From contig NZ_JADWYM010000006.1 of assembly GCF_022414535.1 (NCBI RefSeq), positions 62,001 to 126,000 of the forward strand: a DNA stretch of 64,000 nt, written 5' to 3'. The position numbers were made by a program, and so were the translations under genes. Source of the DNA: Streptomyces sp. MUM 2J. Its GTDB lineage: Bacteria; Actinomycetota; Actinomycetes; Streptomycetales; Streptomycetaceae. The first letter of the stretch is position 1. Each line of letters starts with the position of its first letter. Shown in pieces: positions 1-64,000 of this stretch. The notes beneath the pieces were generated by a model. The model was not told where the DNA came from, ran no database searches, and saw only the letters and a program-made list of their open reading frames with translations.

Positions 1-695
1 CCGACATGGTCCTCACCGACGACGACTTCGCCACCATCGAGGCCGCGGTCGAAGAGGGCCGGGGCGTCTTCGACAACCTCACCAAGTTCATCGTGTGGAC
101 CCTGCCGACCAACATGGGCGAGGGACTGGTCATCCTGGTGGCCGTCCTGCTGGGCAGCACCCTGCCGATCCTGCCCACCCAGATCCTGTGGATCAACATG
201 ACCACCGCCGTCGCCCTCGGCCTCATGCTGGCCTTCGAACCCAAAGAGGCCGGCATCATGAACCGGCCACCCCGCGACCCCGCCCGCCCCCTGCTCACCG
301 GCGCCCTCGCCGTGCGCGTCCTGCTCGTCTCGGCCCTGCTCGTCGCGGGCTCCTGGTGGCTGTTCACCTGGGAGCGCGGCATGGGCGCGAGCCTGCCCGA
401 GGCGCGCACCGCGGCGGTGAACCTGTTCGTCACGGTCGAGGCCTTCTACCTGTTCAGCTGCCGCTCCCTGACCCGCTCGGCCTGGCGGCTCGGCCTGTTC
501 ACCAACCCGTGGATCACCGGCGGTGTCCTCACCCAGGCGGCCGGACAGCTCGCCCTGACCTACCTCCCGACCCTGAACCACCTCTTCCACACGACCCCGA
601 TCTCCGGCGGCGCCTGGCTGCGCATCCTCGGCATCGCCGTGCTCACCGCCCTCGTCGTGGCCGCGGACAAGCGCCTGCGCCGCCCGCCGGGGTAG
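1..695 (+). CDS. Cation-transporting P-type ATPase, C-terminal part (truncated by window edge)
   Basis: Only the last 230 or so residues are present; the reading frame is already open at the left edge. The sequence begins inside the hinge of the P domain (DMVLTDDDF, then a run typical of the end of the HAD-like domain leading into M5), followed by the C-terminal membrane bundle with about six hydrophobic helices. P-type ATPases couple ATP hydrolysis to ion transport across the plasma membrane through a phospho-aspartate, whose DKTGT motif lies outside the window. The pattern resembles the P2 (Ca/Mg/H-type) branch with a cation_ATPase_C domain, but the ion cannot be assigned without the N-terminal half. 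It ends in a TAG at 693-695. Confidence 0.88.
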   Translation, partial: DMVLTDDDFATIEAAVEEGRGVFDNLTKFIVWTLPTNMGEGLVILVAVLLGSTLPILPTQILWINMTTAVALGLMLAFEPKEAGIMNRPPRDPARPLLTGALAVRVLLVSALLVAGSWWLFTWERGMGASLPEARTAAVNLFVTVEAFYLFSCRSLTRSAWRLGLFTNPWITGGVLTQAAGQLALTYLPTLNHLFHTTPISGGAWLRILGIAVLTALVVAADKRLRRPPG

Positions 696-830
696 CCGGC
701 CCCGGCCCCGGCCCGTCCGCGGTGCCCGGCGCACGGCGGGCGTGCCGCTCCCCCCTGGCGGTCCCGGGCGGGGCTGCCGGCGCGGGCCGTCCGGCGCCGG
801 TGTGCGGCTCCCCCGCCCGGCGAGCATCCT

Positions 831-1685
831 GTGATCATGGCCATCGCCCTCGCCGTGCCGGCAGCGCTCCTGGCCGCCTGCTGCTTCGCCGTGGCCGCCG
901 TGCTCCAGCAGGAGGCCGCCGCGGCCGTGCCGGAGGAGGAGTCCCTGCGGCCCGGCCTGATCCGCGCGCTGGCCCGCCGGCCCTGGTGGCTGGCCGGCAT
1001 CGCCCTGTCGGCGGTCTCCTTCGTCGTCCAGGGTGTGGCGCTCGCCTTCGGCCCGCTGGTCCTCGTCCTGCCCCTGGCGTCGACGGACCTCCTCTTCGCC
1101 CTGCCGCTCATCGCCCGGCGCCGGCACCGGCGCCTCACCCGGCGGGAGGTGACGGGCGGGGTGTGCACCGCCGGCGGGGTGGCCGCGTTCCTGGTGGTGC
1201 TGCCGTACGCGGAGGGGGAGCGGCAGCCCGGCCCCGGGGACTGGCTGCCCCTTCTGGTGGTCGTCGTGCTCTGCGTCTCCGCGCTGGTGCCGGCCGGCCT
1301 GCGGGCCTCCGGCCGGGTCCGCGCGGCCGTGTACGCGGCGGCCGCCGGGCTGCTCTTCGCCCTGCTGGACGCTCTGTCGAAGAGCGCGGCGGATCTCTTC
1401 CGCGACCGGGGCCTGCACGCCCTGGCGCACTGGGAGCCGTACGCGCTGCTCCTGGTCGGGGGAGCGGGACTGCTGCTGGCACAGAGTTCGTTCCAGGCCG
1501 GGTCGCTGGCGGTCAGCCTCCCCCTCATCGACACGATCGAGCCGATCGGCGCCGTCCTGATCGGGGCCGCCGTCTTCCACGAACGCCTGGCCTCGTCGGG
1601 ACACCTAGCCGTCCAGATCCTCGGCGCGGCCCTGGCGGTGACCGGCATCGTCATCCTGGACAGGTCCCCGCTGGTGCGCACCTGA
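831..1685 (+). CDS. DMT (EamA-like) multi-pass membrane transporter
   Basis: A 284-residue, almost entirely hydrophobic protein with about nine or ten predicted membrane helices arranged as two similar halves, as in drug/metabolite transporter superfamily members. An early LLAACCFAVAAVLQQ helix and a second-half segment around residues 218-250 (SFQAGSLAVSLPLIDTIEP followed by an AVFHERL-type turn) resemble EamA-like repeats. The start is the GTG at 831; ATG at 837 is an in-frame alternative, and neither has a strong ribosome binding site. It stands alone, 135 bp after the ATPase end. The substrate is unknown. Confidence 0.7.
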   Translation: MIMAIALAVPAALLAACCFAVAAVLQQEAAAAVPEEESLRPGLIRALARRPWWLAGIALSAVSFVVQGVALAFGPLVLVLPLASTDLLFALPLIARRRHRRLTRREVTGGVCTAGGVAAFLVVLPYAEGERQPGPGDWLPLLVVVVLCVSALVPAGLRASGRVRAAVYAAAAGLLFALLDALSKSAADLFRDRGLHALAHWEPYALLLVGGAGLLLAQSSFQAGSLAVSLPLIDTIEPIGAVLIGAAVFHERLASSGHLAVQILGAALAVTGIVILDRSPLVRT

Positions 1686-2082
1686 GCGCGGGTTCACCCG
1701 CGCACGGGACCCGGCGCCGGCACACGCTCGGGCCGCCCGGCCACAGGTCGCGCGTGCTCCACCGCGCCTTCACGGCGCGGCTGCCGCCGACCCGGTCGGC
1801 CGGGCTTGCTTCACACAGGCGGAGGAAACGCGGAGTGTGTGCCCGTCCTGGGTCCAGGCGCCGGCACGGCGGCTCGCCAGCAGGGGTGAGGCTCCGGCCG
1901 ATGGCGCCGCGGCATCGCGAGTTGGGCCACCGCCTGAGACCCGAGGACTCCGCTTGAGCGGCAGGCGGTTGCCCGCCGACCTCGACTGGGCAGCATGGCG
2001 GGAAGGAAACGGCGGGCGCCCTCCAGCACGTGCTGTACCCCCAACTGCGCAGCAGCGAGGGCATCCGAAAGGACCAGCGGGG
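1686..2082. other. Intergenic region, no supported gene
   Basis: About 400 bases separate the transporter from the YdcF-like gene. Open frames cross it on both strands, but none has a convincing start, ribosome binding site or protein-like composition. I see no tRNA fold or mobile-element ends. The last 20 bases hold the ribosome binding site of the next gene. Confidence 0.6.
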
Positions 2083-2772
2083 ATGAGCCAGGGAGTGCCG
2101 GTGCCGCAACACGAACAGCGCCAGATCACCGACGAGCAGTTCCACGACGCGGTGCTGATCTGGGACTACCACCGGATGGGTCACGAGCGGCGGCCCTGCT
2201 CCGCGGCGATCGGCCTGGGCAGCCACGACCTGGGCGTGGCCACCAGTGCCGTCGTCCTCTACCGCGCCGGCTTCTTTCCGGTCGTGGTCTTCAGCGGCGG
2301 AAACAGCCCCACCACCCGTGCCCGCTTCCCCCGCGGCGAAGCCGTCCACTACCGCGAGCACGCCCTGAGCCTGGGCATGCCGGACGAGGCAATCCTGGTC
2401 GAGCCGAAGGCCGCCAACACCGGCCAGAACATCACCTTCTCCCGCGAGCTGCTGACCGAGGCCGGCATCGTGGTCGAGTCGCTGCTGCTGATCTCCAAGC
2501 CGTACGCGGAGCGCCGTTCGTACGCGACCTGCCGCCAGCTGTGGCCCGAGGTGGAGGTCGTATGCGCCTCCGAGCCGCTGGAGCTGGACGACTACATCAG
2601 GTCCATCGGCGACGAGAAGCTCGTCGTCGACATGCTCGTCGGCGACCTGCAACGGGTGATCGAGTACCCGAAGCTCGGCTTCGCCGTCGAGCAGGCCGTA
2701 CCGGGGGATGTCTACGACGCCTACGAGCGTCTCCTGGGCGCCGGTTTCGACAGCCGCCTCATCAGCACCTGA
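2083..2772 (+). CDS. YdcF/ElyC/SanA (DUF218) family protein
   Basis: A 229-residue soluble protein. The DUF218 fold is recognisable from an early conserved strand and loop (AIGLGSHDLGVATSA), a VVVFSGGNSP motif near residue 70, the NTGQN segment that binds the active-site region in this family, and a later LLISKPYAERRS. The family is linked to envelope or periplasmic metabolism in bacteria, but this copy has no signal peptide or membrane helix, so it is probably cytoplasmic, and its substrate is unknown. I chose the ATG at 2083 because AAAGGA lies 9 bases upstream and the family similarity starts just after it; the frame is open back to 1837. Confidence 0.78.
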   Translation: MSQGVPVPQHEQRQITDEQFHDAVLIWDYHRMGHERRPCSAAIGLGSHDLGVATSAVVLYRAGFFPVVVFSGGNSPTTRARFPRGEAVHYREHALSLGMPDEAILVEPKAANTGQNITFSRELLTEAGIVVESLLLISKPYAERRSYATCRQLWPEVEVVCASEPLELDDYIRSIGDEKLVVDMLVGDLQRVIEYPKLGFAVEQAVPGDVYDAYERLLGAGFDSRLIST

Positions 2773-3015
2773 TCCGGGGCCCGCCTCGGGCCGCCGAGCG
2801 GGGCGCGGGACGGGCAGCACTGCGCCCGCCGTGCGCCCCTGGCGGTCGAAAGCGAATCGCCTGGCCGCCCAACGGGAAGCTCACCGCCTTGGGGTCCACG
2901 CGTGACCGGGCAGACCCTTTCGGCATACGGCATACGGCATGGGCATCCCCACTGCCGTCCTGCCGTACCTGAACTCGACCCGGGCCGCGCACCCCGACCC
3001 CCACGAAACCCCAGC

Positions 3016-3447
3016 TCAGGGCCACACAAGGCAATACGGCTGATGCCCCGCCTCATGCAACCGGTGGCTGAAGTCCTGCCACTCGTGCAGCAGCTGGTAC
3101 ACGTTGAAGGCGTCGCGCGGGCCGCCGCGGTCCGGGACCGTCGACCAGATGAACGCCGCCGCGCCCACCGCCTCCTCGCCGATGTCGCGGAGCGGGTCCA
3201 CGACCGTCATGGGGAGCCTCACCACGGCGTAGTCGGGGTGCAGGACGACCAGTTCCAGCGGTGGCACCTTGTGCAGCGGGACGCCCTCGATGCCGGTCAG
3301 CACCATGGCGGCCATCGTCTCCGGCTTGATCTTGGTGAACATGCCGTTCATGCCGAGCTCGTCGCCGCCGAGTTCCTCCGGGCGCATCGAGATCGGGACG
3401 CGGGCCGCGGTCGCACCGTCGGGCGCGCCGAAGTACTTGTACGTCAC
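3016..3447 (-). CDS. Conserved hypothetical protein, coupled to upstream small gene
   Basis: A 143-residue soluble protein that I cannot assign to a named family. It begins TYKYFGAPDG, has a low-charge central part with an MNGMFTKIKPET segment and ends HEAGHQPYCLVWP. I chose the GTG at 3447 because the stop of the upstream frame (TGA at 3446-3444) overlaps it as GTGA, the coupling used throughout this window. The frame is open to 3687, but that extension is an arginine/aspartate-rich translation with lower GC3 than the frame that overlaps it, so it is probably not coding. No signal peptide or membrane segment is visible. The function is unknown. Confidence 0.65.
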   Translation of the reverse strand: MTYKYFGAPDGATAARVPISMRPEELGGDELGMNGMFTKIKPETMAAMVLTGIEGVPLHKVPPLELVVLHPDYAVVRLPMTVVDPLRDIGEEAVGAAAFIWSTVPDRGGPRDAFNVYQLLHEWQDFSHRLHEAGHQPYCLVWP

Positions 3448-3695
3448 CCCCACCCGACCACCATCTCTGCTCCCTGTCCGGAGCCGGTCGCTCCGGCGGT
3501 CGCCGCGGCGGTCGATCTGATGATCGAACCGCCGGTCGAACCGGTCCAACGGCTCGGGCTCACTCGCTGCGCCCTGTTCCTGGTGCGCTTCGGCTGTTCC
3601 CTCCGCGTCGCGTCGGTGCCTTCCCCGCCGGGCACGTCGAGGACCCAGGTCGTCAGTCCCCTCGCCCAGTCCGCCACCGCGATGCATATCTCCAC
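3444..3695 (-). CDS. Small hypothetical protein, first gene of a GTGA-coupled pair
   Basis: An 83-residue frame. The N-terminal half looks structured (IAVADWARGLTTWVLDVPG), while the C-terminal half is serine, threonine and alanine rich and probably disordered. By my hand count about 84 percent of its third codon positions are G or C, higher than in the competing longer frame on the same strand. Its TGA overlaps the GTG of the downstream gene by 4 bases, which is the main evidence that it is real. The start is uncertain: GTG at 3695 has a poor ribosome binding site, and GTG at 3677 follows GGAG by about 12 bases. No family is recognised. Confidence 0.45.
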   Translation of the reverse strand: MEICIAVADWARGLTTWVLDVPGGEGTDATRREQPKRTRNRAQRVSPSRWTGSTGGSIIRSTAAATAGATGSGQGAEMVVGWG

Positions 3696-3834
3696 CCGAC
3701 TGCTTTTTCTAGGACGCGTGGCCCCCGCCGCGCAACCCGATCATCGTGTCAGTGACCTCCCCCACGGCCGCTCGCCGAAACGTGCGGTGAACCTTCTGTC
3801 CGCAGGATCGCAGGACCTGCCCAGTCCCTGATCA

Positions 3835-3856
3835 ACACGGCCCGCGCGGGCCGTGT
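3835..3856. repeat. 22-bp perfect palindrome in divergent intergenic region
   Basis: The left arm ACACGGCCCGC is followed directly by its exact reverse complement. It lies in the 376-bp gap (3696-4071) between the divergent hypothetical pair and hemL, so it is not placed as a terminator for either. It could be a dimeric repressor operator or part of an unannotated transcript. Apart from the hemL leader I see nothing else in this gap. Confidence 0.5.
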
Positions 3857-4071
3857 GTTCAAGGCTGTGTGTATCGCCACTCAGTTTCGCAGATCACCGG
3901 CCGTCCTCGGAGCTTGATCAGCAGTTGTTTCCGCGCGTTGTCGCCGGCGGTCCGGGGCGTGCGGCCACCGGGCAGCGCCCGCGGTGTGTGCGCGCCGCTG
4001 GCCTACCCTGAGGAGGTCACCCAGCAACCGGAGTCCGAGCAAGTCGGAGAAGGTCGGAGAAGTCGCAGGTC

Positions 4072-5418
4072 ATGAGCGAAACGCCCTCCTCGGGAGCGCC
4101 CTCACCGGCGCCCTACCCCTACGAAGCGCCTGCCTCGCAGGCGCTGTTCGACCGTGCGTCCGCCGTCACGCCGGGCGGCGTGAACTCGCCGGTGCGCGCC
4201 TTCCGCGCCGTGGGCGGCACGCCCCGGTTCATGGTGTCCGGCAGCGGGCCGTACCTGACCGACGCCGACGGGCGTGAGTACGTCGACCTGGTGTGCTCCT
4301 GGGGGCCCATGATCCTCGGCCACTCGCACCCCGGGGTCCTCGCCGCCGTCCAGGAGGCCGTCTCCCGCGGCACCTCCTTCGGCACGCCCGGTGAGGGCGA
4401 GGTCGCGCTCGCCGAGGAGATCGTCGCCCGGGTGGAGCCGGTGGAGCAGGTGCGGCTCGTCAGCAGCGGCACCGAGGCGACGATGTCCGCCATCCGGCTC
4501 GCGCGCGGCTTCACCCGGCGCTCCAAGGTGATCAAGTTCGCCGGCTGCTACCACGGTCACGTGGACTCGCTCCTCGCCGCCGCGGGAAGCGGCGTGGCCA
4601 CGTTCGCGCTGCCCGACACCCCCGGTGTCACCGGCGCCCAGGCCGGCGACACCATCGTGCTGCCCTACAACGACCTGGAGGCCGTGCAGGAGGCCTTCCA
4701 CCGGCACCCCGGCGAGATCGCCTGCGTCATCACCGAGGCCTCGCCCGGCAACATGGGCGTCGTCCCGCCGCAGCCCGGGTTCAACCAGGGGCTGAGGGAC
4801 GCGTGCCACAAGAACGGCGCACTGTACATCTCCGACGAGGTCATGACGGGCTTCCGCACCAGCAGGGCGGGCTGGTACGGCGTCGACGGGGTGAAGCCGG
4901 ACCTGATGACCTTCGGCAAGGTCATGGGTGGCGGCTTCCCGGCCGCGGCCTTCGGCGGCCGTGCCGACGTGATGGCGCACCTCGCCCCCGCCGGGCCCGT
5001 CTACCAGGCCGGAACACTCTCCGGTAACCCGGTCGCCACCGCCGCCGGCCTCGCCCAGCTGCGGCTGCTGGACGACGCGGCGTACGACACCGTCGACGCC
5101 GTCTCCGCGCAGATCCGGACCCTGGTCACCGAGGCGCTCACCAAGGAGGGCGTCGCGCACCGGCTGCAGACCGCCTCCAACATGTTCTCGGTGTTCTTCA
5201 CCGACCGCGAGGTGCGCGACTACGAGGGCGCCAAGGCCCAGGAGTCCTTCCGGTTCACCGCGTTCTTCCACTCGCTGCTGGCGAACGGCGTCTACCTGCC
5301 GCCGTCGTCCTTCGAGTCCTGGTTCGTGTCCACGGCCCACGACGAGCGGGCCATCCAGCGGATCGCCGACGCCCTTCCGGCGGCGGCCCGAGCGGCGGCG
5401 GAGGCCACGGCAGCATGA
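4072..5418 (+). CDS. hemL: Glutamate-1-semialdehyde 2,1-aminomutase
   Basis: Converts glutamate-1-semialdehyde to 5-aminolevulinate, the last step of the C5 route into heme and other tetrapyrroles, using pyridoxal phosphate in the cytoplasm. The 448-residue length is normal for the family. Visible signatures are [12 protein letters not shown] near the N terminus, the [13 protein letters not shown] phosphate-binding region, the DEVMTGFR aspartate that contacts the cofactor ring, and the Schiff-base lysine K283 in [17 protein letters not shown]. The ATG at 4072 follows two GTCGGAGAAG copies that supply the ribosome binding site. The next gene starts in an ATGA overlap, so the two form an operon. 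Heme supply fits with the cytochrome c maturation genes downstream. Confidence 0.97.
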
Positions 5419-6110
5419 GCACGACGCCCTCGAACAGCGGCGACGTCACCGTCGTCCACCTGATGCGGCACGGCGAGGTCGCCAACCCGGACGGTGTCCT
5501 GTACGGCAGGCTGCCCGGATACCACCTGTCCGAGCTGGGCCGGAAGATGGCGGACCGGGTCGCCGACCACCTCTCCTCCCGCGACGTCACCCACGTGTGC
5601 GCCTCCCCGCTGGAGCGGGCGCAGGAGACGGCGGCGCCGATCGCCGCGGCGCACGGGCTGGACGTGGCCACCGACGGGCGGCTCATCGAGGCCGGCAACG
5701 TCTTCCAGGGGAAGACGTTCGGCGTCGGCGACGGGGCGCTGCGCCGGCCGGAGAACTGGAAGCACCTGGTCAATCCGTTCAAGCCGTCCTGGGGCGAGCC
5801 GTACGTCGACCAGGTGGTGCGGATGATGGGGGCGCTGGACGCGGCGAAGGACGCGGCGCGCGGGCACGAGGCGGTGCTCGTCAGCCATCAGCTGCCGATC
5901 TGGATCGTGCGGTCGTACGTCGAGCGGCGCAGGCTGTGGCACGACCCGCGCAAGCGGCAGTGCACGCTCGCCTCGCTGACGACCTTCACCTACCGCGGCG
6001 ACAGGATCGTCTCGGTCGGCTACGCCGAGCCGGCCCGCGATCTCGTCCCGGCCCATCTCCTCGCCGGTGCCAAGCCGGTGAAGGGCAAGGACAAGGCCTT
6101 CGGCGCGTAG
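5415..6110 (+). CDS. Histidine phosphatase superfamily (phosphoglycerate-mutase-like) protein
   Basis: A 231-residue cytoplasmic protein with the branch-1 histidine phosphatase signature: the catalytic histidine in [12 protein letters not shown] near residue 14, a downstream arginine and glutamate pair ([10 protein letters not shown]), and the second catalytic histidine in [10 protein letters not shown] near residue 160. These proteins transfer or hydrolyse phosphate through a phosphohistidine. The dedicated phosphoglycerate mutase of central metabolism is usually a different gene, so this is more likely a broad or unknown-substrate phosphatase. It starts in a 4-bp ATGA overlap with hemL and is followed by a GC-rich hairpin. 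Confidence 0.85.
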
Positions 6111-6113
6111 GGC

Positions 6114-6141
6114 GCCCCTCTCCTGCGGGCCGGAGAGGGGC
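6114..6141 (+). terminator. Hairpin after hemL operon
   Basis: GCCCCTCTCC and GGAGAGGGGC are perfect 10-bp arms around an 8-base loop, starting 3 bases after the phosphatase stop. There is no U-tract, which is usual for Streptomyces terminators. Confidence 0.7.
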
Positions 6142-6237
6142 AGCCCTCGCCGGCCCGGAGGCGGGGTCGCCCGGCAAGACAGTTTCGTGACATTCGTTGC
6201 CGAATTCGTATGAAAGTCAGGTGATCGAGCGGAACCT

Positions 6238-6292
6238 CCCCGTTCGTCGCGCCCTCTCCCTGGGTGACACCCAAGGACGCGACGAATCGGGG
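6238..6292 (+). promoter_or_regulatory. Structured leader that pairs the Shine-Dalgarno of the Tat lipoprotein gene
   Basis: CCCCGTTCGTCGCG (6238-6251) pairs with CGCGACGAATCGGGG (6278-6292) as a 14-bp stem with one bulged T. The loop contains a smaller hairpin, TGGGT/ACCCA (6261-6273). The G-run of the right arm is the only plausible ribosome binding site for the ATG at 6298, so the folded RNA would hide it. This suggests translational control; the ligand or trigger is unknown. Confidence 0.5.
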
Positions 6293-6297
6293 ATCAC

Positions 6298-7608
6298 ATG
6301 CGCACGTTCTCCCGGAGGGGAATACTCGGCCTGGGCGCGGGAGCCGCCGCCGCTGCGGGACTCACGGGCTGTCTCGGAGGCTCCTCCTCGTCGGACGGCG
6401 GGAGCGGGGCCGGCGGTTCCGGCTCCGGCGACGCCGGCGCGAATCCCTCCGGGGGTCCCACCGCGTCCGCGCGCCCCATCGGCGACGGCTCCACGTCGTT
6501 CACGGGCAGGCAGCCGCACCAGCCGGACGCGCCCGAGCCGCTGGAGGCGGGCCAGGAGCCGCCCCAGTTCGTCGTCTTCTCCTGGGACGGGGCGGGGGAG
6601 GTCGGCAACGGGCTCTTCCCCCGCTTCCTCGACCTCGCCCGGCAGCACGGCGCGAGCATGACCTTCTTCCTCTCCGGCCTGTATCTGCTGCCCGAGGCGA
6701 AGAAGCGGCTGTACGACCCGCCCAACAACCCCCGCGGCGCCTCCGCCATCGGCTACCTGACCGACGAGCACATCAAGGCGACGCTGAAGAACGTCCGTCG
6801 CGCCTGGCTGGAGGGCCACGAGATCGGCACCCACTTCAACGGCCACTTCTGCGGCGAGGGCCACGGCTCGGTCGCGCACTGGACGCCCCGGCAGTGGCGC
6901 AGCGAGATCGACCAGGCCAGGTCCTTCGTGAAGCAGTGGCGCACGAACACGGGCTGGACCGATCTGCCGCCGCTCCCCTTCGACTACGACAAGGAACTCG
7001 TCGGGGGCCGGACCCCCTGCCTGCTCGGCCAGGACGACCTGCTGCCCGCCGCGCGCGAGCTGGGCTGGCGCTACGACGCCTCCTCGCCCGGCGGCCGTCA
7101 GGTGTGGCCGGTGAAGAAACAGGGCATATGGGACCTGCCGTTGCAGCAGATACCGTTCCCCGGGCACCGGTTCGAGGTCCTGTCGATGGACTACAACATC
7201 CTCGCCAACCAGTCGGTCAACTCGACCAGGGCTCCCGCCCACAACTACCCGGGGTGGCGGCGGCAGGCGGCCCAGTCGTACATCAAGGGATACGAGCGGG
7301 CCTACCGGACGAACCGGGCGCCTCTCTTCATCGGCAACCACTTCGAGCAGTGGAACGGCGGCATCTACATGGACGCCGTGGAGGACGCCCTCACCCACAT
7401 GGCGCGCGAGAAGGAGAAGGGCGCCGACGTACGGCTGGTCTCCTTCCGCCAGTTCGCCGACTGGCTGGACGTGCAGCGGCCGCAGGTGCTCGCGAAGCTG
7501 CGCACCCTGGAGGTGGGGCGGCAGCCGGCCGGTGGCTGGAAGGCGTTCCTGGGGGGTGTGCAGGCCACCGGGCGGAACTCCGCCGCGGAGGACCAGGACG
7601 CCGCCTGA
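6298..7608 (+). CDS. Tat-exported lipoprotein, polysaccharide-deacetylase-like (NodB fold)
   Basis: The 436-residue product starts with a twin-arginine motif (FSRRGILGLG) and a lipobox ending LTGC at about residue 24, then a Gly/Ser-rich linker. It should be folded in the cytoplasm, exported by Tat and lipid-anchored on the outer face of the membrane. The body resembles NodB-type deacetylases: a first acidic motif (FSWDGAGE), an aromatic strand (MTFFLSGLYLL) and a histidine pair in EIGTHFNGHF. The usual double aspartate is reduced to one Asp, so catalysis is uncertain. It has its own structured leader and precedes the cytochrome c maturation genes, though a role in that process is not implied. 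Confidence 0.78.
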   Translation: MRTFSRRGILGLGAGAAAAAGLTGCLGGSSSSDGGSGAGGSGSGDAGANPSGGPTASARPIGDGSTSFTGRQPHQPDAPEPLEAGQEPPQFVVFSWDGAGEVGNGLFPRFLDLARQHGASMTFFLSGLYLLPEAKKRLYDPPNNPRGASAIGYLTDEHIKATLKNVRRAWLEGHEIGTHFNGHFCGEGHGSVAHWTPRQWRSEIDQARSFVKQWRTNTGWTDLPPLPFDYDKELVGGRTPCLLGQDDLLPAARELGWRYDASSPGGRQVWPVKKQGIWDLPLQQIPFPGHRFEVLSMDYNILANQSVNSTRAPAHNYPGWRRQAAQSYIKGYERAYRTNRAPLFIGNHFEQWNGGIYMDAVEDALTHMAREKEKGADVRLVSFRQFADWLDVQRPQVLAKLRTLEVGRQPAGGWKAFLGGVQATGRNSAAEDQDAA

Positions 7609-7674
7609 AATGCGGTTTTCCCCCCGCAAGGGGGGTGCGCAAGATCCCCGGAACGGACATGCGAAACTTTTCAC

Positions 7675-8304
7675 ATGAGTGCCGCCAGCCGCGCCCCCCT
7701 GCGCCCGACCGCCTGGATCCGCACGCGCCGAGCCGCCCTGACGACCGCCGGTGCAGCCGTCGCGGCACTGCTCGTGTCCGCCTGCACCTCCGGAGGGGTC
7801 TCCGGCGGGGGCGGCGACACGAAGTTCATCATGGGCGCGGACGGCATCTCCACCGTCGCCAAGGGCAAGCGCGACCCGGCACCCGACCTGTCCGGCAGGA
7901 CCATCGACGACCGGCAGATCGCGGTCTCCTCCTTCAAGGGCAAGGTCGTCGTCCTGAACGTGTGGGGGTCCTGGTGCGCGCCCTGCCGTGCCGAGGCCCC
8001 CAACTTCGAGAAGGTCTACTCCGACCTCAGGTCCCAGGGCGTGCAGTTCGTCGGCATCAACGTCGCCGACCCCCAGGTCCGCAGCGCCCTCGCCTTCGAG
8101 AAGCAGTTCGGCGTCAGCTACCCGAGTCTGTACGACCCGAGCAGCAAGCTGATGCTCCGTTTCAAGAAGGGCACGCTCAACCCGCAGGCGATCCCCTCCA
8201 CACTGGTCCTCGACCGGGACGGCGGGATCGCCGCCCGCTCCCTGGCCGCGCTGAGCGAGGACAAGCTGCGGTCCATGATCGCCCCCGTCCTCGCGGAGAA
8301 GTGA
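7675..8304 (+). CDS. resA: ResA/TlpA-type thioredoxin-like lipoprotein
   Basis: A 209-residue extracytoplasmic thiol-disulfide oxidoreductase. An N-terminal signal ends in the lipobox LVSAC (Cys37), followed by a short linker and a thioredoxin fold with the WCAPC active site (Cys101 and Cys104) and the cis-proline region near IPSTLVLD. In system II cytochrome c maturation, ResA reduces the apocytochrome CXXCH cysteines before heme is attached. It heads a tight four-gene run: the ccdA GTG begins one base after its stop. The ATG at 7675 has only a weak ribosome binding site. Confidence 0.92.
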   Translation: MSAASRAPLRPTAWIRTRRAALTTAGAAVAALLVSACTSGGVSGGGGDTKFIMGADGISTVAKGKRDPAPDLSGRTIDDRQIAVSSFKGKVVVLNVWGSWCAPCRAEAPNFEKVYSDLRSQGVQFVGINVADPQVRSALAFEKQFGVSYPSLYDPSSKLMLRFKKGTLNPQAIPSTLVLDRDGGIAARSLAALSEDKLRSMIAPVLAEK

Positions 8305-8305
8305 C

Positions 8306-9076
8306 GTGAGCGCGCTCATCCCGCTCGCCTCGGGCGTCTACAACGGCACGGTGCTCAACGGCGCCCTGTTGGTCGCCCTGCCCGTCGCGGTCCTCGGCGG
8401 CCTCGTCTCCTTCTTCTCCCCGTGCGTGCTGCCGCTCGTCCCGGGCTATCTGTCGTACGTGACCGGGGTCACCGGCACCGACCTCGCCGAGGCCCGGCGT
8501 GGGCGGATGGTCGCCGGGGCCTCCCTGTTCGTGCTCGGCTTCACCGCCGTCTTCGTCTCCACCGGTGCCCTGTTCGGCTACTTCGGGGCGACACTCAAGG
8601 CGGAGCAGGGCGTGCTGTCCAAGGTGCTGGGCGTGCTCATGATCCTCATGGGCGTGTTCTTCATGGGGCTGATGCCCTGGATGACCCAGCGCGAGTTCCG
8701 CTTCCACCGCAGGCCCGTGGCCGGACTGGTCGGGGCGCCCGTGCTCGGCGCGCTCTTCGGCATCGGCTGGACGCCGTGCATCGGACCGACCCTCGCCTCC
8801 GTCCTCGCGCTGTCCTCGCAGCAGTCGAGCGCCGGCCGCGGTGCCGTACTGACCGTCGCCTACTGCCTCGGCCTCGGTGTGCCGTTCGTGCTCGCCGCGG
8901 TCGCCTTCCGCAAGGCGCTCGGCGCCTTCGGCTGGGTCAAGCGCCACTACGTGTGGGTGATGCGGATCGGCGGCTCGATGATGATCGTCACCGGTCTGCT
9001 GCTGCTGACCGGTGTCTGGAACATCCTTGTCCAGGACCTCCAGTCCTGGTCCGGCGGATTCACTGTGGGGATCTGA
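8306..9076 (+). CDS. ccdA: Cytochrome c biogenesis protein CcdA
   Basis: A 256-residue integral membrane protein with about six helices that carries electrons from cytoplasmic thioredoxin to ResA. The two redox cysteines of the family are visible: Cys40 in FFSPCVLPLVPGYLSYVTG and Cys158 in GIGWTPCIGPT. The GTG start at 8306 sits one base after the resA stop and is likely read by coupled ribosomes. The gene lies between its redox partner resA and the heme-ligation genes resB and ccsA, the standard system II order. Confidence 0.95.
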   Translation: MSALIPLASGVYNGTVLNGALLVALPVAVLGGLVSFFSPCVLPLVPGYLSYVTGVTGTDLAEARRGRMVAGASLFVLGFTAVFVSTGALFGYFGATLKAEQGVLSKVLGVLMILMGVFFMGLMPWMTQREFRFHRRPVAGLVGAPVLGALFGIGWTPCIGPTLASVLALSSQQSSAGRGAVLTVAYCLGLGVPFVLAAVAFRKALGAFGWVKRHYVWVMRIGGSMMIVTGLLLLTGVWNILVQDLQSWSGGFTVGI

Positions 9077-9079
9077 TCG

Positions 9080-10774
9080 ATGAGCAAGACCACCGCGCCC
9101 GACGGGCCCCGGGACCAGGAGCTCGGCGACGCCGGCTCCCAGCTGTCCACCGTCCCCGAGGAGACCTCCCCGGGGGTGCCGGCCCTCGGTGTCGTCGGCT
9201 GGCTCCGCTGGTTCTGGCGGCAGCTGACCTCGATGCGGGTGGCCCTGCTGCTCCTGCTGCTGCTGGCGCTCGCGGCCATCCCCGGTTCGCTGATCCCGCA
9301 GACCGGCATCGACATCACCAAGGTCGCCGAGTTCCGCAAGGACCACCCCACCCTCTCGCCGGTCTACGACAGGCTCGGCCTGTTCCACGTCTACGGCTCG
9401 GTGTGGTTCTCCGCGATCTACATCCTGCTGTTCGTCTCCCTCATCGGCTGCATCGTGCCCCGCACCTGGCAGTTCGTCGGCCAGCTGCGCGGCCGGCCGC
9501 CGGGCGCGCCGCGGCGGCTGACCCGGCTGCCCGCCCACACCGGCTGGCGCACCGGGGCCGAGCCCGAGGAGGTGCGCGAGGCGGCACTGGCGCTGCTGAG
9601 GCGGAAGCGGTTCCGCGCGCACGTCGCCGGTGACGCCGTCGCCGCGGAGAAGGGCTACCTGCGCGAGGTCGGCAACCTGGCCTTCCACGTCGCGCTCATC
9701 GTGATGCTGGTGGCGTTCGCCTGGGGGCAGCTGTTCAAGTCCGAGGGGAACAAGCTCCTCGTCGAGGGCAACGGTTTCTCCAACACCCTGATCGACTACG
9801 ACGACTTCAAGTCCGGCAACCTCTTCACCACCGATGACCTGACGCCGTTCAGCTTCACCCTGGACGAGTTCACCGGCACCTACGAGACCTCCGGTCCCAA
9901 CAAGGGCACCGCGCGCACCTTCGAGGCGGCGCTCACCTATGCGGAGGGCGCCTACGGCAAGGACCGCAGGACCGTCGTCCGGGTCAACCACCCCCTGGAG
10001 ATCGGCGACTCGAAGGTCTACCTGACCGCCCACGGCTACGCGCCCGTGGTGACCGTCCGCGACGGGAAGGGCGAGGTCGTGTTCAGCGGACCGGTCCCGC
10101 TGCTGCCGCTGGACTCCAACGTCACCTCCTCCGGCGTGATCAAGGTCCTCGACGGCTACCGGGACGCGCAGGGCGCCAGCGACCAGCTCGGCATCAAGGC
10201 CTTCCTGCTGCCGACGTACGTGGCGGGCAACGAGGTGTCCTCCTCCTTCCCGGCGCTGCTGAACCCGGTGTTGAACCTGGAGCCCTACCACGGCGATCTC
10301 GGCGTCGACTCGGGCATCCCGCAGAGCGTGTACAAGCTCGACAAGTCGCACATGAAGGGCTTCGAGGACGAAAAGGGCCGGCAGTTGAGGAAGAACCTCA
10401 GGCCCGGGCAGACCATGGACCTCCCGGACGGCGCCGGCTCGGTGACCTACGAGGGCACCAAGGAGTGGGCGAACTTCCAGATCACGCAGCAGCCCGGCAG
10501 CGGCTGGGCGCTGGCAGGCGCGCTCGGCGCGATCTTCGGTCTCGCCGGCTCCCTGTTCATCCAGCGCCGCCGCGTCTGGGTGCGCGCGGTCCGGGGCGAC
10601 GACGGCGTCACGGTCGTGGAGATGGCCGGCCTCGGCCGCAGCGAGTCCGCCAAGGTGCCCGAGGAGCTCGGTGAGCTCGCCGGGATCCTCTACGACCGGG
10701 CGCCGGGCGTCGCCGAGCCCGACGACGACCCCTCAGATGTCTCCGTACCTGCCGAAGGGGCTGAGCAGCAGTGA
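9080..10774 (+). CDS. resB: Cytochrome c biogenesis protein ResB
   Basis: A 564-residue membrane protein and partner of CcsA in the heme export and ligation complex of system II. Helices are visible at about residues 52-75, 110-130 and 200-220, then a large extracytoplasmic domain of about 250 residues, and a last helix near residue 480 (GAIFGLAGSLFIQRRR). The C-terminal tail is cytoplasmic and acidic. The ATG at 9080 is 3 bases after the ccdA stop. Its own stop overlaps the ccsA GTG by 4 bases, matching the fixed stoichiometry of the complex. Confidence 0.94.
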   Translation: MSKTTAPDGPRDQELGDAGSQLSTVPEETSPGVPALGVVGWLRWFWRQLTSMRVALLLLLLLALAAIPGSLIPQTGIDITKVAEFRKDHPTLSPVYDRLGLFHVYGSVWFSAIYILLFVSLIGCIVPRTWQFVGQLRGRPPGAPRRLTRLPAHTGWRTGAEPEEVREAALALLRRKRFRAHVAGDAVAAEKGYLREVGNLAFHVALIVMLVAFAWGQLFKSEGNKLLVEGNGFSNTLIDYDDFKSGNLFTTDDLTPFSFTLDEFTGTYETSGPNKGTARTFEAALTYAEGAYGKDRRTVVRVNHPLEIGDSKVYLTAHGYAPVVTVRDGKGEVVFSGPVPLLPLDSNVTSSGVIKVLDGYRDAQGASDQLGIKAFLLPTYVAGNEVSSSFPALLNPVLNLEPYHGDLGVDSGIPQSVYKLDKSHMKGFEDEKGRQLRKNLRPGQTMDLPDGAGSVTYEGTKEWANFQITQQPGSGWALAGALGAIFGLAGSLFIQRRRVWVRAVRGDDGVTVVEMAGLGRSESAKVPEELGELAGILYDRAPGVAEPDDDPSDVSVPAEGAEQQ

Positions 10775-11859
10775 CTGTCGCCGCCGTCACCAACGAACAC
10801 CTCGCGAGCATCAGCAATGTGCTGATCTACTCCGCGATGGCCGTCTACACCCTGGCCTTCCTCGCCTACATCGCCGAGTGGCTGTTCGGCAGCCGCAGCA
10901 AGGTGGGCCGTACCGCCGCGGCGCTCACCGACCGGCCGGCGGCGCGGAGTACGGCCCAGGCACCCGCCGTCACGGTGAAGAAGGCAGGCGGTACCGCCGT
11001 GCTGGAGCGGCCCGAGGTGGTCGTGCGGTCCGCGGCCGGCGCGCGGGACGTGCCCGACGGGCCGGGTGCGCACGGCGGTGACGAGCAGGGCGACCTCTAC
11101 GGCCGCATCGCGATCTCGCTCACCGTGCTGGCCTTCCTGGTGGAGCTGGCGGGTGTGGTCGCCCGCGCGGCGTCCGTGCAGCGGGCGCCGTGGGGCAACA
11201 TGTACGAGTTCAACATCACCTTCTCCACGGTCGCCGTCGGCGTGTACCTGGTGCTGCTGGCGCTGAGGAAGAACGTGCGCTGGCTGGGACTGTTCCTGAC
11301 CACCACGGTCCTGCTCGACCTCGGCCTCGCCGTCACCGTCCTGTACACGGCGAGCGACCAGCTGGTCCCGGCCCTGCACTCGTACTGGCTGTACATCCAC
11401 GTCTCGACGGCGATCCTGTGCGGCGCGGTCTTCTACGTCGGCGCGGTCGCCACGATCCTCTACCTGTTCAAGGACTCCTACGAGAACAAGCTGGCCGGCG
11501 GCGGCACGCCCGGCGCCTTCGCCAACTCCGTCCTCGACCGGCTGCCGGCCTCGGCCTCCCTGGACAAGTTCGCCTACCGCGTCAACGCGGCCGTCTTCCC
11601 GCTGTGGACCTTCACGATCATCGCGGGCGCCATCTGGGCGGGCGACGCCTGGGGCCGCTACTGGGGCTGGGACCCGAAGGAGACCTGGTCCTTCATCACC
11701 TGGGTCGCCTACGCCGGCTACCTGCACGCCCGCGCCACGGCCGGCTGGAAGGGCCGCAAGGCGGCCTACCTGGCCCTGATCGCCTTCGGTTGCTGGCTCT
11801 TCAACTACTACGGCGTCAACATCTTCGTCTCCGGCAAGCACTCGTACGCCGGGGTCTAG
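10771..11859 (+). CDS. ccsA: Cytochrome c heme lyase subunit CcsA (CcsB)
   Basis: A 362-residue membrane protein that with ResB passes heme to the outer face and ligates it to apocytochrome c. The WWD-type heme-handling motif is seen near residue 300 as WGWDPKETWSF, flanked by membrane helices with conserved histidines (SYWLYIHVS and the VNIFVSGKHSYAG end). A non-conserved Ala/Val-rich loop occupies residues 45-105. The GTG at 10771 overlaps the resB TGA. The run ends at a hairpin 9 bases after the stop. Confidence 0.95.
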   Translation: MTVAAVTNEHLASISNVLIYSAMAVYTLAFLAYIAEWLFGSRSKVGRTAAALTDRPAARSTAQAPAVTVKKAGGTAVLERPEVVVRSAAGARDVPDGPGAHGGDEQGDLYGRIAISLTVLAFLVELAGVVARAASVQRAPWGNMYEFNITFSTVAVGVYLVLLALRKNVRWLGLFLTTTVLLDLGLAVTVLYTASDQLVPALHSYWLYIHVSTAILCGAVFYVGAVATILYLFKDSYENKLAGGGTPGAFANSVLDRLPASASLDKFAYRVNAAVFPLWTFTIIAGAIWAGDAWGRYWGWDPKETWSFITWVAYAGYLHARATAGWKGRKAAYLALIAFGCWLFNYYGVNIFVSGKHSYAGV

Positions 11860-11867
11860 CGCCGCAA

Positions 11868-11898
11868 CAGGCGACCTTCGCCCCGCGAACGTCGCCTG
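11868..11898 (+). terminator. Hairpin after ccsA
   Basis: CAGGCGAC and GTCGCCTG are perfect 8-bp arms around a 15-base loop, 9 bases after the ccsA stop. This marks the probable end of the resA-ccdA-resB-ccsA transcript. Confidence 0.6.
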
Positions 11899-11978
11899 CC
11901 GCGGCACCAGCGCCACGACGGGGCAGGTCAGCGGCGGCAAGGGGTGCGGAATCGCCGGGCCGGGGTCAGGCTGGTGTC

Positions 11979-12395
11979 ATGACCGGAGCCATAGAACAGG
12001 GCACCAGCCAGACCCACGGGAACACACGCATCCTGCACCTGCTGGTGCGGCTCTCCCGGCCCATGGAGACGGTCTGGCCGGTGCTGAGCACGCCGGAGGG
12101 GCTGGCGGGCTGGTTCACCGAGGTCGACGTCCTGGAGCCGCGGCTCGGCGGGATCGTCGCGCTGCGCGGTCTGGGAGCCGGAACGGTCACCGCCTGGGAC
12201 GTGGACCGGATCGCCGAGTACACCGTGGAGGGCGGCGGCCGGATCCGCTTCCACCTGGAGCGGGACGCGGCGAACGGCACCGTGCTGCGGTTCACGCACG
12301 AGTTCCAGGGCGAGGGGGAGACGGAGCAGTCCTGGCGGGCCCGGTTCGAGACGTTCATCGCGCGGCTGGGCGCCGGCACCGAATCCGCGCCCTGA
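11979..12395 (+). CDS. SRPBCC (AHSA1-like) domain protein
   Basis: A 138-residue small protein with the helix-grip fold of the START/SRPBCC superfamily. The pattern is a leading strand (ILHLLVRLSRPMETVWPVLS), the STPEGLAGWF motif typical of AHSA1-like members, alternating strands, and a long C-terminal helix (SWRARFETFIARLG). The fold binds hydrophobic ligands or chaperone partners; the ligand here is unknown. The ATG at 11979 has a weak upstream CAGG. It is convergent with the binding-protein gene on the other strand. Confidence 0.75.
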   Translation: MTGAIEQGTSQTHGNTRILHLLVRLSRPMETVWPVLSTPEGLAGWFTEVDVLEPRLGGIVALRGLGAGTVTAWDVDRIAEYTVEGGGRIRFHLERDAANGTVLRFTHEFQGEGETEQSWRARFETFIARLGAGTESAP

Positions 12396-12410
12396 CCCCG
12401 GGGAACGGCC

Positions 12411-12443
12411 GTGGATCACCCGGGCCGGGACCAGGTGATCCAC
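12411..12443. terminator. Stem-loop between convergent genes
   Basis: GTGGATCACC and GGTGATCCAC form perfect 10-bp arms with a 13-base loop, 15 bases after the SRPBCC stop and 135 bases beyond the end of the opposing gene. It is a plausible terminator for the plus-strand gene. Confidence 0.55.
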
Positions 12444-12578
12444 CACGTCCCAGAGTCCACGGCCGGTGGGATCCGGCCCGGCGTTCCCGCGCCGGATCAA
12501 CGGCGGCGATCACCGCCGCACACACGCCGGGGATGCGCGCCTTCGCGGGGGCGCCCCCGGCGCGGCGCTCCGCCCCGC

Positions 12579-14135
12579 TCACGGAGGCGTCAGGCACTCC
12601 TCACTCGGAGGCTTCCCCTCCGGCCAGGCGATCCTCACGAAGCGGGAACCGCCGTCCGGGGAGAGTTCGACGATGGGTACGGCTTTGTCGTACGGGTTGC
12701 CGTGCGCGTTGAGGCAGATCCAGCCGCTCGCCCCGTTCACTCGCAGTTGCCGCCCCTTGACCTGGGGCCACTGGAGGCCGACGTCCGCGAGGCGCGGGTC
12801 CGTCTTCCCCCCGGGGGTGGCCTCGCGGATGCCGTGGACGGCGAGCCGCATCGCGTCGTAGCCGATGATCAGCTGGCCGTCGTCCAGGACGACGTCCCCG
12901 ACGGGCCCGACCGGGGCGCGCCGGGCCTTCGCCAGCAGGTCGGTGAGCTCCTTGGCGTCCCGTGCCGAGCCGCCCGTCGCCGGCGGGGTGCGGGTCCAGG
13001 CGTCGGGGTGGGCGAGGGCGGTGTAGCGCACGGACAGGTTGTGCCGCAGGGCCCCCGCGTCCAGTTGCCGGTCGCCGCTGAGATAGGAGCCCTCGTCCCC
13101 GGTCAGCACGGTGAACCTCCGCCCCTGGCAGCCCCGTGCGGCCAGCGCGTTGACGAACTGCCGCAGCTGGGTGTGGCGTCCGGCGAACAGGATGGTGTCG
13201 GTCTGCGGCGCGGTGTTGCACACCAGGTAGGTGATCTGCCGGAAGGTGCCGGCCGTCGTCCCCTCCTGGGAGCGGTCGGCGGGCGGCGTGAACGGCTGCG
13301 GCTCGTACGGTGAGCCCTTGATCAGCGCGGCGAACGAGTGCTGGAGCGTGCGCGTGTAGGGGTCGCCCGGCTTGTCGTACACCAGCAGCGTCCTGCCCGC
13401 GCTCACCTTCGCGAAGGAGGCCAGTGCCCGGGCCTCGTCGGTGTTGGTGGGGGAGACGCGGGCGAGGCCGGGGAAGGGGTCCTTGCCGTTCTGGCCGTTG
13501 GCCAGGTTGTCCGCGGTGATCGAGGAGCCGACGACCGGGATGCCGCGCCGGGTCAGCTCGGCCACCGCCAGCCGGTTGTTCTCGGTGCTCATACCGATCC
13601 CGGACACCGCCCGCAGCCGGTCGTCCCCGTTCGTCATCCGCTCCAGCCGGTCGACCACCTGCTCCCAGTGGTCGCCGGTCGCGCCCGGGTTGGCGAGCAC
13701 CAGCCGGATGAGCGGCTTCTGACCGTTGGAGTCGTGGTTGGCCCGCCACTGCGCCAGGTAGGCGCCCTGGAGCTCGTGCTGGACGTCGTGCAACGTCGAC
13801 GGCGTGGTGGCGGTGTACGGCAGCATCAGCGCGACCGTGACGTAACTGTCCTTCTCCAGGGAGCGGTTCTCCCGGTCGATGGCCCGCGCCGTGTCCCGCA
13901 GTTCCCTGCGGCCGAAGTCGTAGGCGGTGCTCGTCACCCCGACGCAGTCCTCGCTGCCCTCGGGTCGCACGACGCCGGGCGCGCACGCGCGGTCGTCGTG
14001 CCGGAGGGTGCGCACGGCGAAGTACAGGCCCACCGCCAGCGCCCCCGCCGTCAGCAGGGCGACGTAGCGGTACAGGCGTATCGCCCAGACCTCCCGCAGC
14101 CAGGCCGCCGAGCGGATCCTTCCCCTGGGCGCCAT
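12579..14135 (-). CDS. Membrane-anchored type I periplasmic-binding-protein-like receptor
   Basis: A 518-residue protein with a single N-terminal helix at about residues 23-42 (VALLTAGALAVGLYFAVR) and no lipobox, so it is probably anchored with its bulk outside. The long ectodomain alternates strands and helices like a Leu/Ile/Val-binding or receptor-type PBP fold, with LMLPYTATT near residue 100, RGIPVVGSSITADNLA near 205 and TLLVYDKPGDPYTRTLQHSF near 250. The ATG at 14135 shares one base with the stop of the upstream ATPase gene (TGATG), so the two are coupled. No permease genes are nearby, which argues for sensing rather than transport. Confidence 0.65.
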   Translation of the reverse strand: MAPRGRIRSAAWLREVWAIRLYRYVALLTAGALAVGLYFAVRTLRHDDRACAPGVVRPEGSEDCVGVTSTAYDFGRRELRDTARAIDRENRSLEKDSYVTVALMLPYTATTPSTLHDVQHELQGAYLAQWRANHDSNGQKPLIRLVLANPGATGDHWEQVVDRLERMTNGDDRLRAVSGIGMSTENNRLAVAELTRRGIPVVGSSITADNLANGQNGKDPFPGLARVSPTNTDEARALASFAKVSAGRTLLVYDKPGDPYTRTLQHSFAALIKGSPYEPQPFTPPADRSQEGTTAGTFRQITYLVCNTAPQTDTILFAGRHTQLRQFVNALAARGCQGRRFTVLTGDEGSYLSGDRQLDAGALRHNLSVRYTALAHPDAWTRTPPATGGSARDAKELTDLLAKARRAPVGPVGDVVLDDGQLIIGYDAMRLAVHGIREATPGGKTDPRLADVGLQWPQVKGRQLRVNGASGWICLNAHGNPYDKAVPIVELSPDGGSRFVRIAWPEGKPPSEECLTPP

Positions 14136-16285
14136 CACGCCTCCCCGTCCGAGTCGTCCGTCTCGTCCTCCGGTGTCCGCAGCGGTCGTCCGGCCCGTGC
14201 GTCCTCCGGCCAGTCCTGGGCTGCCTGCCACAGCAGCGCGCCACCCTCCTTGTGCAGCTCGCACAGTTGCAGCAGCTCGAACCGCATCCGTTCGCACACC
14301 CGCTCGTCCGGCAGCACCAGCGGGTCCGACAGCTGCCACACGGCGTGCAGCAGGCGCCGCACCCGCTGGTGCAGGACGGGGTCGGTGCCCTCGGGCGCGG
14401 GCTGCCGGGTGCCGACGCGGTCCAGCGCGGTCGCCGCGCGCCGGTCGTCCTGCCCGTCGAGGTCCCGGCCCTCCTCGTCGTGCGCGTGGAAGTACGGGGC
14501 GGTGGCCAGGAAGCACAGCGTGTCCAGCCAGGTCCGCACGTCCAGCGTGGAGAAGGTGTCCCGCAGATGCGCGACCGCCCCCGAGGTGTCGCTGAGGCTC
14601 AGCTCGTGGTGGAGCCGGTGGCGGGCCTGGCCGGGGTCGTCGGGGCTGTCGGTGTCGCCGTCGGGCGAGTAGTGCTCGATCAGCGTCTCGTGCACCTCCC
14701 GCCACTTGCCGTGCCCGTCCTGCCCGTGGTGCAGGCGGAGCAGGAGCAGGGTGCGCACGAACGGGTCGCCCGCGAAGTGCCCGGGCACCGACGGCAGCCC
14801 CTCGGCCGCCAGCCGTGCCTGGAGGGTGCGGACGCCCGCGGAGCCGAAGTCGGCCGGCAGCTGGGCGTCGGCCAGCGCGACGGCCGACTCCAGGTCGTGC
14901 GCCGCGGCCAGCACGGTCAGCTCCTCCAGACGGTCGCCGGGCACCAGCTTCTCCAGCAGCGCGCCGTAGACGGGCCGTGCCTCGCCGGGGCCCCGCTCAC
15001 CGGCGAGTGGGGCGACGAGCAGCAGGCCCAGCGAGCCCGCTCGCCGAGGGTGCTGCCGGGCCGCCTCGGCGAGCAGGTCGATGCCGAGCGGGTTGCCGCC
15101 CGTCAGCCGGTGCGTGGCGCGGGGGAGTCCGGCCGGTGTCCCGGCGGTCTCGCACACCGCTCCGACGATGTGCAGGGTGTCGTCGGCGGACAGCGGTGGC
15201 AGCGGGACGACCAGTGCGCGCGAGGCGGGCGAGGTGTCCGGGCGCCAGTCGGTGCGCCGGGCCACCTCCGTCAGCTCCAGCCGGGGCGCGCCGTGCAGCA
15301 CCGGGTGATCGGGACCGCGGATGGCGGCGACGAACGCCACCTCGTCGGCGAAACCTTCCGCCCGGTCCCGCAGTACGGCCTCCATCAGCCCCGGCCCGGG
15401 GCCGGTGTGTGCGTTGTCGAGCAGGATCAGCGGCCGGCCCAGCCGCCGCAGCCGCGACCCGATCCCCGCGTACGCCTCGGTGAGGTCGGCGAGCAGGGCC
15501 CGCACCAGCCGTCGTTCGGCGTGCTCCCGGGACGGCGAGCCGGCCCGGAAGTGCTGCGACAGCAGGATCAGTCCCCGCTGGGCGTTGCCGCCCGCGTTCG
15601 GATAGGTCCGGTACCAGGTCGAGGACTTCTGCTGGCGGCGCCCGGCGAACCCCTCGGTCACCGACTCCAGGGTCGCCTCGATCGCCGCCGCGACGAACGG
15701 AGCCTGCCCGCTGGTCGCCGCGATCACCTTGGACACGACACGTCCCGCCCACCGGCCGGCCAGCCCGGTGATGCCCGTCCCGCCCTCGTTCAGCAGCAGG
15801 ATCCGGCTCAGTTCCCGCCGGATGCGTTCGGCGTCCGCGTCCCGCCAGCCCGAGGCGGCCACCGCCACGAGCCCCGTCATCAGCCTCGGGAAGACGACCT
15901 CCCCGGCGTGCTTGACCCGCTCCCCGAGCTGCTCGGCCAGCACCAGCAGCGCCTGCGACACCGGCGACCACGCCTCGGGGGTCTGCTCCGGGCGGGACCG
16001 GGTGAACGCCTCCTGCTCGCAGTCGATCAGGGCCAGCGGGGTGTGCCGCAGTTGCCTGCCCGGGCGGGTGACCTCCTGGTAGGCGCTCAGCACCTCCCGC
16101 AGGACCGCGCTCTTGCCCAGCCCGCGCCCGCCGGAGAGCACCAGGAGCGGCAACTCCTCACGGCTCGCGTACTCCTTGGGGTCCACGGCACGCAGTTCGT
16201 GCGGTCGCACCCCGACCAGCCGTGGCACGAGCCCTGCCGGCTCGGCGTCGAACAGCGCCCCGCGTCCATGCAAACGACTGCTCAC
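14135..16285 (-). CDS. P-loop ATPase (AAA/STAND-like), coupled to the receptor-like gene
   Basis: A 716-residue protein with no predicted membrane helix. Walker A is GGRGLGKS at residues 52-59 and a Walker B-like strand PLILLDNAH sits near residue 285. After the NTPase core comes a helical region with a GGNPLGIDLLAEAARQ segment, resembling the winged or lid region of AAA and STAND proteins, then a C-terminal part rich in helices and acidic loops (DETDDSDGEA end). The GTG at 16285 follows a GGGGGGAG ribosome binding site. Its stop overlaps the receptor gene start by one base. The function is unknown; a membrane-linked signalling ATPase is my inference. Confidence 0.65.
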   Translation of the reverse strand: MSSRLHGRGALFDAEPAGLVPRLVGVRPHELRAVDPKEYASREELPLLVLSGGRGLGKSAVLREVLSAYQEVTRPGRQLRHTPLALIDCEQEAFTRSRPEQTPEAWSPVSQALLVLAEQLGERVKHAGEVVFPRLMTGLVAVAASGWRDADAERIRRELSRILLLNEGGTGITGLAGRWAGRVVSKVIAATSGQAPFVAAAIEATLESVTEGFAGRRQQKSSTWYRTYPNAGGNAQRGLILLSQHFRAGSPSREHAERRLVRALLADLTEAYAGIGSRLRRLGRPLILLDNAHTGPGPGLMEAVLRDRAEGFADEVAFVAAIRGPDHPVLHGAPRLELTEVARRTDWRPDTSPASRALVVPLPPLSADDTLHIVGAVCETAGTPAGLPRATHRLTGGNPLGIDLLAEAARQHPRRAGSLGLLLVAPLAGERGPGEARPVYGALLEKLVPGDRLEELTVLAAAHDLESAVALADAQLPADFGSAGVRTLQARLAAEGLPSVPGHFAGDPFVRTLLLLRLHHGQDGHGKWREVHETLIEHYSPDGDTDSPDDPGQARHRLHHELSLSDTSGAVAHLRDTFSTLDVRTWLDTLCFLATAPYFHAHDEEGRDLDGQDDRRAATALDRVGTRQPAPEGTDPVLHQRVRRLLHAVWQLSDPLVLPDERVCERMRFELLQLCELHKEGGALLWQAAQDWPEDARAGRPLRTPEDETDDSDGEA

Positions 16286-16374
16286 CGCGTCTCCCCCCTG
16301 AAGCGGTCATCCTGCCCAACCTCAGCGTAAAGAGGGGGAGTTGATTCGGACTAGGTCGCGTGATGCCCGTCGTC

Positions 16375-16703
16375 TTACGAAAGTGACCGGGATCGGGGCG
16401 ACCCTTGGCCGACCTCGGGACGGCAGGGGCGGACGGGGTAGCCGGTCCTCCGGTGAGGCCGGGGCGGACGGGGCTGCCGTGCCGGTGGAGGGGCCTGGGG
16501 CACGGGACGGCGGCCCATGAGCCGGGTCACGCGGGCGACCGCCCGGTGCCCGGGTTCGGCCCGGTCGGCAGGGGGCAGGACTCCGGCGGTCTGGTACGCG
16601 CGGATCCGCCGGGTGGAGAGCCCGGGCGCGGGCCGACGGACCGTAGGCGGGGCGGGTCGTTCGCCAACGGTGCGAAGGTTGCGGATGGTTCGTGTGGAGA
16701 GAC
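16375..16703 (-). pseudogene. Possible decayed MerR-type DNA-binding domain
   Basis: In one minus-strand frame the translation contains LSTRRIRAYQTAGVLPPADR followed by RAVARVTRLMG, which resembles the helix-turn-helix and first wing of MerR regulators (typical form: RTIRYYQ..GLLPPP.R). There is no usable start codon or ribosome binding site upstream, the second wing and helix are replaced by proline/arginine-rich sequence, and the plus-strand gene at 16766 begins close by. I read it as a remnant or chance similarity. The rest of the 16286-16765 gap shows only the two promoter regions. Confidence 0.3.
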
Positions 16704-16765
16704 GTGATGCGGGTGTTGATCGCGTACGGTCCCCAGGGCGCCGCTGTGCCCGGAGCGAGGAGCTG

Positions 16766-17245
16766 ATGGAGCTGATGGAGCCGATGGAGCAGAGGGATCC
16801 CGTCGACACGGACGAGGACGAGCGACTCGCGGCCATCGCCCCGGAGATCATCCGCATCACGGTGAGCCTCCTCCGCCGCGTCGCAGGCCTCTACCCCGAG
16901 GAACGCGTCCCCCAGGAGGCCCTCCTCGTCGCCGACGGCATCCTGGACCGGTACGGCGTCGACGGCCTCCGCCTCCTCACCATGACGCTCACCGGCTGGG
17001 CCGCGGTCGAGATAGAGCGCGAGGCCCAGGCCTCCGGACGCACCCTGCAGTCGGTCCTGGACGAGATGGAACTGACCCGGCTGGAGGTCGAGGTGGGGGA
17101 GTGGGGCGCCGAGGGGCAGGACGGGGACCGGGAGGCCGCACGGGACAGCGGCGAGGGCGGGAAAGGAGCCGCGGACAGGGGCAGAGGCGAGGACAGGGAC
17201 AGACGCGGGGACATGGACGGGGACGGGGGCGGCCGGGGAGCGTGA
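16766..17245 (+). CDS. Conserved hypothetical helical protein with low-complexity tail
   Basis: A 159-residue protein of unknown function. Residues 15-105 form a compact, mostly helical region (IAPEIIRITVSLLRRVAGLYPEE, then an LLTMTLTGWAAVEIER helix). The last 45 residues are Gly/Arg/Asp repeats (RGEDRDRRGD type), probably disordered. The start is ambiguous because of an in-frame repeat MELMEPME. I chose ATG 16766, with GGAG 10 bases upstream; ATG 16775 follows AGGAG by 12. No signal peptide or membrane helix is visible. Confidence 0.6.
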   Translation: MELMEPMEQRDPVDTDEDERLAAIAPEIIRITVSLLRRVAGLYPEERVPQEALLVADGILDRYGVDGLRLLTMTLTGWAAVEIEREAQASGRTLQSVLDEMELTRLEVEVGEWGAEGQDGDREAARDSGEGGKGAADRGRGEDRDRRGDMDGDGGGRGA

Positions 17246-17353
17246 CCTCCACCGGCGCCGGGCCGGCGCGGAACTCTTCGGGGAACTGCTGCGGCTCCCG
17301 CGAGGCGGCGTCCCCACGCGCCCGTGGACGTCCTCGGCCGGTCCCCGGTGTCC

Positions 17354-17812
17354 TCAGCTGCCGTGAGGATCCTCGCCGCGCTCCTTGCGGCGCAGTTCCT
17401 CCTCGCGGCGGCGCAGGTCGGCCTCCCACCGCTTCAGCAGTTCGTCGTCCTTCTCGTTCCCCTCCCCCTTGTCCCCCTTGTCCCCCTTGGCGTCCTTGGC
17501 GTCCTTGTCCTTCTTGTTCCCCTCCTTGAGGGAGTTCAGGAACGCGGGGTTGTCGTCGGGGGCGACCCAGGCCGTGCGGTGGTTGCGGTGCCCCTCGGTG
17601 GGCGTGGAGCCGTTCGCCGGGCGCGGGCCGCGGTTCCGGCCGGCCACCAGCCAGGCGATCGGGCCGACCAGCACCTCGCCGAAGAGCAGGATGATGATCA
17701 CCCACACGACCTTGGGCAGTCCGCGCACCTCCTCCTCGGGCGTGTTCAGGCAGTCGACGAACGCGTAGATCCACAGCGCCAGCACCAGCAGGAACGGCAG
17801 ATACCTGAGCAT
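17354..17812 (-). CDS. PLDc_N domain membrane protein
   Basis: A 152-residue protein whose first 60 residues match the phospholipase-D nuclease N-terminal (PLDc_N) family: two membrane helices (YLPFLLVLALWIYAFVDC and VVWVIIILLFGEVLVGPIAW) followed by LVAGRNRG. The family takes its name from its occurrence ahead of PLD domains, but here no PLD domain follows. Instead there is a polar tail with a Lys/Asp/Gly repeat (KDKDAKDAKGDKGDKG) and an Arg/Glu-rich coiled-coil-like end. The ATG at 17812 is divergent from mqnL, 88 bp away. The role is unknown. Confidence 0.75.
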   Translation of the reverse strand: MLRYLPFLLVLALWIYAFVDCLNTPEEEVRGLPKVVWVIIILLFGEVLVGPIAWLVAGRNRGPRPANGSTPTEGHRNHRTAWVAPDDNPAFLNSLKEGNKKDKDAKDAKGDKGDKGEGNEKDDELLKRWEADLRRREEELRRKERGEDPHGS

Positions 17813-17899
17813 GGACGGGTGATCCCCCAGCAGACGGCGTGGGGCGTGCGACGGCCCCGGTGACGGGGCCAGAGTAGTCCGTGCCGGATACTGGGACGC

Positions 17900-19357
17900 A
17901 TGGCTTACGACGATCTTCGTTCCCTTCTGCGGGCACTGGAACGCGAAGGCGACCTCAAGCGCGTCAGGACCGAGGTCGATCCGTACCTGGAGGTCGGGGA
18001 GATCGTCGACCGCGTGCAGAAGTCCGGCGGTCCGGCGCTGCTCTTCGAGAACGTCCGCGGCTCCGCCATGCCCCTGGCGATGAACGTCTTCGGCACCGAC
18101 CGCCGCCTGCTCAAGGCACTGGGCCTGAAGTCGTACGGCGAGATCTCCGACCGGATCGGCGGGTTGCTGAAGCCCGAGCTGCCGCACGGGTTCGTCGGTG
18201 TCCGCGAGGCCTTCGGCAAACTCGGCGCGATGGCGCACGTCCCACCGAAGAAGGTCAAGCCCGACAACGCCCCCGTGCAGGAGGTCGTCCTCCACGGCGA
18301 CGAGGTCGACCTGGAGGCCCTGCCCGCCCTGTTCACCTGGCCCAAGGACGGCGGTTCCTTCTTCAACCTGGGACTCACCCACACCAAGGACCCGGAGACC
18401 GGGGTCCGCAACCTGGGCCTCTACCGGCTCCAGCGCCACGACAAGCGCACCATCGGCATGCACTGGCAGATCCACAAGGACAGCCGCAACCACTACCAGG
18501 TGGCCGCCCGCAGGGGCGAGCGGCTGCCGGTCGCGATCGCCTTCGGCTGCCCGCCCGCCGTCACCTACGCCTCCACCGCCCCGCTGCCCGGTGACATCGA
18601 CGAGTACCTGTTCGCCGGGTTCGTCGCGGGCAAGCGGATCGAGATGGTCGACTGCAAGACCGTGCCTCTGCAGGTGCCGGCACAGGCCGAGGTCGTCCTG
18701 GAGGGCTGGCTGGAGCCCGGAGAGATGCTGCCGGAGGGGCCTTTCGGCGACCACACCGGCTTCTACACGCCGCAGGAGCCGTTCCCCGCCCTGCGCATCG
18801 ACTGCGTGACCATGCGGCGCCGTCCGCTGCTCCAGTCGATCGTCGTGGGCAGGCCCCCCACGGAGGACGGGCCCCTCGGCCGCGCCACGGAACGCTTCTT
18901 CCTCCCCCTGCTGAAGATCATCGTCCCGGACATCGTGGACTACCACCTGCCCGAGGCCGGCGGCTTCCACAACTGCGCGATCGTCTCGATCGACAAGAAG
19001 TACCCCAAGCACGCCCAGAAGACGATGCACGCCGTCTGGGGGGCACACATGATGTCCCTGACCAAGCTCGTCGTCGTGGTCGACGCCGACTGCGACGTGC
19101 ACGATCTGCACGAGGTGGCGTGGCGGGCCCTCGGCAACACCGACTACGCCCGCGACCTCACCGTCGTCGAAGGTCCCGTCGACCACCTCGACCACGCCTC
19201 CTACCAGCAGTTCTGGGGAGGCAAGGCGGGTATCGACGCCACCCGGAAGTGGCCCGAGGAGGGCTACACGCGCGACGGGGGCTGGCCCGACATGGTGGAG
19301 TCCGACCCGGCGACGGCGGCCCTGGTGGACCGCCGGTGGAAGGAGTACGGCCTGTGA
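17900..19357 (+). CDS. mqnL: UbiD-family decarboxylase of menaquinone biosynthesis
   Basis: The 485-residue length and motifs (AYDDLRSLLRALEREGDL start, ENVRGSAMPLAMNVFG, the conserved FGCPPAVTYAS and an E-L-P-E-G-P-F-G-like segment near residue 280) are those of UbiD decarboxylases, which use prenylated FMN. In the futalosine route this enzyme removes the ring carboxylate of the 1,4-dihydroxy-6-naphthoate-derived intermediate. The adjacent prenyltransferase (GTGA overlap) and UbiX-like flavin prenyltransferase make up the late-step set MqnL, MqnP and MqnM. The ATG at 17900 follows a weak GGGACG. Confidence 0.92.
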   Translation: MAYDDLRSLLRALEREGDLKRVRTEVDPYLEVGEIVDRVQKSGGPALLFENVRGSAMPLAMNVFGTDRRLLKALGLKSYGEISDRIGGLLKPELPHGFVGVREAFGKLGAMAHVPPKKVKPDNAPVQEVVLHGDEVDLEALPALFTWPKDGGSFFNLGLTHTKDPETGVRNLGLYRLQRHDKRTIGMHWQIHKDSRNHYQVAARRGERLPVAIAFGCPPAVTYASTAPLPGDIDEYLFAGFVAGKRIEMVDCKTVPLQVPAQAEVVLEGWLEPGEMLPEGPFGDHTGFYTPQEPFPALRIDCVTMRRRPLLQSIVVGRPPTEDGPLGRATERFFLPLLKIIVPDIVDYHLPEAGGFHNCAIVSIDKKYPKHAQKTMHAVWGAHMMSLTKLVVVVDADCDVHDLHEVAWRALGNTDYARDLTVVEGPVDHLDHASYQQFWGGKAGIDATRKWPEEGYTRDGGWPDMVESDPATAALVDRRWKEYGL

Positions 19358-20256
19358 GCTCGGCGTCCGCTGCCATCCCCCAGCCGGGTCGCACCAAGGC
19401 GTTCCTGCGGCTGGTGATGATCGAACACTCGGTGTTCGCGCTCCCCTTCGCCTACATCGCCGCGCTCACCGCGATGTTCCAGCTGGACCGCAACATCCAC
19501 TGGGGCCGGCTGCTGCTGGTCACCGTCTGCATGGTGGGCCTGCGGACCTTCGCCATGGCGGTCAACCGGATCATCGACCGGGAGATCGACGCGCGGAACC
19601 CGCGCACCGCGCAGCGCGAGCTGGTCACCGGCGCGATGTCGGTGCGGCACGCCTGGACCGGCGCGCTGATCGCCCTCGTGGTCTTCCTCGTCTCCGCGGC
19701 CCTGCTCAACCCGCTCTGCCTCGCCCTGGCCCCCGTCGCGGTGATCCCGATGGTGGTCTACCCCTACGGGAAACGCTTCACGAACTACCCCCAGGCCATC
19801 CTCGGCCTGGCCCAGGCCATGGGCCCGATCGGCGGCTGGCTGGCCGTCACCGGCACCTGGTCCTGGGACGCGGTGATCCTCGGGCTCGCGGTCGGCGTCT
19901 GGATCGGCGGCTTCGACCTGATCTACGCGTGCCAGGACGTCGAGACCGACCGCGAGACCGGCGTCCTGTCGGTCCCGGCCCGGTTCGGCGTGCCGGCGGC
20001 GATCCGGGGCGCGCGCGTCTGCCACGCCGTGACCACGATCCTGCTCGCCTGGTACGGGCTGGCCACCGGCGCCGGCGCCTTCTACTGGCTCGGCCTGCTG
20101 GTCGTCGCCGGCGCGTTCCTCTACGAGCACACCATCGTCCGCCCGCACGACCTGTCGAGGCTGAACCGGGCGTTCTTCTCCGTCAACGGCTTCATCGGCA
20201 TTGCCCTGTTCGTGTGCGCGCTGCTGGACCTGCTGGTGCGCGGACTCACGGTCTGA
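19354..20256 (+). CDS. mqnP: UbiA-like prenyltransferase of menaquinone biosynthesis
   Basis: A 300-residue polytopic membrane enzyme with eight or nine helices. The first Asp-rich motif is NRIIDREIDARNP (N71, D75, D79) and the second is YACQDVETDRETG near residue 195, both typical of UbiA-type aromatic prenyltransferases that bind polyprenyl diphosphate through Mg. It attaches the polyprenyl tail to the dihydroxynaphthoate acid in the futalosine pathway. The GTG at 19354 overlaps the mqnL stop by 4 bases, so translation is coupled. Confidence 0.92.
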   Translation: MSSASAAIPQPGRTKAFLRLVMIEHSVFALPFAYIAALTAMFQLDRNIHWGRLLLVTVCMVGLRTFAMAVNRIIDREIDARNPRTAQRELVTGAMSVRHAWTGALIALVVFLVSAALLNPLCLALAPVAVIPMVVYPYGKRFTNYPQAILGLAQAMGPIGGWLAVTGTWSWDAVILGLAVGVWIGGFDLIYACQDVETDRETGVLSVPARFGVPAAIRGARVCHAVTTILLAWYGLATGAGAFYWLGLLVVAGAFLYEHTIVRPHDLSRLNRAFFSVNGFIGIALFVCALLDLLVRGLTV

Positions 20257-20287
20257 ACCATCAGAGCTGACAGATAGGCTCGACACC

Positions 20288-20962
20288 ATGAAACCAGGAC
20301 AGACGCAGCGCGCGCCTTGGATCGTGGGGGTGTCCGGAGCGTCCGGTACGCCGTACGCGGCGGCGGTGCTGCGGGCCCTGCTCGCCGCAGGCGAGAGCGT
20401 CGACCTGGTGGTCAGCCGGGCCTCACGGCTCACCCTGCTGGACGAGACCGGCATCCCCTTCCGGGACGCGCACTGGGAGGACGACCTGCGGGCATGGCTG
20501 GCCCGCGGGGCGGACGGCAAACCGGACACCTTCGACACGGACCTGAGCGGCGTGCGGTACTGGAACGCCGGGGATCTCGCCGCGGGGCCCTCGTCCGGCT
20601 CGTACGCCACCCGGGGGATGATCGTCGTCCCCGCCTCCACCGCCTGCGTCGCCGGTGTCGCCCTCGGACTGTCCAAGGACCTCCTCCAGCGGGCCGCCTC
20701 CGTCACCCTCAAGGAGCGGCGCCGGCTGGTCGTGGCCGTGCGGGAGACCCCTCTCGACGGGCGGACACTGCGCCATCTGGTGACACTGGACGACGCGGGC
20801 GCGAGTGTCGTGCCCGCCTCGCCGGCCTTCTACGCGGGCGCGACCCACATCCAGGACCTGGTGGACTTCGTCGCCGGGCGCGTCCTGGACGCGGCGGGCG
20901 TCCCGCACGGCCTGTACCGCCGGTGGGAGGGCGAGCTGGGCGGCGGAACCCGCAGCTCATGA
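20288..20962 (+). CDS. mqnM: UbiX-like flavin prenyltransferase
   Basis: A 224-residue flavoprotein of the UbiX/Pad family that makes the prenylated FMN needed by UbiD enzymes, here most likely MqnL two genes upstream. The FMN-binding GVSGASGTPYA motif is at the N terminus, followed by SGSYATRGMIVVPASTA and the RRLVVAVRETPL stretch. The ATG at 20288 lacks a ribosome binding site; TAGGCT, a good -10 element, lies 7 bases upstream, so a leaderless transcript is possible even though mqnP ends only 31 bases before. Confidence 0.92.
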   Translation: MKPGQTQRAPWIVGVSGASGTPYAAAVLRALLAAGESVDLVVSRASRLTLLDETGIPFRDAHWEDDLRAWLARGADGKPDTFDTDLSGVRYWNAGDLAAGPSSGSYATRGMIVVPASTACVAGVALGLSKDLLQRAASVTLKERRRLVVAVRETPLDGRTLRHLVTLDDAGASVVPASPAFYAGATHIQDLVDFVAGRVLDAAGVPHGLYRRWEGELGGGTRSS

Positions 20963-21048
20963 GCCCCGTCAGGACAGCGCGCCGCACAGCGGCCCGCAGG
21001 AACCCCTCAGACCCCTTCACCCCTTTTCAGCGGAAGGCTTCGAATCGC

Positions 21049-21504
21049 ATGGACGCGGTGGACAGGCAGCTCATCCAGGCCCTGAGAGAGAACGGCCGGG
21101 CCTCCTACGCGGAGCTGGGACGCCTCGTCGGCCTGTCGGGGCCCAGCGTCACCGACCGCATCAACCGACTGGAGGCGGCGGGCGTCATCACCGGCTACCG
21201 CGCCACCGTCGACGCCGCCTCGCTCGGCCTCGGCGTCATCGCCCTCATCGGCATCTCCCTGTCCGACGCCGCCGACCACGAGGACGTGGCCGGCCGGATG
21301 AAGGACTTCACCGAGATCGAGGACTGCTGGTTCATCGCCGGCGACGACTCGTACATGCTCAAGGTGCGCGCCCCGGACGTGGACGGCCTGGAGCGGATCA
21401 TCCGCCGGCTGTCCGGGACCAAGGGCATCTCGCGCACACGCACCACGATCGTGCTCTCCACGAAGTGGGAGAACCGCGTGGGTGAGCTGCCGGAAGAGGT
21501 CTAG
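21049..21504 (+). CDS. Lrp/AsnC family transcriptional regulator
   Basis: A 151-residue regulator with an N-terminal helix-turn-helix (DRQLIQALRENGRASYAELG then SGPSVTDRINRLEAAGVI) and a C-terminal RAM domain of beta-alpha-beta strands ending in an STKW segment. Such proteins form octamers and respond to small effectors, often amino acids. The ATG at 21049 follows GGAAGG by 11 bases. It sits between mqnM and mqnE, so it may control menaquinone genes, but no operator is evident. Confidence 0.88.
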   Translation: MDAVDRQLIQALRENGRASYAELGRLVGLSGPSVTDRINRLEAAGVITGYRATVDAASLGLGVIALIGISLSDAADHEDVAGRMKDFTEIEDCWFIAGDDSYMLKVRAPDVDGLERIIRRLSGTKGISRTRTTIVLSTKWENRVGELPEEV

Positions 21505-21584
21505 GACGCGGGCCGTACGGCGGTGCCGGGCCCCGCAAGGCGGGGGAGTACGGTGGGCGGAGCTGTCGGAGAAAGGTTGTGGGC

Positions 21585-22748
21585 ATGGACGTCGGGCTCA
21601 AGCGCGAGCTGGAGGAGAAGGTCCGTTCCGGTGAGCGGCTGACCCGCGAGGACGGCATCGCGCTGTACGAGTCCGACGACCTGGCCTGGCTGGGCGGGCT
21701 GGCGCACGAGGTGCGGACGCGGCTCAACGGCGACGTCGTGCACTTCAACGTCAACCGGCACCTGAACATGACCAACGTGTGCACGGCCTCCTGCGCGTAC
21801 TGCTCCTTCCAGCGCAAGCCCGGTGAGAAGGACGCGTACACGATGCGCATCGAGGAGGCCGTGAAGCTGGCCCGGTCGATGGAGTCGGAGCACCTCACCG
21901 AACTCCACATCGTCAACGGCCTGCACCCGAACCTGCCGTGGCGCTACTACCCCCGCTCGCTGCGGGAGCTGAAGGCCGCGCTGCCGAACGTGTCGCTGAA
22001 GGCGTTCACGGCGACGGAGATCCACCACTTCGAGACGATCAGCGGCCTGTCCGCCTCCGAGATCCTCGACGAGCTGATCGACGCGGGCCTGGAGTCCCTC
22101 ACCGGCGGCGGCGCGGAGATCTTCGACTGGGAGGTCCGTGAGCACATCGTGGACCACCGCACCCACTGGGAGGACTGGTCGCGGATCCACCGCCTGGCGC
22201 ACGAGAAGGGTCTGAAGACCCCGTGCACCATGCTGTACGGCCACATCGAGGAGCCGCGGCACCGCGTCGACCACGTGCTGCGCCTGCGGGAGCTCCAGGA
22301 CGAGACCGGCGGCTTCCAGGTCTTCATCCCGCTGCGCTACCAGCACGACTTCGTCGACATGCAGGACGGCAAGGTCCGCAACCGCCTCCAGGCGCGCACC
22401 CGGATGGCGACCGGTGCGGAGGCGCTGAAGACGTTCGCGGTCTCGCGTCTGCTCTTCGACAACGTCCCGCACGTCAAGGTCTTCTGGGTGATGCACGGCG
22501 TCCAGACCGCCCAGCTGGCCCTCCAGCACGGTGCCGACGACATGGACGGCTCGGTCGTCGAATACAAGATCACTCACGATGCCGACAACTTCGGCACGCC
22601 GAACAAGCTGACCCGCGAGGACCTGCTGGAGCTGATCCGGGACGCCGGCTTCCGTCCCGTGGAGCGCAACACGCGGTACGAGGTCATCCGTGCGTACGAG
22701 GGTGCCGACCCGCAGCGCAGGGAGTCGCCGCAGCCGATGCGGGTGTGA
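21585..22748 (+). CDS. mqnE: Aminofutalosine synthase (radical SAM)
   Basis: A 387-residue radical SAM enzyme. The [4Fe-4S] motif is C66-x3-C70-x2-C73 within NVCTASCAYCSF. It joins 3-[(1-carboxyvinyl)oxy]benzoate to the adenosyl moiety of SAM to give 6-amino-6-deoxyfutalosine, the second step of the futalosine menaquinone route. ELHIVNGLHPNLPW and GGGAEIFDWEVR are typical of the MqnE/MqnC group, and the separate mqnC-type gene at 31302 makes this copy MqnE. The ATG at 21585 follows GAGAAAGG with good spacing; GTG 21579 is too close. Confidence 0.94.
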   Translation: MDVGLKRELEEKVRSGERLTREDGIALYESDDLAWLGGLAHEVRTRLNGDVVHFNVNRHLNMTNVCTASCAYCSFQRKPGEKDAYTMRIEEAVKLARSMESEHLTELHIVNGLHPNLPWRYYPRSLRELKAALPNVSLKAFTATEIHHFETISGLSASEILDELIDAGLESLTGGGAEIFDWEVREHIVDHRTHWEDWSRIHRLAHEKGLKTPCTMLYGHIEEPRHRVDHVLRLRELQDETGGFQVFIPLRYQHDFVDMQDGKVRNRLQARTRMATGAEALKTFAVSRLLFDNVPHVKVFWVMHGVQTAQLALQHGADDMDGSVVEYKITHDADNFGTPNKLTREDLLELIRDAGFRPVERNTRYEVIRAYEGADPQRRESPQPMRV

Positions 22749-22798
22749 CTCCTCCCGGCCCGCGGTCCGCGTCCTCGCGTAATGACTACGATGGCCAC

Positions 22799-23323
22799 AT
22801 GCCCCTTACTTTCGCGCTCGATCCGGCCGTCACCCCCGATCTGCGCGACGGGATCCTCGACCTGTGGGTCGATGTCACCCGCGCGGGCGGCGCCGTCGGG
22901 TTCGTGCCCCCGGTGACCCGCGAGGAGATCCGGCCCGAGCTGGTGCGGCACCTCGTGGCGATGGCCCAGGGCCGCAACCGGCTCCTCGTCGGGTTCGACG
23001 AGGAGGGCGCGGTGGCGGCGAGCGCCTTCCTCGGCCTCAACACCCACCGGCTCATGACGCACTGGGTGTGGCTGTACACCGTCATGGTGCACCCCCGGCT
23101 CCAGGGCAGGGGGCACGGCCGTGCCCTGCTGGCCGCAGCCGAGGGCGCGGCCCGTGGCTTCGGCGGCGTCGAGGCGATCCGGCTGACCTGCCGCGGCGGG
23201 GTCGGCCTGGAGCGGTTCTACGGGGCCTGCGGTTACAAGGAGGTCGGCCGGATCCCCGGCGCGATCCGCGTGGCGCCCGGCGACGACCGCGACGACGTGG
23301 TCATGCTCCTGCCGCTGGGCTGA
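22799..23323 (+). CDS. GNAT family N-acetyltransferase
   Basis: A 174-residue protein with the acetyl-CoA-binding core of GNAT enzymes: a strand (VWLYTVMVHPRLQGRGHGRAL, with the RGHGRA pyrophosphate loop) and the following helix, then GLERFYGACGYKEVGRI. The substrate is unknown. The ATG at 22799 has no ribosome binding site, but TACGAT lies 6 bases before it, a leaderless-type arrangement. It is 50 bp after mqnE with no evidence of co-function. Confidence 0.85.
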   Translation: MPLTFALDPAVTPDLRDGILDLWVDVTRAGGAVGFVPPVTREEIRPELVRHLVAMAQGRNRLLVGFDEEGAVAASAFLGLNTHRLMTHWVWLYTVMVHPRLQGRGHGRALLAAAEGAARGFGGVEAIRLTCRGGVGLERFYGACGYKEVGRIPGAIRVAPGDDRDDVVMLLPLG

Positions 23324-23399
23324 CACCCGCCGCCGTGATCCACCGGACGGCGTGCTTCACTGGACGTTGCCCCGTTTGGAATCGGAAGAGTGGATTGAG

Positions 23400-23696
23400 A
23401 TGCTCCGCTACACACTGATGCGACTCGGAGTCTTCGCGGGCTGCCTCGTGGTCGTCTGGGGCCTCGTCTACTCGGGCGTCGTCCCGCGTGGCCTCGGCTC
23501 CTCCAACGGCATGTGGATGGTCCTGCTGTCGATGGTGATCTCCGCACCGATCAGCTTCGTCGTGCTGCGCAAGGAGCGCGACCGGGCTTCGGAGCGGATC
23601 GTGCAGAGGGTGGACCGGGCCAAGGCCAACCTGGACGCCAACCGCAACCAGGAGGACCTGGCCGACGACACGGCCCGCGCCCAGGGGGCTTCGTAA
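23400..23696 (+). CDS. DUF4229 small membrane protein
   Basis: A 98-residue protein with two membrane helices (residues 8-25 and 36-55), followed by a charged cytoplasmic helix rich in Arg, Asp and Glu. The helix spacing and the FVVLRKERDRASERI segment match the actinobacterial DUF4229 family, which has no known function. The ATG at 23400 follows GGAAGAG by 9 bases. The TetR gene begins 13 bases after the stop. Confidence 0.75.
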   Translation: MLRYTLMRLGVFAGCLVVVWGLVYSGVVPRGLGSSNGMWMVLLSMVISAPISFVVLRKERDRASERIVQRVDRAKANLDANRNQEDLADDTARAQGAS

Positions 23697-23709
23697 CTAC
23701 CCTTGCCCC

Positions 23710-24390
23710 ATGGGTGCCGTGAAGACCAAGCGGATGCCGCGTGCCGTCCGTGAGCAGCAGATGCTGGACGCCGCCGTACGGATCTTCGCTCAGCGCGGGT
23801 ACACGGCCGCCTCGATGGACGACATCGCGGAACTGGCCGGTGTCTCCAAGCCGCTGGTCTACCTGTACCTGAACTCCAAGGAAGACCTCTTCTCGGCCGT
23901 CATCCGCCGCGAGGCCGGCGCCCTCACCGCGGCCGTGCGCGCGGCCGTCCACCCGGAGCGGACCGCCGACCGGCGCCTGTGGGACGGATTGCTGGCGTTC
24001 TTCACGCACACCGCCCGGCACCCCGACGCCTGGACCGTGCTGCATCTCCACGCCCGCACGCACGGCGAGCCCTTCGCCGCCGAGGTCGCGGCGATGCGGG
24101 CGGAGACCGTGGCCTTCGTGACGCAGCTCGTCGCGGCCGCCGCCCGTGACGAGGGCGCCCCCTGCTCGGGCGGGACCGGAAGCGGGGACACCCGGCGTGT
24201 CCGCCTGGCCGAGCAGGAGGTGGCCGGGATCGCCGAGGCGCTCGTCGGGGCCGCCGAGTCGCTGGCCGCCTGGGCCAACAGCGCCGGCCGGGTCACCGCC
24301 CGGCAGACGGCGGCCACGCTGATGAACGTCGCCTGGACGGGCCTCGGCGGCCTCGTGGCCGGCCGGAGCTGGTCGCCCCCGGCCGAGTGA
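23710..24390 (+). CDS. TetR family transcriptional regulator
   Basis: A 226-residue regulator. The N-terminal TetR helix-turn-helix is clear: REQQMLDAAVRIFAQRGYTA, SMDDIAELAGVSKPLVYLYL and NSKEDLFSAVI. The C-terminal helical domain would bind a small ligand, possibly an acyl-CoA given the downstream synthetase. TACCCT lies 6 bases before the ATG, a leaderless-type pattern. A palindrome of operator type sits 300 bp downstream over the promoter of the acyl-CoA synthetase gene and is its most likely local target. Confidence 0.9.
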   Translation: MGAVKTKRMPRAVREQQMLDAAVRIFAQRGYTAASMDDIAELAGVSKPLVYLYLNSKEDLFSAVIRREAGALTAAVRAAVHPERTADRRLWDGLLAFFTHTARHPDAWTVLHLHARTHGEPFAAEVAAMRAETVAFVTQLVAAAARDEGAPCSGGTGSGDTRRVRLAEQEVAGIAEALVGAAESLAAWANSAGRVTARQTAATLMNVAWTGLGGLVAGRSWSPPAE

Positions 24391-24405
24391 GGTCACTCCC
24401 CCGGC
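24381..24405 (+). terminator. Stem-loop at the end of the TetR gene
   Basis: GAGTGA and TCACTC pair around GG, with GGCC/GGCC outside the stem. The structure spans the TetR stop codon. It is a modest terminator candidate. The following 270 bases to the promoter at 24677 are GC-rich and show no supported gene. Confidence 0.35.
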
Positions 24406-24676
24406 CGGGTGGACGCGGCCGTGCCGGTCCCGCAGCTCGAACCGCCCGCCCCGCGTACGCCACTGTCGCCGGCCGCGGCACCGGGGTCCTGAACCGTGCC
24501 CGCACCGCTCCCGTTCGGGCGTGCCGTGCGCGGCGAGGCCGTGGGCCACACGGTCCACCGGGCGGGAGCGGGCAACGGCCGCGGGCGCGGTGGCGGGGTG
24601 GTGCGCGCCGCGGTGCCGGCGGGGGCCGGATGGCGGTCGGTCATGCCGGACGCCCCGTCCCCGCTGCGCGGGACTG

Positions 24677-24706
24677 CTGACCAAAGTCCTTACTCTGAAG
24701 TAAGGT
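24677..24706 (+). promoter_or_regulatory. Promoter with overlapping TetR-type palindromic operator
   Basis: A CTGACC -35-like element (24677-24682) and TAAGGT -10 (24701-24706) are 18 bases apart. A perfect palindrome CCTTACT-CTGA-AGTAAGG (24688-24705) covers the spacer and -10 box, the position expected for a repressor site. A TetR gene lies just upstream and a long-chain acyl-CoA synthetase gene downstream, so repression relieved by an acyl ligand is the natural reading. This is inference. Confidence 0.55.
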
Positions 24707-24722
24707 TACCGGAGGTAGGTCC

Positions 24723-24890
24723 ATGGTGCCGCAGCGGAACCACGCCCTGCGCGCACGTGCCCCGCATCAGCACGGAGGTTGCACGACCGCGGCTACCGGA
24801 ACCCTCCCGGAACCCGCACAACGTCCCCACAGGGGCGCCATACGGTCCCCTTCCCGGCCGACGGCACCCCCGTCCGGCCGCCACAGGTGA
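24723..24890 (+). CDS. Possible 55-codon leader ORF ahead of acyl-CoA synthetase
   Basis: An ATG at 24723 follows a strong GGAGG (24711-24715) right after the predicted transcription start. The frame encodes an Arg/Pro/His-rich 55-residue peptide with no family resemblance and ends at TGA 24888-24890, 71 bases before the synthetase start. It may be a regulatory leader peptide or a chance frame. Confidence 0.25.
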   Translation: MVPQRNHALRARAPHQHGGCTTAATGTLPEPAQRPHRGAIRSPSRPTAPPSGRHR

Positions 24891-24961
24891 ACACCCTGCC
24901 GCGCCGGAGACGTACGTCAGGCAACAAGCAGGTCCCGCGCTGCACGCCCCAGGAGCCGCCC

Positions 24962-26893
24962 GTGTCCACCCCTCACCCGACCGACGCCGCCTTCGCCGAC
25001 CTCGACGGCGCCCGGGGCCCCGTCCTCGTGACGCCCGAGACCAGGCGGCTGGACGGGGCCGTCCGAGAGGCCTTCGTGCCGCCGCTCGCCCGGCCGGTGC
25101 GCCACGGCTCGCTCGCCGACCTGCCCTTCGACAACGCGGCCACGGCCCCCGACGCCGTGGTCCTCAGTCGCAAGGAGCACGACGGCCGGTGGACCGAGGT
25201 GACCGCGGCGCGGTTCGCCGCGCAGGTGCTGGCGGTGGCGAAGGGACTCATCGCGGAGGGGCTCGCACCCGGCGACCGCATCGCCGTCATGGCGCGCACG
25301 ACGTACGAGTGGACCCTGCTCGACTTCGCGGCCTGGGCCGCGGGCCTGGTGACCGTCCCGGTCTACCCCACCTCCTCCGTCTTCCAGACCCGCTGGATCC
25401 TCCAGGACTCGGGCGCGGTGGCCCTGATCACCGAGACGGCCGAGCAGGCCGCCGCCCTCGGCCCCGAGTGCGAGCGACTGCCCGACCTGCGCCACCTGTG
25501 GATCGTCGAGAAGGGGCACGTGGACCGCCTGGCGGAGCCGGTCGCGGCGACCGGCGCGGACCAAGAGGTCGCCGTACGGCGCGGGGTGCTCGGCCCGGAC
25601 ACGCTGGCGACGCTGATCTACACCTCCGGCACGACCGGCCGCCCCAAGGGCTGCGCGCTCTCCCACGGCAACTTCTTCGCCGAGGTCGACAACGCCATCG
25701 AGCTGCTCCACCCGGTCTTCAAGGCCCGCACCGGCGAGGAGGCGTCGGTCCTGCTGTTCCTGCCCATGTCCCACGTCTTCGGCCGCATGGTCGCCGTGGC
25801 CTGCGTCCGGGCCCGCGTCCGCCTCGGCCACGCGCCGAGCCTGAGGACCGAGGACCTGCTGCCGGACCTGGCGGCCTTCCGGCCGACCTGCCTGCTGACC
25901 ATCCCGTACATGCTGGAGAAGGTCTTCAACTCCGCCCGCGCGAAGGCCGAGACGGGCGGCCGGGGCGGCTCCTTCGACCGCGCCGCGGCGGTGGCCCGCC
26001 GCTACGGCGAGGCCGTCGAGGCGCGGCAGACCGGCACCGGCGGTGGCCCCTCGCGCTCACTGCGCACGGCCCGCACCTTCTACGACCCCCTCGTCTACCG
26101 CCGCATCCGCAACGCCATGGGCGGCCGGGTGAAGTACGTGATCTGCGGCGGTTCCCCCCTGGGCCGCCGGCTGGCGGCCTTCTACGCGGGCGCCGGCATC
26201 GAGATCTACGAGGGCTACGGCCTGACCGAGACCACGGGCGCGACGACGGTGACGCCTCCGCTCAAGCCCCGCCTGGGCACGGTGGGCTGGCCACTGCCCG
26301 GCACCCGCCTGCGCATCGCGGCCGACGGCGAGATCCTCGTCGCCGGCGAGCACGTGCTGCGCGGCTACTGGGACCCCGCGGCGGGCGGAGTCGTCCCCGC
26401 GACCAGGGACGGCTGGCTGGCCACCGGCGACCTCGGCGCAATGGACGACGACGGCTACCTCACCATCACCGGCCGCAAGAAGGAGATGCTGATCACCTCG
26501 GGCGGCAAGAGCGTCGCCCCGGCCCCGCTGGAGAACTGGCTGCGCCAGCACCCCCTGATCTCCCACGTCATCCTGCTGGGCGACGGCCGCCCCTACGTCT
26601 CCGCGCTGATCACCCTGGATCTGGACGGCGTCGGCCACTGGCGCCGCATGGACGGCCGGCACCCGCTCCCGGCGGACCAGCTCGTCGGCGACCCCGACCT
26701 CGCGGCGGTGCTCCAGCGCGTGATCGACGAGGCCAACCGGCTGGTCTCGCGACCGGAGTCCATCCGCCGCTTCGCCGTCCTGCCGACGGACTTCACCGAG
26801 ACGGCCGGCCATCTGACCCCGTCCATGAAACTGCGGCGGGCGGCGATCCTGCGGGACTTCGCTCCGCAGGTGGAGGCGCTGTACGACCGCTGA
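24962..26893 (+). CDS. Long-chain fatty-acid-CoA ligase (AMP-dependent synthetase)
   Basis: A 643-residue ANL-superfamily adenylate-forming enzyme that activates fatty acids to acyl-CoA through an acyl-AMP. The P-loop signature is IYTSGTTGRPKGCALSHG near residue 220, followed by PMSHVFGRM, the EGYGLTETTGATT motif near 420, the hinge-region aspartate in GWLATGDLG, and the C-terminal catalytic segment TGRKKEMLITSGGKSVAP. It resembles the FadD15 type. The GTG at 24962 follows AGGAG by 6 bases; the frame is open further upstream but without a comparable site. It is probably controlled from the promoter at 24677 by the adjacent TetR protein. Confidence 0.92.
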   Translation: MSTPHPTDAAFADLDGARGPVLVTPETRRLDGAVREAFVPPLARPVRHGSLADLPFDNAATAPDAVVLSRKEHDGRWTEVTAARFAAQVLAVAKGLIAEGLAPGDRIAVMARTTYEWTLLDFAAWAAGLVTVPVYPTSSVFQTRWILQDSGAVALITETAEQAAALGPECERLPDLRHLWIVEKGHVDRLAEPVAATGADQEVAVRRGVLGPDTLATLIYTSGTTGRPKGCALSHGNFFAEVDNAIELLHPVFKARTGEEASVLLFLPMSHVFGRMVAVACVRARVRLGHAPSLRTEDLLPDLAAFRPTCLLTIPYMLEKVFNSARAKAETGGRGGSFDRAAAVARRYGEAVEARQTGTGGGPSRSLRTARTFYDPLVYRRIRNAMGGRVKYVICGGSPLGRRLAAFYAGAGIEIYEGYGLTETTGATTVTPPLKPRLGTVGWPLPGTRLRIAADGEILVAGEHVLRGYWDPAAGGVVPATRDGWLATGDLGAMDDDGYLTITGRKKEMLITSGGKSVAPAPLENWLRQHPLISHVILLGDGRPYVSALITLDLDGVGHWRRMDGRHPLPADQLVGDPDLAAVLQRVIDEANRLVSRPESIRRFAVLPTDFTETAGHLTPSMKLRRAAILRDFAPQVEALYDR

Positions 26894-26962
26894 GACCGCC
26901 GCGGGCTCAGCCCGTCCGCCGGTGCTCCGGCGGGTCCCGGGCCGCACCGGCCGCGGAAAGGG

Positions 26963-26997
26963 CAGGAGCCCCGTCGCCGAACGGCGCGGGGCTCCTT
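26963..26997. terminator. Bidirectional terminator between acyl-CoA synthetase and cold-shock gene
   Basis: AGGAGCCCC and GGGGCTCCT (26964-26972 and 26988-26996) form a stem that continues inwards through CGCC/GGCG to a GAAC loop. A and T residues on the outside give short U-tracts on either strand. The two genes converge here. Confidence 0.8.
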
Positions 26998-27042
26998 GGG
27001 TACTGCTCTCAGGCTGCGATCATGGAGCGATCGAGGCCGGGG

Positions 27043-27246
27043 TCAGACGGGGGTGACGTTCTCCGCCTGCGGGCCCTTCGGGCCCTGGGTCACGTCGAAG
27101 GAAACCTGCTGGTTCTCTTCGAGGGAGCGGAAACCCGTGGCGTTGATCGCGGAGTAGTGAACGAAGACGTCCGGGCCGCCGCCTTCCTGGGCGATGAAAC
27201 CAAAGCCCTTTTCGGCGTTGAACCACTTAACGGTTCCGGTAGCCAT
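27043..27246 (-). CDS. Cold-shock protein (CspA family)
   Basis: A 67-residue single cold-shock domain. The RNA-binding motifs RNP1 (KGFGFIAQ) and RNP2 (DVFVHYSAI) are intact, with the usual [13 protein letters not shown] start. Such proteins bind single-stranded RNA and DNA and act as RNA chaperones in cold or general growth. The ATG at 27246 follows an excellent AAGGAGG. A promoter about 155 nt upstream gives a long, structured leader as in other csp genes. It shares a terminator with the acyl-CoA synthetase gene. Confidence 0.97.
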
Positions 27247-27340
27247 AAGCCCTCCTTGGGCTCAAAGGGTTGCCCTGCTCCAGAACCTGCAAGTGTGAAA
27301 ACACGTCATGCTGCACAACTGCATTCTTCTGAAAACGACT

Positions 27341-27371
27341 AGAGCCCGCGGTCACATGCTCCGCAGGCTCT
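27341..27371 (-). promoter_or_regulatory. Stem-loop in the cold-shock gene leader
   Basis: AGAGCCCGCGG and CCGCAGGCTCT pair over 11 positions with one mismatch and a 9-base loop. It lies about 95-125 nt before the start codon, within the predicted untranslated leader. It may act in temperature-dependent folding of the mRNA. Confidence 0.45.
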
Positions 27372-27406
27372 GTACTGCAAGGGAAACCAAACTGCAACTT
27401 GTGGCG

Positions 27407-27434
27407 AGCCTAGCACGCGGGGCGCCGGACGCAA
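27407..27434 (-). promoter_or_regulatory. Predicted vegetative promoter of the cold-shock gene
   Basis: On the minus strand, TTGCGT (27434-27429) and TAGGCT (27412-27407) are separated by 16 bases, a fair HrdB-type promoter. Transcription would begin near 27400, giving a leader of about 155 nt. Confidence 0.5.
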
Positions 27435-27525
27435 TAGAGGCCAAGATCACTTCACCCGGATGTTTGAGTGTGATGCACCCGTCTGGCGGTGGGGTGCCGG
27501 GGGCGGCCCGGCCGGGGAGGTCTAG

Positions 27526-28383
<858 letters not shown>

Positions 28384-28519
28384 GGAGCCGCCGCCGCACG
28401 TGTGCGGGCCCTCCGCTCCGCCCGCGGGCCCTGCCGCCCGCGCCACTACCCTGTGCAGGCAGTGACGTCCACGGGGGACGAGGCGTACGTCGACCGGCGT
28501 ACGGGGGAGGGACCACGCC

Positions 28520-30373
28520 ATGCAGCCGCTCGCAGCCGACGAACCCACCGTGATCGGTCCCTACCGGCTGCTCGGCCGGCTGGGCTCCGGCGGGATGGGC
28601 CGGGTGTACCTGGGGCGCAGCGCCGGCGGGCGCACGGTCGCCGTGAAGGCCGTCCACCCGCACTTCGCGCTCGACGAGGAGTTCCGCGCCCGCTTCCGGC
28701 GCGAGGTCGAGGCGGCCCGCCGGGTCGGCGGTGCCTGGACCGCATCGGTGCTCGACGCCGACCCGGACGCCGCCGTGCCGTGGGCCGCCACCGCCTACGC
28801 GGCCGGGCCCTCGCTCGCGGCGGCGGTCGCCGGGCACGGTCCACTGCCCACGGCCTGCGTACGGGCGCTGGGCGCGGGGCTCGCCGAGGCGCTCGTGGCC
28901 GTGCACGAACTGGGCCTGGTCCACCGGGACGTGAAGCCGTCCAACGTCCTGCTCACCCTTGACGGACCCCTGCTGATCGACTTCGGCATCGCCCGCGCCA
29001 CCGACGGCACCGCCTCCCTGACCTCCACCGGCGTCTCCGTCGGCTCACCCGGTTACATGTCCCCCGAGCAGATCCTGGGCCACCGGGTCACGGGCGCGGC
29101 CGACGTCTTCTCCCTCGGCGCGGTCCTGGCGTACGCCGCGACCGGCACCCCGCCCTTCCCCGGTGACTCCTCCGCCGCGCTGCTCTACAAGGTCGTGCAC
29201 GAGCCGCCGGAACTCGGCGGGCTCGCCGGCGAGCTGGGGGCGCTCGCGGCGGACTGCCTCGCCAAGGACCCGGTGGCCCGCCCGGCACCGGCCGAGGTGT
29301 CCCGCCGGCTCGCCCCGGAGGGCGCGGCCCGCCTGATGGCGGGCGGCTGGCTGCCCGGCGCCCTGGTGGAACAGGTGAGCCGGAGCGCCGTGCAGCTGCT
29401 GAACCTGGAGGCGGCGGCCGGGCCGGGGGCGGACCGGGCGTCCGGGCCCGTCGGGTTCGGCCACATGGTGGCGGAGACCGCGGAAAGGGCGGAAGGGGCC
29501 GGACCCACCGGAGGGGACGGAACTGCTGCGGGAGCCGGTGGGGCCACAGGGGCCGGGGCGTCGCGTGCCCCCGCCGTGGGCGCCGCCGGGTTCGGCCCGC
29601 CGCCCGCCATGCCGCCCCGCTCCACCGGGCTCGGCCCGGCGGCGGAGTCCGTGAACCCGCCCGGCGACGCCGTGGCGCCCGCGGACACCGCGAACCCGCC
29701 CCGTGACGCCGTGCCGCCCACGGCCTCCGGCCTGCCGGACACCGTCGTACCGCCGCAGGTGCCCGGCCGGCTCTCCGTCAGCGTGGCCGCCGACTCGGCG
29801 CCGGGCGCGGGTGGCCGGGGCCGACGGCTGAGCTGCACGGTGGCTCTCGCCGTCGCCGGGGCGCTCGCGGCCGTGACGGTCGGCTCGGTGTTCGTCCTGG
29901 ACCTGCTCCCGGGCGGCGGGGACCCCGGCGGCAGCCACGCCGGGGCCACGCCGCCGGATGCCGCGGCCTCGCCCGCCACGTCGAGCGGCCCGCCGGCCGA
30001 CACGTCCGCGGTCGGTGCCGTCCCCACCCGCTACCTCGGCACCTGGGAGGGCCAGGGCACCGGGCTGGGCGGCGCGCTGCCCATGGGCACCTTCCGGGTG
30101 ACCCTCCGGCAGGCGGCCGTGGGCGGGAAGGCGGGCGAGGTGCGCAACACCGACCAGCTCGGCGGCGTCTGCACCGACGTCCTGACGCTGCGGCAGGTGG
30201 CGAAGACCGAGCTCGTCGTGTCGTCCGTCGGGGCCGACACCAATCACCCCGGATGCGACCGGGGACGTCACACCGTCCACCTCGTGCCGGAGGGCGACGA
30301 TCTCGTGTACCGGTCGGAGAGCTCGGCGTCGGGGGAGCCCGTCGCGCGGATGTCGAAGATCGAACCGGGGTAG
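28520..30373 (+). CDS. Membrane Ser/Thr protein kinase with extracytoplasmic domain
   Basis: A 617-residue Hanks-type kinase. The glycine loop is LGSGGMGRVYLG (residues 21-32), the ATP lysine is K43, the catalytic loop is HRDVKPSNVLL with D137, and the DFG is at 154-156, followed by an activation segment (SPGYMSPEQILG). Residues 280-435 are a Pro/Ala/Gly-rich juxtamembrane linker. A single helix near 440-465 crosses the membrane, and about 120 residues form a sensor-like outside domain beginning YLGTWEGQG and ending with a DRGRHTVHLVPEGDDLVYRS segment. The ATG at 28520 follows GGGGGAGGGA. The target and signal are unknown. Confidence 0.9.
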   Translation: MQPLAADEPTVIGPYRLLGRLGSGGMGRVYLGRSAGGRTVAVKAVHPHFALDEEFRARFRREVEAARRVGGAWTASVLDADPDAAVPWAATAYAAGPSLAAAVAGHGPLPTACVRALGAGLAEALVAVHELGLVHRDVKPSNVLLTLDGPLLIDFGIARATDGTASLTSTGVSVGSPGYMSPEQILGHRVTGAADVFSLGAVLAYAATGTPPFPGDSSAALLYKVVHEPPELGGLAGELGALAADCLAKDPVARPAPAEVSRRLAPEGAARLMAGGWLPGALVEQVSRSAVQLLNLEAAAGPGADRASGPVGFGHMVAETAERAEGAGPTGGDGTAAGAGGATGAGASRAPAVGAAGFGPPPAMPPRSTGLGPAAESVNPPGDAVAPADTANPPRDAVPPTASGLPDTVVPPQVPGRLSVSVAADSAPGAGGRGRRLSCTVALAVAGALAAVTVGSVFVLDLLPGGGDPGGSHAGATPPDAAASPATSSGPPADTSAVGAVPTRYLGTWEGQGTGLGGALPMGTFRVTLRQAAVGGKAGEVRNTDQLGGVCTDVLTLRQVAKTELVVSSVGADTNHPGCDRGRHTVHLVPEGDDLVYRSESSASGEPVARMSKIEPG

Positions 30374-30478
30374 GCCCCCCTGCAGGGATGACCGGGACGG
30401 CCGGGACGATCCGGACGGCCGGGGCGCCGCGAGACGGGGGCGCCGGGAGACGGGGGCGATGAGGGACGGGGGACCGGG

Positions 30479-31219
30479 ATGCACGACCCTGACGTGATCG
30501 CCGTGGCCGTGGCCGCGGTCTGGGGTGCGGTGGCGGGCGCCCTGCTGCCGCGGGCCGTCTACCGCTTCTCCGTGCCCGCCGGGGAGGACTGGCGGGCCGC
30601 CTGCCCGTCCGGCCACCCGCTGCCGGGATGGGCCGGCCGGGCGCGATGTGCCCTGTGCCCCCCGGCGGATGCCCGGTACGGCACCGGCACCGCGGCCCTG
30701 CCGCCGGTGGCCGCCCTCGTCTGCGCCGCCCTCGCGGGCGCCACCGGCCCCCGTCCGGAACTGGCGGCCTGGCTGCTGCTCGCGCCCGCCGGGGTCCTGC
30801 TGACGGCCGTGGACATGCGGGTGCGGCGGCTGCCCGACGCGCTGACCCTGCCGCTCGCCGCCGCCGCGCTCGGCCTGCTCGGCCTCGCCGCGCTCCTGCC
30901 CGAGCACGCCGGCAGCTGGCCGACCGCCTTCTGCGGTGCGCTCGCCCTGGGCGCCGGCTACTACCTGCTGTTCCGCATCAACCCGGGCGGCATGGGCTTC
31001 GGCGACGTGAAGCTGGCGCTCGGCGTGGGAGCCGTCCTCGGCTGGTACGGCTGGGGGACGGTGCTGCTCGGCACCTTCGCCGCCTTCCTCCTCGGGGCGC
31101 TGTTCGGGGGTGCGCTCGTCCTCGCGGGGCGGGCCGGACGCCGTACGGCGATCCCGTTCGGGCCGTTCATGGCCGCCGGGGCGTTCGTGGGGGTGCTGGT
31201 GGGCGCGTACAGCGTGTGA
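30479..31219 (+). CDS. Prepilin peptidase (A24 family)
   Basis: A 246-residue integral membrane aspartic protease that would cleave class III signal peptides of pilin-like proteins. Both catalytic aspartates are visible: AVDMRVRRLPDALT near residue 112 and GMGFGDVKLALG near residue 178. A Cys-x2-Cys pair (CALC) near residue 60 recalls the zinc site of full-length enzymes. Seven or eight helices are evident. The ATG at 30479 follows GGGGGA. No pilin or tad secretion genes are in the window, so its substrates are elsewhere. Confidence 0.88.
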   Translation: MHDPDVIAVAVAAVWGAVAGALLPRAVYRFSVPAGEDWRAACPSGHPLPGWAGRARCALCPPADARYGTGTAALPPVAALVCAALAGATGPRPELAAWLLLAPAGVLLTAVDMRVRRLPDALTLPLAAAALGLLGLAALLPEHAGSWPTAFCGALALGAGYYLLFRINPGGMGFGDVKLALGVGAVLGWYGWGTVLLGTFAAFLLGALFGGALVLAGRAGRRTAIPFGPFMAAGAFVGVLVGAYSV

Positions 31220-31301
31220 CGTCGGCCTGGCGTGGGTGCGGCAAGACGCCTGGCGTAGGCTGGATCGGTCCGTCCACACCCCTTGACGAAAGGGACGCCC
31301 G

Positions 31302-32501
31302 GTGACCGAGAAGGCCGACCTCCAGTCCGTGCTCGACCGTGCCGCCGCCGGTGGGCGGATCAGCCCCGAGGAGGCACTCGACCTCTACCGCGACGCCCCG
31401 CTGCACGCGCTGGGCGCGGCCGCGGACGCCGTGCGCCGCCGCCGGTACGCGGGCACCGAGCACATCGCGACGTACATCATCGAGCGGAACATCAACTACA
31501 CCAACGTGTGCGTCACGGCGTGCAGGTTCTGCGCCTTCTACGCCGCCCCGAAGGACACGGACAAGGGCTGGACCCGCGACCTCGACGACATCCTGCGCCG
31601 GTGCGCGGAGACGGTCGAACTGGGCGGCACCCAGATCATGTTCCAGGGCGGCCACCACCCGGACTACGGCGTCGAGTACTACGAGAAGCACTTCCGGGCC
31701 ATCAAGGACGCCTTCCCGCAGCTCGTCATCCACAGCCTGGGGGCGAGCGAGATCGAGCACATGGCCCGCATCTCCGGCGTCCCGGTCGAGGAGGCCATCA
31801 CCCGGATCCACGAGGCAGGACTGGACTCGTTCGCCGGCGCCGGCGCGGAACTGCTGCCCGAGCGGCCCCGCAAGGCGATCGCCCCGCTGAAGGAGTCCGG
31901 CGAGCGCTGGCTGGAGATCATGGAGATCGCGCACCGGCTGGGCGTGGAGTCCACCTCCACCATGCTCATGGGCACCGGCGAGACCAACGCCGAGCGCATC
32001 GAGCACCTGCGGATGATCCGCGACGTCCAGGACCGCACGGGCGGCTTCCGCGCCTTCATCCCGTACACCTACCAGCCCGAGAACAACCACCTCAAGGGCC
32101 GTACCCAGGCCACGATCTTCGAGTACCTGCGGATGATCGCGATCGCCCGCCTCTTCCTCGACAACGTGGCGCACATCCAGGGCTCCTGGCTCACCACGGG
32201 CAAGGAGATCGGCCAGCTGTCCCTGCACTACGGCGCGGACGACCTCGGCTCGATCATGCTGGAGGAGAACGTCGTGTCGTCGGCCGGCGCCAGGCACCGC
32301 TCCAACCGGCTGGAGATCATCGACCTGATCCGGAAGGCCGGCCGCGTCCCCGCGCAGCGCTCCACGACGTACGAGCACCTCGTCGTCCACGAGGATCCGG
32401 CGAACGACCCGGCCGACGACCGCGTCGTCTCCCACATCTCCTCGACGGCCATCGAGGGCGGCACGGCTCATCCGGAGCTGAAGCTGCTGACCTCCAACTG
32501 A
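31302..32501 (+). CDS. mqnC: Cyclic dehypoxanthine futalosine synthase (radical SAM)
   Basis: A 399-residue radical SAM enzyme that closes dehypoxanthine futalosine to its cyclic form, the fourth stage of the futalosine pathway. The cluster motif is CVTACRFCAF (C-x3-C-x2-C), after the family-typical ERNINYTNV. GGTQIMFQGGHHPDYG, FAGAGAELLPERPRKAI and the MGTGETNAERIEHL segment separate it from MqnE. The GTG at 31302 follows AAAGGGA. A -10-like TAGGCT at about 31255 may be its promoter. Confidence 0.95.
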   Translation: MTEKADLQSVLDRAAAGGRISPEEALDLYRDAPLHALGAAADAVRRRRYAGTEHIATYIIERNINYTNVCVTACRFCAFYAAPKDTDKGWTRDLDDILRRCAETVELGGTQIMFQGGHHPDYGVEYYEKHFRAIKDAFPQLVIHSLGASEIEHMARISGVPVEEAITRIHEAGLDSFAGAGAELLPERPRKAIAPLKESGERWLEIMEIAHRLGVESTSTMLMGTGETNAERIEHLRMIRDVQDRTGGFRAFIPYTYQPENNHLKGRTQATIFEYLRMIAIARLFLDNVAHIQGSWLTTGKEIGQLSLHYGADDLGSIMLEENVVSSAGARHRSNRLEIIDLIRKAGRVPAQRSTTYEHLVVHEDPANDPADDRVVSHISSTAIEGGTAHPELKLLTSN

Positions 32502-32518
32502 TCTTTCCGGGAGTCGGG

Positions 32519-32965
32519 TTGGAGACCATTCACGCCGCGGACGAGGTCTACGTCGGCTGGGACACCGCACCGGTCGGGGACGGCGCCGTGATCGTGGCGC
32601 GGGACCGGGTCGTGGCCCTCGGCGCGTTCGGGGACCTGCGCGAGCGGTGGCCGGGGGCGCGGGTGCGCCGGTGGCCCGGCGTGCTCGGCCCGGCGCGGGT
32701 CCACGAGGGGCCGCTCCCGGACGCGCCGACGCCCCGGGAACGCATCCACGCGGTGCTGAAGCTGGGCGCGACGGCGGTCGTCGAGGAGTACCTCGACCCG
32801 CCCGCGCTCCGGGCCGCCGCCGAGCGGAACCACGTGCTGGTCCTCCCACGTGCCCGGCCGTGCCTCATCACCGACGCGGGCCGCGCCGACCTCGCGGTCT
32901 TCGACGCCGACGGCGCCTGCATCGCCACGGTCTGCGCCGGACGCCTGGTCCACCGGCGCCGCTGA
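32519..32965 (+). CDS. Imidazolonepropionase-like small domain protein
   Basis: A 148-residue protein immediately after mqnC. The pattern ([23 protein letters not shown] near the start and [21 protein letters not shown] at the end) looks like the small composite beta-sandwich of amidohydrolases such as imidazolonepropionase, without the TIM-barrel metal-binding domain. The start is the TTG at 32519, with GGGAG 5 bases before it, since no ATG or GTG fits. The 18-base gap after mqnC suggests an operon. A role next to a cyclic-futalosine enzyme is possible but undemonstrated. Confidence 0.6.
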
Positions 32966-33155
32966 AGGACCGCCGACCCCGTCGGCTCGCGCCGACGCCG
33001 TCTTCCCCCGGCCCCGGCGGGGCGGCGGTGGCGCCGTGGCCTGCCCGCCCGGCACCGCCCGCCGGCCCGTTGCCGTCGCGCGGACGGGTGGAGGACGCGG
33101 GCGCGAGGAGGAAGCCGACGCCCGCCCCGGGGGACCGCCCTGCAAGAATGGCGGA

Positions 33156-33851
33156 GTGACCCGCGCATCCCTGGACAAGCAGCCGCACGAAGTCGCCTCG
33201 ATGTTCGACGACGTGGCGGAACGGTACGACCTGACCAACGACGTGCTGTCCCTGGGCCAGACCCGGCTGTGGCGCAAGGAGGTGGCGGACGCCGTCGACG
33301 CCCGCCCGGCGCAGAAGGTCCTCGACCTCGCCGCCGGTACGGCCACCTCCTCGCTGCCCTTCGCCCGCACCGGGGCGTACGTCGTCCCCTGCGACTTCTC
33401 GCTCGGCATGCTCCAGGTCGGCAAGAAGCGGCACCCCTGGCTCCCGCTCACCGCGGGCGACGCCACCAGGCTGCCGTTCAGGGACGACACCTTCGACGCG
33501 GTGACGATCTCCTTCGGTCTGCGCAACGTGCAGGACACCGACACGGCGCTGAGCGAGATGCACCGGGTCACCCGGCCCGGTGGGCGCATCGTCATCTGCG
33601 AGTTCTCCCATCCGACCTGGGCGCCCTTCCGGACCGTCTACACCGAGTACCTGATGCGCGCCGTGCCGCCGGTCGCCCGCGCGGTGTCCTCCAACCCGGA
33701 CGCCTACGTCTACCTCGCCGAGTCCATCCGCGCCTGGCCCGACCAGCCGGCCCTCGCCCAGCGGCTGCAGAAGGCCGGCTGGACGAAGGTGGCCTGGCGG
33801 AACCTGACCGGCGGGATCGTCACCCTGCACCGCGGCTTCAAGGAGAGCTGA
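33156..33851 (+). CDS. menG: Demethylmenaquinone methyltransferase
   Basis: A 231-residue SAM-dependent methyltransferase of the UbiE/MenG family that performs the last ring methylation of menaquinone. Evidence includes [20 protein letters not shown] at the start, the SAM motif [13 protein letters not shown], and the UbiE signatures [10 protein letters not shown] and [11 protein letters not shown]. The GTG at 33156 has AAGAAT six bases before it and no clear ribosome binding site, so it may be leaderless. Followed by a GC-rich hairpin. It acts downstream of MqnP, MqnL and MqnM. Confidence 0.95.
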
Positions 33852-33857
33852 GGCCCT

Positions 33858-33900
33858 CCGGCTCCGCGGGGAGCGAGGCCCCTGCGCCGCGGGGAGCCGG
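33858..33900 (+). terminator. Hairpin after menG
   Basis: CCGGCTCC and GGAGCCGG form the outer stem, with GCGG/CCGC inside, starting 6 bases after the menG stop. This also separates it from the convergent PASTA gene. Confidence 0.55.
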
Positions 33901-33953
33901 AACGCGGCGGTGCCCGGGGCCGTGTCCCCCGCGGCGGTTCGGGGGCCGCGGCC

Positions 33954-34301
33954 TCAGGGGGAGCCGAGGATCACGTAGGGGTCGCCCGGTTCGTCCAGCT
34001 CCCGCCGCACCCCACCGTGGGGCGGAGGCGGCACGCGGGGCTCGCGCACGCCCCCGCCGCCCTCGCCCTCCCCGAAGCCGAACCACACGTACACCACGGA
34101 GTCGCGCGGCACCTCGGAGCCGGGCTGCGGGTACTGGCGCGTGACGTGGTCGACGACGGTGAGATGAAAGTCGGGCCGCTCGGGCGCGCTGACGAGGAGA
34201 CCCCGGGACAGGGCCGCCTGCCGTGCGTCGACGGCCATCAGCCCGACCAGCCTCGGCACGCGCACTTCGGGTGTCTCGGGTGTCATGGGCACGGACGTCA
34301 C
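33954..34301 (-). CDS. Small PASTA-domain protein
   Basis: A 115-residue protein with one PASTA domain (residues 14-74): VPRLVGLMAVDARQAALSRG, a central strand, then QYPQPGSEVPRDSVVYVWF. PASTA domains usually bind peptidoglycan or beta-lactams as part of kinases or penicillin-binding proteins. This one has no signal peptide or membrane helix, so its location is unclear. A Gly/Pro-rich tail follows. The start is GTG 34301 or ATG 34286 in frame, both behind the same G-rich stretch. Confidence 0.75.
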   Translation of the reverse strand: MTSVPMTPETPEVRVPRLVGLMAVDARQAALSRGLLVSAPERPDFHLTVVDHVTRQYPQPGSEVPRDSVVYVWFGFGEGEGGGGVREPRVPPPPHGGVRRELDEPGDPYVILGSP

Positions 34302-34385
34302 CCCCAGCGGTACCGGCAGGGTAGCCGTCCGCGCCCACCGCCCGGAAGGGCAAGGTGTCTTTCTGTGACAGTTGGTGACCGTCGG

Positions 34386-34892
34386 TCACAGATCCAGGCG
34401 GTAGCAGTGCCCCTGTCGCTGCGACGCCGGCGTCGTGAAGGTCTCCGCGCGCCGCATCCCCAGCCGTTCGGCGACCGCGATCGACCTCCGGTTGCGGGCG
34501 TCGACCATCGCCACCACGCCGTCCACGCCCGCCGTGCGCAGCCGTTCCAGCGTCATACGGGCCGCTGCGGTGACATAACCCCTGCCCCAGTACTCCCGGC
34601 CGAGCCGCCAGCCGATCTCCATCTCGCCCGCCGGACCCCACTCCCACGGCCAGGGCTGGGCGCCGGTGAACCCCATGACCCGGTCCTGCTCGTCCAGCAG
34701 CGTCCACAGGCAGAAGCCGCGCTCGGCGTCGTGCCGCCGCTGGCGGGCGGTGAGCTCCTCGTAGACGGACAGTTCGGCGGTCCTCCCGCCGTGGAACTCC
34801 ATGACGTCCGGGTGGTCGAAGACCCGGTGCCAGGCGACGGCGTCCTCGTCGGTGGGGACGCGCAGCCGTACCACGGGGAGAGTTCGGTTCAC
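34386..34892 (-). CDS. GNAT (RimJ/RimL-type) N-acetyltransferase
   Basis: A 168-residue protein with RimJ/RimL-type signatures: VRLRVPTDEDAVAWHRVF at the start, then EMEIGWRLGREYWGRGYVTAA (acetyl-CoA loop RGYVTAA) and a DARNRRSIAVAERLGMRR helix. It probably acetylates an N-terminus, small amine or antibiotic-like compound; the substrate is not deducible. The GTG at 34892 follows AAGGG by 7 bases. It is divergent from the flavoprotein gene at 34990. Confidence 0.87.
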   Translation of the reverse strand: MNRTLPVVRLRVPTDEDAVAWHRVFDHPDVMEFHGGRTAELSVYEELTARQRRHDAERGFCLWTLLDEQDRVMGFTGAQPWPWEWGPAGEMEIGWRLGREYWGRGYVTAAARMTLERLRTAGVDGVVAMVDARNRRSIAVAERLGMRRAETFTTPASQRQGHCYRLDL

Positions 34893-34989
34893 GGGGCAGC
34901 CCTTCAGCCGGTTGATCCATGCCGCTGAATAGACTGCCCATGTCCTGTGCCCGTCGGCACACGTATTTCGAACTTGGGGAGATCCCGCC

Positions 34990-36282
34990 GTGACCGTCGT
35001 GACCGAGCCCCTCTCCGAGAACACCGCCGATGTGATCGTCGTGGGCGCGGGCCCGGCCGGATCCACGACGGCGTACCACCTGGCGCGGGCCGGGCTCGAC
35101 GTGCTCCTCTTGGAGAAGACCGAGTTCCCGCGGGAGAAGGTCTGCGGCGACGGGCTCACGCCGCGGGCCGTCAAGCAGCTCGTGGCCATGGGCATCGACG
35201 TCTCCGAGGAGGCCGGCTGGCTGCGCAACAAGGGCCTGCGGATCATCGGCGGCGGCGTGCGCCTCCAGCTGGACTGGCCGGATCTCGCCTCCTTCCCCGA
35301 CTACGGCCTGGTCCGCAAGCGCGACGACTTCGACGAACAGCTCGCCCGTCAGGCGCAGAAGGCGGGGGCGCGGCTGTACGAGCGCTGCAACGTCTCCGGC
35401 CCGATCGTCGACGACCGCACCGGCCGCATCATCGGCGTGACCGCCAAGCTCGGCGAGGAGAAGCGCCCCGTCACCTTCCACGCGCCGCTGGTGGTCGCGG
35501 CCGACGGCAACTCCACCCGCCTGTCCCTGGCGATGGGGCTGCACCGCCGCGAGGACCGCCCGATGGGCGTGGCCGTCCGGACGTACTTCACCTCCCCGCG
35601 CCACGACGACGACTACCTGGAGTCCTGGCTGGAGCTGTGGGACCGGCGCGGGCCCCAGGACCGCCTCCTGCCCGGCTACGGCTGGATCTTCGGCATGGGC
35701 GACGGCACGTCCAATGTGGGCCTGGGCGTGCTCAACACCTCCGACTCCTTCAAGGAGCTGGACTGGCGCGAGGTCCTCAAGGCCTGGTGTGCCTCCATGC
35801 CGGAGGACTGGGGCTACACGCCCGAGAACATGACCGGCCCGATCCGCGGCGCGGCCCTTCCGATGGCCTTCAACCGCAAGCCCCACTACACGCGCGGACT
35901 GCTGCTGGTCGGCGACGCGGGCGGACTGGTGAACCCCTTCAACGGCGAGGGCATCGCCTATGCCATGGAGTCCGGGCAGCTCGCCGCCGACGTCATCGTC
36001 CAGGCCCACGCGCGGGCCACGCCCGGCCAGCGCGAACTCGCCCTCCAGGGCTACCCGCGCGTCCTGAAGGACACCTACGGCGGCTACTACACCCTGGGCC
36101 GCGCCTTCGTGAAGCTCATCGGCAACCCGAAGGTCATGCAGATCGCGGCCCAGCGCGGTCTGACCCATCCGCTGCTGATGAGGTTCACGCTCAAGCTCCT
36201 GGCCAACCTCACCGACCCGACGGGCGGCGACGCCATGGACCGCATCATCAACGGACTGAGCAAGGTGGCGCCCAAGGCCTGA
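34990..36282 (+). CDS. Geranylgeranyl-reductase family FAD oxidoreductase (MenJ-like candidate)
   Basis: A 430-residue flavoprotein with an N-terminal Rossmann motif (VIVVGAGPAGSTTAYHLARAG), a KVCGDGLTPRAVK segment typical of geranylgeranyl reductases, and the second FAD motif GLLLVGDAGGLVNPFNGEGI near residue 310. The family reduces isoprenoid double bonds. In mycobacteria the homologous MenJ, encoded near menG, saturates one isoprene unit of menaquinone; Streptomyces also contain partly saturated menaquinones. Its place between menG and nuoA supports that role by inference. The GTG at 34990 is preceded by GGGGAGA. Confidence 0.8.
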   Translation: MTVVTEPLSENTADVIVVGAGPAGSTTAYHLARAGLDVLLLEKTEFPREKVCGDGLTPRAVKQLVAMGIDVSEEAGWLRNKGLRIIGGGVRLQLDWPDLASFPDYGLVRKRDDFDEQLARQAQKAGARLYERCNVSGPIVDDRTGRIIGVTAKLGEEKRPVTFHAPLVVAADGNSTRLSLAMGLHRREDRPMGVAVRTYFTSPRHDDDYLESWLELWDRRGPQDRLLPGYGWIFGMGDGTSNVGLGVLNTSDSFKELDWREVLKAWCASMPEDWGYTPENMTGPIRGAALPMAFNRKPHYTRGLLLVGDAGGLVNPFNGEGIAYAMESGQLAADVIVQAHARATPGQRELALQGYPRVLKDTYGGYYTLGRAFVKLIGNPKVMQIAAQRGLTHPLLMRFTLKLLANLTDPTGGDAMDRIINGLSKVAPKA

Positions 36283-36314
36283 GCCCGGTACGCGGCTTGG
36301 GGGAGAGCCGACGA

Positions 36315-36343
36315 GGGCCGCAGCCCCCGAGCGGCTGCGGCCC
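36315..36343. terminator. Hairpin after the flavoprotein gene
   Basis: GGGCCGCAGCC and GGCTGCGGCCC are perfect 11-bp arms around a 7-base loop, 33 bases after the stop and before the opposing NlpC gene end. Confidence 0.7.
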
Positions 36344-36396
36344 TTCGCCGTACCCCGGTGATGCCCGCCCCGTCGCGCACGGGGCGGGGACGTGCG

Positions 36397-37218
36397 TCAG
36401 AGCACCCGCACCGCTCCCGACGGCGGGTCGTACGACAGCGGCTTCTCGACCACACCCGACGACGGGTTCTGCGCGCCGACGAACATGCCGCCGCCGACGT
36501 ACACCGCCACGTGGTACGCGCTGCCCGCGCCGCCCCAGTAGAGGATGTCGCCCGGCTGAAGGTTGTTCAGCGACACCTGCGTGCCGGCGGTGGACTGGGA
36601 CTGGGAGACCCGCGGCAGGTCGACGCCGACCTGCTTGAAGGCCGCCTGGACGAGTCCCGAGCAGTCCCAGGAGCTGGGGCCGGTGCCGCCGGAGACATAG
36701 GCGTCACCGACCTGCGCCTTCACGAAGGCGACCACCGTGGCGGCCGAACCCGTGGCCGTCGACGCGCTCGTGGAGGCGGTGGAGGCACTGGGGGCCGCGG
36801 GGGCGGCGAGGGTGGCCCGCCCGCTGCTGCGCGAGGCCCGCTCGGCGGCGACCCTGCGGGCGTCCTCCTCGGCCTTCTTCTTGGCCTCGGCCTCCTTCTT
36901 CTTGGCCTCGGCGAGGTTCTTCTCGGCCTGCTGCGCGGCCTTCGCCGCGGCTGCGTCCCGCTCCGCCTGCAGCTCGAAGTTGGCGGCGGCCAGCTGCGTG
37001 GCCTCCGCGGACTGGGCGACCTGGGCGGACAGGTCGGCCGTCAGGGTCGGCAGTTCGAGGGTCTGCGTCGTCTCGGACTCGGCGGCGCTCGCCGAAGCGG
37101 ACGCACCGGCCACTGCCAGGGTGCTGAGGACGCCACCGGCAACTCCGGCCCGCATCGCGATCTTCGACGCGCTGCGGCGGGGCTTCCGGTGGCTGCGTAT
37201 GTGAGCGGTGTGGGACAT
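36397..37218 (-). CDS. Secreted NlpC/P60 (C40) peptidase
   Basis: From ATG 37218 the product is 273 residues. It has a Sec-type signal (HRKPRRSASKIAMRAG then a hydrophobic stretch to ASASA), an Ala/Lys/Glu-rich coiled coil at about residues 55-130, and a C-terminal NlpC/P60 domain with catalytic Cys in SSWDCSGLV and His in YHVAVYVG. The domain hydrolyses D-Glu-diaminopimelate peptide bonds in the cell wall. In-frame starts at 37248 and 37275 exist but would lengthen the signal peptide. A hairpin lies at 37257-37281 just upstream. Confidence 0.9.
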   Translation of the reverse strand: MSHTAHIRSHRKPRRSASKIAMRAGVAGGVLSTLAVAGASASASAAESETTQTLELPTLTADLSAQVAQSAEATQLAAANFELQAERDAAAAKAAQQAEKNLAEAKKKEAEAKKKAEEDARRVAAERASRSSGRATLAAPAAPSASTASTSASTATGSAATVVAFVKAQVGDAYVSGGTGPSSWDCSGLVQAAFKQVGVDLPRVSQSQSTAGTQVSLNNLQPGDILYWGGAGSAYHVAVYVGGGMFVGAQNPSSGVVEKPLSYDPPSGAVRVL

Positions 37219-37256
37219 GGCTACAACGGGTATCAGGGGCTCCTCCATACCTTCAA

Positions 37257-37281
37257 GCAACGTGTGGTGCGCCACAGTTGC
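37257..37281 (-). promoter_or_regulatory. Hairpin in the leader of the NlpC/P60 gene
   Basis: GCAAC and TGTGG pair with CCACA and GTTGC around a 4-base loop, with one bulged base. It lies 39-63 bases before the chosen ATG and may influence translation or start-site choice. The sequence does not match the ydaO riboswitch that many actinobacterial wall hydrolase genes carry. Confidence 0.45.
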
Positions 37282-37476
37282 TCAACGGAAGCCCCGAATC
37301 CCGGGCGTGTTGTTTCTTATTGACGTCGTAACGGACATTGCGGACGTCCGCCAACACGCCTTTGATCACGTACTTTCGCCATTACGCCCGAAATGCCCCT
37401 CAACTACCACCGGTTGGGGTCGATGGCCAAGCCCGGTTCTCATGGGTCTCTCATCGATGTGGCCGAGGTCACGGAA

Positions 37477-37530
37477 CGGTCACCACTCCGGCCGCGTCCC
37501 GCGTGCGAGGTGCGGCCGGAGTGGTGACCG
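37477..37530. repeat. 19-bp perfect inverted repeat between nlpC-type gene and nuoA
   Basis: Arms CGGTCACCACTCCGGCCGC (37477-37495) and its exact complement (37512-37530) flank a 16-base loop. The element lies in a 766-bp gap (37219-37984) between divergently transcribed genes, so it is not at the end of any recognised gene. The rest of the gap holds a 14-bp palindrome (37555-37568), two GTGAACGCGT repeats and the nuo promoter, and no supported gene. Confidence 0.75.
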
Positions 37531-37859
37531 GATCGCGCCCGCCGGACTTCGTGAACGCGTGCACGCGTCCACATCGACCCACCCGGCTCCCCCTGACGTG
37601 TGAACGCGTCCTCTATCAAGGCACCGCATCCAGCACCAATTTGCATGCAGCGGAACTCTCTTGATATGGAGACGAACCCTCTGAGCTGCCATGACGAGCG
37701 AAAATGTCACCTCTGGTGATCACTCGGACGCTTCCTGTGCGAAGATCACCGCTCATCCGACTTCATGATCCTTCGTCAGGTGGTGGAGATCACAAAGCTC
37801 GTGCAATACCCCGTGTCGCAGATCACAGACCTGCGGGCATAAGATGCACGCGGTTGGGC

Positions 37860-37877
37860 TTGTGACCTGCTTCACAT
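37860..37877 (+). promoter_or_regulatory. Rex-type operator in nuo promoter region
   Basis: TTGTGA-CCTGC-TTCACA-T matches the Rex operator consensus (TTGTGAA-N4-TTCACAA) at all conserved positions except two. It also fits the CRP pattern TGTGA-N6-TCACA. A -10-like TAAGAT at 37840-37845 would start transcription near 37851, placing the operator just downstream, a repressing position. Rex is an NADH/NAD+ sensor reported to control nuo in S. coelicolor. Confidence 0.65.
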
Positions 37878-37984
37878 GTTCTCGATCTTCGCCGGGGCGG
37901 GCGGGGTTCGAGGGGCTGACGAGGCAGGTGTGAGCCCGATGCAAACCGCCAGCAGTCAGTGCCGACTGAGAGGAGCGAGGAGCG

Positions 37985-38344
37985 GTGAACGCGTATGCGC
38001 CCATCCTCGTACTGGGAGCCCTCGGGGCAGGCTTTGCGATCTTCTCCGTGGTCATGGCCACGCTGATCGGTCCGAAGCGGTACAACCGCGCCAAGCTCGA
38101 AGCCTACGAGTGCGGTATCGAGCCGACCCCCACGCCGGCCGGCGGCGGGCGCTTCCCCATCAAGTACTACCTGACGGCGATGCTCTTCATCGTCTTCGAC
38201 ATCGAGATCGTCTTCCTCTACCCGTGGGCCGTCACCTTCGACGCCCTGGGTGTGTTCGGGCTCGTGGAGATGTTGCTCTTCGTGCTCACCGTCTTCGTCG
38301 CCTACGCCTACGTGTGGCGGCGCGGCGGCCTGGAATGGGACTGA
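37985..38344 (+). CDS. nuoA: NADH-quinone oxidoreductase subunit A
   Basis: The 119-residue membrane subunit of respiratory complex I has three helices and the conserved acidic loop [23 protein letters not shown], part of the quinone-channel gating region. First gene of a complete 14-gene operon in which nearly every junction overlaps. The GTG at 37985 follows AGGAGCGAGGAG, a strong ribosome binding site. The operon probably begins at the promoter near 37840 under Rex control. Confidence 0.97.
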
Positions 38345-38357
38345 GGGGCCTTACGAC

Positions 38358-38908
<551 letters not shown>

Positions 38909-38912
<4 letters not shown>

Positions 38913-39649
38913 GTGACGCCCAAGGCAACGGGGTCAACCCCGAGAAGGACCTCAGCGCGTCGAACCTGCCGGGCCAGCGCGGCCAGGGCGGCGAGGAGAT
39001 CCGCGTCCAGCGCGGCATGTTCGGAGCCGCGGGCGGCGGCGACACCTCGGGCTACGGCGGGCTGGTCCGCTCGGTCAGGCTGCCGGGACCGGCGAGCCGG
39101 CCCTACGGCGGCTGGTTCGACGAGGTCGCCGACGAACTCGAGGGCGCACTGGAGGAGCAGGGCCTGCTCGCCGGCAACGCCATCGAGAAGACGGTCGTCG
39201 ACCGCGACGAACTCACCTTCCACATCGAACGCGAGCACCTCGTCCGCGTCGCCCGCACCCTGCGCGACGACCCGGCCCTGCGCTTCGAACTGTGCACCGG
39301 CGTCAGCGGCGTCCACTACCCGCACGACAAGGGCCGCGAGCTGCACGCCGTCTACCACCTGCGCTCGATCACCCACAACCGGCTCATCCGCCTGGAAGTC
39401 AGCGCCCCCGACAGCGACCCGCGCATCCCGTCGCTGTGCTCCGTCTATCCGACGAACGACTGGCACGAGCGCGAGACCTACGACTTCTTCGGCATCGTCT
39501 TCGACGGTCATCCGGCCCTGACGCGGATCATGATGCCGGACGACTGGCAGGGCCACCCGCAGCGCAAGGACTACCCCCTCGGCGGCATCGCCGTCGAGTA
39601 CAAGGGCGCCCAGATCCCGGCTCCGGACCAGCGGAGGTCGTACTCGTGA
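38909..39649 (+). CDS. nuoC: NADH-quinone oxidoreductase subunit C
   Basis: A 246-residue peripheral-arm subunit of complex I, separate from NuoD here and not fused as in E. coli. The 30-kDa subunit signature is seen in [20 protein letters not shown] and, more strongly, in the [16 protein letters not shown] motif. About 60 N-terminal residues are polar and Gly/Gln rich before the domain begins. The GTG at 38909 overlaps the nuoB stop by 4 bases, and the nuoD GTG overlaps its own stop. Confidence 0.96.
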
Positions 39650-40995
39650 GCACTTCCCACGCATCCGACGCCCCGGCGGCCTCCGCCGCCTCGGCACGCG
39701 AGACCACCGAGGGCACCGTCTACACGGTCACCGGCGGCGACTGGGACGAGGTCGTCCAGTCCGCGGCCCGTGCCGACGACGAACGCATCGTCGTCAACAT
39801 GGGTCCGCAGCATCCGTCCACCCACGGGGTGCTGCGCCTGATCCTGGAGATCGAGGGCGAGACGGTCACCGAGGCCCGCTGCGGTATCGGCTACCTCCAC
39901 ACCGGCATCGAGAAGAACCTCGAGTACCGGACCTGGACGCAGGGCACCACGTTCGTGACGCGCATGGACTACCTGACGTCCTTCTTCAACGAGACCGCCT
40001 ACTGCCTCGCCGTCGAGAGGCTCCTCGGCATCGAGGACGACATCACCGAACGGGCAAAGATCATCCGGGTGCTCCTGATGGAGCTGAACCGGTTGTCCTC
40101 CCACCTGGTGTGCATCGCCACCGGCGGCATGGAGCTCGGCGCGACCACGATCATGATCTACGGGTTCCGTGACCGCGAGATGATCCTGGACCTCTACGAG
40201 CTCATCACCGGCCTGCGGATGAACCACGCGTACATCCGTCCCGGTGGACTCGCCCAGGATCTGCCGCCCGGTGCGGTCGACCAGATCCGCGAGTTCGTCA
40301 AGAAGATGAAGAAGAACCTCCCGGAGTACGACAAGCTCGCCACCGGGAACCCCATCTTCAAGGCCCGCATGCAGGACATCGGCTACCTCGACCTGGCCGG
40401 CTGCATGGCCCTCGGCGCCACGGGACCCATCCTGCGCGCCACCGGCCTGCCGCACGACCTGCGCAAGTCCCAGCCGTACTGCGACTACGAGACGTACGAC
40501 TTCGACGTCCCGACCGCCGACAGCTGCGACTCCTACGGCCGCTTCCTGATCCGCCTGGAGGAGATGCGCCAGTCGCTCCGGATCGTCGAGCAGTGCCTGG
40601 ACCGGCTCCAGCCCGGCCCGGTCATGGTCGCCGACAAGAAGATCGCCTGGCCCGCCCAGCTCGCCCTGGGACCCGACGGGCTCGGCAACTCCCTCGACCA
40701 CATCAAGAAGATCATGGGCACCTCCATGGAGGCCCTGATCCACCACTTCAAGCTGGTGACCGAGGGTTTCCGCGTACCGCCGGGACAGGCGTACGCGGCG
40801 GTCGAGTCGCCCAAGGGCGAGCTCGGCGTGCACGCCGTCTCCGACGGCGGCACCCGTCCCTACCGGGTCCACTTCCGCGACCCGTCCTTCACCAACCTGC
40901 AAGCCATGGCGGCGATGTGCGAGGGCGGCCAGGTCGCCGACGTCATCGTCGCCGTCGCGTCCATCGACCCCGTGATGGGAGGCGTCGACCGGTGA
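39646..40995 (+). CDS. nuoD: NADH-quinone oxidoreductase subunit D
   Basis: The 449-residue 49-kDa subunit forms the quinone pocket with NuoB. Visible signatures are [15 protein letters not shown] near residue 50, the [16 protein letters not shown] quinone-side loop, MNRLSSHL and the C-terminal MGGVDR end. A roughly 40-residue Ala/Ser/Thr-rich N-terminal extension precedes the conserved domain. The GTG at 39646 overlaps the nuoC stop, and its own TGA overlaps the nuoE GTG. Confidence 0.97.
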
Positions 40996-41864
40996 CCACC
41001 TCTTCCTCCGAGCGTGGCGTCAGCCTGGGCATGCCCGAGCTGCCCGCGCCCGCGTATCCGGACGACGTCCGGGCCCGGCTGGAGTCGGACGCGCGGGAGA
41101 TCATCTCCCGCTACCCCGACTCCCGCTCCGCGCTCCTTCCGCTGCTGCACCTGGTGCAGTCCGAGGAGGGGCACGTCACCCGCACCGGGATGCAGTTCTG
41201 CGCGGACGTCCTCGACCTGACCACGGCCGAGGTCACCGCGGTCGCCACCTTCTACACCATGTACCGGCGCAGGCCGAGCGGCGACTACCAGGTCGGCGTC
41301 TGCACCAACACCCTGTGCGCGGTGATGGGCGGCGACGCGATCTTCGAGGAACTCCAGGAGCACCTCGGCGTCGGCAACGGCGAGACGACCGGCGACGGCA
41401 AGGTCACCCTGGAGCACATCGAGTGCAACGCGGCCTGCGACTACGCACCGGTCGTGATGGTCAACTGGGAGTTCTTCGACAACCAGACCCCCGACAGCGC
41501 CAGGCGCCTCGTCGACGACCTGCGGGCCGGAGTGCCCGTGGCGCCGACGCGCGGAGCACGGCTGTGCACCTTCAAGGAGACCGCGCGGATCCTGGCCGGC
41601 TTCCCCGACGAGCGGCCCGGCGCGGTCGAGGAGAGCGGCAGCGCGGGACCTGCGTCACTGGCGGGCCTGCGCCTGGCGAAGGGGGAGACCGCACCCGCGC
41701 GCGTGGTCCACCCGCGCGACGGTGGACCGCACGAGGAGCCGCACGACCGGAAGGCGCACGAGCCGTCGCCGGTCGAGCACCCGAGTTCTCCCGAGGCGCC
41801 GCGGGACACCTCCGCATCCGACCCGTCCCACCCGGCCGGGCCTGCCGCCGAGGAGGGGGAGTGA
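40992..41864 (+). CDS. nuoE: NADH-quinone oxidoreductase subunit E with long C-terminal tail
   Basis: A 24-kDa-type subunit of 290 residues, longer than typical (about 160-240). The thioredoxin-like domain binds the [2Fe-2S] cluster N1a through Cys104, Cys109, Cys145 and Cys149 (CTNTLC and CNAAC). From about residue 215 onward the sequence is Pro/Glu/His/Ala-rich with no predicted structure. The GTG at 40992 overlaps the nuoD stop. It pairs with NuoF at the NADH end of complex I. Confidence 0.96.
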
Positions 41865-43210
41865 TGACCTTGGCACCCGAACTGAAGGACACGGGCCCCG
41901 AGAAGCTCCTCTCACCCGTGCTGTCGGCCTTCTGGGACGACGACCGGTCCTGGACGCTGGACGTCTACCGGAGGCACGAGGGGTACGAGGGGCTCCGCAA
42001 GGCGCTCGCCATGTCGCCGGACGACGTGATCGCGTACGTCAAGGACTCCGGTCTGCGCGGGCGCGGCGGCGCGGGATTCCCGACGGGAATGAAGTGGCAG
42101 TTCATTCCCCAGGGGGATGGAAAGCCGCACTATCTTGTTGTCAACGCCGACGAATCGGAGCCCGGGACCTGCAAGGACATCCCGCTCCTCTTCGCGAACC
42201 CGCACAGCCTCATCGAGGGCATCGTCATCGCGTGCCACGCCATCAGGTCGTCGCACGCGTTCATCTACCTGCGGGGTGAAGTCGTCCCCATTCTGCGGCG
42301 GTTGCACGAGGCCGTGCGCGAGGCCCACGCGGCGGGATACCTCGGCAGCAACATCCTCGGCAGCGGACTCGACCTCGAACTCACTGTGCACGCGGGTGCG
42401 GGCGCGTACATCTGCGGTGAGGAGACCGCACTGCTGGACTCGCTCGAAGGCCGACGCGGCCAGCCGCGGCTGCGTCCCCCCTTCCCTGCCGTCGCGGGCC
42501 TCTACGCGTGCCCCACTGTGGTGAACAACGTCGAGTCGATCGCGTCGGTTCCCGCCATCATGAAGAACGGCAGGGAATGGTTCAGGTCGATGGGCAGCGA
42601 GAAGTCCCCGGGCTTCACGCTCTACTCGCTCAGCGGCCACGTCGCCACCCCCGGCCAGTACGAGGCCCCCCTCGGCGTCACGCTCCGCCAGCTGCTCGAC
42701 ATGAGCGGCGGCATGCGGCCGGGCCACCGCCTGAAGTTCTGGACGCCGGGCGGTTCCTCGACACCGATGTTCACCGACGAGCACCTCGACGTCCCCCTCG
42801 ACTACGAAGGCGTGGGCGCCGCCGGTTCCATGCTCGGCACCAAGGCCCTGCAGTGCTTCGACGAGACCACCTGCGTCGTCCGCGCCGTGACCCGGTGGAC
42901 CGAGTTCTACGCCCACGAGTCCTGCGGCAAGTGCACGCCCTGCCGCGAAGGCACCTACTGGCTGGTGCAGCTGCTGCGGGACATCGAGGCGGGCAAGGGC
43001 GCGACGAGCGACCTCGACAAGCTCGCCGACATCGCCGACAACATCAACGGCAAGTCGTTCTGCGCCCTCGGCGACGGCGCCGCCTCGCCGATCTTCTCCT
43101 CGCTGAAGTACTTCCGCGAGGAGTACGAGCAGCACATCACGGGCCGCGGCTGCCCCTTCGACCCCGCCCGGTCGACGGCCTGGGCCGACCGCACGGAGGT
43201 GAACGCATGA
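41864..43210 (+). CDS. nuoF: NADH-quinone oxidoreductase subunit F
   Basis: The 448-residue 51-kDa subunit holds FMN, the NADH site and cluster N3. [13 protein letters not shown] (residues 66-78) is the FMN/NADH glycine-rich loop, [19 protein letters not shown] is the FMN-binding segment, and [15 protein letters not shown] gives three of the N3 cysteines. The ATG at 41864 shares a base with the nuoE stop (TGATG) and follows AGGAGGGGG; the GTG at 41861 is an in-frame alternative. A patch near 42090-42165 uses several codons that are rare in the rest of the operon. Confidence 0.97.
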
Positions 43211-45711
43211 CCGTGACCACCAGCGCTCCCTCGAACGGAGGAGGGGCGGCGGTCCCGCCGGAAGATCTCGTGACGCTGACGATCGACGGCATCGAGATCA
43301 GCGTGCCCAAGGGCACCCTGGTCATCCGGGCCGCGGAGGAACTCGGCATCGAGATCCCCCGGTTCTGCGACCATCCGCTCCTCGATCCGGCCGGTGCCTG
43401 CCGGCAGTGCATCGTCGAGGTCGAGGGCCAGCGCAAGCCCATGGCCTCCTGCACCATCACCTGCACCGACGGGATGGTGGTCAGGACCCAGCTCACCTCG
43501 CCGGTCGCCGAGAAGGCCCAGAAGGGGGTGATGGAGCTCCTGCTCATCAACCACCCCCTGGACTGCCCGGTCTGCGACAAGGGCGGCGAGTGCCCGCTGC
43601 AGAACCAGGCGATGTCCCACGGACAGGCCGATTCCCGCTTCGAGGGCCGCAAGCGCACGTACGAGAAGCCGGTCCCCATCTCCACACAGGTCCTGCTCGA
43701 TCGCGAACGCTGCGTGCTGTGCGCGCGCTGCACCCGCTTCTCCCAGCAGATCGCGGGCGACCCGATGATCGAACTGGTCGAGCGGGGTGCGCTCCAGCAG
43801 GTCGGCACCGGCGAGGGCGATCCCTTCGAGTCGTACTTCTCCGGCAACACCATCCAGATCTGCCCGGTCGGCGCGCTCACCTCCGCGGCATATCGTTTCC
43901 GCTCCCGCCCCTTCGACCTCGTCTCCTCGCCGTCCGTGTGCGAGCACTGCTCCGGCGGGTGCGCCACGCGCACCGACCACCGGCGTGGCAAGGTCATGCG
44001 GCGGCTCGCCGCGAACGACCCCGAGGTCAACGAGGAGTGGATCTGCGACAAGGGCAGGTTCGCGTTCCGTTACGCCCAGCAGAAGGACCGTCTCGTCACG
44101 CCCCTGGTGCGCAACGCCGAGGGCGAGCTGGAGCCGGCGTCCTGGCCGGAGGCGCTGCGGATCGCCGCGCAGGGACTGCTCGCCTCCCGCGGCCGGACCG
44201 GTGTCCTCACCGGCGGGCGGCTCACCGTCGAGGACGCCTACGCCTACAGCAAGTTCGCGCGCGTGGCGCTCGACACCAACGACATCGACTTCCGCGCGCG
44301 CGTGCACAGCAGCGAGGAGGCCGACTTCCTCGCCGCCCGCGTCGCCGGCCGCGGGAGGGACGTCGACGGCACGGGCACCACCTTCGCCTCGCTGGAGAAG
44401 GCCCCGGCGGTGCTGCTGGTCGGGTTCGAGTCCGAGGAGGAGGCGCCCGGCGTCTTCCTGCGGCTGCGCAAGGCGTGGCGCAAGCACGGGCAGAGGGTGT
44501 TCGCCCTGGCGACCCACGCGACGCGCGGGCTGCACAAGACGGGCGGCACGCTGCTGCCGGCAGCCCCCGGCACCGAGACCGAGTGGCTGGACGCCCTCGC
44601 CAGCGGTGTCGGCCTGGAGGACTCCGGCACCGGCGCGGCCGACGCACTGCGCGCCGAGGGCGCGGTCATCGTCGTCGGTGAGCGGATGGCCGGGGTGGCC
44701 GGTGGGCTCACCGCCGTGCTGCGCGCCGCGTCCGCGACCGGTGCCGATCTGGTGTGGGTCCCCCGGCGGTCCGGGGAGCGCGGCGCCGTCGAGGTGGGTG
44801 CGCTGCCGTCGCTGCTGCCGGGCGGGCGCCCGGCCACCGACCCCCGCGCGCGCGAGGAGGTCGCCGCGGCCTGGGGCGTCGCCGAACTGCCGCACCGCTA
44901 CGGCCGCGACACCGGCCAGATCGTCGAGGCCGCCGCAGGCGGCGAACTGCAGGCACTGGTCGTCGCCGGGGTCGAGGTCGCCGACCTGCCGGATCCGGCA
45001 CGCGCGCGTGCCGCGCTGCGCGAGGTCGGCTTCCTGGTCTCGCTGGAGCTGCGGCCCAGCGAGGTCAGCGAGCTCGCCGATGTCGTCCTGCCCGTCGCCG
45101 CGGTCGCCGAGAAGGCCGGCACCTTCCTCAATTGGGAAGGCAGGGCCCGCTTCTTCGAAGCCGCGCTGAAGCCCGACCAGATGACCCGCCGCCTGGCGCC
45201 CACCGACGCCCGTGTGCTGCAGATGCTGGCCGACGCCATGGACGTCCACCTCGGTCTGCCGGACCTGGGAACCGCCCGCGCGGAACTGGACCGGCTCGGT
45301 GCCTGGGACGGACCGCGCGCCAGCGAGCCGAGGGAGACGGCGCTGCCGCTGCCGCGGCCCGCCGCCGGAGAGGCCGTCCTCGCCGGTCACCGCCTCCTGC
45401 TCGACCAGGGTGTTCTGCAGGAGGGGGACGAGGCGCTCGCCGGGACCCGGCACGCGGCACGCGCGCGCGTGTCGGCCGCGACCGCCGCCGAGGCGGGCGT
45501 CCGGGACGGCGACGTCATCGCGGTGAGCGGCCCCGCCGGGTCCGTCGCGCTGCCGTTGCAGGTGACCGAGATGCCCGACCGGGTGGTCTGGCTTCCGCTG
45601 AACTCCGTCGGTGGCGGTGTCGCCTCCGACGTCGGGGTGCCGCCCGGCTCCCTCGTCCGCATCGGCCCGGCCGCATCCGCCGCCGACGCCCCCCAGGAGG
45701 TGGAGGCATGA
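43207..45711 (+). CDS. nuoG: NADH-quinone oxidoreductase subunit G
   Basis: An 834-residue iron-sulfur subunit of complex I. The N-terminal [2Fe-2S] uses Cys54, Cys65, Cys68 and Cys82; the His-ligated N5 uses His116, Cys120, Cys123 and Cys129; N4 uses Cys169, Cys172, Cys175 and Cys219; and the extra N7 cluster, found only in some bacteria, uses Cys245, Cys248, Cys252 and Cys280. The C-terminal part is a molybdopterin-oxidoreductase-like domain without cofactor. The ATG at 43207 overlaps the nuoF stop (ATGA), and the nuoH ATG overlaps its end. Confidence 0.97.
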
Positions 45712-47072
45712 GCCCGTACCTCGCCGCCGAGAACCTGTCGCTGTTCGGCCGCGACCCGTGGTGGCTGATCGCGATCAAGGCGGTCTTCTGCTTCGCGTTC
45801 CTGATGGTGACCGTGCTGTTCTCCATCGTGTGGGAGCGCAAGGTCGTGGCCTGGATGCAGTTGCGCATCGGCCCCAACCGGCACGGCCCGTGGGGAATGC
45901 TGCAGTCCCTGGCCGACGGCGTGAAGCTGATGCTGAAGGAGGACGTCATCGTCCGCCGCGCCGACAAGGTGGTGTACGTCCTCGCCCCGATCGTCGCCGC
46001 CATCCCGGCGTTCATGGCGATCGCGGTGATCCCCTTCGGCCCGGCCGGCAACGAGATCTCGATCTTCGGCCAGCGCACCACGATGCAGCTCACCGACCTG
46101 CCGATCGCGATGCTGTACGTCCTCGCGGTCGCCTCGGTCGGCATCTACGGCATCGTCCTGGCGGGCTGGAGCTCCGGTTCCACCTACCCGCTGCTGGGGG
46201 GCCTGCGCTCCTGCGCGCAGATGATCTCCTACGAGATCGCCATGGGTGCCGCGTTCGCGTCGGTGTTCCTCTACTCCGGGTCGATGTCGACGTCGGCGAT
46301 CGTCGAACAGCAGCAGGACCGCTGGTACGTCGTCCTGCTGCCGGTCTCCTTCATCATCTACGTCGTCACGATGGTCGGCGAGACCAACCGCGCCCCCTTC
46401 GACATGCCGGAGTCCGAGGGTGACCTGGTCGGCGGCTTCAACACCGAGTACTCGTCCATCAAGTTCGCGATGTTCATGCTCGCCGAGTACGTGAACATGG
46501 TGACGGTCTCGGCCGTCGCGACGACGCTGTTCCTCGGCGGCTGGCGCGCCCCGTGGCCGATCAGCACCTTCTGGGAGGGCGCCAACCACGGCTGGTGGCC
46601 GCTGCTCTGGCTCGTCGTCAAGGTGCAGCTGCTGCTGTTCTTCTTCATCTGGCTGCGCGGCACCCTGCCCCGCGTCCGCTACGACCAGCTGATGAAGCTC
46701 GGCTGGAAGGTCCTCATCCCGGTCTCCGTGGCGTGGCTGATGCTCGTCGCGACCGTGCGGACCCTGCGGAACGAGAACTACGACTTCGCCGACATCGCCC
46801 TCTACGTGGGCGGCGGTGTCCTCGCCCTGCTGCTCCTGTCGTTCGTCGCCGACCTGTTCCGGCAGAAGGCGAAGGACACCGAGCAGTCCACCGCCCGGCC
46901 GGCCGGCTTCGACCCGATGGCCGGGGGATTCCCCGTACCGCCGCTGCCCGGCCAGGAGTTGCCGGCGGTGCCGCGGCGCCGCCCGAGCCGGGAGCGGGAG
47001 CTCATTGTCAGTGGTGGGCCCGATACTCACAGTGACGGACCGCTGGATGGAAAGGAGGCGTCCGATGGCTGA
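45708..47072 (+). CDS. nuoH: NADH-quinone oxidoreductase subunit H
   Basis: A 454-residue membrane subunit, longer than the family norm of about 330-350 because of an Arg/Pro-rich C-terminal tail after residue 385. It lies at the junction of the arms and lines the quinone channel. Typical features are [22 protein letters not shown] and the [20 protein letters not shown] loop with its acidic quinone-pocket residues. The ATG at 45708 follows AGGAGGTGGAGG. Its end overlaps nuoI by 8 bases. Confidence 0.97.
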
Positions 47073-47703
47073 GGAGCCCAAGGAGACCAAGCCCGGTTTC
47101 CTCAACCCGGTGGCCGGCTTCGGCGTGACCTTCAAGGCCATGTTCAGGAAGCGGCTGACCGAGCAGTACCCGGAGCAGCACAAGACCACGGCTCCGCGGT
47201 TCCACGGACGGCACCAGCTCAACCGCCATCCGGACGGCCTGGAGAAGTGCGTCGGCTGCGAGCTGTGCGCCTGGGCCTGCCCCGCCGACGCCATCTATGT
47301 GGAGGGCGCCGACAACACCGACGAGGAACGCTACTCGCCGGGCGAGCGCTACGGCCGCGTCTACCAGATCAACTACGCCCGTTGCATCCTGTGCGGCCTG
47401 TGCATCGAGGCGTGCCCCACGCGCGCGCTGACCATGACGAACGAGTTCGAGCTGGCCGACTCCAGCCGCGCCGACCTCATCTACACCAAGGAGCAGCTGC
47501 TCGCCGGCCTCGACGAGGGCATGGTCGACAGCCCGCACGCCATCTACCCGGGGATGGACGAGCAGGACTACTACCGGGGCCTGGTCACCGAGGCGGCGCC
47601 CGGCACCGAGCGGCAGGTCGCCCGCTCCAAGGGCGAGGTCCCGCCGGAGGAGCCCTCCTCCGGCGCGGACGAGCCCGCGTCCGAGGGGGTGGTCCGCCGA
47701 TGA
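47065..47703 (+). CDS. nuoI: NADH-quinone oxidoreductase subunit I
   Basis: A 212-residue ferredoxin-like subunit with two [4Fe-4S] clusters (N6a and N6b). The motifs are [12 protein letters not shown] (Cys62, 65, 68, 72) and [12 protein letters not shown] (Cys107, 110, 113, 117). It passes electrons from NuoG to NuoB. The C-terminal 40 residues are acidic and Ser/Pro rich, and probably disordered. The ATG at 47065 has an AAAGGAGG site inside the nuoH tail, which explains the 8-base overlap. Confidence 0.97.
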
Positions 47704-48542
47704 GCGCGACGCTCGCCGCCTACTCCACCTCCACCGGAGAGGCCTTCCAGTTCTGGGTCCTCGGCACGGTCGCGGTGATCGGCGCCCTGTGCACCGTCTT
47801 CATGAAGAAGGCCGTGCACAGCGCCCTCTGCCTCGCCGGCACCATGATCGTCCTGGCGGTGTTCTACCTCGCCAACGGCGCCTACTTCCTCGGCGTCGTG
47901 CAGATCATCGTCTACACCGGCGCGATCATGATGCTCTTCCTGTTCGTGGTGATGCTCGTCGGCGTGACCGCGGCGGACTCCCTGAAGGAGACCGTCAAGG
48001 GTCAGCGCTGGCTGGCCCTCGTCTGCGGGCTCGGCTTCGGCATCCTGCTGGCGGCCGGCATCGCCAACGCCTCCCTGAAGGAGTTCGACGGGCTCGGCCG
48101 GGCCAACGCGGGCGGCAACGTGCAGGGCCTGGCCAGCCTCATCTTCACCAAGTACGTCTTCGCCTTCGAGATCACCGGCGCGCTGCTGATCAGCGCGGCC
48201 GTCGGCGCGATGGTGCTCACGCACCGCGAGCGCACCGAGCGGGCCAGGACGCAGCGCGAGCTGTCCGAGCAGCGGGTGCGCGAGGGCGCGCACGTCCCGC
48301 CGCTGCCGGCCCCCGGCGTGTACGCCCGGCACAACGCCGTGGACATCGCGGGCCTGCTGCCCGACGGGACCCCCTCCGAGCTCACCGTCAGCAAGACGCT
48401 GCGCGAGCGCGGCCAGATCCGCGACGTCTCCACGGAGGCCCTCAACGACCTCCGGGCGCTGGAGCAGCGGGCCGAGGAGCGCCTGGAGCGGAAGACGGTC
48501 GCACCGGCGACCTTCAAGCGGACCGAGGAGGCGTCGCAGTGA
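47700..48542 (+). CDS. nuoJ: NADH-quinone oxidoreductase subunit J
   Basis: A 280-residue membrane subunit with five helices in the first 180 residues, including the conserved [22 protein letters not shown], whose pi-bulge helix takes part in proton-channel gating. A further 100 hydrophilic residues rich in Arg and Glu follow on the cytoplasmic side, longer than in most NuoJ proteins. The ATG at 47700 overlaps the nuoI stop by 4 bases, and the nuoK GTG overlaps its own. Confidence 0.96.
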
Positions 48543-48838
48543 ACCCGGTCAACTACCTCTATCTCGCTGCCCTGTTGTTCACCATCGGCGCCACCGGGGT
48601 GTTGATCCGGCGCAACGCCATCGTGCTCTTCATGTGTATCGAGCTGATGCTGAACGCCTGCAATCTCGCGTTCGTCACCTTCTCCCGCATGCACGGCAAC
48701 CTCGACGGCCAGGTCATCGCGTTCTTCACGATGGTCGTCGCCGCAGCGGAGGTCGTGGTCGGGCTCGCGATCATCGTGTCGCTGTTCCGTTCCCGCCACT
48801 CGGCCTCGGTCGACGACGCCAGCCTGATGAAGCTGTAA
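48539..48838 (+). CDS. nuoK: NADH-quinone oxidoreductase subunit K
   Basis: A 99-residue three-helix subunit related to the MnhC/MrpC antiporter subunits. The conserved membrane glutamates that relay protons sit in [14 protein letters not shown] (residue 36-37 region) and [14 protein letters not shown] (near residue 72). The GTG at 48539 overlaps the nuoJ stop. Nine to fifteen bases separate its stop from the nuoL GTG, one of the few non-overlapping junctions. Confidence 0.97.
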
Positions 48839-48853
48839 GGGGTCGGAAGAATC

Positions 48854-50767
48854 GTGGAGAACCTGATCGCGCTGCTCATCGCGGCGCCCCTGCTCGGAGC
48901 GGCCGTCCTGCTGGTCGGTGGCCGGCGTCTCGACGCCGTCGGCCACTGGATCGGCGTCCTGCTGTCCGCCGTCTCCTTCGTGTTCGGCCTCGTCCTCTTC
49001 TCCGACCTGCTGAGCAGGGACGCGGAGCAGCGGACGCTGACCCAGCACCTGTTCAGCTGGATCCCGGTCGAGGGCTTCCAGGCGGACGTGGCGTTCCGCC
49101 TCGACCAGCTGTCGATGACGTTCGTCCTGCTGATCACCGGCGTCGGCTCGCTGATCCACCTGTACTCGGTCGGGTACATGGAGCACGACGAGCGCCGCCG
49201 CCGCTTCTTCGGCTATCTCAACCTGTTCCTCGCGGCGATGCTGCTGCTCGTTCTCGCCGACAACTACCTGCTGCTGTACGTCGGCTGGGAGGGCGTCGGT
49301 CTCGCCTCCTACCTGCTCATCGGCTTCTGGCAGCACAAGCCCAGCGCGGCCACCGCGGCGAAGAAGGCCTTCCTGGTCAACCGCGTCGGCGACATGGGCC
49401 TGTCGATCGCCGTCATGCTGATGTTCACCACCTTCGGCACCTTCGCCTTCGGTCCGCTCCTCGGTACCCGGACCGAGCCGGGCCTCGCCGCCGACGCCAC
49501 CGAGGGCAAGCTCACGGCCATCGCCCTGTTGCTGCTGCTCGCGGCCTGCGGCAAGTCCGCCCAGGTGCCGCTGCAGTCCTGGCTCGGGGACGCGATGGAG
49601 GGCCCGACCCCGGTCTCGGCCCTCATCCACGCCGCCACGATGGTGACCGCGGGCGTCTACCTGATCGTGCGCTCGGCTGCGATCTTCAACGGCGCGCCGG
49701 ACGCCCAGCTCGTCGTCACCGTCGTCGGAGCGGTCACGCTCCTGTTCGGTGCGATCGTCGGTTGTGCGAAGGACGACATCAAGAAGGCGCTGGCCGGCTC
49801 GACCATGTCGCAGATCGGCTACATGGTGCTGGCCGCGGGCCTCGGCCCGATCGGCTACGTCTTCGCGATCATGCACCTGGTGACGCACGGCTTCTTCAAG
49901 GCCGGGCTGTTCCTCGGCGCGGGTTCGGTCATGCACGGCATGAACGACGAGGTCGACATGCGCCGCTACGGCGGCCTGCGCAGGTACATGCCGATCACCT
50001 TCGTCACCTTCGGCCTCGGCTACCTCGCCATCATCGGCTTCCCCGGGCTGTCCGGCTTCTTCTCCAAGGACAAGATCATCGAGGCGGCCTTCGCCAAGGG
50101 CGGCACCGAGGGCTGGATCCTCGGCGGCTGCGCTCTGCTCGGCGCGGCCATCACGGCGTACTACATGACCCGCGTGATGCTGATGACGTTCTTCGGCGAG
50201 AAGCGCTGGCAGCCCGACGCGCAGGGACACGAGCCGCACCCGCACGAGTCGCCCGGGAACATGACGATCCCGATGATCCTGCTGGCCGTCGGGTCGGTCG
50301 GCGCCGGTGCGTTCTTCAGCATCGGCGACCGGTTCCTGCACTGGCTGGAGCCGATCACCGGCCACGCCGAGGGCGACTCCCCGCTCAGCGCCGCCGCCAT
50401 CACCGGCGGGACGATGGTCTGCCTGGTCGTCGGCGTCGCCATCGCCTGGGCCCAGTACGGCCGCCGGCCCGTCCCGGTCGTCGCCCCGCGCGGCTCGCTG
50501 CTCACCCGGGCCGCACGGCGTGATCTGCTGCAGGACGACTTCAACCACGTCGTCCTGGTCCGCGGCGGTGAGCACCTCACGCGGTCCTTGGTCTACGTCG
50601 ACCACACCCTGGTCGACGGTGTCGTCAACGGCACGGCCGCGTCGGTCGGCGGCCTGTCCGGGCGCCTGCGCAAGCTGCAGAACGGCTTCGCGCGGTCGTA
50701 CGCGGTCTCGATGTTCGGCGGTGCGGCCCTGCTCATCGCCGCCACCCTGCTGATGAGGGCGGTCTGA
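48854..50767 (+). CDS. nuoL: NADH-quinone oxidoreductase subunit L
   Basis: The 637-residue distal proton-pumping subunit, with an antiporter-like core and a long C-terminal lateral helix. [20 protein letters not shown] carries the key membrane glutamate, and [31 protein letters not shown] the pumping-channel lysine/histidine region. A hydrophilic, His/Pro-containing loop lies near residues 455-465. The GTG at 48854 follows AAGGGGTCGG. It is followed at 5 bases by nuoM. Confidence 0.97.
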
Positions 50768-50772
50768 TACCG

Positions 50773-52344
50773 ATGTCCTTTCCTCTGCTCACAGCGACGG
50801 CGGTGCTCCCGGCCGTGGGGGCGATCGCCACGGCCGCCGTACCGGCCGCGCGGCGCACCGCCGCCAAGTGGCTGGCGCTGCTGTTCACCCTCGCCACACT
50901 CGCGCTCGCGGTCACGATCGCGGTGCGCTTCGACCCGGGCGGCGACCGCTACCAGCTCACCGAGTCCCACGCATGGATCGCCGAGTTCGGGGTGCGCTAC
51001 GAACTGGGCGTGGACGGCATCGCGGTCGCGCTGATCGCCCTCACGGCCCTGCTGATCCCGTTCATCGTCCTGGCGGGCTGGCACGACGCCGACCCGCTGG
51101 AGACCGGCAGCAGGCGGTGGCGGCCCACCCAGGGCTTCTTCGCCTTGATCCTCGCCGTCGAGGCGATGGTGATCCTCTCCTTCGAGGCCACCGACGTCTT
51201 CCTCTTCTACATCTTCTTCGAAGCCATGCTCATCCCGATGTACTTCCTCATCGGCGGTTTCGGGGACCGTGCCCACGAGCACGGCGAGGAGGCGGCGTCG
51301 ACCCAGCGGTCGTACGCGGCGGTCAAGTTCCTCCTCTACAACCTGGTCGGCGGTCTGATCATGCTGGCCGCGGTGATCGGCCTGTACGTGGTCGCCGGGA
51401 ACTTCAGCCTCCAGGAGATCGCCCAGGCCCGCGCCGGCGGCACGCTCGACATGGCGACCAGCACCGAGCGCTGGCTGTTCCTCGGCTTCTTCTTCGCCTT
51501 CGCGGTGAAGGCGCCGCTGTGGCCGCTGCACACCTGGCTGCCCAACGCCATGCAGGAGTCCACCGCGCCGGTCGCCGTCCTCATCACGGCGGTCGTCGAC
51601 AAGGTGGGCACCTTCGCGATGCTCCGCTTCTGCCTCCAGCTGTTCCCGGAGGCGAGCAAGTGGGCGACGCCGGTCATCCTCGTCCTGGCGCTGATCAGCA
51701 TCGTCTACGGCGCGCTGCTCGCCGTGGGCCAGCGCGACATCAAGCGACTGGTGGCCTACGCGTCGATCTCCCACTTCGGCTTCATCGTCCTGGGCATCTT
51801 CGCGATGACCAGCCAGGGCCAGTCCGGGGCGACGCTGTACATGGTCAACCACGGCATCTCCACGGCCGCCCTCATGCTGGTCGCGGGCTTCCTGATCTCG
51901 CGGCGCGGGTCGCGGCGCATCGCCGACTACGGCGGCGTACAGAAGGTCGCACCGGTGCTCGCCGGCACCTTCCTGATCGGCGGCCTGGCGACCCTGTCGC
52001 TGCCGGGACTGGCCCCCTTCGTGAGTGAGTTCCTGGTCCTGGTCGGCGCGTTCACGCGCTACCCGGCCGTCGGCATCGTCGCCACGTTCGGCATCGTGCT
52101 CGCCGCGCTGTACACGCTCGTCCTCTACCAGCGGACGATGACCGGGCCGGTGAAGCCGGAGGTCTCGGCGATGCCCGACCTCAGGGTGCGCGAGATCGTG
52201 GTCGTCGCCCCGCTGGTCGTCCTGCTGGTCTTCCTGGGCGTCTACCCGAAGCCCGTCACGGACATCGTCAATCCGGCGGTCCAGCAGACCCTGTCCGACG
52301 TACACGAGAAGGACCCCCAGCCCGAGGTGGAGGCGGCCAAGTGA
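50773..52344 (+). CDS. nuoM: NADH-quinone oxidoreductase subunit M
   Basis: A 523-residue antiporter-like proton-pumping subunit with about fourteen helices. Signatures are [16 protein letters not shown] with the essential glutamate near residue 155, [21 protein letters not shown] near residue 250 and [13 protein letters not shown]. The ATG at 50773 lies 5 bases after the nuoL stop. Its C-terminal tail is polar and its TGA overlaps the nuoN GTG by 4 bases. Confidence 0.97.
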
Positions 52345-53990
52345 GCGCAACAGCCGTCCACAGCCTGTGGACAACCGCGGCCGATCCGATCTCGAAGATC
52401 GACGCGCCGAAGATCGAATACGGGCAGTTGTCGCCCACCCTGATCGTCGTCGGCGCCGCCGTCATCGGTGTGCTCGTCGAGGCGTTCATCCCGCGCAGAT
52501 CCCGCTACTACGCACAGGTGTTCGTCTCCGCCGTCGCGCTCACCGCCGCCTTCGCCGCGGTCGTCGCGCTCGCGGCCGACGGATACGGCACCACGAAGGC
52601 CGGGATCGCGGCGATGGGCGCGATCGCGGTCGACGGCCCAGCCCTCTTCCTGCAGGGCACGATCCTGCTGGCCGCGTTGGTCGGCCTGTTCACCTTCGCC
52701 GAGCGGCGCCTGGACCCGGAGGCCCATGGCAACCGCGTCGACTCCTTCGCCGCGCAGGCCTCGGCCGTACCGGGCAGCGACAGCGAGCGCGCCGCGGTCA
52801 AGGCCGGGTTCACCACGACCGAGGTCTTCCCGCTGCTGCTCTTCGCGGTGGCCGGCATGCTGGTCTTCCCGTCGGCCAACGACCTGCTGACCCTCTTCGT
52901 CGCCCTGGAAGTCTTCTCGCTGCCGCTGTACCTGTTGTGCGCGCTGGCCCGCCGCAAGCGGCTGATGTCGCAGGAGGCCGCGGTCAAGTACTTCCTGCTC
53001 GGCGCGTTCGCCTCCGCGTTCACCCTGTTCGGGATCGCCCTGCTCTACGGCTACTCCGGCTCGGTGTCGTACGCGACCATCGCGCAGGTGGTCGACGGAA
53101 CCGTCACCAACGTCGACCCCGCGCTGGCCGGCACCATGGGCAACGACGCGCTGCTGCTGCTCGGCACCGCGCTGCTGGTGACGGGTCTGCTGTTCAAGGT
53201 GGGCGCGGTGCCGTTCCACATGTGGACGCCGGACGTGTACCAGGGCGCCCCGACCCCCGTCACCGGCTTCATGGCGGCGGCGACGAAGGTGGCGGCCTTC
53301 GGCGCGCTGCTGCGGGTGCTGTACGTCGTGCTTCCGGGCCTGCGCTGGGACTGGCGCCCGGTCATGTGGGGCGTCGCGATCATCACCATGCTGGGCGGCG
53401 CCATCGTCGCGATCACGCAGACCGACATCAAGCGGCTGCTGGCGTACTCGTCGATCGCGCACGCCGGGTTCATCCTCGCGGGTGTCATCGCGACCACGCC
53501 GGACGGGATCTCGGCGGTCCTCTTCTACCTGGCGGCGTACTCGTTCGTCACGATCGGCGCGTTCGCCGTGGTCACGCTGGTGCGGGACGCGGGCGGCGAG
53601 GCCACTCACCTGTCCAAGTGGGCCGGCCTTGGCCGCCGTTCGCCGCTGGTCGCGGCGGTGTTCGCGGTGTTCCTGCTGGCCTTCGCGGGCATTCCGCTGA
53701 CCTCCGGCTTCGCCGGGAAGTTCGCCGTGTTCAAGGCGGCGGCGGAGGGCGGCGCGGCCCCGCTGGTCGTGATCGGTGTGATCTCGTCGGCGATCGCGGC
53801 GTTCTTCTACATCCGCGTGATCGTGCTGATGTTCTTCAGCGAGCCGCGGCCCGAGGGACCGACGGTCGCCGTTCCGTCGCCGCTGACGATGACGGCGATC
53901 GGCGTCGGCGTGGCCGTCACCCTTGTGCTCGGTGTGGCACCGCAGTACTTCCTGGACCTGGCGAGCCAGGCGGGAGTGTTCGTGCGCTGA
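52341..53990 (+). CDS. nuoN: NADH-quinone oxidoreductase subunit N
   Basis: The 549-residue third antiporter-like subunit completes the 14-subunit complex. [30 protein letters not shown] and [21 protein letters not shown] mark the pumping core, followed by the lysine-containing half-channel. It includes a short polar insert near residues 130-155. The GTG at 52341 overlaps the nuoM stop. A near-perfect terminator begins 6 bases after its stop, so this is the end of the nuo transcript. Confidence 0.97.
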
Positions 53991-53996
53991 CCCGCA

Positions 53997-54050
53997 CGGA
54001 ACGCAGCGGACCCGGCCTCCCCGCACGGAGGCCGGGTCCGCTGCGTTCCG
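53997..54050. terminator. 24-bp perfect hairpin ending the nuo operon
   Basis: Two perfectly complementary 24-base arms (53997-54020 and 54027-54050) surround the loop CCGCAC, directly after nuoN and 15 bases before the convergent gene end. It should stop transcripts from both sides. Confidence 0.88.
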
Positions 54051-54064
54051 GGGCTGCGCCCGGG

Positions 54065-54691
54065 TCACAGCAGAGAGTCGAACAGCGTGTCCAGCTCCTG
54101 CTCCAGGCCGACCGTCCCGGTGAGGGAGTCCCCCGCGTCCGCACCCGCGGTGTCCGCGGCGGTCGTGCCACCGGCGCCGGCCGCGGACGGCTGAGCCACC
54201 GGGCACGACACGGCGGGGTTCCACGGGGCGAACAGCCCGTCGGCGTTGCTCCGGTAGATCCAGGCCGCCAGCGTGAAGTAGCCGGGCAGCACGTCCGAGG
54301 CGAAGGTCCTGCCGAACAGCTCCGGCGCCGCCTGACCGGTGTCCTCGACGACCCACTCCACCGCCGCGAGCTCCCGCGTGCCGACGCCGCCGGACGCGTA
54401 GACCAGGCCCGCGGGGGTGGCCGGGTCGAGCGAACCGATGTGCGCCTCGTTGAGGTACGCGTACCCCAGCGCGCCCTGCGTGCCGCCGGTGACGCACACG
54501 TCGGAGCGGACGTATCCGCCGAGGGCCGCGTAGGGCTCGTGGGCGTACGCGCCGGTGGCCGTGTAGGTGCGCGTCAGCTGCGTCCAGGCGAGGGGACCGG
54601 GGTCCGCCGCGGCGCGTGCCGGCGCGGCGGTCAGACAGAGGGCTGCGGCTGCCGCCACGGCGACGGCGGCCTTGCGTGGCCGAGGGGACAT
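54065..54691 (-). CDS. Secreted hypothetical protein
   Basis: A 208-residue protein with a typical Sec signal ([21 protein letters not shown], cleavage likely after ARA). The mature part contains Gly- and Tyr-rich segments ([18 protein letters not shown] and [20 protein letters not shown]) with two cysteines, and ends in a Gly/Thr/Ala-rich region. I recognise no family. The ATG at 54691 follows AAGGAG. It is convergent with nuoN and divergent from recQ. Confidence 0.7.
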
Positions 54692-54919
54692 TCTGCGGCT
54701 CCTTGGGCGGGCGGGGGACCGGGGACGGGGACGAGGGGTGGGCTGCCCCGTCCCTCCCGAGCAGGATGTCCCGGTCCGCCGGGGACCCGCCATGTGACGC
54801 AGGCCATTCGAATGACCGCCGAACGTGACCTCCCGGTCCTGTGGACAACTCCGGCGCTGTCGGTCGCGGCCCCTATCGTGGAGGCAGTGGTCGAGGGACG
54901 ACGTGCGGGGGACAGGACG

Positions 54920-56977
<2,058 letters not shown>

Positions 56978-56984
56978 GAGACTG

Positions 56985-57082
56985 CTGAAAATCTTGCTTG
57001 GGGCGCCCGAGTCGCCCCGGTTCGCCGATAAATTCGATCGGGGCAATCTGGTGCAGGGCGGGCGCGTTTTCAAGATCTTCAG
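56985..57082. repeat. Small element with imperfect terminal inverted repeats (MITE-like)
   Basis: CTGAAAATCTTG at 56985-56996 and CAAGATCTTCAG at 57071-57082 are complementary at 11 of 12 positions, and the inner GCGCCCG also matches with one offset. The roughly 98-bp segment is less GC-rich than its surroundings and starts 8 bases after the recQ stop. It may be a relic mobile element or a special kind of intergenic repeat. No clear target-site duplication is visible. Confidence 0.45.
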
Positions 57083-57110
57083 GACGCTCCCAGCGGCCGC
57101 CTGAGCGTCC
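57082..57110. terminator. Hairpin between recQ and the M56 peptidase gene
   Basis: GGACGCTC and GAGCGTCC are perfect 8-bp arms around a loop that includes GCGGCCGC. The genes on both sides converge here. Confidence 0.6.
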
Positions 57111-57160
57111 CCACCCGCCCGTCCGCACCTCCCGGCTCCGTGCGGCCCCACGGCGCGCCC

Positions 57161-58099
57161 TCACGCCAGGGCGGTCAGCCCGGGGGCGAAAGTGATCAGC
57201 AGGGGCAGCAGGGGGACCAGCGCCGCCACCGTCGTCGTCAGGGCACGGCGGCGGCGACCCAGCCGGGGCGGCGGCGCAAGGAGGCGGTCCACCCGTTCGC
57301 CCAGCAGACGGCGGCTGGAGTCGCAGGACAGGACACCGCGGTGCTGGTTCAGCTCGATCAGGGCCAGGGCCGTGGTGAGGTGGCCGCAGCGCCGGGACGC
57401 CGCGTCGTCGGCAGCCAGCTCCACCAGACGATGGGTCTGGTCGCAGAAGTGGGCGAACAGGGGGATGCGGGGGAAGCCGGTGGCCAGTGCGGTGGACAGG
57501 TGCAGCAGCCAGTCGTGGTGGGCGCGGGCGTGCCCTCGCTCGTGGGCGAGGACCGCGTCGAGCTGGAGGGCGGTGAGCCGGTGCAGCGCACCGGTGGTGA
57601 CGACCAGCTGCGGCGGGTGGCCGGGCAGCCATCGGGCGTCGGGATACTCGTCCTCCAGCACCAGCAGCGGGCCACGTGCGGCGGGTAGCCCGGCGGGCAG
57701 ATCGGGGGCGCGTTCGCGCAGGTGGGCGCGGGTCAGGCCGCGGCGGCGTCGGGCCTCGACGAGTTCCCGGGCGAGCATCGCACCGGTCCAGGCCGCACCG
57801 CAGGCCAGCAGCAGGGTGAGGACGGCCGCCCAGACGGGTGCGGCGGACAGGTCGTAGGCCTCCGTCACGGCCGGTGGAGCGGGCGCGAAGACCTGGGCGC
57901 GGACGGTGTGGAAGACGGCGGCGGCGCCCAGGACCAGGGCCGTCAGACAGCACAGCAGGACGGTCGCGACGAGGCACTGCCACACCCACAGGGCGACGAC
58001 CGGTTCCCGCTCGGCCCACGCCGCCCGGGTCAGGGCACGCGGAACCGGTACGGCGGCCGTCAGCGCGACGGCGCTCAGCAGGAGCAGGCAGACGGTCAT
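57161..58099 (-). CDS. M56 family (BlaR1/MecR1-type) membrane metallopeptidase
   Basis: A 312-residue protein with three or four helices and the zinc motif HERGH (VLAHERGHARAHHDWLLH) on the cytoplasmic side, as in the BlaR1 N-terminal part. There is no C-terminal penicillin-sensor domain. Such proteins usually pair with a BlaI/MecI repressor gene, but none is present in the 294 bp upstream or elsewhere nearby. The ATG is at 58099. It may process another repressor or membrane protein. Confidence 0.85.
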   Translation of the reverse strand: MTVCLLLLSAVALTAAVPVPRALTRAAWAEREPVVALWVWQCLVATVLLCCLTALVLGAAAVFHTVRAQVFAPAPPAVTEAYDLSAAPVWAAVLTLLLACGAAWTGAMLARELVEARRRRGLTRAHLRERAPDLPAGLPAARGPLLVLEDEYPDARWLPGHPPQLVVTTGALHRLTALQLDAVLAHERGHARAHHDWLLHLSTALATGFPRIPLFAHFCDQTHRLVELAADDAASRRCGHLTTALALIELNQHRGVLSCDSSRRLLGERVDRLLAPPPRLGRRRRALTTTVAALVPLLPLLITFAPGLTALA

Positions 58100-58393
58100 G
58101 CCGGCGGGCTCCGGATCCTGGTCGTGAGGCGGCGGGCAGGGCGGCGACGGGCAAGTGGTGCGGCGGGCGCGGGTGGTGTGCGGATGGTGCGGTCGTGCTG
58201 TGGGCGGGCGCGTGAGGAGGCGCCGGGAGGGATGGCGCCGGGGCGTGCGGGGAGAGGAGGCTCGGGTGCCGGTGCGGCGCGGTGGCCGTCGGCGGCGGGT
58301 GCGCGGTGTGAGCGCACCCGCCGCCAGTATGACGGGACGGCGGCGCTGAGTCAGCCCGCGGGAGAGCGGTCGTCCGGCCCGGCGGCGCGGTGG

Positions 58394-59608
58394 TCAGCCC
58401 GCCACGATCCGGCCCGTCACCTCGCCCAGGCCCACGCGGGCGCCGCCCGGTCCGGGAGCCCACGCCGACAGGGTCACCACGTCGCCGTCCTCCAGGAACG
58501 TGCGCTTGCCGTCGGGGAGTTCCAGCGCGTCGCGGCCGTTCCAGGTCAGCTCCAGCAGGGAACCGCGCTGCCGCTCCTCCGGCCCGCTCACCGTGCCCGA
58601 CCCGTACAGGTCGCCGGTGCGCAGCGAGGCACCGTTCACCGTCATGTGGGCCAGCTGCTGGGCGGCCGTCCAGTACATGGAGGAGAAGGGGGGCTCGGAG
58701 ACGGCGTGGCCGTTGACGGCGACGGAGATCCGCAGGTCGTAGCCGCCGGGCTCCTCCGCGGAGTCGTCCAGGTAGGGCAGCAGCGGATGCGTCCGCTCCG
58801 GCGGTGCGACGCGGGCGTCCTCCAGCGCCTCCAGGGGCGTGATCCACGCCGACACGGAGGTGGCGAAGGACTTGCCGAGGAAGGGGCCGAGGGGGACGTA
58901 CTCCCAGGCCTGGATGTCCCGTGCCGACCAGTCGTTGAGGAGGCACAGCCCGAAGACGTGCTCGCGGTAGTCGCCCAGCGCGACCGGTTCGCCCATCCGG
59001 GAGGGTGTGCCGACGACGAACCCGACCTCCGCCTCGATGTCCAGCCGGACCGACGGGCCGAACACGGGCACCGGGTCGGCGGGCGCCTTGCGCTGACCCG
59101 AGGGGCGGATGACGTCCGTGCCCGAGACGACGACCGTGCCGGAGCGGCCGTGGTAGCCGATGGGAAGGTGCTTCCAGTTCGGGGTCAGCGAGTCCGCCGC
59201 GTCGGGGCGGAACATCCTGCCCACGTTCCGGGCGTGGTTCTCGGAGGCGTAGAAGTCGACGTAGTCCGCGACCTCGAAGGGCAGATGGAGCGTGACCGAC
59301 GACAGGGGGTGGAAGAGCGGTTCGATGACGTCCCGGTGGGAGGGCACCGTCACCCATGCCGTCAGGGCGCGTCGCACGTCCGACCAGGTCGTGCTGCCCG
59401 CGCCCAGCAGCGCGTTCAGCGTCGGCCGGTTGAGGAGCCCGGCGTAGGGGGAGTTCAGTGCCAGGGCTGCTGCGCCCGCGTCGAGCACGTGGTCGCCGAG
59501 CCGGACGCCGACCCTCCGCTCGGAGGGGGCGTCCGCGGGGGAGAAGACGCCGTAGGGAAGGTTGTGCACACCGAAGGGGTCGCCCTCGGGGACGTCGAAG
59601 GGGGGCAT
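58394..59608 (-). CDS. fahA: Fumarylacetoacetase
   Basis: A 404-residue enzyme that hydrolyses fumarylacetoacetate to fumarate and acetoacetate in the last step of tyrosine breakdown. Diagnostic segments are FGVHNLPYGVFS at the start, DFYASENHARNVGRMFR, the metal-binding VRLDIEAEVGFVVG and the GLCLLNDWSARDIQAWEY motif. I chose ATG 59608, where the conserved PPFDVPEGDPFGVHN begins; the frame is open to 59680 with other ATGs but lacks a clear ribosome binding site. No other tyrosine-degradation gene is adjacent. Confidence 0.94.
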   Translation of the reverse strand: MPPFDVPEGDPFGVHNLPYGVFSPADAPSERRVGVRLGDHVLDAGAAALALNSPYAGLLNRPTLNALLGAGSTTWSDVRRALTAWVTVPSHRDVIEPLFHPLSSVTLHLPFEVADYVDFYASENHARNVGRMFRPDAADSLTPNWKHLPIGYHGRSGTVVVSGTDVIRPSGQRKAPADPVPVFGPSVRLDIEAEVGFVVGTPSRMGEPVALGDYREHVFGLCLLNDWSARDIQAWEYVPLGPFLGKSFATSVSAWITPLEALEDARVAPPERTHPLLPYLDDSAEEPGGYDLRISVAVNGHAVSEPPFSSMYWTAAQQLAHMTVNGASLRTGDLYGSGTVSGPEERQRGSLLELTWNGRDALELPDGKRTFLEDGDVVTLSAWAPGPGGARVGLGEVTGRIVAG

Positions 59609-59830
59609 GCGGTGCAGCCTCGCTTTCGTGCACGTCGGACACGGCAGAGGCGCCGTGTGGTCCATGTGGTTCCCGCACACGTTACGGCGGGGGCGGCCGT
59701 CTTGGGCAGTGCCTAAAGATATGGCAATGCCCGTTTTGGCCTTGTCGGAGGTGACAGTTCCGGCTTAGCGTCCTTTGTGGGGAACGTGGACCGGGGACAT
59801 CCGTTCCGCTGGGGGACATTGGGGGGATCG

Positions 59831-61099
59831 ATGGCCAAAAGCGCCGTGCGTGTGCCGTTCGAGGCCGACCCCGAGGTGCCGGGGCTGATCGTGAAGTTCG
59901 GCGACTATCCGCTGCATCACGGCGGGGTCGGCGCGATCCGCAGTCTGGGCCGGCTGGGTGTGCCCATGTACGCGATCACCGAGGACCGCTGCACACCGGC
60001 CGCCGCGTCCCGCTACCTCAGCCGGGCGTTCACCTGGCGGACCACGGGGGCCGAGGAACCGGAGCGCCTGGTGGAGGGGCTGCTGCGGGTCGGGCACCGG
60101 ATCGGCCGGCCCACGGTGCTCGTCCCCACCGACGAGGAGGCCGCGGTCCTGATCGCCGAGAACCAGGAGGCGCTCGCGCACCGGTTCCTCTTCCCCCGGG
60201 TCGACCCCGGGCTCCCGCGCCGCCTGGCCAGCAAGCAGCAACTGCACGAACTGTGCGCCGAGCACGGCATCGCCAGCCCCGCGGCGGCCTTCCCGCAGTC
60301 CTACGGCGACATCGAGGCGTTCGCAGAGAGGGCCCGTTTCCCGGTGGTGGCCAAGAACCGGGAGGCGTTCCTGCGGCGCTCGCAGCCCGCGGTGAACGGC
60401 ACCACCCGGATCTCCACCCCCGAGGGCCTGCTCGGTCTGGCCCGCGGGTGGGGTGAGCACCCCGGGGTGATCCTCCAGGAGTACCTGCCGCGGGAGGACG
60501 CCGAGGACTGGATCGTGCACGCCTACTTCGACCGGGACTCCACGCCGCTGGCGATGTTCACCGGGGTGAAGGTCCGCTCCTGGCCGCCGCACGCGGGCAT
60601 GACGGCAAACGCCTGCGTCGTCGACAATCCGGAACTCGCCGACCTCGCCGCACGTTTCATCAAGCAGATCGGCTTCGCCGGGATCGTCGACCTCGACCTG
60701 CGCTTCGACCGGCGCGACGGACGGTACAAACTCCTCGACTTCAACCCACGCATGGGCGCACAGTTCCGGCTCTTCGAGAACGAGTCGGGCGTCGACGTCG
60801 TACGCGCCATGCACCTGGACCTGACCGGACGCACGGTTCCGGAAGGGGAACAGCGGGCCGGCCACCGCTACATCGTGGAGAACATCGATCTGCCGGCCCT
60901 GCTCGCCTACCGCCGCAGCGGCTACACGACGCCGCACGCGCCGGCACGGCCCAGCGGGACGGAGCTGGCCTGGCTCGCGGGTGACGACCCGCTGCCGTTC
61001 CTCACGATGCTCGCGCGCTTCGTGCGGCCGGGCGCGAAGCACCTGTATCAGCTGTGGCGCACCAACCGCCGCGGCAGCGGCACCGGTTCGGGCTCGTAG
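59831..61099 (+). CDS. ATP-grasp enzyme (carboxylate-amine ligase type)
   Basis: A 422-residue protein with an ATP-grasp fold. Residues 20-60 form a Rossmann-like lead (GLIVKFGDYPLHHGG), then the lid and ATP-binding region (FPVVAKNREAFL and ILQEYLPREDAEDW), and a metal-binding DLDLRFDRRDGRYKLLDFNPRMGAQF with the expected Asp, Glu/Asp and Asn near residues 295-320. Such enzymes join a carboxylate to an amine or thiol through acyl phosphate. The ATG at 59831 follows GGGGGG. The flavin monooxygenase that starts 75 bp downstream is a probable partner. The product is unknown. Confidence 0.85.
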   Translation: MAKSAVRVPFEADPEVPGLIVKFGDYPLHHGGVGAIRSLGRLGVPMYAITEDRCTPAAASRYLSRAFTWRTTGAEEPERLVEGLLRVGHRIGRPTVLVPTDEEAAVLIAENQEALAHRFLFPRVDPGLPRRLASKQQLHELCAEHGIASPAAAFPQSYGDIEAFAERARFPVVAKNREAFLRRSQPAVNGTTRISTPEGLLGLARGWGEHPGVILQEYLPREDAEDWIVHAYFDRDSTPLAMFTGVKVRSWPPHAGMTANACVVDNPELADLAARFIKQIGFAGIVDLDLRFDRRDGRYKLLDFNPRMGAQFRLFENESGVDVVRAMHLDLTGRTVPEGEQRAGHRYIVENIDLPALLAYRRSGYTTPHAPARPSGTELAWLAGDDPLPFLTMLARFVRPGAKHLYQLWRTNRRGSGTGSGS

Positions 61100-61174
61100 C
61101 GCCGTCCTCGGGCGGTTCGTCCGGGTCCGCGCCGGTCACGAGGTGACGAATGCGACGTCCTGGGGAGGGACTTG

Positions 61175-62380
61175 GTGATTCAACCGGTAGCAGTCATCGG
61201 TGCGGGGCCGTTCGGCCTGTCCACCGCTGCCCATCTGCACGCCCGCGGCGTCCCGGTGCGGGTCTTCGGCGAGCCCATGGTCAGCTGGCGCGACCACATG
61301 CCCGCCGGGATGCTCCTCAAGTCGACCCCCGCCGCCTCCACCATCGACGCCCCGCAGCCCGGGCACACCCTCGTCGACTACTGCGCCGCGGCGGGCATCC
61401 CGCGCCTGGTCACGGACGAGGACATCATCCCCGTGCGGACCTTCATCGACTACGGGCAGTGGTTCCAGCAGAGCCTGGTGCCCGGTCTGGAGCGGGTCGG
61501 GGTGGTCTCCGTCGACCGCGCTCCCGGGCGGCCGGGCTTCGCGCTGAAGCTGGACTCGGGCGAGTCGTTCACCGCCCGCGCGGTCGTGGTGGCGACCGGC
61601 CTGTCGGGGCTCGCCCACCTGCCCGGGGCACTGGCGGCCGCCGTCGCGGACGGCCCCAGTCCCACCGGCCCGCTGTCGCACAGCAGCCAGCACCACGACC
61701 TCGGCCGCTTCTCCGGCCGGGAGCTGATCGTCGTCGGCGCCGGCCAGTCCGCCCTGGAGACGGCCGTGCTGGCCGCCGAGGCCGGGGCCCGGGTGCGGGT
61801 CGTCGCCCGCGGCCATGGCAAGGTCGCCTTCGGAGCACCGCCCTGGGCGCAGCCGAGGCTGCGCCCCGAATCCCCCTTCGGCCGCGCCTGGTCGCTCTGG
61901 GCACTCAGTTACTACCCGCACCCCTACCGCTTCCTGCCGGCCGAGCTGCGCCACCTGCTCGTCCGCCGGGTCCTCGGCCCCCTCGGCGCCTGGTGGCTGC
62001 GCGCCCGCTTCGAGGGGGTGGTGCAGGTCAGCGAGGTGGAGCGGGTCGTGGGAGCGGAGGTGGCGGCCGATCGCACGGCGCTCACGGTGCGTACGCACGC
62101 GGGCGGTGTGCGGCGACTGTCCGCCGACCACGTCATCGCGGCCACGGGCTACCGGGTGGACATCGCGGCGATGGGCTTCCTCGGCCACGAGCTGCGCACC
62201 GAGCTCGCCGTCAGCCGTGGCGCGCCGGTACTCGGTGCGGGCTACGCGTCGTCGGTGCCGGGCCTGTACTTCACGGGTCTGCCCGCCGCGGCGTCCTACG
62301 GGCCGGTCATGCGCTTCGTGTGCGGTACCGAGTTCGCCTCGCCCCGCCTGGCCGGGCACCTGGCGGCGGCGTACGGGTAG
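61175..62380 (+). CDS. FAD/NAD(P)-binding monooxygenase-like protein
   Basis: A 401-residue flavoprotein with two Rossmann motifs: AVIGAGPFGLSTAAHL at the N terminus for FAD and VVGAGQSALETAVLAAEAG near residue 190 for NADPH. ATGYRVD near residue 325 is the conserved ATG motif of FMO-type and lysine/ornithine N-hydroxylases. The GTG at 61175 follows GGGGAGGGA. It probably oxidises the product or substrate of the ATP-grasp enzyme encoded immediately upstream, but the compound is unknown. Confidence 0.82.
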   Translation: MIQPVAVIGAGPFGLSTAAHLHARGVPVRVFGEPMVSWRDHMPAGMLLKSTPAASTIDAPQPGHTLVDYCAAAGIPRLVTDEDIIPVRTFIDYGQWFQQSLVPGLERVGVVSVDRAPGRPGFALKLDSGESFTARAVVVATGLSGLAHLPGALAAAVADGPSPTGPLSHSSQHHDLGRFSGRELIVVGAGQSALETAVLAAEAGARVRVVARGHGKVAFGAPPWAQPRLRPESPFGRAWSLWALSYYPHPYRFLPAELRHLLVRRVLGPLGAWWLRARFEGVVQVSEVERVVGAEVAADRTALTVRTHAGGVRRLSADHVIAATGYRVDIAAMGFLGHELRTELAVSRGAPVLGAGYASSVPGLYFTGLPAAASYGPVMRFVCGTEFASPRLAGHLAAAYG

Positions 62381-62448
62381 CGCTCGGGGATTCCCGGGAC
62401 CCGCGAGCGGGTGGGGCGGCGGGTGGCCGGACGGAGTTCCGGGCGCCG

Positions 62449-62478
62449 TGAACGGGCGGGGTGCGGTGTCCGTATTCT
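62449..62478 (+). promoter_or_regulatory. Promoter directing a leaderless transcript of the HAD gene
   Basis: TGAACG (62449-62454) and TATTCT (62473-62478) are 18 bases apart, and the ATG of the next gene follows the -10 box by 6 bases, so the message should start at or next to the start codon. There is no Shine-Dalgarno sequence. Confidence 0.5.
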
Positions 62479-62484
62479 CGGATC

Positions 62485-63291
62485 ATGGCCGCACCCACCG
62501 CGTATTCACTCGTCGCCACGGACCTGGACGGAACGCTGCTGCGTGGCGACGACACCCTCTCCGACCGGTCCCTCGCCGCACTTGCGCGGGTCACGGCGGC
62601 CGGGGCCGGGCATCTGGTGGTGACGGGCCGTCCGGCGCCCCGGGTACGGCCGCTGCTGGAGGACCTCGGTTGCACGGGGCTCGCGGTGTGCGGTCAGGGA
62701 GCGCAGGTGTACGACGCCGGGGCGGACCGGTTGCTCTGGTCGGTCACGCTGGACCGGGAGCTGGCCGAGACCGCGCTGGGCAAGATCGAGGCCGAGGTCG
62801 GGCAGGTGTACGCCGCGGTCGACCAGGACGGCGTCGACGGGCTCACGCTGATAGAACCCGGGTACCGGATGCCCCACCCGACCCTGCCCGCGGTGCGGGT
62901 CGGCCGGCGCGACGACCTGTGGGGGGAGCCCCTCAGCAAGGTGCTGCTGCGTCATCCCGAGCTGTCCGACGACGAGTTGGCCGCCACGGCCCGGGCGGTG
63001 GCGGGCTCCCTCGCCACGGTCACGATGTCCGGGCCGGGCACCGTGGAACTCCAGCCGTGCGGCATCACCAAGGCGACCGGGCTGGCGCTGGCCGCCGAGC
63101 ACCTCGGGCTGCGTCCGGAGCGGGCGCTGGCCTTCGGTGACATGCCCAACGACATTCCGATGTTCGACTGGGCGGCCCGCGGCATCGCCATGGCCAACGC
63201 CCACCCCGAGCTGAAGGCGGTGGCGGACGAGGTCACCCTGTCGAACGAGGACGACGGCATCGCCGTCGTCCTCGAACGGCTCTTCCCGTAG
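62485..63291 (+). CDS. Cof-type HAD superfamily hydrolase
   Basis: A 268-residue phosphatase of the haloacid dehalogenase superfamily, Cof/YidA branch. Motif I is VATDLDGTLLRGDDTLS with the nucleophile and acid aspartates, motif II is VTGRPAPRV, motif III is the lysine in CGITKATGL, and motif IV is AFGDMPNDIPMFDWA. The cap lies between motifs II and III. It probably dephosphorylates a sugar phosphate or cofactor. The ATG at 62485 has no ribosome binding site but an excellent -10 box 6 bases upstream. Confidence 0.92.
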   Translation: MAAPTAYSLVATDLDGTLLRGDDTLSDRSLAALARVTAAGAGHLVVTGRPAPRVRPLLEDLGCTGLAVCGQGAQVYDAGADRLLWSVTLDRELAETALGKIEAEVGQVYAAVDQDGVDGLTLIEPGYRMPHPTLPAVRVGRRDDLWGEPLSKVLLRHPELSDDELAATARAVAGSLATVTMSGPGTVELQPCGITKATGLALAAEHLGLRPERALAFGDMPNDIPMFDWAARGIAMANAHPELKAVADEVTLSNEDDGIAVVLERLFP

Positions 63292-63349
63292 GGGCGGCTG
63301 CTCCCGCGGGAACGGCTGCTCCCGCGGGAGAGGCCCTTGCCGTGGAAGC

Positions 63350-63371
63350 GGCGCGCCCCCGGGGGCGCGCC
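63350..63371. terminator. 22-bp perfect palindrome between convergent genes
   Basis: GGCGCGCCCCC is followed directly by its reverse complement. It lies between the HAD gene end (63291) and the SLT gene end (63376). The preceding 50 bases also contain two copies of CGGCTGCTCCCGCGGGA. Confidence 0.7.
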
Positions 63372-63375
63372 GGGA

Positions 63376-63882
63376 TCAGTAGGCGCCGAACACGTTGTCG
63401 ATGGAGCCGTAGCGCGCGGCGGCGTAGTTGCAGGCGGCGGTGATGTTGGCGACCGGGTCGTAGGGGTCGTACGCGGTGCCGGGCACGTGGTAGGCGGCGA
63501 AGGTGGGGTCGATGACCTGCAGCAGACCCTTCGAGGGGGTGCCGGCTGCGGCGTTGGAGTCCCAGAGGTTGATGGCGTTGGGGTTGCCCGACGACTCGCG
63601 GATGATGTTGCGGTAGATCCCGTTGTACGAGCCGGGGATGCCCTTCTCGGCCATGATCGCCAGTGACTCGCGGATCCAGCCGTCGAGGTTGTTGGGGTAT
63701 CCCGCGAGGGTGGTCGAGGCGGTCGCGACGGACGACGACACCGCGGTCGCCGGGGTGGCCGCGGAGGCGCTCGTCGCACCGAGGAGCGGGAGGGCGAGGA
63801 CGGCCGCGCCCGTTCCGGCCACGGCGAGGGCGCGGGTGAGACGGGACGTGCGGGACGGGCGGTGCTGACCGGCAGCAGGCAT
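63376..63882 (-). CDS. Secreted transglycosylase-like (SLT-type) protein
   Basis: A 168-residue secreted protein. A Sec signal (SRLTRALAVAGTGAAVLALPL) is followed by a compact domain of the lytic-transglycosylase type: the putative catalytic Glu is in IYRNIIRESSGNPNAINLWDSN, then GTPSKGLLQVIDPTFAAYH and a DPVANITAACNYAAARYG repair of the sugar-binding groove. It would cut the glycan strands of peptidoglycan. The ATG at 63882 follows GAGAGGAAA. The gene is preceded by a c-di-AMP riboswitch, the usual arrangement for such wall enzymes. Confidence 0.87.
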   Translation of the reverse strand: MPAAGQHRPSRTSRLTRALAVAGTGAAVLALPLLGATSASAATPATAVSSSVATASTTLAGYPNNLDGWIRESLAIMAEKGIPGSYNGIYRNIIRESSGNPNAINLWDSNAAAGTPSKGLLQVIDPTFAAYHVPGTAYDPYDPVANITAACNYAAARYGSIDNVFGAY

Positions 63883-63900
63883 GGCGAATTTCCTCTCCGG

Positions 63901-64000
63901 CGCCTGCGAGGTGAGCTGTCGGGTTCGGGCTGGGAGGTGCCCGGCCGAACCGCCCTTGGGCGGTCGGCTTCACCCCGAGCCGGTCCGGCGCGTCCGAGGA
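63901..64000 (-). promoter_or_regulatory. ydaO/yuaA-type c-di-AMP riboswitch, 3' part (cut by window edge)
   Basis: Read on the minus strand, the leader of the SLT gene carries the conserved core of the ydaO-yuaA class: GGGGTGAAGCCG, a GC-rich hairpin, GGGCACCTCCCAGCCCGA, then ACCCGACAGCTCACCTCGCA and GGCG. The 5' portion lies outside the window. This riboswitch senses cyclic di-AMP and turns off wall-hydrolase and ion-transport genes. It ends 18 bases before the start codon. Confidence 0.85.

Follow-up and report, generated by a model that had tools for sequence, protein, structure and literature searches.

The nuo (complex I) operon of this Streptomyces genome is preceded by a Rex operator that was previously known from S. 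avermitilis, and the architecture around it is the part added here. Three elements are at the centre of this architecture in the window, the whole 64-kb stretch of DNA analysed:

37860-37877, forward strand: Rex operator (ROP) TTGTGACCTGCTTCACAT, recognised from its sequence; the same 18-mer was footprinted in S. avermitilis nuoA1 (PMC5355995)
37840-37845, forward strand: TAAGAT, the -10 of the presumed main nuo promoter; TANNNT is kept in relatives and the start is expected at about 37852
37985-38344, forward strand: nuoA (complex I chain 3), with a GTG start, at the head of the nuo operon (PF00507, E 2.5e-36)

We consider it very probable that Rex, when bound at 37860-37877 directly past the main promoter (-10 TAAGAT, start at about 37852), would stop RNA polymerase from starting at, or leaving, the nuo promoter, and that a rise in NADH would take Rex off the operator and allow complex I to be made. 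The main start would accordingly be upstream of the operator, and the block would act at or just after initiation rather than by masking of a -35. A further regulator of the nuo promoter probably binds at 37812-37827, where there is a second, conserved palindrome.

Compared to the Streptomyces Rex consensus TTGTGAANNNNTTCACAA, the operator TTGTGACCTGCTTCACAT agrees at 12 of the 14 fixed bases. The two mismatches are found at position 7 (C for A) and position 18 (T for A), and the agreement becomes 16 of 18, as given by a sequence-only reading of this DNA, if the four N are scored as matches. The consensus is its own reverse complement, and TTGTGACCTGCTTCACAT is the only site with up to two mismatches in the 64-kb window. 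In 60 first-order Markov shuffles of the window such sites did not appear at all, and those with up to three mismatches appeared at 0.13 per shuffle. The operator claimed upstream of nuoA is therefore real. The pattern TTGTGANCTGCNTCACAT is present in 283/295 Streptomyces genomes including that of the window (matches anywhere in the genome were counted), the reversed-pattern control giving 0. Eleven of the 12 Streptomyces genomes without it have a near variant upstream of nuoA, and the remaining genome, which is 79% complete, has no NuoA match. There is hardly any chance that the 18-mer is a palindrome without function, given that the same sequence was footprinted with Rex in S. avermitilis (PMC5355995) and that the pattern recurs across the genus; we reject a chance origin on the shuffles and the 283 genomes.

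The naming of Rex as the binder of TTGTGACCTGCTTCACAT agrees with published work. The Rex footprint in the S. avermitilis nuoA1 promoter covers an identical 18-mer (Liu et al. 2017, PMC5355995), Rex binding to this promoter was found by EMSA and ChIP-PCR, and deletion of rex resulted in higher nuoA1 expression, i.e. in derepression. Operators with one to three mismatches are bound by Rex in this species as well (PMC5355995). The S. avermitilis nuoA1-N1 case (PMC5355995) shares the identical 18-mer, the operon, and the genus with the window, whose genome also encodes a Rex protein: there is one rex match above cut-off (C6:12335-12955, NF003995), with the domains Put_DNA-bind_N and CoA_binding. 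Rex repression of nuo is thus well supported. We infer that NADH would induce nuo inside the cell; the release of Rex by NADH was assayed on the S. avermitilis cydA1 promoter, which is another operator, and under oxygen limitation the rise of nuoA1 was slight and alike in wild type and rex mutant (PMC5355995).

The whole genome of 7.34 Mb contains 12 Rex sites with up to two mismatches, and the reversed-pattern control contains one. Their Pfam-backed neighbours are rex, cydA, hppA, and a pyridine-nucleotide oxidoreductase, which we take to be ndh-like. An atpI gene without Pfam match is assigned by appearance only, and the only ground for wblE is an 18-mer that agrees fully with the published one (PMC5355995). 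A pyruvate formate-lyase-like gene (PF02901) has a perfect Rex consensus about 110 bases ahead of it (G000:C2:281188-281205); this attracts attention in a genus described as obligate aerobes (PMC5355995). A COX15-CtaA family gene (PF02628) has a Rex-type site with two mismatches at its start (G000:C4:122301-122318). Within the window, a weaker Rex-like palindrome, TCGTGAACGCGTGCACGC, is present at 37549-37566 on the side of the divergent NlpC/P60 gene. Sites with up to four mismatches are found 260-700 bases upstream of nuoA in 44/71 Streptomycetaceae rows, compared to 2/71 in the reversed control.

The comparison within the family is based on 151 Streptomycetaceae rows, which consist of 80 record-derived loci (the best 80 of 586) and 71 rows from other genomes. 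The record-derived loci are all titled Streptomyces except for two from Kitasatospora, and the genome rows comprise 21 Streptomyces, the window genome among them, and 50 from other Streptomycetaceae genera; species may be common to both sets. G315, one of the 61 family genomes, has only a fragment at a contig end and was not included. The class set had 79 genomes, 76 with a NuoA match, from which five of the window's genus and one at a contig end (G413) were excluded, leaving 70; for 10 of these 70, the upstream stretch is shorter than 3.18 kb, down to 509 bases. A second full-length NuoA match in G349 is outside the comparison, and paralogues of the nuo2 type were excluded from the rows. The window genome (G000) itself has two more NuoA-like matches, G000:C3:173977-174213 and G000:C6:143818-144165. 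The latter, about 44 kb from nuoA, may belong to a nuo2 cluster like the one known from S. coelicolor (PMC9239103). The nearest relatives of the window locus on contig C6 by NuoA are Streptomyces among the best 80 of 586 loci. The nuoA starts in relatives were taken from the NuoA alignment, and the operator in family rows is the TTGTGAN6TCACA[AT] match nearest to nuoA; in two rows, L181 and L184, another stretch further upstream scores equally on the Rex consensus. So defined, the operator is found at most 420 bases upstream of nuoA in 151/151 rows (including the best 80 of 586 loci). A Rex site with up to two mismatches is present within 3.2 kb upstream of nuoA in 56 of the 70 class genomes outside the family; the reversed-sequence control gives 0/70. 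The other 14 have no such site in the searched stretch, and because just two of these 14 stretches are short (<1.9 kb), most are real absences in the stretch or reflect more divergent sites.

In the window, the order upstream of nuoA is CGTGTCGCAGATCACA at 37812-37827, TAAGAT at 37840-37845, and TTGTGACCTGCTTCACAT at 37860-37877, with 14 bases between the -10 and the operator and 107 bases between the operator and the start of nuoA. A start seven bases past TAAGAT, at about 37852, places the beginning of the operator near +9, close to the 10 bases past the predicted start that had been proposed. A single TANNNT is found 16-24 bases before the operator in 151/151 Streptomycetaceae rows (TAGGAT in 94, TAAGAT in 55, TAGCAT and TAGTAT in one each; the best 80 of 586 loci are included). 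In the other families of the class, where it is mostly TAGACT or TACACT, TANNNT is present 12-29 bases before the operator in 51 of the 56 operator-bearing rows, compared to 1/56 in each of two control windows. S. avermitilis cydA1, with its footprint at -3 to +25, provides a known case of the operator position suggested here for nuo, just past the start (PMC5355995).

The published mapping of the nuoA1 start in S. avermitilis, in contrast, places the Rex footprint at -42 to -16, over the -35 (PMC5355995). Hence the start there is downstream of the operator, unlike the upstream start to which our comparative data point. Transferred to the window, this model would have the following elements:

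37883-37888, forward strand: CGATCT, the hexamer 17 bases past TTGTGA and the expected -10 of an S. avermitilis-type start; it agrees with TATAAT at one of six positions by eye
37893-37902, forward strand: the start range on transferring the S. avermitilis distance, computed from the footprint at -42 to -16 that holds the 18-mer

TTGTGA would then be the -35 of a downstream promoter and Rex would bar the binding of the polymerase. Besides the start mapping and the footprint (PMC5355995), the model could draw on CGATC, which is found within 16 bases past the operator in 77/80 record-derived rows, almost all of them Streptomyces (the best 80 of 586 loci), and past the operator in 14/21 further Streptomyces rows. 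However, CGATC is found in just 17/50 rows of other Streptomycetaceae genera, CGATCT is poor as a -10, and it is the upstream -10 that is kept across the Streptomycetaceae and in 51/56 operator-bearing rows of other families. There is also no room for a downstream start in row L178, where only 15 bases separate the operator's end from nuoA (start codon as in the NuoA alignment). We regard it as unlikely that the Rex operator covers the -35 of a promoter further downstream, and the comparison favours a start upstream of the operator, although the mapping in one species (PMC5355995) still stands against it. The simplest reading would be that the older layout has the operator at the start or immediately past it, and that the S. 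avermitilis mapping picked up a second start or a processed transcript end. The sequence-only reading had seen a blocking position after the start, which the comparative anatomy of TANNNT supports and the S. avermitilis mapping at -42 to -16 does not (PMC5355995). It had also held that a start downstream of 37877 would speak against it. Literally, the single S. avermitilis experiment is such a case, but the criterion was poorly chosen, as repression would also result from a Rex site over the -35. The main text of another paper, PMC4681348, has no mention of nuo. Past the operator, GATCTT at 37884-37889 fits GATC(A/T)T, the motif of the nucleoid protein Gbn (PMC9239103).

The place of the promoter beside nuoA differs from that in many other families of the class. 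Two genes precede the promoter in the window:

34990-36282, forward strand: FAD-dependent reductase gene, presumably of the geranylgeranyl-reductase type; many genomes outside the family have a relative of it ahead of nuoA
36397-37275, reverse strand: NlpC/P60 gene (PF00877), divergent, between the reductase gene and nuoA

Of the 56 operator-bearing rows outside the family, 48 have the operator 1.36-1.83 kb upstream of nuoA and ahead of an intervening reductase gene, and the other eight have it within about 0.2 kb of nuoA. In 16/71 Streptomycetaceae rows the reductase gene is upstream and the stretch has no NlpC/P60 match while the operator is still beside nuoA. Therefore, the promoter's place beside nuoA is independent of the NlpC/P60 gene. 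Many stretches are just 1.5 kb long, so that an absent reductase gene means little there. A riboswitch or other known RNA near the intergenic region between NlpC/P60 and nuoA was rejected because a scan of 33000-40000 against Rfam gave nothing at gathering score. For the regulator RsrR, a ChIP site is known in S. venezuelae within the nuo operon, upstream of nuoH (PMC5015018).

A further palindrome cannot be separated from the Rex site by sequence:

37861-37876, forward strand: perfect CRP-type palindrome TGTGAN6TCACA within the Rex operator

This pattern is observed once compared to 0.017 expected per 64 kb, and its presence in the operator had led to the proposal of dual control by Rex and CRP at the same bases. 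The pattern stood, while dual control at this place became weak. That the operator is common to Rex and a CRP-family protein could be argued from the perfect palindrome, from TTGTGA/TCACA being present in 151/151 Streptomycetaceae rows (including the best 80 of 586 loci), and from the eight HTH_Crp_2 matches that the genome has above cut-off, of which one passes only together with its neighbours. On the other hand, Rex alone suffices for the site, and the motif of S. coelicolor Crp (SCO3571), GTG(N)6GNCAC (Gao 2012 as quoted in PMC10033298), is present at the operator in only 70/151 rows (including the best 80 of 586 loci) and is thus not kept across relatives. In addition, the literature searched, which did not extend to the 393-target list of Gao 2012, yielded no Crp binding at nuo. 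A shared operator is therefore a rather remote prospect, and CRP control at the bases bound by Rex is demoted to a weak candidate.

A better candidate for a second regulator, and thus for dual control, would be the upstream palindrome:

37812-37827, forward strand: conserved palindromic box CGTGTCGCAGATCACA at the place of the -35, candidate site of a second regulator; CGTGTCN5TCACA in relatives

CGTGTCN5TCACA occurs once upstream of the operator in 151/151 Streptomycetaceae rows and is exactly 12 bases from the -10 in all of them; CGTGTC and TCACA are present in every row while the five inner bases vary in 12 (the best 80 of 586 loci being included in each count). Fixed outer and variable inner bases are more expected from the site of a dimeric protein than from a -35, and the box is probably bound by another regulator of the nuo promoter. 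GTGTCN5TCACA is absent from the 56 operator-bearing rows outside the Streptomycetaceae, and the box-plus--10 arrangement has its only match in the genome at the nuo promoter, which rules out a regulon of this arrangement. The box could be a Crp-type site and the operator a site of Rex only, the two inputs thus acting on separate elements. The box fits the S. coelicolor Crp (SCO3571) motif GTG(N)6GNCAC (PMC10033298) on the reverse strand in 151/151 rows, and the 12-base distance to the -10 and the invariant CGTGTC/TCACA around inner bases that differ in 12 rows are also in its favour (all including the best 80 of 586 loci). However, this motif is loose, with 23 matches on both strands of the 64-kb window, and the combination of box and -10 is found at no other promoter of the genome. 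Furthermore, about 20 bases separate the centre of the box from the -10, some nine fewer than at a classical class II CRP site, and in this respect the box is unlike the classical CRP activator site. The site of another protein, a repressor site, or an unusual -35 are the alternatives, and Crp at the box is a possibility to be taken seriously, if not the one we would expect.

The operator itself is peculiar in its two halves. In S. avermitilis cydA1 both halves match GTGAA/TTCAC (PMC5355995), whereas exactly one half is perfect at nuo in 151/151 Streptomycetaceae rows. Both halves are perfect in 0/151 of these rows compared to 53/56 outside the family (the family rows including the best 80 of 586 loci), and TTGTGAACTGCTTCACAT is found in none of the 295 Streptomyces genomes. 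In a quick tree built on 540 bases, no more than three changes fall on operator positions 7 and 12, so that few independent events are behind the half-site count. The rex and atpI operators of S. avermitilis likewise have one imperfect half (PMC5355995), and the half-perfect pattern is thus not special to nuo. Selection for a weakened, half-broken nuo operator is suggestive only. We found no earlier account of the class-wide geometry, the rigid second box, or the half-perfect pattern in the literature searched. The comparative study of the Rex regulon by Ravcheev in 2012 reportedly may already include nuo in actinomycetes, and because it may cover the nuo geometry, priority is not claimed. Either a strong affinity of Rex at nuo or another regulator of complex I besides Rex has been proposed before (PMC8981147). 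The sub-consensus operator speaks mildly against the first option, and the box is a candidate in favour of the second.

More speculatively, and with more doubt than confidence, the Streptomycetaceae may have rebuilt the nuo promoter by placing it directly at nuoA, with a palindrome replacing the -35 and a Rex operator of less than full strength. With one perfect half-site and the palindrome of a second regulator, complex I would answer to NADH and to another signal. A Rex-controlled promoter before a reductase-nuo unit is what many other families of the class have instead. Complex I is one of the chief points at which NADH electrons enter respiration, and Rex would couple its supply to the NADH/NAD+ ratio. 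Many families of the class share the layout with the operator after the start, and both the start site and the mechanism published for nuo are called into question by the comparative data. The rigidly conserved box would be a concrete candidate for the site of the second complex I regulator that has been asked about (PMC8981147).
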